A DNA stretch of 35,122 nt from Candidatus Gastranaerophilales bacterium (GTDB lineage: Bacteria > Cyanobacteriota > Vampirovibrionia > Gastranaerophilales > JANQFW01). Position 1 is the stretch's first letter. The number at the start of each line of letters is the position of its first letter. The notes below the pieces were generated by a model that was not told where the DNA came from, did no database searches, and saw nothing but the letters and a program-made list of their open reading frames with translations. Shown in pieces: positions 1 to 35,122 of the stretch. Made by a program: the position numbers and the translations under genes. Where the stretch lies: assembly GCA_028282645.1 (NCBI GenBank), contig JANQHM010000286.1, positions 1 to 35,122 of the forward strand. Direction: 5' to 3'.

Positions 1-110
1 CCTTGTCTTTGTTTATGCTTTGGGTTTGTACAAATTACAGCCACTCTTCCTTTTCTTTTAATAACTTTGCAATGCTCACATATTTTTTTTACAGATGCTC
101 TGACCTTCAT
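1..110 (-). CDS. rpmJ: 50S ribosomal protein L36 (truncated by window edge at its C-terminus)
   Basis: Own translation of minus strand from ATG at 110: [37 protein letters not shown]; characteristic Cys/His pattern of L36, in the canonical infA-rpmJ order. Confidence 0.93.
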
Positions 111-134
111 TATTTTGTATCCTTTCAGCTAAAA

Positions 135-359
135 TTAACCTTTCAATCTGTAAGTAATTCGTCCTCTGGTCAAATCATAAGGTGTTAGCTCAACCTTAAC
201 CTTGTCTCCTGGCAATATACGAATAAAATTTTTACGTATTTTGCCAGAAATATGGGCCAAGATCATGTGCCCATTTTCCAGTTCCACCCTAAACATTGCG
301 TTAGGTAAAGATTCTATGATTGTTCCTTCAAATTCAATTACGTCTTTTGACATTAACAC
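135..359 (-). CDS. infA: Translation initiation factor IF-1
   Basis: Translation [69 protein letters not shown] is a classic IF-1 sequence; start may be the second Met. Confidence 0.97.
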
Positions 360-480
360 CTCTAAATTTTAAAACACTCTAAATAAATTCTACCTAGAAC
401 ATGTTTTTTTACAAGTCTTTTGTTTAATTTTACATTTTAAAAAAAAGTTTTGTAAAAAATTTTAGAAAATTTTACATTTG

Positions 481-1233
481 TTAACTTTTGACAGTAAGAA
501 CTTTTGGCTTATCATCAGTTATCAAAATTGTATGTTCAAAATGTGCCGAATATTTATTGTCGTTAGTAACAACTGTCCAATTGTCATCCAACTCGTGCAC
601 ATCTCCTGTTCCTAGGCTAAACATTGGTTCTATAGCTATAACATAACCAGGTTTTAGTACAGGGCCCGGATCATCGGTTCTATAATTAAAGATAAACGGA
701 TCTTCGTGTAAATTTCTTCCGACACCATGACCGCCATATTGTTTTACAACACCATAGCCGTTCATACTTGCCCTATCTTCAATAGCACCACTAATTTCAC
801 ACAAATTATTACCTGCAACTGCTTTTTCTATAGCGTCATAGAGTGCCGCATTTGTCTCTTCCAATAATTTTGATACTTCAGCACTAATATCACCTACAGG
901 AATTGTTATTGCCGCATCTCCTATTAGTCCGCGGTAAATCACACCAACATCTATACTTATGACATCACCATCTTGTAAAACAGTATTTTCACCTGGTATA
1001 CCGTGTACAACCTGTTCATTTACCGAGGCACAAATTGTTGCAGGAAAGCCTCTATATCCTTTAAATGCCGGTATTGCCTTGTTTTCTTTAATTATACGCT
1101 CTGCAATCTCATCAAGTTCTAATGTTGTTAAACCTGGCTTGACAATATTTTGCATCATTTCCAGAACTTCAGCAACTATATCACCGGCAGCCGACATTAA
1201 TTTTATTTCATGCTTTGATTTTTTTGTTATCAT
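481..1233 (-). CDS. map: Type I methionine aminopeptidase
   Basis: MetAP motifs (GHGVGRNLHEDP, VIAIEPMFSLG, HFEHTILIT) and gene order secY-adk-map-infA. Confidence 0.96.
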   Translation of the reverse strand: MITKKSKHEIKLMSAAGDIVAEVLEMMQNIVKPGLTTLELDEIAERIIKENKAIPAFKGYRGFPATICASVNEQVVHGIPGENTVLQDGDVISIDVGVIYRGLIGDAAITIPVGDISAEVSKLLEETNAALYDAIEKAVAGNNLCEISGAIEDRASMNGYGVVKQYGGHGVGRNLHEDPFIFNYRTDDPGPVLKPGYVIAIEPMFSLGTGDVHELDDNWTVVTNDNKYSAHFEHTILITDDKPKVLTVKS

Positions 1234-1891
1234 TATTTTTTTCTTCTTTAAGTAAGCTTAATATATCTTTAAAAATATCTTCAATTGACTGATTCCCATC
1301 AATATTTACTATTAGGTTTTGATCATTATAATAGGTTATTAATGGCTCAGTTTCTTTTTTGTAAGTTTCAATTCTTTTTATTGCAGTTTCTTCAGAGTCA
1401 TCTGACCTTTGTATTAATGAAGAGTTGCAATTATCACAAATATTATCTTGCTTAGGAGGTTTTAGCCTTGTATTATACTTTTCCCCACAAGTAGGACAGG
1501 ATTTACGATATGCCATTCTTGCAATCAATATATCCTCAGAAATATTAATATTTAAAACTACATCAATTTTAATATTTAACTCTTTTAATATTTTTTCAAA
1601 ACCTTCCGCTTGCTCCAGGCTTCTTGGAAAACCGTCCAATATAAAGCCATTAGCGCAGTCCGGTTTATTCAATCTGCATTTAATCATACTTGCTACAATT
1701 TGATAAGGCACTAGTTGACCATTATCAATCTGCTTTTTTGCAATTAGACCGTTTTCACTACAAGAAGCTATTTCTGTCCTTAACAGAGAGCCTGTATCAA
1801 TATGAGGAATATTCATTGTTTTGGAAAGAATGCTTGCCTGAGTTCCTTTCCCACTGCCCGGGCCACCTAAAAATAATGCTCTTATACTCAT
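1208..1891 (-). CDS. adk: Adenylate kinase with zinc-binding lid (CPTC...CDNC)
   Basis: P-loop GGPGSGKGTQ, DGFPRS motif, Cys4 lid; overlaps map by 26 nt and secY by 4 nt. Confidence 0.96.
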   Translation of the reverse strand: MSIRALFLGGPGSGKGTQASILSKTMNIPHIDTGSLLRTEIASCSENGLIAKKQIDNGQLVPYQIVASMIKCRLNKPDCANGFILDGFPRSLEQAEGFEKILKELNIKIDVVLNINISEDILIARMAYRKSCPTCGEKYNTRLKPPKQDNICDNCNSSLIQRSDDSEETAIKRIETYKKETEPLITYYNDQNLIVNIDGNQSIEDIFKDILSLLKEEKNNDNKKIKA

Positions 1892-3222
1892 TGCTTTAAG
1901 AAACCTTCATATTGCCTAACTAATAAATGTGTCTTAATTTGATTAATAAAATCGAGCGCAACACCAACCATAATGATAAGAGATGTAGCACCTATACCTT
2001 GTAGTGTTTCAACTCCCGTTAAAGCACTTGCTGCTACAGGAATTAGTGCAACCAAGCCCAAGCCTACTGCTCCTATAAAAGTAGTTCTTGATAAAATTTT
2101 ATCTAATAAGTCGGCAGTGGGTTTGCCCGGCTTTACACCAGGAATTGAGCTGCCGTGCTTTTTTAAATTATTAGCTATTTCTTTTGGCTGCATGTTTGGC
2201 ATAATTGATGCATAAAAGAATGTTAATGAAAAGATTAACAGAAAATATATTACATAATAAGGTAATTTAGCAGGAGAAAATATCTCTGTGTTTAAAAAAG
2301 TGGCAATATTGCTTAATAAACCTTGATCTTGCCCCAAAATACCTAAAACAGTTGCCGGAAATAATAATATAGCAATGGCAAAAATTATAGGCATAACACC
2401 GCCGGGATTTAATTTAAATGGAATATGAGTATTTACGCCGCCATATACTTTATTGCCAACCTGCCTTTTTGCATTAACCACTATTATCTTTCTTATTGCT
2501 TCTTGCATAACTACAATAAAAACTATTGTAGCAAAGAAAATAAGTAATAAAGCAACCAGCGAAAGCTGTAACCTGGTATCTCCGGCAATTAACTTACCTG
2601 TTCTTTCTATATAAACAGGTATCTGTGATATAATCCCAACAAAAATAAGAAGAGAGCCTCCATTACCCAGTCCTCTTTCTGTAATCAGCTCAGCTAACCA
2701 CATAACTAAGACAGCACCTGCTGTTAATCCTATTAATGCTCCTGCAAAGACCAAAGCAGGATTTAGATCAGGTAAAATTATTGCTGATCCTGCTTGTCTA
2801 TATATAAACATCATCAATACCAAAGATTGAAATAACGCCAGTCCTAAGGTCAAATACCTTGTATATTGAGAAATTTTTCTGCGACCAGCATCACCTTCTT
2901 CTTTTTGCAGCTTCTCCAATGGAGGAATCACCACAGCAACTAATTGCATAATAATTGATGCTGTAATATAGGGACCTATACCTAGCGCAAATATTGAAAC
3001 CTTGCCTAAAGCCCCACCTGTAAACATGTCTAAAAATCCAATTATATTTGCCCCTGCAGCTAGCTCTTTAAAAGCTTCGCTATCTATCCCAAATATTGGA
3101 ATCTGTGCTCCTAAACGGAACACAGCAATAATCGCAAAAGTAAATATTAATTTTTCTTTTAAGCCCGAAGCTTGCCACATGCCCGAAATTTCATCAGGTG
3201 TAGGCATTTTAATTTTAGCCAT
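1888..3222 (-). CDS. secY: Preprotein translocase subunit SecY
   Basis: Polytopic membrane protein with SecY motifs (GIGPYITASIIMQL, ITERGLGNGGSLLIF, MPNMQPKEIANNLKKHGSSIPG). Confidence 0.97.
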   Translation of the reverse strand: MAKIKMPTPDEISGMWQASGLKEKLIFTFAIIAVFRLGAQIPIFGIDSEAFKELAAGANIIGFLDMFTGGALGKVSIFALGIGPYITASIIMQLVAVVIPPLEKLQKEEGDAGRRKISQYTRYLTLGLALFQSLVLMMFIYRQAGSAIILPDLNPALVFAGALIGLTAGAVLVMWLAELITERGLGNGGSLLIFVGIISQIPVYIERTGKLIAGDTRLQLSLVALLLIFFATIVFIVVMQEAIRKIIVVNAKRQVGNKVYGGVNTHIPFKLNPGGVMPIIFAIAILLFPATVLGILGQDQGLLSNIATFLNTEIFSPAKLPYYVIYFLLIFSLTFFYASIMPNMQPKEIANNLKKHGSSIPGVKPGKPTADLLDKILSRTTFIGAVGLGLVALIPVAASALTGVETLQGIGATSLIIMVGVALDFINQIKTHLLVRQYEGFLKQ

Positions 3223-3224
3223 TG

Positions 3225-3683
3225 TTAGATTACCTCAACTGATCCACCGGCTGACTCAATTTTCTCTTTAGCAGAAGGAGTAACATAGTTAGCTTTTACA
3301 TTAACAGCTTTAGTAATTTCTCCTTTGCCTAATACTCTTAGTGCTTCGTATTTTTTTGATTTAATGCAACCTAATTCTCTTAATTTTTCTAAATCTATTA
3401 CATCAGCTTCTATTTTATTAAGATCTTGTACATTAATTTCTGCGTAAATTATTGTTCTGGGTCTGGTAAAGCCTTTTAGTTTGGGGTACTTTCTGTAGCT
3501 TGGCATTTGCCCGCCTTCAAAGCCTTTCTTTTTACTTCTTCCAGCTCTTTGACCTTCACCGTTATGACCTCTACAAGAAGTTTTACCCATTCCTGAACTA
3601 CGACCGCGACCTTTTCTTTTAGGTCTATGTGTAGCACCTTCTGCCGGGCTTAAATCATCTATCTTTAACATTGAATTTTCCAT
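3225..3683 (-). CDS. rplO: 50S ribosomal protein L15
   Basis: LSPAEGATHRPKRKGRGRSSGMGKTSCRGHNGEGQRAG is characteristic L15. Confidence 0.96.
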   Translation of the reverse strand: MENSMLKIDDLSPAEGATHRPKRKGRGRSSGMGKTSCRGHNGEGQRAGRSKKKGFEGGQMPSYRKYPKLKGFTRPRTIIYAEINVQDLNKIEADVIDLEKLRELGCIKSKKYEALRVLGKGEITKAVNVKANYVTPSAKEKIESAGGSVEVI

Positions 3684-3698
3684 TATTTTATTACCCTG

Positions 3699-3881
3699 TT
3701 ATTCTACTGTTACCATATGGCTTACTTTGTTTATCATACCTTTTATAGCAGGTGTATCTTTTACTTCTATTGTTTGATGTAGTCTTTTAAAGCCTAGCGA
3801 TTTAATTATGGCTTTAAACCTTTCAGATTTACCTATAAGGCTTTTCTTTAATGTTATTTTTATTGTTTTATTTTCTTCCAT
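3699..3881 (-). CDS. rpmD: 50S ribosomal protein L30
   Basis: ITLKKSLIGKSERFKAIIKSLGFKRLHQTIEVKDTPAIKGMINKVSHMV; between rplO and rpsE. Start chosen at internal MEENK (ORF extends to 3896). Confidence 0.92.
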   Translation of the reverse strand: MEENKTIKITLKKSLIGKSERFKAIIKSLGFKRLHQTIEVKDTPAIKGMINKVSHMVTVE

Positions 3882-3896
3882 TTTTATTTTCCTCAA

Positions 3897-4427
3897 CTAC
3901 GACCCTAGCATTTCGCTAAGTGTTAATCCTCTGCTCTGTGCAACTTCTTTAAATGTTCTTAAAGAAGCTAATCCGTTCATTGTAGCTCTGGCATTACTCA
4001 ATGGGGATTGAGAGCCAAGCTTTTTAGCGAGAACATTTTCAACACCAGCTAATTCCAGCACTACCCTTGATGCACCACCAGCGATAATACCGGTACCTTC
4101 GGATGCAGGTCTAAGCATAACTTTGCCGGCACCAGCTCTACCATTAATTGGATGTGTAATAGTCTTTTTAAACAATGGTACAGTAATCATATTCTTTTTA
4201 GCAGCAGCAACACCTTTTTGTATTGCGCCTATTACTTCACTTGATTTGCCCACACCAACGCCAACTTGACCTTTAGCATTACCAACAACAACAACCGCTC
4301 TAAAGCTAAGTTTTTTACCACCTTTAACAACTTTAGTTACTCTTCTGATTTGGATTACTCTTTCTTTCCATTCAGATGATTTTACTCCTTGAGAATCTTT
4401 TTTACTTGTTTTTGCTTGTTGTTCCAC
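3897..4427 (-). CDS. rpsE: 30S ribosomal protein S5
   Basis: [46 protein letters not shown] is classic S5. Confidence 0.97.
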
Positions 4428-4530
4428 TTATTTCTTAAACCTCGCTTTATCTTACTATATTAATAATAAAATTATTATTTAATCTATGTTAGATTACTCT
4501 TTAAAATAACCTATTTTATTAAATTTAAAT

Positions 4531-4570
4531 ACGATTAAATAATCTGAAAAGTATTTTAGAGTTAATATAT
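4531..4570 (+). repeat. Dispersed intergenic repeat, copy 1
   Basis: ACGATTAAATAATCTGAAAAGTATTTTAGAGTTAATATAT. Confidence 0.8.
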
Positions 4571-4700
4571 TCATGCTTATAGCTAATTACTTAATTAATG
4601 AAACCTAAAAAGAAGAAAAAAATCAAGTAGAATAAATGTAATGTATTTAGGTTTTAAAAACTTTCTTATTAATAATTTACAAAATTAATATAATTATAAA

Positions 4701-5078
4701 TTAATTAATATAATAATCACCGTCATCAGAGGGGTTTCTAAACTTTCTTCTTACTAAATCTGCAATATCTCTGGCTATTTTTTCCTGTGTATCTTGAGAA
4801 CAATTTTCTAACATCTGTATTGCGGTTCTCAATGTATTATCAATATCATACCACCTGGCATTACCTTTTCCACACCTACCTTCTTCCACCGCCATCATAA
4901 TATCATCCACTGAAAGATAAGTGCTATTCTCTATATTATGTTCTATTATCACTTTAATTAAATTAATGGCGATTTGTATTTGGAACTTATCGTCTGATGT
5001 TTCAAGTATTTTCATTGCCTTTGAAAGAATAGGGTCTTTATCGTACCATCTTCTGTTTTTATTACTTTCTTCTACCAT
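4701..5078 (-). CDS. Hypothetical protein with internal two-fold repeat (RWYDxDxxLxxAxxxLE...)
   Basis: 125-aa ORF with two aligned halves (see findings); no recognised family. Confidence 0.75.
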   Translation of the reverse strand: MVEESNKNRRWYDKDPILSKAMKILETSDDKFQIQIAINLIKVIIEHNIENSTYLSVDDIMMAVEEGRCGKGNARWYDIDNTLRTAIQMLENCSQDTQEKIARDIADLVRRKFRNPSDDGDYYIN

Positions 5079-5093
5079 TTTCTTAACCTATAT

Positions 5094-5396
5094 TTAGCTT
5101 TGTTTAAAGCTCACTCCATACCCGCTTTGTGGATAATTCCAACCTAAACTTTGCTTTTCACAAGCTATTCTGCATGCACCACATTCTAGGCAATTTTCAT
5201 ATCCGACTAAAATTTTGTTCAAATCCTCGTCCCAATAATATACATTAGCAGGACACACAATTGTACAAGTTTTCTTTATGCAAGTCATACAATCGTCTTG
5301 ATTGGGGTACAAATGAGTTTTCTGGTCGGGATTATATTTTACAGTATATAACTTATCATCAATATTTTCAGGAATCAATTTTTTACTTTTAATCAT
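5094..5396 (-). CDS. fixX: FixX-like ferredoxin partner of ETF-quinone oxidoreductase
   Basis: C-terminal YENCLECGACRIACEKQSLGWNYPQSGYGVSF and CMTCIKKTCTIVCPANVY Fe-S motifs; adjacent to FixC. Confidence 0.88.
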   Translation of the reverse strand: MIKSKKLIPENIDDKLYTVKYNPDQKTHLYPNQDDCMTCIKKTCTIVCPANVYYWDEDLNKILVGYENCLECGACRIACEKQSLGWNYPQSGYGVSFKQS

Positions 5397-6697
5397 TTTA
5401 ACAAAATACTCCTGCCTATATTAGTAAACGCCCAAATATCCTTGAAAATATAAAGTTTTCTCTCCTTTAAAAGATTTGATATAAAAGAAAAGTACTTTTT
5501 CCTCTTTGGAATACCGTCTATAGTTATAAATTGATTCAAAAATTCACTGGCTTTTGCCGGATAAAAGTCTGTTACAATTTTTTTATTATTTTTTATAAAA
5601 TCCATAACATTCTTGTAAGTCTTCAAATCTTTCATCATAAAGCTTTCATCAATTTTTTTCTGATAGAGAGAAAGTGTATTTTCTGAGAAATCATTTTTGT
5701 CAAGAGCAATTATTGCGCTCTGCGCTGCAAGTTTTCCACTTTGCATCGCTAGATTTGTTCCTTCCCAATGTACATTATTCACAAGCATTGCAGCATCTCC
5801 AACTACCATTACTCCATTACCATACAACTTGGGAATGCATTTATATCCGCCTTCAGGTATTAAATGAGCAGAGTATTCTAATAATTCTCCACCCTTTATT
5901 AAAGGTCTGATAGCAGGATGCTTTTTCATTTCATTTAGTAAATCATAAGGTTTTTTCCCGGAATTTGAAAGATCTTCCAGGGATACACCTATACCGATTA
6001 CTACCGAATCCAGGTTTGTATATATAAAACCCAAACCTACCATGTTATTCATTGGATTGCCCAGTATTGTATGGATACTGCCGCTATTGCCTTCCAGGTT
6101 AAATCTGTCTTCAATAGTTTCTTTAGGGAGTTTTATTACTTCTTTTACCCCAAGTGCTATATCTTTTGGTCTAAAATCATTTCTAAGGCCTGCTTTTCTG
6201 GCTAAAATTGAATTCACTCCATCTGCAATTATAACCAGTCTTGCGTAAAAGCATTCTAATTCTGTTTTAATGCCCACAATATTGCCATCTTCTTCAAGCA
6301 AATCTGTTACCATTGTTTCATTAACTATATGCACGCCTGTATTTTCAGCTTGCTCTGCACACCATCTATCCCATTTAGGACGCATAACAGTAAAGCTGTT
6401 GAATTTTTTGGAATGCTCCTGATTTTTATACCCCAGAACCGTACCGTAATCTTCTCCAAGAAATGCAAATTTATGTTCTATATTAAATCTTTCAACCGGT
6501 GCGGTTTTCCAAAACTCCGGAAATATTTCTTCAGTAGGCTGACAATAGATAGCTCCTCCAAAAACATTTTTACTTCCGGGAAATGATCCCCTTTCAATAA
6601 CAACCACTTCCTTGTTGGCACGTGCAAGAGTTATTGCAGCAGCTATACCTGCCGGACCTGCTCCAACCACGACTACATCAGCATATTCCTTTTTCAC
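5393..6697 (-). CDS. fixC: FixC-like electron-transfer flavoprotein-quinone oxidoreductase (FAD-dependent)
   Basis: FAD dinucleotide-binding motif VVVVGAGPAGIAAAITLARANKEVVVIERG, second FAD motif GVMVVGDAAMLVN; GTG start at 6697 with upstream AAAGGAG (ORF extends to 6760). Confidence 0.88.
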   Translation of the reverse strand: MKKEYADVVVVGAGPAGIAAAITLARANKEVVVIERGSFPGSKNVFGGAIYCQPTEEIFPEFWKTAPVERFNIEHKFAFLGEDYGTVLGYKNQEHSKKFNSFTVMRPKWDRWCAEQAENTGVHIVNETMVTDLLEEDGNIVGIKTELECFYARLVIIADGVNSILARKAGLRNDFRPKDIALGVKEVIKLPKETIEDRFNLEGNSGSIHTILGNPMNNMVGLGFIYTNLDSVVIGIGVSLEDLSNSGKKPYDLLNEMKKHPAIRPLIKGGELLEYSAHLIPEGGYKCIPKLYGNGVMVVGDAAMLVNNVHWEGTNLAMQSGKLAAQSAIIALDKNDFSENTLSLYQKKIDESFMMKDLKTYKNVMDFIKNNKKIVTDFYPAKASEFLNQFITIDGIPKRKKYFSFISNLLKERKLYIFKDIWAFTNIGRSILLK

Positions 6698-6834
6698 CCT
6701 CTTGCTCCTTTCCTCTACAAAAGCATAATTATATTTAAAAAAAAATAAGCAGGATATCAATGTATATACTGGTTTTAAATTAAATTTCAGATTTCTCTTT
6801 TCAGAGTTTAGCTTATTTTAATTGGCTTTTATCT

Positions 6835-6871
6835 GATTGAATAATCTGAAAAGTATTTTTGAGTTAGTATA
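6835..6871 (+). repeat. Dispersed intergenic repeat, copy 2
   Basis: GATTGAATAATCTGAAAAGTATTTTTGAGTTAGTATA. Confidence 0.85.
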
Positions 6872-7190
6872 CCAATAACATTATACTAGTATTTTTAGTT
6901 ATGCAATAGTCTTTTTTCTTTTAATCAATTTATTATTAATCAAAAGATATATATTACTATTTTATAGTATATTTTTAATTTAGTTTTATGTTTTATCGTA
7001 AAAATTTTTAATAAAAATAAATATTTCTTATTTATGTGTCAAATTTATTTATCAGGCTCTTTTAAATATTTAACTGTTAATTCTAATAAAATTATTCGAT
7101 AAAAAAATTCAAAATTTACATTTTTTAAATCTGATTTATAATAACTATAAAAAATATTTTTCCTGAAGCTAATTTAACCGGAGTAATTAT

Positions 7191-8282
7191 ATGAGCATAA
7201 ATTATTCAATATCTTTAAAGCCTAATAACTTTAATGCTCAAATGTATAATAATGTAAATACAAAGGCTCAAGCTTCATTTCATAGCAAATTAGGAACAAA
7301 TTACACTCAAATAAATTTTGGTAATACTGACTATTTTATAAACAATCAAAAGTTAAGAGAAAAAGAATTAAACAAATATTTAAAAGCTGCGACCAGGTCT
7401 TACGACTTGTCAAGATATCATACAGCTATAAAAAACTATAAAAAATGCTTGGAAATTAAACCGGATTTTTATGCTGTTAAGCTAAAACTGGCTGACTCTT
7501 ACAAACAAATTGAGAAATTGCCTGATGCTATTAAAGTTTATCAAAATATACTAAAAGAAAATCCTGAAGATCTTGAAGCTTTAACACTCACCGGTGAGTG
7601 TTTTAAAGATATGCATTTGTATGAAAATGCAATAAAATATTATAAACAGGCAACTAAAATTAATCCTGGTTTTGATTTAGCCCAAAGAGCAGTAAAAGAA
7701 TTAGACAACTTAATATTAGAACAGTTTAATCCTATTTTAGCTCAAATACAAAAGCAACAGCATAAAGATGAGAACCTTAAGCAATCTTTAAAAATATTTA
7801 GAAACAATGCACCTAAGGATTTAGTTAATTCATTAAACGGCATTCAGGTAAATTTTGGTGAAACCGCTGAATTGGGCGGACACTCAAATATTGCTCAATA
7901 CGAAGATGCTGAAGGTAAAATTACAATATCAGATTGTTATTGTTGGGCATCGCCTAAAGTAATTGCAGCATATTTAGTACATGAGGCTGTCCATGCAAAA
8001 GACAGGGATCCTTATACATCTATAACAGAAGAACAGGATGCTTATAGAGATCAGGTTAAATTTTGGATTAACAATGGAAAAGGTACAAAGGATCCGGAAT
8101 TAGATTATGCTGCATATTTATACAGACAATCACCCAAAGCTCTGGATGATAAAATAAAAACTATCTACAGTTCCAGGGATTGTAACATTAGAATGGAGTC
8201 ACCTCATCATACAAAAGCCCTAAAGAAGCCAATAGGAAGATTTTTATCCAGTATTCCTATCATTGGAGAACTGTTTGAATAA
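7191..8282 (+). CDS. TPR-repeat protein with C-terminal HExxH putative metallopeptidase-like domain
   Basis: TPR-like segments (AIKNYKKCLEIKPDFYAVKLKLADSY; AIKVYQNILKENPEDLEALTLTGECF; AIKYYKQATKINPGFDLA) then YLVHEAVHAKD (HExxH at 7980-7994) and TEEQDAY. No signal peptide seen. Confidence 0.85.
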   Translation: MSINYSISLKPNNFNAQMYNNVNTKAQASFHSKLGTNYTQINFGNTDYFINNQKLREKELNKYLKAATRSYDLSRYHTAIKNYKKCLEIKPDFYAVKLKLADSYKQIEKLPDAIKVYQNILKENPEDLEALTLTGECFKDMHLYENAIKYYKQATKINPGFDLAQRAVKELDNLILEQFNPILAQIQKQQHKDENLKQSLKIFRNNAPKDLVNSLNGIQVNFGETAELGGHSNIAQYEDAEGKITISDCYCWASPKVIAAYLVHEAVHAKDRDPYTSITEEQDAYRDQVKFWINNGKGTKDPELDYAAYLYRQSPKALDDKIKTIYSSRDCNIRMESPHHTKALKKPIGRFLSSIPIIGELFE

Positions 8283-8362
8283 TAAAATAATTTGTAAGTT
8301 TTATTTTTTTTTTTAATTTATATATTATAATTATTATAGTACTAATAGTTTGGTGAGAATAA

Positions 8363-9232
8363 ATGAAGTTAAATTTTAAGATATCATTAATATTATTGGC
8401 AAGCTTATTCTTTATTAACAGCAGTGCAAATGCTTATGACCCTGTTGCAATTACTAAATACAATCAGTCAATTGACTTTAGTAAAAAAGGACTGCATAAA
8501 GAGGCTCTTTTTGCACTAGAAGAGGCTATAGAAATTGACCCTAAATTTATTGATGCTTATTTTAATATGGGTATTATTTACGAACATTTAAAATTTTATG
8601 ATGCAGCCTTAGAAGTTTATGAAAAACTAATCAGCTTTAATAAAAACGATTATGAGTCTATTTATAAGATTGCAATGCTCTATTATAAAAAAAATAAACC
8701 GGCTAAAGCCTTAGCCTATTTATTTTTAGTACCTAAAGACGTTAAGGAGTTTAACAAATGCGAAAAACTCTATAAAGATGTGCTGGGTATATTAGATAAA
8801 AAAGAAAAGCCTGCCGATAAGCCTAAAATTATTATTGAAGCAGGCAGTAAAACAGAAAAAAATAAAATTTATGAAGGTTTTGAAGGCCCGACAGGTATAG
8901 TGCAAGATACTTCGGGAAATACCTATGTGGCAAATTATCTGAATGATAAAATTGTAAAAATTGATAAAAATGGTAAAAGAGCTGTATTTTTTGAAGGACT
9001 TCCGGTCAATGGTCCTATATCTATAACTATAGACAAGTATGATAATATTTACGTTGCAAACTATATTTCCAGCGATATTATTAAGCTTTCACCGAGTGCT
9101 GAGTCGGAAGTTGTACTAAAAGACATAGAAAAACCTTATTTTGTATATGTAAACAAGAATAAAAATCTTTTATACATTTCTGAGCAAAAAAATAATACTG
9201 TTATAAAACTAAATCTTAATAATTTAAACTAA
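8363..9232 (+). CDS. Secreted TPR protein with C-terminal NHL-like beta-propeller repeats
   Basis: Signal peptide MKLNFKISLILLASLFFINSSANA; TPRs (EEAIEIDPKFIDAYFNMGIIYEHLKFYDAALEVYEKL); NHL-like GPTGIVQDTSGNTYVANYLNDKIVKID repeats. Confidence 0.82.
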   Translation: MKLNFKISLILLASLFFINSSANAYDPVAITKYNQSIDFSKKGLHKEALFALEEAIEIDPKFIDAYFNMGIIYEHLKFYDAALEVYEKLISFNKNDYESIYKIAMLYYKKNKPAKALAYLFLVPKDVKEFNKCEKLYKDVLGILDKKEKPADKPKIIIEAGSKTEKNKIYEGFEGPTGIVQDTSGNTYVANYLNDKIVKIDKNGKRAVFFEGLPVNGPISITIDKYDNIYVANYISSDIIKLSPSAESEVVLKDIEKPYFVYVNKNKNLLYISEQKNNTVIKLNLNNLN

Positions 9233-9428
9233 AAGAGTAATATAGTACTCCTAAAAAAATAATTAAAATAAATTAATATTTAAAAACGTATTTTGAAGTT
9301 ATTAGTATATTATGCCTTGATAGGCGGTTTTTAATATTTAAAAAGTGAATAATAATATATAAAAATAACTCTTTTCAATACAATAGGATAATTTATAAGT
9401 TTAGAGACCACAGATGATTGATATAGCT

Positions 9429-9794
9429 ATGAACAATTTAAAAAAAATATTTCTTTTAACAGTTTGTGTATTCTTTTTTACATTGCAAAATGCTAATGCA
9501 GGAGTTATTGCTGATGCTCTCGGTTCTACAGTCTACTATACAACTAAATCAGTTTTTGTTGTAACTAAATATACTTTTAAAACAGGATGGTTTATAACTA
9601 AAACAACGGCTAAAGGTTTAAAAATTGTTTCTGCAAATGCTTTTAAAGGAGCAAAAAGTGCTTTTATTTCAAAGCCAAAAGTAAAGGCAAAGCCCACTGT
9701 AAGAGCAAAACCCATAACAAAACCAGCTACTACCCAAAAGTATCATTATAATAAACTGCCACCGCCACCGCCTGTACTAAACTGGGTAGATTGA
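9429..9794 (+). CDS. Small secreted hypothetical protein with Lys/Pro-rich C-terminus
   Basis: Signal peptide MNNLKKIFLLTVCVFFFTLQNANA; KPKVKAKPTVRAKPITKPATTQ tail then PPPPP. Track ORF starts at 9414. Confidence 0.7.
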   Translation: MNNLKKIFLLTVCVFFFTLQNANAGVIADALGSTVYYTTKSVFVVTKYTFKTGWFITKTTAKGLKIVSANAFKGAKSAFISKPKVKAKPTVRAKPITKPATTQKYHYNKLPPPPPVLNWVD

Positions 9795-9845
9795 TAATAA
9801 TCTTCATTTAAATATAATAAAAGATAATTATTAAATTTTAACAAA

Positions 9846-9874
9846 AGACTCCTTTTGTAACAGGTCAGGAGTCT
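9846..9874. terminator. Perfect 7-bp inverted repeat AGACTCC...GGAGTCT, possible terminator
   Basis: AGACTCC (9846-9852) and GGAGTCT (9868-9874); T-rich tract follows only on the minus strand (TTTTGTT), consistent with minus-strand termination. Confidence 0.4.
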
Positions 9875-10037
9875 GGTCTTGAATGTAAAGAAAAAATTTG
9901 CATAGTATCTCACACTGTTAAAATTAGTCTAAAAAACTGAAATCACCTATTCATATTCATAATGGTTTCAGCGATTTTTACTTATTTTTTTGTCAAACCT
10001 GCGTTATCCTAATAAAAAAAGAAAGATAAAGGATGAA

Positions 10038-10802
10038 TTAATCTTCATCGTTTCTTTCTTGGCAAAACTTGTCAAATTTGCCTATTAAGTTATTCTGATG
10101 AAGAAATTCCATCAGGTCATCAATTAACATGTCTTTGGAATCAATCTGAAAAAAGAGTGTTTGAATCTGCCCAATAAGTCCATGACTGGCGTTAATCAAG
10201 TCATCTGAAAGGGCTAAAATCATAAGTATAGTCTGATTTTTACTTTTGGCCCATTTGCCAATATTTGCATTAAATATTTTAACAATTTCGTTTACTTTAT
10301 CAATATTTTTATTTATGTCTTCTTCTATATCTTTAATACGAAATCCGGGACTACAAGCTTTTATAAAGGTTGAAAGCGCTTCCCTGTCCTCCCCTGAAGC
10401 ATCTGAATAATTGTATATAATATAATCATAGCCTTTCAGGAAAAACATCATTATCATATAGGCCTTCTCTTCTGTTATTGTTAAGCCTAGAGAGTCTTGA
10501 TACTCAGCGTTTAGGATATTTATTTTGTTAACAATCTCATTCTCTTTAAGGGTTTTGATCATTAACTTATAAAATGAGCTTGATAGTTTTAACCTTTTTA
10601 TAATATCAAAATCGTCTTCTTTTTGAATGATTTTTAAAAAACAAATTGCATATAAAATTTGCGTAGCATTAAAATCTTCAAAAATTTCAAGATCTTCTTT
10701 TTTTATTTTAGACTGGTCAACTTCCAGCTTCGCTATATCGTCGATAAGAGCTTCCAGTTTTTTTTCGTGAACTGAATCTCCAATACTTTTTTTATTATCC
10801 AC
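10038..10802 (-). CDS. Hypothetical alpha-helical protein
   Basis: 254-aa ORF with GTG start and upstream AAGAAGG; no recognised motif. Confidence 0.72.
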   Translation of the reverse strand: MDNKKSIGDSVHEKKLEALIDDIAKLEVDQSKIKKEDLEIFEDFNATQILYAICFLKIIQKEDDFDIIKRLKLSSSFYKLMIKTLKENEIVNKINILNAEYQDSLGLTITEEKAYMIMMFFLKGYDYIIYNYSDASGEDREALSTFIKACSPGFRIKDIEEDINKNIDKVNEIVKIFNANIGKWAKSKNQTILMILALSDDLINASHGLIGQIQTLFFQIDSKDMLIDDLMEFLHQNNLIGKFDKFCQERNDED

Positions 10803-10976
10803 TTATAAAATACCTTCTTTTTTTGTAATTATTATTAATATATTACAATCGATACTTGGTTTACAATATATTTTATTTTTTTTAATGTTAAATTTTAGAC
10901 ATAATAAAATACTGCCAAAAGTAAAAATGGCAGATTTTAATTAAGTATAATTAATGTTTGAAAATTTTTATTTTAT

Positions 10977-12053
10977 TTATAAATTTTTACAAATTAACTC
11001 ACCCATTTCTTTAGTACCAACTTCTTTCATTCCTGAACTCATTATATCTCCGGTTCTGTAGTTAGATCCAAGAACTTTTGTAACTGCATTTTCTATTACA
11101 TTAGCTTCTTCTTCAAGGGTAAAAGAATATCTAAGCATCATAGCAGCTGATAAAATAGTAGCAATTGGATTAGCCTTATTTTGACCTGCAATATCAGGCG
11201 CAGAACCATGAATAGGTTCGTAAAGACCGGTTTTATCATTACCTAAACTGGCTGACGGTAACATACCAATTGATCCTGTAATCATGCTAGCCTCATCAGA
11301 TAAAATATCACCAAACATATTAGATGTAATAATAACATCAAACTGTTTAGGATTAAGTATAAGCTGCATAGCTGCATTATCAACATAAAGATGATTTAAC
11401 GCAACCTCTGGATAATCTTTTGCAACCTCTGTTACTATTTCCCGCCAGAGTCTGGAACTTTCCAATATATTAGCTTTATCTACGCTTGTAACTTTTTTAT
11501 TTCTTTTTATTGCAATATCAAAAGCACTTTTGGCAATTCTTTCAATTTCAGGAATACTGTAGGTAAGCGTGTCAAAGGCTTCTTCATTTCCTTGGTTATT
11601 GATCATTCTACCCCTTTTACCAAAATAAATGCCGCCGGTAAGCTCTCTTACTACAACAATATCAAGTCCATCCCCGATTATTTCCGGTTTTAAAGGACAT
11701 GCATCTTTTAATGATTTATGTAAAATAGCAGGTCTGATATTTGCATACAAACCTAACTGCGATCTTAAGCCTAAAAGTGCTTTTTCAGGTCTTTTATCTC
11801 CAGGTAAATTATCCCATTTAGGACCACCTACCGCACCAAGCAGAACAGAATCGCTATCCTGGCATGTTCTGATGGTTTGCATTGGCAAAGGCTCGCCTGT
11901 TGCGTCAATTGCGCATCCGCCGGCCAGTACTTCAGTAAAGTTAAAGTTATGTTTGTATTTTTTACCGATTTGCTTAAGTACGTTAATTGCCTGTTCAACT
12001 ATATCAGGACCTATGCCGTCGCCTGGTATGGTTGCTATATTAAATTCCATCAC
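10977..12053 (-). CDS. leuB: 3-isopropylmalate dehydrogenase
   Basis: [73 protein letters not shown] motifs. Confidence 0.97.
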
Positions 12054-12553
12054 TATTCTCCAGCTTTAATTTTGTTACTTGTGTATTTTATTAACCCGTC
12101 AGACTTTATAATTTCCTGAATAAATTCAGGGAAAGGCTCTGCCTTGTAGGATTGACCTTTTGTCTGGTTATAGATAATGCCTTCATTAAAATCAATTTCT
12201 ATACAATCGCCTGTATCTATATCTTGAACAGCTTCATCACACTCAAGAATAGGTAAACCTATATTAATAGCATTTCTATAAAATATTCTAGCGAATGTAC
12301 TTGCAATTACGCAGGATATACCGGCTACTTTTATAGCAATAGGTGCATGTTCTCTGGAAGATCCGCATCCAAAGTTTTTACCTGCAACCATAATATCACC
12401 GTTTTTTACTTTTTCAACAAAAGTTCGGTCTATATCTTCCATACAGTACTTTGCAAGTTCTTTAGGATCAGATGTATTCAAATATCTTGCAGGAATAATA
12501 ACGTCAGTGTCCACATTATCGCCGTATTTAAATACAGTACCTTTAGCTTTCAT
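12053..12553 (-). CDS. leuD: 3-isopropylmalate dehydratase small subunit
   Basis: [33 protein letters not shown] motifs; overlaps leuB start by 1 nt. Confidence 0.96.
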
Positions 12554-12586
12554 CTTATATATCTCCCTTTTAATAATATTATTAAA

Positions 12587-13885
12587 TTACTTGGACTGTG
12601 ATGCGGTTTTTGAACAAACAAGTTCTTCCAATTTTTCAGGATTAGAAATTTTACCTGTTAATGCAGATATAGCCGCAACAGCAGGGCTAGCCAAATATAC
12701 TTCAGACTCAACATGCCCCATTCTGCCTACAAAGTTTCTGTTAGTTGTAGCAACTGCTCTTTCTCCTTTAGCAAGAATCCCCATATGCCCGCCTAAACAT
12801 GGTCCGCAAGTTGGTGTACTAACAACAGCACCGGCATTTACGAAGATTTCCAGTAAACCTTCTTTCATAGCCTGCAAATATATTTTTTGTGTAGCCGGGA
12901 ATATTATAGTTCTAATACCTTTAGCAACTTTCTTACCGTTAAGTATTTGTGCAGCTACTCTTAAATCTTCTAACCTACCGTTTGTACAAGAACCAATAAC
13001 AACCTGATCAATTTTTATATCACCAACTTCGTCAATTGTTCTTGTGTTATCGGGTAAATGCGGGAATGATACGGTCGGCCTTATTTTACTTAAGTTTATT
13101 TCATAAACCTGTTCGTATTCAGCATCTTCATCAGGCTGATAAATAGTATATTCTTTTGTAGAATTAGCTTTTATGTATTCTATAGTTTTTTCATCAACTA
13201 AAAATATACCGTTTTTACCTCCGGCTTCTATTGCCATATTAGCCATAGATAGTCTATCATCCATAGAAAGATTCTTAAGTCCGTCACCTACAAACTCCAT
13301 GGATTTATATAGTGCGCCATCCACACCAATCATACCTATAATATGTAGAATAACGTCTTTACCGCTTACCCATTTTGACGGCTTGCCGGTAAGCACAAAC
13401 TTTAATGCAGTAGGAACTTTCAGCCAGGCTTCACCGGTTGCCATTCCAACAGCCATATCAGTACTTCCAATACCTGTTGAGAATGCGCCTAATGCTCCAT
13501 ATGTGCAAGTATGAGAGTCTGCGCCTATAACAATATCTCCGGGAACAACAAGTCCCTTCTCAGGGATAAGAGCGTGCTCAATACCCATTTCACCAATTTC
13601 AAAATAATTGGTTATATCTTTATCATGTGCAAATTCTCTAATGTATTTGCACTGCTCTGCTGCTTTAATGTCTTTGTTAGGAGTAAAATGGTCCGGTACA
13701 ATTGCAACTTTATCCTTATCAAAGACCTTATCAACACCTATTTTAGCAAATTCTTTTACTGCTACAGGCGTTGTAATATCATTACCAAGAACCAGATCAA
13801 GCTTTACTTTAATTAATTGTCCAGCCTTAACACTATCAAGACCCGCGTGTTTCGCAAGTATTTTTTGGGTCATTGTCATTTCCAT
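12587..13885 (-). CDS. leuC: 3-isopropylmalate dehydratase large subunit
   Basis: Aconitase-family motifs [41 protein letters not shown]. Confidence 0.96.
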
Positions 13886-13908
13886 GTTTAGAAATCTCCT
13901 ATTTTTAT

Positions 13909-15528
13909 TTAATCTATAATATTACAACTACATTGTTTCTCTGATATTTTTAACTGAAAGTCCAGCATTATTTTATATTCAATCATATCTACAAGTGCTA
14001 GCCAACTGGCTTTCACAAGGTCAGTTGATACACCAATGGTTGTCCATATATTATAACCATCTGTAGATTCTATTATAACCCTAACTTTAGCAGCCGTGGC
14101 TGCTTTTGTATCAAGTACTCTAACTTTAAAGTCGGTTAAATGCACTTTTTTAAGCTGCGGATAAAATATTTCAAGTGCTTTTCTCAATGCTTTGTCCAGC
14201 GCGTGTACAGGACCATTGCCTTCTGCTGCGGTAATTTCTTCTTTTCCGTCTACAATTATTTTAATAATAACTGATGAATTGATATCTTTATCTCCGCTTA
14301 AGGAGTTTTCTTCAATAACTCTATAGTGATCAAGTTCAAATGCAGGCTTATATTTACCTAATTTTTTATGTATTAACAGCTCAAAAGAACTCTCGGCTCC
14401 TTCAAATTGATAGCCTTCAAACTCATACTGTTTTAGCATATCTATAATTTCTTGAGTTTCTTTTGAATCTTTTGATAGTTCAGGATTTACTTTTTGGATT
14501 CTTTTTAATATAGTGCTTCGTCCTGAAACCTCTGACATTAATACTCTTCTGGTATTACCTACTATTTCGGGATTAATATGTTCAAATGATTCTGAAGCTT
14601 TAGCCACAGCATCAATATGCATACCACCTTTGTGTGCAAATGCACTTTTACCTACGTAAGGCTCTTTATTTTCTATTGTAACATTAGCTATTTCAGCTAT
14701 TGCTTTAGCTGTATCAGTTAAATTTTCCAAATTTTCAGATGGTATACATATTAACTTCTTTTTAATTTGTAAATTAGGAATAATAATAGAAAGGTTTGCG
14801 TTTCCTGTTCTTTCTCCAAAGCCTAAATATGTCCCTTGAATTTGTATAGCACCTGCCTCCATTGCCATCAATGAATTTGCAATTGCCATTCCACCGTCAT
14901 TATGGCAATGAATACCAATTTTTACAGAAAATTTTTCAACAACTTTTCTGGTTATTTCAAAAATTTCAAATGGTAAACTTCCGCCATTTGTGTCGCATAA
15001 AGCTAAACAGTCGGCTCCGCCTTCAACAGCTGCGTTCAAAGCTGCCATCGCATATTCGGGATTTGATTTATATCCGTCAAAAAAATGCTCTGCATCAAAA
15101 ACCACTTCTTTCCCGTTTTGTTTAAAGAAATCCATAGTTTCTTTTATCATATTTAAATTTTCATCAAGAGTAGTTCTGATTATTTCAGTTGCATGAAAGT
15201 CCCAGCTTTTGCCGAATATAGCAACCGCAGGAGTTTGTGCTTTTAACAAAGACTCCACATTGTTATCATTTTCAACTTTTATATTTTTTCTTCTGGTACT
15301 TCCAAAAGCTGTTAATTTAGCATTTTTTAAGTTTAATTTTTTTACTTGATCAAAAAACTCTAAGTCCTTTTGATTTGAACCCGGATTACCTGCTTCTATA
15401 TAAGATATACCCAGTTCATCAAGTAGTTTTACAATTTTAATCTTGTCCTCTACAGAAAAGGATATTCCCTCCCCTTGAGCACCATCTCTTAAAGTAGAAT
15501 CAAAAATATCAATCTTTTTCTCTAACAT
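13909..15528 (-). CDS. cimA: (R)-citramalate synthase
   Basis: [47 protein letters not shown] and [12 protein letters not shown], typical of the CimA branch of the HMGL/LeuA family; C-terminal regulatory domain present. Confidence 0.9.
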
Positions 15529-15679
15529 ATTCCAACCTCCAAACCACTTATTTTACCAGCTTAAATATATTTTACTTCAAAAAAATTAACTTATATTATA
15601 TTATTTAAAATAAAGAATTATTATTCCGGTTCAAAATTAAACTCCGAATTTACTCTTTATTATTCAGATTTATAAACCA

Positions 15680-15740
15680 TTTTATTAGATTTAACACTAA
15701 ATTAGAATAATCTGAAAAGTATTTTTGAGCTTAGAATTTT
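15680..15740 (+). repeat. Dispersed intergenic repeat, copy 3 (upstream of STAND gene and cimA)
   Basis: TTTTATTAGATTTAACACTAAATTAGAATAATCTGAAAAGTATTTTTGAGCTTAGAATTTT. Confidence 0.85.
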
Positions 15741-15968
15741 AATTTATCTCAAATTTTTTTTGACAACGAAAATACTTAATATAAGTAAATTTGAATAAAT
15801 TTGAAAAATTAAAAAGATTAACATACCTTAAATAATTCTTGTAATTTCTTAAATACAAAGGTAAAATATCTTAATGATATACAATATTTTTTTTTGATAT
15901 ATGATTTAGTTCGATAGTATTTACCTGTTTTATTTTCCTCTTCTTAAATTAAATAAAGGATTTTGTTA

Positions 15969-18900
15969 ATGACCGAATTAAATATTTTACATATTGCCGG
16001 ATTTTGCATCAAATCATTGGGTAGCTTAAATAATAATTTTTTAATAGAGTCATTTCTTAAAGATGTAAAGCAATGGTGCCTTAATAATAAGAAAAATATT
16101 AATCTGATTTGCATTACAGGCGATATTGTTTACTCCGGTCAAAAAGTGGAATTTGAGTTGGCGCTTAGCTTGATAAATCAATTATTAAAAATTTCCAATT
16201 GCAAACCGGAAAATTTATTTATAGTACCGGGAAATCACGATGTTGACAGAAGTAAAATTGATGCTTTTTCTATAGCGTTAAAAAAATATATAGTTGATGA
16301 AATAAAAAAAGATCCTGACTATTTTTCAACTCAAATTTTAAACAAATTGTCCGACTATCAGGTACTATTAGAAAAATTTGATAATTATCTTTATTTTATA
16401 AATCAGTTAAATAATCCTAAAATTTTCTGGAGTAATGATGAATCACCGTACTATTCCGTAAGAAAAGTTATTAATAATCTTCCCTTAAGAATAATAGGTC
16501 TTAACAGTGTTATAATGAGTGATAAAAATGATGAAGACGGAAATATTTTACTGGGTATTCAACAATTTACAGATTCTTTGGCGAAGAAAAATATAGACGA
16601 AAAAGTTATAGCACTAACTCATTATCCAATAGATACATTACCTGAATATGAGCGTAATTTTTTGCAAGCTCAAATGTCTAAAAATTCAGTAATATTACTT
16701 AATAGTGAAAACGAAAACTATAAAGACTCAAAAGTTCGTTATATAAATTGTTCTAATTGTATTAACTTTACAGCGGGAGCTTTAAATTCAGAATCTACAA
16801 AAAATAAATTTTATAATATTATTACTTTGAATGAAAATGGAGAACCTGTAAATACGGAGTTCAGGTGCTTTAATGAAGTATTTGGATGGGTAAAAGATAA
16901 AGAGTCTATAGAAATATTCAACGAGATAGCAGAATTAAGGAAAAATATTGGTTACACTCAGGCAACAGCAAGCATTCAATCTGATAATTGGAGTAACATT
17001 AAATTTGTTATACCCTATGAAATACCCAAAAATGAAATTTCACTGGACAGGAGGCCTCAGTTAGAGTTAATAAATAATCAATTAAAAGAAAATAACATCT
17101 TATGTTTACACGGTAAATGCGGTGTAGGTAAATCCAGATCCGCTATTGAATATGCATATAGCTATAAAGAACATTTTCCTGCCGGTGTATATTGGATTAA
17201 CGGCTCCGGAAATATGCTTGAAGAATTTTTTAAGCTTGCTTTTAGCTTAGGGCTTGTAGATTTTAACAGGGATTATAACTTTGAATATAAAATCAATTGT
17301 GTATTAAACGTATTTAAACACCTTGGAAATAATCCCAATTATTTATTAATTATTGATGATTTAACAGATTTTAATAAATTATATACTCAAATATGTTCAG
17401 GATATGTGACAACAGTTTTAAGTGCGCTGGAAGGAAGCATTTTAATAACCACAAATAATAAGTCTGATAACTGCTTAAAGGTTAATTTTTTAGAAATTAA
17501 TAAAATTTCAAGAGAAGAAAGCTTACAACTTTTATTAAAAGAATTTTCATTTAGCAAACAAGAATTTGAAGCTTCTTATGAGCTAACTGCAATGTTGGAA
17601 GATAATTTATTATTATTAAAAACAACGGGTGCCTATATTTTAAACTATTGCAATGAAAATAATGCATTAAATATATACTTTACAGAGTTTAAAAATAAAT
17701 TTTTTGCGGGTAGGCCCTCTATTGAAGCATTGTCTCCTCAGGAACTGTTAGAAGAAAAATTCAGGTTTATTTTTGACAAGGTTTGGAATTTATTTGATGA
17801 TGAATTTTCAAAAAATGCACTTAAATACCTGGCTGTTTCAAAACACTCTAAATGTGTTTCCATTAATAAAATTGGGATGGCTATAGGTATTGAATTTGAT
17901 AACTTTGATACCCTTTACCGAAAACTGGAAGATAAAGTTGAGGCATTTTATGGTCTTGGGCTAAGTGAAAAAATTTATGGCACTGAATTTAGACTTCATG
18001 GAGTATATCAGAAATTTATCTTAGAAAAGATAACTAATATTGATGAATTTAAGGAGTATGCAGCAATAAATTTTTATAAAAAACTTTCAGATATTGATTA
18101 CTTATCAAACGAAATATTAGATACAAATATAGAAAAAGTATTGGAGTATTTTGAAGATGCAATAAAAATATCTCCGGACAATTCCGAAATAAAATCGAAA
18201 CTTCAGAATTTATACTGGCTTATATCCAAAGAAGTTCTAAACATTAAAAAAATAAATTCAAAAAGTAAGACAGCTAAATTTAATCTGATTCAACTATTTA
18301 GAAATATTGCTTTTGAGTTTGGATATGAGCATATTGTGAATCAATCGGATAAACTCCTCTTAGCAAGCAATAACCTGTTTATTAAACAAACCAATAAGAT
18401 TAATTCATTTGATAAATCTTTTATAGCTACATTTTTAGGACATACAGCAGCTGTAACTTGTATAGAAATAACTAATGATAATAAATTTATTGTTACAGGC
18501 TCAAGAGACAAATTTATAAGAGTCTGGGATATTGAAACAGGCAAAGTTATATTTCTGTTAAAAGGTCATGATGATGATATTAATTGCTTAACTATAAGTG
18601 AAGATAATAATTATATTGTTTCCGGTGCGGATGATCATAAAGTAAAAGTATGGAACCTGCACTCCGGAAAACTGGTAAAATCTTTTGACGCTCACTCTGC
18701 AAGTATAACAAGTGTTGCTATAAGTCATGATAATGAACTTATTATATCAGGCAGTAAAGATTTTACTATAAAAGGCTGGAATGTTAATAAAAATAAAGAA
18801 GTCTTCAGCCTAGACCAAAATGATGAAATGATTTCTTCCGTATTTATTAATAGTGATTTTAATACTATTACTTCAGTTAGTACTGATAATGTATTAAAGC

Positions 18901-20225
18901 AATGGGATTTAGAAACCTGTAAACTTCTTAAAGAACAAAATATCTCAGATGACCCGAATATAACTTCATTAATTAGTAAGGACGGATTCTTTTACTTTTA
19001 TAGCAGTTTAGATAATAAAGCAAGACTTATCGATATTTTTACAAATAAAGAAGTCCAAAAATTTGATAATGAATATGATTTTATAAGTTCAACAGCTTTA
19101 AGCAAGGATAATAAATATTGTGCAACAGGCTCTGAAAACAAATTACTTAAAATATATTGCACACAAAGCGGAGAAACTTTAAATATACTTCAGGGGCATA
19201 ATAATTCCATAGAAAGTATTTGTTTTGATAATGAAAATAAATATGTTATAACAGGTTCTTCCGATAATACCGTAAAAATATGGGAGGTTCAAACGCTAAA
19301 TAAAGAGCAGGTTAAACCGATAAAGGGACATTCAAGCCTTGTTACCTGTGCAGTCTTCAGTACAGATAATAAATACATTGTCACGGGCTCGGATGATAGC
19401 ACTGCTATATTATGGGATGTTGAGTCAATCAAACCTATATATACCTTTGAAGGGCATGAAAAATCTGTTTATTGTTTAAATATAACAAGTAATAACTCTC
19501 AAGTCTTAACCGGATCTGATGATAATACAATAATATCTTGGTGTACAAAAACAGGTAAGAGCCTTAATGCATTTAAAGGCCACAATCAGTTAATAGAAGA
19601 TATTCAAATAAGTAAAGATAATAAATTTATTGTTTCAAGTTCACAAGATAAATCAGTTAAAATGTGGGATTTAGCATCCGGAAGCCTTATAAGGTCTTTT
19701 GAAAAGCATGATGATATTGTAAAAAGTGCAATAATCACAAATGATAATAAGTATATAATATCAGGGGCTTGGGATAGTAAAATTATTATTTGGAATACCG
19801 AAACCGGAAACGCTGAAGAAGTTCTGGAAGATCATACCGACTATATTACCAAAGTAATAATAAGTAATGACGGCAACTTTTTAGTTTCGTCTTCTTTAGA
19901 CGGTACCGTTAGAATATGGGATATTAATAAGGCATATTTGTATAAACTGCTTATTATAAAAGATGATCCGGTTTTTAGAATTTCTATAAGTAATGATAAT
20001 AGATATCTTATATTAGGCTCTTGGAATAATAGAATAAGAATATGGGATATCGAAAAAGGCAAACAGGTTGGTGAGTTTATAAGCTACTACCCTTGCCTAA
20101 CTTATAACTTTAGCAATAATGATAAGTCTGTACTTGCATTAAATGCTCCAGAGTTTTCAAACAGACCTAATTTATATAATTTAGAATTAGTAGGAATCGA
20201 CCAAATAAATACAGTATCTGTTTGA
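15969..20225 (+). CDS. STAND-type protein: calcineurin-like phosphoesterase-like N-terminus + NB-ARC-like NTPase + 14 WD40 blades
   Basis: CITGDIVYSG, IVPGNHDVDR (GNHD 16230-16241), LTHYP; Walker A GKCGVGKS (17112-17135), Walker B LLIIDD (17343-17360), sensor-like ILITTNN; 14 WD40 repeats from about 18427. ATG at 15969 preceded by AAAGGA; track ORF begins at a TTG at 15963. Confidence 0.93.
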   Translation: MTELNILHIAGFCIKSLGSLNNNFLIESFLKDVKQWCLNNKKNINLICITGDIVYSGQKVEFELALSLINQLLKISNCKPENLFIVPGNHDVDRSKIDAFSIALKKYIVDEIKKDPDYFSTQILNKLSDYQVLLEKFDNYLYFINQLNNPKIFWSNDESPYYSVRKVINNLPLRIIGLNSVIMSDKNDEDGNILLGIQQFTDSLAKKNIDEKVIALTHYPIDTLPEYERNFLQAQMSKNSVILLNSENENYKDSKVRYINCSNCINFTAGALNSESTKNKFYNIITLNENGEPVNTEFRCFNEVFGWVKDKESIEIFNEIAELRKNIGYTQATASIQSDNWSNIKFVIPYEIPKNEISLDRRPQLELINNQLKENNILCLHGKCGVGKSRSAIEYAYSYKEHFPAGVYWINGSGNMLEEFFKLAFSLGLVDFNRDYNFEYKINCVLNVFKHLGNNPNYLLIIDDLTDFNKLYTQICSGYVTTVLSALEGSILITTNNKSDNCLKVNFLEINKISREESLQLLLKEFSFSKQEFEASYELTAMLEDNLLLLKTTGAYILNYCNENNALNIYFTEFKNKFFAGRPSIEALSPQELLEEKFRFIFDKVWNLFDDEFSKNALKYLAVSKHSKCVSINKIGMAIGIEFDNFDTLYRKLEDKVEAFYGLGLSEKIYGTEFRLHGVYQKFILEKITNIDEFKEYAAINFYKKLSDIDYLSNEILDTNIEKVLEYFEDAIKISPDNSEIKSKLQNLYWLISKEVLNIKKINSKSKTAKFNLIQLFRNIAFEFGYEHIVNQSDKLLLASNNLFIKQTNKINSFDKSFIATFLGHTAAVTCIEITNDNKFIVTGSRDKFIRVWDIETGKVIFLLKGHDDDINCLTISEDNNYIVSGADDHKVKVWNLHSGKLVKSFDAHSASITSVAISHDNELIISGSKDFTIKGWNVNKNKEVFSLDQNDEMISSVFINSDFNTITSVSTDNVLKQWDLETCKLLKEQNISDDPNITSLISKDGFFYFYSSLDNKARLIDIFTNKEVQKFDNEYDFISSTALSKDNKYCATGSENKLLKIYCTQSGETLNILQGHNNSIESICFDNENKYVITGSSDNTVKIWEVQTLNKEQVKPIKGHSSLVTCAVFSTDNKYIVTGSDDSTAILWDVESIKPIYTFEGHEKSVYCLNITSNNSQVLTGSDDNTIISWCTKTGKSLNAFKGHNQLIEDIQISKDNKFIVSSSQDKSVKMWDLASGSLIRSFEKHDDIVKSAIITNDNKYIISGAWDSKIIIWNTETGNAEEVLEDHTDYITKVIISNDGNFLVSSSLDGTVRIWDINKAYLYKLLIIKDDPVFRISISNDNRYLILGSWNNRIRIWDIEKGKQVGEFISYYPCLTYNFSNNDKSVLALNAPEFSNRPNLYNLELVGIDQINTVSV
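18427..20200 (+). repeat. WD40 repeat array, about 14 blades (about 126 nt per unit), within the STAND gene
   Basis: Consensus GH-x-x-x-(I/V)-x-x-(aa)-x-(I)-(S)-x-D-N-K-(Y/F)-(I/L)-(V/I)-(T/S)-G-S-x-D-x-(T)-(V/I)-(K/R)-I-W-(D/N) counted by eye. Confidence 0.9.
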
Positions 20226-20270
20226 TTAAAATAAAATTAGTTCATCTAAAATAAAACTAGGAGTTAAAAA

Positions 20271-20630
20271 ATGCACACTATTTTAAAAATAATATTTATA
20301 TCTGTTATGCTTCTAAATACATTACCCTTGTTGGCAGATACTGTGGTAACAAAAGATGGAAAAGTATTAGAGGGCAAAATAATTCACTGTATAGGTAATC
20401 TTGTTAGCATAAAGACAAAAGACGGTATTATTCAACTGAATAGAGATTTGAATAAAGGGCAAGCAAGAGATGTTATAGAAATTGGCTATTTAAGATCCGT
20501 AAAAAAATTATCAGGAGAAGTAAAATATCTTGATCAAGTAGCTTTAGATCTTGATACATCAACAGGTGTAATAAAAATAAATCGAAGTAAAGTTAGAAGC
20601 ATCACGTTATCACATGAAAATAAATTATGA
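20271..20630 (+). CDS. Small secreted hypothetical protein with internal two-fold beta repeat
   Basis: Signal peptide MHTILKIIFISVMLLNTLPLLADT; two similar halves; ATG preceded by CTAGGAG. Confidence 0.75.
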   Translation: MHTILKIIFISVMLLNTLPLLADTVVTKDGKVLEGKIIHCIGNLVSIKTKDGIIQLNRDLNKGQARDVIEIGYLRSVKKLSGEVKYLDQVALDLDTSTGVIKINRSKVRSITLSHENKL

Positions 20631-20673
20631 CTTAATAGAATATAACTAATAAAATTGTACAAGGACGGTATTT

Positions 20674-21552
20674 ATGAAAAATATTATCATTTACAACGAA
20701 GCAGGGGATTCAAAGATAAAAGAAACTCTTGAACAAGTTGCTGAATATAACCTGGAAGTTAAAAAACCTGAATTTATCAAAGATATTCAAGCACCTAATG
20801 CTGATTTGGCCATTTTTGATCTCGACAAAGAAGGTACCAAAGATTTATTGGCGAGAAATAAAGTGCCGGTACCAACTTTAATAGTTTCTGACTGTATTAT
20901 CGAAAATTTACCGGTTAGAACAGAAGCTTTTGATTATATAATTACTCCAATTAAAGATGATGAGCTGTTGATTAGGGTGAGAAACCTTATTAAAATTAAA
21001 GAATTAAGAAATGAAATAAGAAGAGTTTCTACAACTGATTATTTAACCGGATTATATAACAGAACATATTTACATGAAAGGTTAGAAGCTGAATTATCTC
21101 GTTCAAAACGTTATAATGATTCATTATCATGTCTTTTACTGGATATTGATTTCTTTAAAGTTGTAAATGATATATATGGTTATGACTGGGGCGATGTGTT
21201 ATTAAAAGACATTACAGAAGTAATTAAGCGTCGTGCAAGAAAAGAAGATATTCTTACAAGATACGGTGATGAAGAATTCATAGTGCTTTTGCCAAATACC
21301 GATGAAGAAAGCGCATATCTTTTTGCAGATAGAATAAGAGTCGATATTGAGGAAATGGAATTTAAGCCTGACAATGAAGAAGAAAGACATCCGATTACAA
21401 TAAGCGGTGGTATAGCAAGTTATCCATTCCCTGCCGGCGAAGAAGAAACAGCACATACTATTATCAGATATGCGGAACATGCCCTATATACTGCAAAAAG
21501 TAGAGGTAAGAACAAGATAATCAAGTTTACCCAAATAAATTTAGAGGTGTAA
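20674..21552 (+). CDS. Response-regulator-like diguanylate cyclase (REC-like + GGDEF domain with GDEEF variant)
   Basis: DYLTGLYNRTYLHERL, CLLLDIDFFKVVNDIYGYDWGD, RKEDILTRYGDEEFIVLLPNT (RxxD I-site plus GDEEF at 21265-21279), C-terminal ALYTAKSRGKNKI. Confidence 0.9.
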   Translation: MKNIIIYNEAGDSKIKETLEQVAEYNLEVKKPEFIKDIQAPNADLAIFDLDKEGTKDLLARNKVPVPTLIVSDCIIENLPVRTEAFDYIITPIKDDELLIRVRNLIKIKELRNEIRRVSTTDYLTGLYNRTYLHERLEAELSRSKRYNDSLSCLLLDIDFFKVVNDIYGYDWGDVLLKDITEVIKRRARKEDILTRYGDEEFIVLLPNTDEESAYLFADRIRVDIEEMEFKPDNEEERHPITISGGIASYPFPAGEEETAHTIIRYAEHALYTAKSRGKNKIIKFTQINLEV

Positions 21553-21580
21553 AGAAAAAAGAGCCCTGCGCTGTCCCATT

Positions 21581-21610
21581 AAAAAAAGAGGAATATTATC
21601 CCCTTTTTTT
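21581..21610. terminator. Bidirectional rho-independent terminator between the diguanylate cyclase gene and phoU
   Basis: AAAAAAAGAGG-AATATTAT-CCCCTTTTTTT hairpin between convergent genes. Confidence 0.7.
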
Positions 21611-21700
21611 AGTGTGTTCGCCTGACATCGTTGGTGTAAGAGGAATTAATGGGTAGTCTCCTACTCGATTTTTTCTTTCAAATAAAAAATAAAATCTACT

Positions 21701-22366
21701 TTATCCGAAGATATTGCCTCTATGCCTTACTATATTACCTTCTATCATATAAATAACATCTTCGCAAATATTTGTCGCATGATCCGCAATTCGCTCTAAA
21801 CATCTGGAAGTGGATAATTGGCAGGTATAAAAGTCTGTTAACGCAACGTTAGAAGATATTCGGTTTTTTATTGTTGCGTACATTTGCCTGTGCATATCAT
21901 CAACCTCGTCATCTGATGCGCAAACATGGTAAGCAAGCTTAACATCCATATCCATCAATGCTTTTAATGTATTTTTGAGCATTGTTTTAACTTTCTGCGC
22001 CATACTCGGAAAATCAAAAGAAATAGCCTCGTTGCTATATTCAGCAAGTACAATAGCTCTTTCCGCAAGGTTAACGGCTAAGTCGCCTATTCTTTCAAGA
22101 TCGTTATTTAACTTTAAAACCGCAATAATAAATCTTAAGTCAATAGCTACAGGTTGATGTAAAGCAAGAATCTTTAAGCATTCTTCCTCAACCTCCACTT
22201 CTCTTTGGTCAATCTCTTTATCAGCTTCAATTATTTTTTTTGCAAGCTCTATATCTTTTTTCATAATTGACTCAACGGCGCATTCAACTCTTTTTTCTAT
22301 GATAGAACCAAGCTCCTGTATTTTTTTGCGTAAAGAATTTAACTCTCTTTCCATATGTCTTGGCAT
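21701..22366 (-). CDS. phoU: Phosphate transport system regulator PhoU
   Basis: MERELNSLRKKIQELGSIIEKRVECAVESI, GDLAVNLAERA, ERIADHATNICEDVIYMIEG; ATG at 22366 with AAGGAGG upstream (ORF extends to 22537 over pstB). Confidence 0.95.
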   Translation of the reverse strand: MPRHMERELNSLRKKIQELGSIIEKRVECAVESIMKKDIELAKKIIEADKEIDQREVEVEEECLKILALHQPVAIDLRFIIAVLKLNNDLERIGDLAVNLAERAIVLAEYSNEAISFDFPSMAQKVKTMLKNTLKALMDMDVKLAYHVCASDDEVDDMHRQMYATIKNRISSNVALTDFYTCQLSTSRCLERIADHATNICEDVIYMIEGNIVRHRGNIFG

Positions 22367-22376
22367 TTTATCCTCC

Positions 22377-23234
22377 TTATCCAAATCTACCGGTAATATA
22401 ATCTTCTGTTTGCTTTTTAGCAGGCATTGTAAATATTTTTTTTGTTTTATCAAATTCAACCAGATCACCCTCATAAAAGAAAGCGGTATAGTCTGATACC
22501 CTTGCAGCCTGTTGCATGCTATGTGTAACAATAACAATAGTATAATTTTCTTTTAGCTCACTTATCAAATCTTCAACTCTTGTAGTAGATTTAGGGTCAA
22601 GAGCAGATGCTGGTTCATCCATTAACAATATTTCAGGATCAATTGCAAGAGCTCTTGCTATGCATAGTCTTTGTTGCTGTCCGCCTGACAAGGCCAAAGC
22701 ATTGGAAGTTAGTCTGTCCTTTACTTCTTCCCATAAGCCTGCATTTTTTAAACTTTTTTCAACAATATCATCCAACTCGCTTTTATTTTTAATCCCATGG
22801 ATTCTTGGTCCGTATGCAACATTTTCAAATACTGATTTTGGGAAAGGATTAGAGCGTTGAAATACCATGCCTACTTTTTTTCTTAGCTCAACAAGGTTTA
22901 CTTTTTCAGCATAGATATCATTGCCGTCGATTAAAATGTCACCGTTATGACGAGTACCTTCTATAATATCATTCATTCTGTTTAATGTTCTTAAAAACGT
23001 TGATTTACCACAGCCAGAAGGTCCGATAAATGCTGTAACCTTTTTATCATAAATATTTAATGATATATCAAATAATACTTGCCTTATGCCATAAAAAAAA
23101 TTTAAATCTTTAACGCTAATTTTTATATTATTAGGCGTACATCCCTGGCCATCTTCAAATGAATCAGGGATATGTGTCTTGATCGCCGGTTCGTTATTTA
23201 AGGTATCTGAACTCAATTTTCTGTTACCTCTCAA
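22377..23234 (-). CDS. pstB: Phosphate ABC transporter ATP-binding protein
   Basis: Walker [20 protein letters not shown], signature [16 protein letters not shown], Walker [14 protein letters not shown]. Confidence 0.97.
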
Positions 23235-23288
23235 AATATTTCTTAATTAATTAATCTTACATTTTAATAAAACTAAACATAGTATATT

Positions 23289-24155
23289 TTACCACTTGTA
23301 TTTTTTTAGAAAATAACTTCTTAAAAATATTGCTACTATATTAATACCTAATACTAAACTGATAAGAACAAAAGCTGTTCCGTACTGTAGCGGCCTGACT
23401 TTATCCATTCCGGGGTGTTGAGTTGCTAAAACATATAAATGATAAGGTAACGCCATTACCTGATCAAATAAGGATCCCGGTAACCTCGGAAAGAAAAATG
23501 CTGCTGCGGTAAATAAAATCGGTGCTGTTTCTCCGGCCGCTCTACCTATACCTAAAATAGAACCTGTCAGCATTCCCGGTATTGCATATGGTAAAACATT
23601 TTTTCTGATAGTTTGCCATTTAGTTGCACCTAAGGCGTAACTGGCTTCTCTAAATTGTATAGGAACTGCTTTTAAAGCTTCTTCGCTTGATACAATAATA
23701 GTTGGCAGTATCATGCAAGCCAATGTTAAGCTTCCTGACAGTATTGATGTTCCAAATTGTAAAAATATTACAAATATACCAAGGCCAAACAATCCGAATA
23801 CAATAGAAGGAACTCCTGCCAGTGTAATAATCGCGAGTCTTGCTATATGGTTGAACCGGGATTGTTTTGCATATTCATTAAGGTATATGGCACTTGCCAT
23901 TCCTAAAGGTAGTGCTATGGCAATTGTAAGTAGTACAAGGTATAATGTCCCAACAATTGCAGGAAATATACCTCCTTCTGATCCGCCTCTACGCGGAAAA
24001 GTTGTTAAGAATTCCCAATTTATGGCTCCAATGCCGTTAACAATTATGTCTATAAGTATATATGCAATTATAAATACTACAAAGTATGCAGCCAGTCTGA
24101 TTAATCCGAATATAATAAGATCTTGTATTTTTGTTTTCATTATACCCCCCTTCAT
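23289..24155 (-). CDS. pstA: Phosphate ABC transporter permease PstA
   Basis: GGIFPAIVGTLYLVLLTIAIALPLGMASAIYLNEYA and EAALKAVP-type EAA loop (EEALKAVPIQFREASYALGATKWQTI). Confidence 0.94.
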   Translation of the reverse strand: MKGGIMKTKIQDLIIFGLIRLAAYFVVFIIAYILIDIIVNGIGAINWEFLTTFPRRGGSEGGIFPAIVGTLYLVLLTIAIALPLGMASAIYLNEYAKQSRFNHIARLAIITLAGVPSIVFGLFGLGIFVIFLQFGTSILSGSLTLACMILPTIIVSSEEALKAVPIQFREASYALGATKWQTIRKNVLPYAIPGMLTGSILGIGRAAGETAPILFTAAAFFFPRLPGSLFDQVMALPYHLYVLATQHPGMDKVRPLQYGTAFVLISLVLGINIVAIFLRSYFLKKYKW

Positions 24156-25021
24156 ACCCCCCTTCTCCTAAGAACTTTTTGTGCAATCATGTTAAGCCCA
24201 AATGTTATTAAAAGAAGAATTATGCCTATACAAAACAATACTCTGTAGTGATCGCTTCCAAAGGGAACTTCGCCCATTTCTGCTGCAATTGTTGCTGTCA
24301 TTGTTCTGACAGAATCAAAAGGATTTGCCGTGATAATTGCAGCATTTCCGGTTACCATTAAAACTGTCATTGTTTCGCCGATAACACGCCCTATTCCTAA
24401 CATAACAGCAGCAATTATACCGGATAGTGCGTCAGGTACAACGACCCTCCAGATTGTTTGTAATTTTGAAGCTCCTAATGCTATAGAAGCCTGTTTATAT
24501 GATGTAGATACGCTTCTTATAGCATCATCAGAAATAGTTATAATTGTAGGAGTTGCCATCAGAGCAAGTAAAATGGCACCGTTAATAGCATTTAATCCTG
24601 ATTCTAAGCCGAATGTATTTTTTAAAATCGGTGATAGTACTATAATACCAAAAAAGCCGATAACAACTGAAGGTATACCGGCTAATAACTCTATAAGAGG
24701 CTTTAAAATTTCCTGTTCGGTTTTGGTGGCTATTTCTGACAAATAAACCGCACTCAGAACACCAAAAGGAACAGCAAATAAAATGGCAAGAAATGTTACT
24801 AAAAAAGAACCCGTAATTAAGGGCAACACTCCAAATTGTTCTTTTTCAAAAGACACAGGCACCCATTCCGTACCAAATAATTTAGCGACATTTTCGCTAA
24901 ATATAAAAGGAGCTGCCTCTTTGCCCAGGAATAAGAAAATTAATCCTACTACAACAATACTTGTTGTGGCTGCTCCTGTAAAAAATATTTTAATTGCTTT
25001 TTCTTTCCACATAACACTCAT
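24152..25021 (-). CDS. pstC: Phosphate ABC transporter permease PstC
   Basis: FGVLPLITGSFLVTFLAILFAVPFGVLSAVYLSEIA, IRSVSTSYKQASIALGASKLQTIWRVVVPDALSGI; overlaps pstA. Confidence 0.94.
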   Translation of the reverse strand: MSVMWKEKAIKIFFTGAATTSIVVVGLIFLFLGKEAAPFIFSENVAKLFGTEWVPVSFEKEQFGVLPLITGSFLVTFLAILFAVPFGVLSAVYLSEIATKTEQEILKPLIELLAGIPSVVIGFFGIIVLSPILKNTFGLESGLNAINGAILLALMATPTIITISDDAIRSVSTSYKQASIALGASKLQTIWRVVVPDALSGIIAAVMLGIGRVIGETMTVLMVTGNAAIITANPFDSVRTMTATIAAEMGEVPFGSDHYRVLFCIGIILLLITFGLNMIAQKVLRRRGV

Positions 25022-25029
25022 TTTTATTA

Positions 25030-25896
25030 TTAATTTATACTATTACTTATTTGCACAAAACCTTCGCTTTTAACCACTGATTGACCTTTTTCGCTAAGTA
25101 CATACTTTAAAAATTTTTTAGCTGATTCAGGTGCATTAATATTATAGTACATAAATAAAGGTCTGGAAATTGCATAACGGCCGTTTTTTACTGTTTCATC
25201 AGTAGGTAATATAGCTTTTGTTTTTTTATCAGCTTTTATTTTTATAATTTTTATTTTATTTTTAGCTTCTTTTACATATCCTAGTCCAACATAGCCTATA
25301 GCATCTTTAGATGCGGCTACTTCTGTAATTATTGAAGAAGTAGCAGGCATTAATTTTGCGGTTTTTGCAAAATCTTTTTTACCCAGAACTGTTTTTTGTA
25401 TAAAGCTGTAGGTTCCGGAACTGGATTCTCTTGATAATAAATTGAAAGGAGAATCATCTCCGCCTACTTCTTTCCAGCTTTTTACCTTACCCCTATAAAT
25501 ATTACTTAATTGATTCATTGTTAGCTCATTTACAGGATTTTTAGGATTTACTATAATTACTATTCCATCCCTGGCTATTGCTGTTTCCTTTATTGTAATA
25601 CCTTTTTTAGCTGCCAAATCAGTTTCTTTTGATTTTATTTTTCTTGAAGCATTGGCTATATCTGCAGTACCATTTAATAAAGCTGCAATCCCGGTACCTG
25701 TACCGCCTCCGGTTACAGAAACACTTGAGTCGGGATTATCTTTCATATAGCTTTCTGCAATTGAACTTGCCACATGAACTATTGTATCAGAGCCTTTTAT
25801 ATTAACATAGGCCGTTTCTTTTGACGGGCCGCAGGATGTTAAAAAAGGTGTAACACCTAACATTAATAATAAGGCTAAACAAGTCATCTTTTTCAT
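25030..25896 (-). CDS. pstS: Phosphate-binding lipoprotein PstS
   Basis: Lipobox LTSC; IKGSDTIVHVASSIAESYM...VTGGGTGTGIAALLNGTADIANASRKIK; RESSSGTYSF. Confidence 0.95.
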   Translation of the reverse strand: MKKMTCLALLLMLGVTPFLTSCGPSKETAYVNIKGSDTIVHVASSIAESYMKDNPDSSVSVTGGGTGTGIAALLNGTADIANASRKIKSKETDLAAKKGITIKETAIARDGIVIIVNPKNPVNELTMNQLSNIYRGKVKSWKEVGGDDSPFNLLSRESSSGTYSFIQKTVLGKKDFAKTAKLMPATSSIITEVAASKDAIGYVGLGYVKEAKNKIKIIKIKADKKTKAILPTDETVKNGRYAISRPLFMYYNINAPESAKKFLKYVLSEKGQSVVKSEGFVQISNSIN

Positions 25897-26100
25897 ATAT
25901 CTTCTTCCTCTAAACCTTTCCTTCCTATATATAATAATAAGATTACAATATTTTCAATATTAATAAGAAAATATTAATAAAATATTTGAAAAATTTAACT
26001 AAAAAACTTTATTTACCTTAACAAAAGTTTATAATATAATCATTTTATTATTATTATGATATTCTTATCCTGTCTGGGTAAAAACTAAAAGGGGACAAAT

Positions 26101-27495
26101 ATGTTTAAAAAATCATTAGTACTAGCTGGTTTATGTTCTGTATTAGCATTTTGTCAAAATGTTAATGCGCAGAACATTGCACTCGTAGATTTGCAAGATT
26201 TACCATCCGCGGTAAATGCCGTTGATCAAAGGGGTGAAATTAAGCAAGATCACTGGGTCTACAAAACTCTTGAAAATATTACAAAAAAAGTAAACAAAGA
26301 AAGGTTTGATATTAACAAGCCTTTAACAAGAGATGAAGCAGCTATTATTTTAGTAAGCATTGTTAGAGAAATAGAAAAAGGCAAAATTGAAATCAATGAA
26401 GCTGAGAAAATTCAACTTAATATTTTAAGAAATGAATTTAAAAATGAAGCAAGATGCTTACAAGGAAGAATCGAAGCTTTAGAGTCTAATAACAATAAAC
26501 TTGAAGCTAGAGTCTCAAAACTAGAACAAGCAAAACCTGAGGTTAAAAATGCTTGGTCTCATAACTTTGGTGAGAAATTTAAACTCGGCGGCTTTGCTCA
26601 AGCCAGATTTACAAGCAATATCAGAGAAACTGGAGATAATATAACTACCGGGCTTCCAAATGATCCGTCAAACTTTAGCTTACCTTTTGTTAGAGTGGGC
26701 ATGTCAGGTAAGTTACATGAAAATCTTGATTACATGACAAGCTTTGAGCTTGGTAATAGCGTTGCAGGATTTGCAAATCTAGTTGATGCTTATGTAACAT
26801 CTAATGTTTTAGACAACCATACACTTCAAGTCGGGCAAGCAAGAGTACCAATCGGTAAGGAAGGTACAATAGTAGCAAATGATCTTGACTTCATTTATAG
26901 ATCTCAACTTGCATCTCAATTCAGTGATTTTAGAGACTTAGGTGTTAAGGTTACTGGTGATTACGGATTTGTTAATTATGACTTAGGCCTTTACAACGGT
27001 AACTTAAGAAATATTGCAGATAACAATGATGACTTTACCTATGGTGCAAGAATTCAGTTTAACCCGCTAATTAACCGCTCTGATAAAGGTGAGTTAAATA
27101 TTGGTGGCGGCTACTTCATCGGTAGAGATAATAGAGCACTAGTTGGCAGCCCAAATGGCAAGACTTTAAGTTTATTTGGTTCATATAAAATTAATAAATA
27201 TGAAGTTTCAGCTGAATTTGGACGTAGAGACGATTATCTTCAAGAAGGTAGAAATGCTGATGGCTTAGTACTTTCTAACTCGTACTATATAACCGACAAA
27301 ACTCAAATTTTAGCAAGATATGATCGTTTTGATCCTGATACAAGAGCTGGTAATGACAGAAGAAACAGATATATTGCAGGCGTGAACTATTACTTGGCAA
27401 AACACTTAAAGTTAATGGCTAACTTAGTACATGAACAAAGAAAAGCTCAAAAAGATGCTCAACAGTTAATCTTTCAAACACAGTACAAATTTTAG
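26101..27495 (+). CDS. SLH-domain outer-membrane porin (SomA-like architecture: SLH + coiled coil + beta-barrel)
   Basis: Signal peptide ...AFCQNVNA; SLH-like DHWVYKTLENITKKVNKERFDINKPLTRDEAAIILVSIV; coiled coil LEARVSKLEQ; barrel ending in TQYKF. Confidence 0.85.
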   Translation: MFKKSLVLAGLCSVLAFCQNVNAQNIALVDLQDLPSAVNAVDQRGEIKQDHWVYKTLENITKKVNKERFDINKPLTRDEAAIILVSIVREIEKGKIEINEAEKIQLNILRNEFKNEARCLQGRIEALESNNNKLEARVSKLEQAKPEVKNAWSHNFGEKFKLGGFAQARFTSNIRETGDNITTGLPNDPSNFSLPFVRVGMSGKLHENLDYMTSFELGNSVAGFANLVDAYVTSNVLDNHTLQVGQARVPIGKEGTIVANDLDFIYRSQLASQFSDFRDLGVKVTGDYGFVNYDLGLYNGNLRNIADNNDDFTYGARIQFNPLINRSDKGELNIGGGYFIGRDNRALVGSPNGKTLSLFGSYKINKYEVSAEFGRRDDYLQEGRNADGLVLSNSYYITDKTQILARYDRFDPDTRAGNDRRNRYIAGVNYYLAKHLKLMANLVHEQRKAQKDAQQLIFQTQYKF

Positions 27496-27522
27496 CCTAT
27501 ATTTAAATAAATATTTTTATTT

Positions 27523-27562
27523 AACAAAAACTCCTTTGTGGCTATGCAAGGGAGTTTTGTTA
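27523..27562 (+). terminator. Rho-independent-type terminator downstream of the porin
   Basis: AACAAAAACTCCTTTG-TGGCTATG-CAAGGGAGTTTTGTT hairpin about 30 nt after the stop codon. Confidence 0.75.
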
Positions 27563-27773
27563 AGAAATGTATAAATAAATATTTGTAAATTTATTTATAC
27601 ATAATAAAATTAAAAACTGAATGTATTTATGTTTTATATCTTTAATATATATCATAACATGTTTTCAAATTTTTTACAGCCTCTTTGAATGTGGAAATGC
27701 TAATTTTGTAACATTGCTTAATGAAAAATTCGTGATAAATGTTCTGTGCTTATTTTATCCATTATCAAACCTG

Positions 27774-28427
27774 CTATCTATCTTTTAAATTAGTACCGTG
27801 GCTGTCAGCGCCACCGGTTTTGATTAAATTTAAGTCAGCTGCAATTTCTTCAATAGCTTTAGTTGAGTGAAACCTAACTATTTTTCTATGGCTTTTATAA
27901 GGGTAATAGACTTCCAACCCGTCTAATCCTTGAGACTTTAGCTCTGATAACATATTTTTTAAATTAAAAGTCCAACAACACGCCGGATGAGCTAAAACTG
28001 CAATACCTCCAGCTTCTTTAATGCATTTAATAGCTTTACTCGAACGCCTGGCAGAAAACAGTCTTACCAGATCCATTGTTTTACGGGCTTTATCTTTAGC
28101 ACATAGTTTATTTAAGTTTTTATCATTTATATTTATACCATATCCTATTATATGTATAAAATTTGTTTTATACCAACAATCAAATTCAACACCGGAAATT
28201 AGCTCTGTATTGCCATAAATACCCGGTTTTACTATATCATAGGCTTCTATTGTATTATGGTCAGTTATTGAAATATATTTTAAGTTTAATTCTTTTGCTT
28301 TTTCTATAACTTGCTGCGGTGTAAGAGTTCCGTCTGATAAATTTGTATGTATATGTAAGTTAGCGTTATCGTAGTAGTCAGACTTTTTTAAATTTGTTAT
28401 CTTACGGATTAATTCATTCATTAACAT
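27774..28427 (-). CDS. PHP-domain metal-dependent phosphoesterase
   Basis: NLHIHTNLSDGTLTPQQVIEKAKELNLKYISITDHNTIEAYD, AVLAHPACCW, GGADSHGTNLK: PHP motifs intact. Confidence 0.9.
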   Translation of the reverse strand: MLMNELIRKITNLKKSDYYDNANLHIHTNLSDGTLTPQQVIEKAKELNLKYISITDHNTIEAYDIVKPGIYGNTELISGVEFDCWYKTNFIHIIGYGININDKNLNKLCAKDKARKTMDLVRLFSARRSSKAIKCIKEAGGIAVLAHPACCWTFNLKNMLSELKSQGLDGLEVYYPYKSHRKIVRFHSTKAIEEIAADLNLIKTGGADSHGTNLKDR

Positions 28428-28540
28428 GCCTTTTTTAAAAAATTTTTATCCCTTCTTATCTTGATATAGAGTAAGGTTTAATTATTATAACAAGAATATA
28501 GGGTGATGGTTATCATCTTTATTCTGTCACGGTTATACGG

Positions 28541-28605
28541 TTTAACATCGTAGTCCATTGATATAATTAACTTTTATTTTTTTACCAGACAGGCTCTTAA
28601 TTAAA
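28541..28605 (+). repeat. Second-module repeat (TTTAACATCGTAGTCCATTGAT...CTTTTATTTTTTTACCAGACAGGCTCTTAA), copy A
   Basis: Matches 30170-30240 and the reverse complement of 34710-34775. Confidence 0.75.
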
Positions 28606-28616
28606 TCATAATATGA

Positions 28617-29903
28617 TTAGGATTGAGCTTGGGCTTGTGCCTTAAATAGGCAACCTAAACCTAATAACATAATTAAACTATTCAATGGATTTTCTTTTTC
28701 AGAAACACTTGCACCTCCGTCACCACTGGCATCGCCGCCTGTTGGTTTTTTACCCTTGCTTGGACCAACTTCTTTAACAAGTTTTGAGTATTCCTTATGC
28801 ATATTATAGGTGTCCGTTTCATCGCTGGTTCCGAGTACAGAAAATTCTTGATCATGTCTGCATTCATGGACTATTACTTCTTTTAATTTTGCAGTGTTAC
28901 CTCTCAGTTTAGTAGAATAACAAGTTTTTCCATCAGAGCGACAAGTTCCGAGCACACCGCCACTAAAATTTTTCCACAGAGCTTTTGTTGCGTTGCCTCT
29001 TATATATTCAGCAATTTTTTTCCAGCTGTTCTTAACTCCGCTTTTTGTTGCACTCTTTATATCGTCACCTTTTTCTTGTGAAATTTTTTCACAGTCACAG
29101 GCCGCCTCTTCATGTGCAAATTGTAATTCCGTATCATTAGGCTCTTCTGATCCGTGGGTTGAGCCTCTTCCGTTGGCAGCTTCTTCATGGTTGCATACTT
29201 TCATTCCATCTTCGGAACCACCTTCATTGCAATTGCACTCTTGCTTTTCATCTTTGGAACCGTTTTCCTCACAATTACACTCTTCGTGCTGGACATCTTC
29301 TTTCATTTTATCCAGCAAGTTTTTTGCAAAACTTTTAACATTTCCGTCAAGGCTAGGCATAGTATTACTTAATTCTTTATAGTTTAAGTCAATTAATTTT
29401 TTCTTTTCATTTTCTTCATTTTCTTCTGTTTTTGCTTCAAACAAGTTTTCAAAGAAGTTTTTATTATCCCTGTCAACGGCATCTTTTTTGTCTTTCAATT
29501 GCTCACAGTCAAGACTAGACAAGTCTTCCTGTTCTTCCGCAACTTTTTGGTTAATCAGGGAACTAACTTTTTTCTTTAATTTAGGCATCGTATTATTCTG
29601 CAAAGTATTACACATTTCTTTTATTAGAGGGTGATCAATATTATTATAGCTTTTTAAAGCTTTGTCTATTTTTTTATTATCCTGCAATTCTCTTAAATGA
29701 CTTAAACTTGATCTTTCCATTTCTGGACCCAGGTTTTCATAACAGTTAATAATATCTGCACATATTTTTTTTATTTTATTATCACCAGACTCGTCTAGGC
29801 CGGAAAAGACATCTTTTTTAGAGTTTTTGTTTGTTGTTTGTCCGCTAGAATAAAGCTGACCAGATATTAAAGGAGATTTGCTGTTTGGTATAGGACCTGC
29901 CAT
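28617..29903 (-). CDS. Hypothetical protein with Cys/Glu-rich 14-aa tandem repeats, HECRH (HExxH) motif and C-terminal hydrophobic segment
   Basis: ATG with GGAGGA upstream; ECNCEENGSKDEKQ/ECNCNEGGSEDGMK/VCNHEEAANGRGST repeats; VIVHECRHDQEF at 28854-28868; C-terminal LNSLIMLLGLGCLFKA. Confidence 0.82.
   Translation of the reverse strand: MAGPIPNSKSPLISGQLYSSGQTTNKNSKKDVFSGLDESGDNKIKKICADIINCYENLGPEMERSSLSHLRELQDNKKIDKALKSYNNIDHPLIKEMCNTLQNNTMPKLKKKVSSLINQKVAEEQEDLSSLDCEQLKDKKDAVDRDNKNFFENLFEAKTEENEENEKKKLIDLNYKELSNTMPSLDGNVKSFAKNLLDKMKEDVQHEECNCEENGSKDEKQECNCNEGGSEDGMKVCNHEEAANGRGSTHGSEEPNDTELQFAHEEAACDCEKISQEKGDDIKSATKSGVKNSWKKIAEYIRGNATKALWKNFSGGVLGTCRSDGKTCYSTKLRGNTAKLKEVIVHECRHDQEFSVLGTSDETDTYNMHKEYSKLVKEVGPSKGKKPTGGDASGDGGASVSEKENPLNSLIMLLGLGCLFKAQAQAQS
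29157..29282 (-). repeat. Three 42-nt (14-aa) tandem repeats within the 28617-29903 gene
   Basis: GAGTGYAATTGY...GGTTCC(A/G)AAGATG units starting exactly 42 nt apart (29282, 29240), with a third more diverged unit. Confidence 0.8.
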
Positions 29904-30169
29904 AAAATGATATCCTCCATAAAATGATGATTAAAACAGATATGATTGCACGGTAGAACTATTTAATTGTGCTATGTAGTAGTGTAAGTTTTTAAAAAAT
30001 AGCATGACTTGTAAAAAACGCTTATTACTTAGAGTTTTGCACTGAAAAATTTGTCTTAACGGCTTGTTTGTCTGAGCACACTTGCATTTTTACTTTGGTA
30101 ATGAGCTAAAGACCTAGAAGCTGTCTTGTTAAAGCTTTCATCGCCTTGCTAAGCAAGCAAGCCACTTAA

Positions 30170-30240
30170 GTTTTAACATTGCAGTCCATAAATGAGTCTT
30201 TATTTAGCTTTTATTTTTTAACCAGACTGGCTTCTTAACA
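30170..30240 (+). repeat. Second-module repeat, copy B
   Basis: TTTTAACATTGCAGTCCATAAATGAGTCTTTATTTAGCTTTTATTTTTTAACCAGACTGGCTTCTTAACA. Confidence 0.75.
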
Positions 30241-30247
30241 GTAAGTT

Positions 30248-30270
30248 CATTTCAGATTATTCAATAGAAT
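30248..30270 (-). repeat. Dispersed intergenic repeat, partial copy 6
   Basis: Reverse complement TATTCTATTGAATAATCTGAAATGAA. Confidence 0.5.
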
Positions 30271-30561
30271 ACCTGATATGCTTGAGCGTACAAATTTAAA
30301 ACGCTTGGTTATAATTATTTAAAGCTCATTTAAACTAACTGCTAATCCAAAATTAAATTGATGAGCCTCGAAATGCATAAAAATTTTTAGAATTTAACTT
30401 GACTTGCTAATGTAAATCACGATGTAGAAAAATATAATTGTTTTTAGGGCTAATTTTATTCTGGTGAAAAATTAAATTTAATATTACTCTTTTAGAGTGG
30501 CTTATAAAAAGTAAAATTGACCACTTCACTTTTTAACGCTTTCACTTTGCGATTCAGAAAA

Positions 30562-30620
30562 TATTTTATTAGTTTTAACATGATTGAATAGTCTGAAAAG
30601 TATTTTCTGAGTAAGTATAA
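30562..30620 (+). repeat. Dispersed intergenic repeat, copy 4
   Basis: ATTTTATTAGTTTTAACATGATTGAATAGTCTGAAAAGTATTTTCTGAGTAAGTATAA; upstream part matches copy 3 (TTTTATTAG(A)TTTTAACA). Confidence 0.85.
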
Positions 30621-30876
30621 TTTATTGATTTTCACCTTGGGTAATGAGAAAAATCTGTTTTAGCTAAACTTAATCAAATTACAAAATTTGAAAGATAATA
30701 ATAAAGCTTGTGTGTCTAACAGGGTGAATAAAATTATTTAGCACTAACTTAAAGTACTAAAATATTATTGATTGTCTTATATATAATAAGTATTTTTGTA
30801 ATTCAAAATTAATATTTTTTTTATTTATATTAACAAATGTTAATTTTTTATTCCCTTTCTTCTTCGACATAAGAAA

Positions 30877-30900
30877 GGTGATGACCATCACCCTTTTTTT
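30877..30900 (+). terminator. GGTGATG-AC-CATCACC hairpin followed by CTTTTTTT
   Basis: Near-perfect palindrome directly followed by a T-tract on the plus strand. Confidence 0.55.
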
Positions 30901-30918
30901 ATAATGTACTAAAAGGTT

Positions 30919-30937
30919 GGCGGTGTTACTCACCGCC
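30919..30937 (-). terminator. Putative clpX terminator
   Basis: GGCGGTG-AGTAA-CACCGCC hairpin on the minus strand followed by AACCTTTTAG, about 30 nt past the clpX stop. Confidence 0.6.
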
Positions 30938-30968
30938 TCCTATTCAATTATATATTTATGTAGATGCT

Positions 30969-32282
30969 TTAAGCGATTTCACCTTTTGGTTGTTTAGACT
31001 GCGGTAAATGAAGCAGTTCAGCCGCATTACCCCCTTTTTTAACCATTTCAGGCGTTACGTTAAATAATTCTATATCATCCCTGGAGGGTATTTCATACAT
31101 AAGCTCCAACATTAACTCTTCTACAATAGATCTTAGTGCCCTTGCTCCGGTTTTACGCTTCATTGCTTCTTGAGCGATTAGTTTTATGGATTCTTCCTCA
31201 AAGTCAAGCTTGACGCCATCCATCTCTAATAATTGTTTGTATTGTTTGATTATTGCATTTTTTGGTTCTGTTAAAATCTTGACTAATGCTTCTTCATCTA
31301 ACGGATCCAGAACCGCATAAACCGGAACCCTGCCAATAAATTCGGGTATTAAGCCAAATTTAAGCAAATCTTCGGGAACCATTTGTTTAAGCATTTTAGC
31401 AGCCTGAATTTCTCTTTCATAAGCAGCTTTTGGCCCTGATGCTCCAAAGCCGACGAGTTTACCGGTACCTGCTCTTCCTTCAACTATTTTTTCCAGACCA
31501 ACAAATGCACCACCTACAATAAATAATATATTGCTTGTATCTATTTGTATAAACTCTTGGTGCGGATGTTTTCTGCCACCTTGTGGAGGTACATTTGCAA
31601 TAGTGCCCTCTATCATTTTTAAAAGAGCCTGTTGAACTCCTTCACCGCTAACATCACGAGTTATACTCGGATTTTCTGACTTTCTGGCTATTTTATCGAT
31701 TTCATCAATATATATAATGCCTCTTTCTGCTCTGGCAGCATCATATTCAGCATTTTGATACAATCTTAACAGTATATTTTCAACATCATCACCAACATAA
31801 CCAGCTTCCGTAAGTGTAGTGGCATCCGCAACTGCAAATGGAACATCTAGCAACTTGGCAAGAGTTTGAGCTAATAATGTCTTACCACTTCCTGTTGGAC
31901 CTATCAAGAGAATATTACTTTTTTGTATTTCTACACCATCAGAATTTTCCTGGCTATTGATTGTGGCATTGTGATTTATTCTCTTGTAGTGATTATATAC
32001 GGCTACAGCAAGTTGCTTCTTTGCATCAAATTGCCCTACAATATGTTGATCCAGATAGTCCTTAATTTGATGAGGTTTAGGAATATCCGTTAACTTTGGA
32101 GCCTCTAAAGTTTCACTTTCGTTTTCTTTAGTTTCGAATAATTCTTCGTCCAAAATTTCATTACACAGATCAACACACTCATCGCAGATATATACATCAG
32201 GACCGGCGATTAGTTTTTTCACCTGATCTTGAGTTTTTCCGCAAAATGAGCATTTTAAGCGGCTGTCATCATGTTTAGCCAT
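30969..32282 (-). CDS. clpX: ATP-dependent Clp protease ATP-binding subunit ClpX
   Basis: Cys4 zinc finger [26 protein letters not shown], Walker [30 protein letters not shown]. Confidence 0.97.
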
Positions 32283-32305
32283 AAATAAATCTCTCCTAAT
32301 TTAAT

Positions 32306-32914
32306 TTAAAAAGTTTCTGCTTTTTCTTCTTTTTCAATTTTTGTGATTACTTTATCAATCATACCATACTCAACAGCCTCTGCAGGGGTCATAATATAAT
32401 CTCTGTCAGTGTCTTTTTCTATCTTTTTAATAGATTGACCTGTATGACCAGCCATAAGTTCATTTAATGTTTTTTTAATTCTGCCGATTTCTTCAGCCTG
32501 AATCTGAATATCAGTTGCTTGTCCTTGAGCACCGCCTAACGGTTGGTGAATAAGTATTCTTGAATGAGGTAGAGCCATACGCTTACCCGGTGTGCCGGCT
32601 GCTAATAAGAATGCTCCCATGCTTGCAGCTTGGCCAAGGCAAATTGTGTTTACGTCAGCTCTTATATGTTGAATAGTATCATATATTGCTAATCCGGCAG
32701 TTACGCTACCACCAGGACTGTTAATATATAACATAATATCTTTTTCTGGATTTTCTGAATCCAAAAGCAATAATTGAGCAACAATCAAATTTGCTACCAT
32801 ATCATCAACTTGAGTACCTAAGAATATAATTCTTTCTCTGAGTAATCTTGAAAAGATATCAAAGGATCTCTCACCTCTACTTGATTGTTCTACTACTACA
32901 GGAACAAATCCCAT
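32306..32914 (-). CDS. clpP: ATP-dependent Clp protease proteolytic subunit
   Basis: [14 protein letters not shown] (catalytic Ser), [14 protein letters not shown] (catalytic His), [18 protein letters not shown] (catalytic Asp). Confidence 0.97.
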
Positions 32915-32953
32915 GTTTACATCCTCTCTAATTAATTCAAAATCTGTATCATT

Positions 32954-34282
32954 CTATTCATTATTGCTTTCATTCTCTCGTGGAACATCATCAATATATT
33001 TGATTTCGTTATTTTCAACTAAAAAGTCTACTACTTTTTGTCCCATTATTTGTTGAGAAAGAGTTTGAGCTAAATCAGGATTTTGGGAAATATGTTTAAA
33101 TACTGATTGCTCATCCGTGTTATAGAGGGTTGACAAATCTTTTACTCTATCTACGAAGTCATTATCATTTAATTGAAGATTTTCTTCTTTTGCAATAGCT
33201 CCTAAAACCAGGCTTGTTTTTACTCGTTTGGAAGCTTCATCCCTAAGGTTATTCCACATTGATTCATGACCTTGAGTTTCTAATACTTGTTCCCAAGATA
33301 TGCCTTGACTTTTTAACTTTGATTGTACTTCTTCTAAAAGTACTCTGGCTTCTTTATTTATCATTGAATCAGGAATCTCAACTTCTGACTGATCAATTAT
33401 TTTTGATAATACAGCTTGCTCTGCCCTGCTCTCATTCTCTGTAGTTTTGGATTTTTCAAGATAAGATTTTAAATCTTCTTTAAGCTCTTCTACAGTTTGG
33501 AATGGTCCCAGTTTTTGAGCCAGCTCATCATCAACATTCGGGACGATTTTTTGTTTCATTTCATTTATTTTAATTTCAAATTTTGCATCTTTTCCGGAAA
33601 GTTCGGGGTCAAAATAATCTTCCGGGAATTTGACTTCTATGGTAAATTCATCACCAACTTTTTTTCCGACAATCTGCTCTGCAAATCCTTGAATAAAATT
33701 GCTGTTACCTAAATCTAACTGGTGGCTTTTAGCAGAGCCGCCTTTTATGGGTTCATCATCTATGGTTCCGTTATAATCAATAATTACTATATCTTTGTCT
33801 GTTGCAGCTCTATCTACTACGGTTTCCAGCTTTGCAAATTTTTCGGATAAAGCTTTCAATTCTCTTTCCAGTGAGTCTTCAGGATGTTCAAATTTTGGAA
33901 CATCAATCTGCAAACTTTTATATTGAGCTAACTTAACATCCGGTTTTAGTTCTAACTTTGCTTTAACATTAAGGGGTATACCAAGCTCCAGTTTAAATGA
34001 TTCTACAAAAGGTTCTGTTGCTAAATCAAATTGATGTTCGCTTATTGTATCTGCGAATACGTTTGGTAGTAATCTGTCCAAAATTTCTTTTTGAATTTTG
34101 TCAGAACCAACATATTTTTCTACAATAGCTCTTGGAGCCTTACCTTTTCTAAAGCCGGGAATATTCATTCTTTCACTGATTTTTCTGCAAGCCTTACTGT
34201 ACTCTTGTGCAACAATATCGGCATCGATTTCAATATCCAGTTCAACGATATTTTTTTCTTGTTTTACTACATCTACTTTCAT
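32954..34282 (-). CDS. tig: Trigger factor
   Basis: N-terminal NIPGFRKGKAPRAIVEKYVG ribosome-binding signature; FKBP-like domain; upstream of clpP-clpX as usual. Confidence 0.95.
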   Translation of the reverse strand: MKVDVVKQEKNIVELDIEIDADIVAQEYSKACRKISERMNIPGFRKGKAPRAIVEKYVGSDKIQKEILDRLLPNVFADTISEHQFDLATEPFVESFKLELGIPLNVKAKLELKPDVKLAQYKSLQIDVPKFEHPEDSLERELKALSEKFAKLETVVDRAATDKDIVIIDYNGTIDDEPIKGGSAKSHQLDLGNSNFIQGFAEQIVGKKVGDEFTIEVKFPEDYFDPELSGKDAKFEIKINEMKQKIVPNVDDELAQKLGPFQTVEELKEDLKSYLEKSKTTENESRAEQAVLSKIIDQSEVEIPDSMINKEARVLLEEVQSKLKSQGISWEQVLETQGHESMWNNLRDEASKRVKTSLVLGAIAKEENLQLNDNDFVDRVKDLSTLYNTDEQSVFKHISQNPDLAQTLSQQIMGQKVVDFLVENNEIKYIDDVPRENESNNE

Positions 34283-34654
34283 TTTTTCTACTCTATCTAT
34301 TATCTACTTACTTATATATTATACTCTATCTATATTTAATTAAACTACTATTAAGGAAAATGCGATGATTCAGCATAAAATAATTTTTGAAGGCTTGCTA
34401 ATATTTATTATTATTCACTGTTACTAATATTAAATAAGCCAAAATATTATTATTTACGGATTAAATTTTGGATGATGGTTATCACCTTTTTTATGTTATC
34501 GCTACAAACTTTTTATACAGCTTAAATTTATTTTATAACATAAAAATTCGATAAGACCGCTACCAAATTTTATTCTGGTACAAAATACCAGTACAAATAA
34601 TATTATAACCAAAACATTACAATTTCAAATAAATTATTTTCAATTATAATCAAC

Positions 34655-34775
34655 TTTATACTAATCTCTAAAATGCTTTTCAGATTATTCAATCGTATTC
34701 AATCTAAGAGTCTGTCCGGTTAAAAAAATAAAAGCTGGTTATATCAATAATAAAAGCTCATTTAAGGACAGCGCA
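34655..34775 (-). repeat. Dispersed intergenic repeat, copy 5 (extended, reverse orientation)
   Basis: Reverse complement contains AACCAGCTTTTATTTTTTTAACCGGACAGACTCTTAGATTGAATACGATTGAATAATCTGAAAAGCATTTTAGAGATTAGTATAAAG. Confidence 0.85.
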
Positions 34776-34838
34776 GCTTCTTATTTTTAAATTACAAGAA
34801 TTCTCTTATTTTTAATTTTTAAAATAAGGGAATTCTTT

Positions 34839-34869
34839 TAAAAAAACAAAAATCGGGATCTAAGTCCCG
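34839..34869 (-). terminator. Rho-independent terminator downstream of tRNA-Gly
   Basis: Minus strand CGGGA-CTTAGA-TCCCG followed by ATTTTTGTTTTTTT. Confidence 0.75.
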
Positions 34870-35029
34870 TATTCCCCACCTAAAAATTATCAATAAAAAA
34901 TTTTATTCGATAGAATACCCCGACCCTTGGGTCGCTAACTTATTTGTAAAGCTTTGCTTTGCGTTTAAAGTTATGGGGGCTGATACCTTGACCCTTGGGT
35001 CGAGGAGGTTCATTAATGTAAACAGATAA

Positions 35030-35100
35030 GCGGGAAACGAGGCTCGAACTCGCGACCTCCTCCTTGGCAAGGAGGCGTTCTACCACTGAACTATTCCCGC
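35030..35100 (-). tRNA. tRNA-Gly (anticodon GCC)
   Basis: Minus strand GCGGGAATAGTTCAGTGGTAGAACGCCTCCTTGCCAAGGAGGAGGTCGCGAGTTCGAGCCTCGTTTCCCGC: complete cloverleaf, acceptor GCGGGAA/TTCCCGC, anticodon loop CTTGCCAAG, TTCGAGC T-arm; CCA not encoded. Confidence 0.97.
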
Positions 35101-35122
35101 ATCTCTTTTACATTTTGAATTA

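What the first reader, a model, noticed from the sequence alone, without database searches (positions are those of the whole stretch)
15969..20225. Large STAND sensor protein: phosphoesterase-like + NB-ARC-like NTPase + double WD40 propeller
The 1,418-aa product has a Walker A (GKCGVGKS), Walker B (LLIIDD), a winged-helix-like segment and 14 WD40 blades (two 7-blade propellers by count), with a calcineurin-like phosphoesterase-type N-terminus. STAND NTPases with an N-terminal effector and C-terminal repeat sensor are known signalling or anti-phage proteins (AP-ATPase/NACHT/Avs-type logic). This domain order sits alone among housekeeping genes and is the best candidate in the window for an uncharacterised defence or signalling system.
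Basis: partly seen in the sequence, partly recalled or inferred. Interest (0 to 1): 0.75.

Follow-up and report, generated by a model that had tools for sequence, protein, structure and literature searches.

The report
Apaf-1-like sensor with dead enzyme domain
A bacterial gene encodes one large sensor protein built like the animal cell-death switch Apaf-1, but its front part is an enzyme fold, used elsewhere to fight phages, that has lost most of the residues it would need to act as an enzyme; this suggests the part is used as a docking or binding piece.

Summary
Window 15969-20225 (+) is an intact 1,418-aa gene with a calcineurin-like phosphoesterase (MPE) fold, an NB-ARC STAND NTPase with intact Walker A and B, a helical linker, and 14 WD40 blades. 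Folds match phosphodiesterases, Apaf-1, CED-4, plant NLRs and Avs4.

The MPE domain belongs to the same effector family as the validated anti-phage protein DS-8 and the GTPase-associated (GASH) conflict systems. But in 82 of 88 relatives all eight metal/catalytic residues are kept, and no other relative misses more than one scorable residue. Here four are replaced (D11G, H13C, H247E, H249E). It is probably a pseudo-phosphoesterase.

The gene is not housekeeping. It is intact in no other of 382 sampled genomes of its order. The sister species keeps only a relic at the same site (4.08 kb deleted). That relic shares the D11G codon, so this loss is probably older than the split. The intact copy has no stop codon, so the open frame was probably kept by selection.

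MPE-STAND fusions are common, but none of those sampled ends in WD40. Best reading: a ligand-sensing, ring-forming STAND switch with a non-catalytic N-terminal adaptor. Defence is plausible but untested.

The parts
15969..20225 (+). STAND protein, 1,418 aa: MPE fold - NB-ARC - helical linker - 14 WD40 blades
15969..16898 (+). Calcineurin-like phosphoesterase (MPE) domain, aa 1-310, of the DS-8 / PDC-S60 / GASH-effector family; probable pseudoenzyme
   Evidence: Pfam PF00149 E=4e-9; NF053861 E=4e-26 aa 44-309; PADLOC PDC-S60 E=2e-24 aa 4-314; fold matches Rv0805, GpdQ, Lmo2642
15999..16007 (+). MPE motif I (D-x-H in relatives), here G11-F12-C13: lost
   Evidence: D 87/87, H 86/87 in relatives; sister relic reads G-F-Y
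16122..16124 (+). MPE motif II bridging Asp D52: kept
16230..16241 (+). MPE motif III GNHD (88-91): kept
16620..16625 (+). MPE motif IV H218 kept; next His (87/88) is Y219
16704..16715 (+). MPE motif V (G-H-x-H in relatives), here S246-E-N-E249: lost
   Evidence: G 87/87, H 86/87, H 85/87 in relatives
17046..17765 (+). NB-ARC NTPase core, about aa 360-599
   Evidence: Pfam PF00931 E=2.5e-6; NF040586 E=4e-18 aa 359-557; fold matches Apaf-1, CED-4, NRC2
17112..17135 (+). Walker A GKCGVGKS (382-389), intact
17343..17360 (+). Walker B LLIIDD (459-464), intact
17439..17456 (+). Sensor-1 strand ILITTN: usual Arg (26/35) is Asn496
17598..17615 (+). GLPL-equivalent: GLPL Pro (33/35) is Leu547
17997..17999 (+). 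MHD-like His677, kept
18432..20222 (+). 14 WD40 blades, starts at aa 822, 864, 906, 948, 990, 1032, 1074, 1118, 1160, 1202, 1244, 1286, 1329, 1370
   Evidence: Pfam WD40 E=8e-97; Foldseek 2ymu, Apaf-1
15839..15867 (+). Candidate promoter TTGTAA-17-TAAAAT; consensus hits are at chance level, but this stretch is strongly conserved upstream of the sister relic
16111..20186 (+). Segment (about 4.08 kb) missing from the sister species G001, whose relic keeps both ends

Best explanation
It is a single-gene STAND switch with Apaf-1 architecture. Inferred mechanism: in the resting state the two WD40 propellers hold the NB-ARC NTPase closed; a ligand (most plausibly a phage or other invader protein, possibly an internal danger signal) binds the propellers; ATP binding then drives ring assembly, which clusters the N-terminal MPE-fold domains. 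Because the MPE domain lacks most of its metal ligands, the clustered domains do not hydrolyse a phosphodiester themselves; they serve as a docking or ligand-binding platform, as the CARD does in Apaf-1 and as the MPE fold does in VPS29, for a partner not identified here. Shown: domain order, intact P-loop, loss of the metal site, family membership of the MPE domain, patchy retention with a relic in the sister species. Inferred: autoinhibition, oligomerisation, ligand, partner, defence role.
For: Domains and folds: Apaf-1 1e-8, CED-4 3e-7, Avs4 5e-7, Rv0805 1e-6; propellers align to Apaf-1 over about 600 columns. MPE family: DS-8, whose MPP and NACHT residues are both required for anti-phage activity (PMC13092281), PADLOC PDC-S60, and GASH/DO-GTPase effectors on plasmids, predicted as conflict-system effectors (PMC7159879). 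Loss of catalysis: 82 of 88 relatives keep all eight residues; no other relative misses more than one scorable residue; P0001 misses four. At least D11G predates the sister split: same GGA codon in the relic, H13 also absent there. Frame kept since: neighbours differ by 0.32-0.58 substitutions per 4-fold site, yet no stop in 1,418 codons; simulation expects about 12 stops at 0.05 and 22 at 0.10 substitutions per site. Distribution: no other intact copy in 383 order genomes; no other full-length match in the class sample. VPS29 shows an inactive MPE fold used as scaffold (PMC3101248).
Against: No partner, ligand or defence neighbour was identified; the downstream genes are shared with genomes lacking the gene. 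GLPL and sensor-1 residues of the NTPase have also drifted, so the switch itself may be weakened. Glu at both lost His positions could still bind a metal. There is only one intact copy to study, so selection on the protein could not be measured directly by dN/dS.
Confidence: 0.5

Rival explanations
1. Active DS-8-type effector with a remodelled site: D52, N89, H90 and H218, with Glu247/Glu249 as substitute ligands, hold one metal and still cleave a nucleotide or nucleic acid once the STAND ring assembles, causing growth arrest.
For: Motifs II, III and IV are intact; both His replacements at motif V are carboxylates; DS-8 needs its MPE activity; MPE fold predicted confidently.
Against: The whole D-x-H and G-H-x-H pair is gone, with H219Y and G246S too; no relative misses more than one scorable residue.
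Confidence: 0.17
2. A STAND signalling or transcription-related regulator (as MalT or AfsR are) with a cellular, not phage, ligand.
For: NB-ARC domain matches the FxSxx_TPR model, whose other matches also hit AfsR; gene stands alone among metabolic genes.
Against: No DNA-binding domain found; the MPE family is linked to conflict systems; patchy with loss in the sister.
Confidence: 0.17
3. A former immune gene under relaxed selection, on its way to the fate seen in the sister species; the degenerate MPE and GLPL motifs are early decay.
For: Relic with large deletion and frameshift in G001; drift at conserved sites in two domains; long branch in the MPE tree (1.88).
Against: No stop in 1,418 codons, Walker A/B and blades intact; a stop-free frame occurs in only 8.5% of neutral simulations at 0.01 and 1.5% at 0.02 substitutions per site, so only very recent relaxation fits.
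Confidence: 0.13

Closest known systems
DS-8 (NCBIfam NF053861; DefensePredictor, PMC13092281)
   Same: N-terminal MPE domain of the same family (E=4e-26) joined to a STAND-type NTPase in one protein
   Different: DS-8 has a NACHT domain and its model is 994 aa; its catalytic MPE residues are required. Here NB-ARC, 14 WD40 blades, and four of eight MPE residues lost; the model match covers only the MPE part and is far below the cut-off (91 vs 790 bits)
MPE-NB-ARC-TPR proteins (e.g. L058, L061, L063, L066)
   Same: MPE N-terminus followed by an NB-ARC-like NTPase with P-loop
   Different: TPR C-termini, intact MPE residues, about 20-25% identity
Apaf-1 (3sfz) and other AP-ATPases with WD40
   Same: N-terminal module, NB-ARC, helical linker, tandem WD40 propellers
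   Different: CARD instead of MPE fold; eukaryotic; no membership claimed beyond the NB-ARC/AP-ATPase class
GAP1/GASH/DO-GTPase conflict systems (PMC7159879; L052-L056)
   Same: Same MPE effector family
   Different: Multi-gene GTPase systems found here on plasmids; MPE is a separate gene with intact site
Nostocaceae two-gene pair MPE-SIR2 + nSTAND1-WD40 (L040/L070, L080)
   Same: MPE of this family next to a STAND protein with WD40 repeats
   Different: Two genes, a SIR2-like domain added, nSTAND1 instead of NB-ARC, active-site residues intact
VPS29 (PMC3101248)
   Same: MPE fold without phosphatase activity used as a scaffold
   Different: Eukaryotic retromer subunit, not a STAND protein; a precedent, not a relative tested here

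Membership tests
STAND NTPase, NB-ARC/AP-ATPase type | Recognisable NB-ARC domain with Walker A and Walker B | tested here: met
   PF00931 above cut-off; K388, D463
STAND NTPase, NB-ARC/AP-ATPase type | Sensor-1 Arg and GLPL motif (typical, not invariant) | tested here: not met
   R496N (R in 26/35), P547L (P in 33/35); these positions vary in relatives, so they weaken rather than exclude membership
STAND NTPase, NB-ARC/AP-ATPase type | Winged helix with conserved MHD-type His | tested here: inconclusive
   H677 aligned and kept, but the model around it is of low confidence
STAND NTPase, NB-ARC/AP-ATPase type | N-terminal module and C-terminal repeat sensor | tested here: met
DS-8 anti-phage protein | Full-length match above the curated cut-off | tested here: not met
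   91 vs 790 bits, MPE part only
DS-8 anti-phage protein | Catalytic metallophosphatase residues present | tested here: not met
   GCDNHHEE instead of DHDNHHHH
DS-8 anti-phage protein | Anti-phage activity | not testable with these tools
   needs expression and phage challenge
Calcineurin-like metallophosphoesterase (active enzyme) | Fold | tested here: met
   Pfam, Rv0805, GpdQ
Calcineurin-like metallophosphoesterase (active enzyme) | Two-metal site D-x-H, GD, GNH, H, GHxH | tested here: not met
   motifs I and V lost
Avs family | Recognition of phage portal or terminase by the C-terminal domain | not testable with these tools
   a fold match to Avs4 exists, but the C-terminus here is WD40 and no ligand was tested

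The most novel reading that the evidence does not exclude
A bacterial Apaf-1-like immune switch in which a former phosphodiesterase effector has become a pseudoenzyme, kept by selection as an adaptor that recruits a separate executioner, or as a decoy or binding site for the nucleotide or viral protein that its active relatives act on.
Probability: 0.33. Interest if true: 0.7.

Novelty: new variant of a known kind. Interest (0 to 1): 0.5.

Why it matters
An MPE-STAND protein has only recently been validated as an anti-phage system, and in DS-8 the phosphatase site is essential. A protein that keeps the fold and the P-loop but has lost the site offers a natural test of whether such proteins can signal without catalysis, as Apaf-1 does. 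It also adds an example of animal apoptosome-like domain order in bacteria, and the relic in the sister species shows that such a gene can be lost within a genus.

Tried and rejected
Housekeeping role: rejected, since the p119-GGDEF pair beside it persists without it elsewhere and no other intact copy is found in the order sample. Recent insertion into an empty site: rejected, because G001 has both ends of the gene, not an empty site. Phage origin: no match in phage records. Sequencing error as cause of the lost motifs: unlikely, as conserved residues in two separate motifs differ and the sister relic shares the D11 change. Loss of the MHD Asp as a sign of autoactivation: rejected, because relatives also lack that Asp. 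Recent amplification of near-identical WD40 blades, as in fungal NLRs: not seen, mean blade identity is 25%. Placement of the MPE domain on the tree: unresolved; it joins another long branch (L041), flagged as unreliable. An E. coli K-12 stretch was fetched only to test the tool. One first-pass motif listing used wrong offsets for Walker B and sensor 1, corrected.

Full report
What is there. The gene at 15969-20225 (+) is an intact 1,418-codon frame with an AAAGGA ribosome-binding site. Its residues 1-310 form a calcineurin-like phosphoesterase (MPE) domain, 360-599 an NB-ARC NTPase core, 600-815 a helical stretch, and 822-1418 fourteen WD40 blades. Foldseek matches the first 814 residues to Apaf-1, CED-4, plant NRC NLRs and Avs4, and to the phosphodiesterases Rv0805, GpdQ and Lmo2642. 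The WD40 half matches tandem propellers including those of Apaf-1, though its model is of modest confidence.

Where it is. The phylum sample includes Nostocaceae (a phylum relative, G591, is identical in the MPE domain to Desmonostoc muscorum), so the phylum is Cyanobacteriota; the small AT-rich genomes of the order suggest the non-photosynthetic Vampirovibrionia, which is inference. Upstream lie leuA, leuC, leuD and leuB on the other strand; downstream a 119-aa secreted-type protein and a GGDEF protein, then the pst-phoU genes (leu, pst and phoU names read from the translations). The p119-GGDEF pair occurs in two other families of the order without this gene and without leuA beside it.

History. 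In 40 relatives and 383 order genomes the only other traces of its MPE/NTPase part are a separate 435-aa MPE protein in G096 and a short match in G001, the only other genome of the genus in the sample. G001 has the same neighbours in the same order. Between them lie the same upstream region, a start codon, about 47 codons with a frameshift, and the last 12 codons and stop; about 4.08 kb between window 16111 and 20186 is missing. The gene was therefore most likely present in the common ancestor and was lost in G001 by internal deletion. Nothing with the same architecture was found in 386 phylum genomes or 382 class genomes.

The MPE family. The domain matches the anti-phage model DS8 (E=4e-26) and PADLOC PDC-S60 (E=2e-24). 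DS-8 is a validated single-protein MPE-NACHT system whose MPE and NTPase residues are needed for defence (PMC13092281). On plasmids the same family is the effector gene of GASH/DO-GTPase systems, as described in PMC7159879. A scan of 84,980 species genomes gave 79 loci (pattern-limited to the GNHD motif, best 80 kept). About 39 of the MPE-bearing ORFs also carry a P-loop; the C-termini inspected were mostly TPR-like, and L113 ends in a formylglycine-enzyme-like domain; no WD40 match was found in any MPE ORF of the set. In Nostocaceae an MPE-SIR2 gene sits beside an nSTAND1-WD40 gene.

The active site. In 88 relatives the eight metal/catalytic residues are nearly invariant: D11 87/87, H13 86/87, D52 87/87, N89, H90 and H218 88/88, H247 86/87, H249 85/87. 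82 keep all eight, and no relative misses more than one residue where the sequence can be scored; the window protein reads G, C, D, N, H, H, E, E. In Rv0805 numbering (general knowledge) the lost residues are the ligands of metal 1 apart from the bridging Asp, plus one ligand of metal 2. Other conserved positions such as PGNHD, G51, P220, D93 and G270 are kept, so the fold is maintained while the site is gone. The survey required motif III, so it cannot count relatives that lost that motif.

Timing. The relic in G001 reads LHITGFYIE where the window protein reads LHIAGFCIK; both have GGA for the lost Asp. A shared two-step codon change is best explained by loss before the split. Neighbouring genes differ at 26-41% of four-fold sites. 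If the gene had been unconstrained for even 0.05 substitutions per site, about 12 stop codons are expected; none is seen (substitution-only simulation with assumed kappa). So the frame was probably kept by selection after at least D11 was lost. Whether motif V was lost before or after the split is not known, because the relic does not cover it.

The NTPase. K388 and D463 are intact. The sensor-1 Arg is Asn and the GLPL Pro is Leu; the MHD-type His is kept. Nucleotide binding is likely; hydrolysis is uncertain.

Mechanism. By analogy with Apaf-1 (description in PMC13174449), propellers restrain the NTPase until a ligand binds, and ring assembly brings the N-termini together. With a dead MPE domain the output is most simply recruitment or ligand binding. 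VPS29 is a published case of an inactive MPE fold acting as scaffold (PMC3101248). No partner gene was found.

Verdict. Observation confirmed; interpretation partly supported; a new variant of the MPE-STAND kind, made interesting by the degenerate effector domain.

Noticed in passing
L007:486-3515 (G000 contig C44): Same genome carries a 1,009-aa WD40-Roc-COR (ROCO-type) protein, another eukaryote-like signalling architecture.
   Followed up: partly
L040/L070:6001-11069 and L080:6001-12128: Nostocaceae gene pair: MPE-SIR2 fusion followed by an nSTAND1-WD40 protein of 958 or 1,312 aa; looks like a two-gene conflict system using the same MPE family.
   Followed up: partly
L042:81-4841, L047:1128-4340: Cyanobacterial NACHT-HEAT proteins with the MPE domain at the C-terminus instead of the N-terminus.
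   Followed up: no
L045:3242-6187 (-): Weak bacterial Death-like domain, then MPE, then a receptor-type ligand-binding domain in one 981-aa protein.
   Followed up: no
L041:3019-5453 (G096, same order): A Fic/DOC protein gene directly before a 435-aa MPE protein of the same family with intact active site.
   Followed up: partly
window 20271-21552: 119-aa secreted-type protein plus GGDEF protein form a conserved pair in families f3 and f4; a close GGDEF orthologue is found in nearly all sampled genomes of the order.
   Followed up: yes
window 15820-15880: A roughly 60-nt stretch upstream of the gene is nearly identical to the sister species although the intergenic DNA just upstream of it is not; it contains TTGTAA-17-TAAAAT and may also hold a regulator site.
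   Followed up: no
window 28617-29903 (-): 428-aa Cys/Glu-rich protein with near-repeats (CNCEENGS/CNCNEGGS/CNHEEAAN), no Pfam family above cut-off.
   Followed up: no
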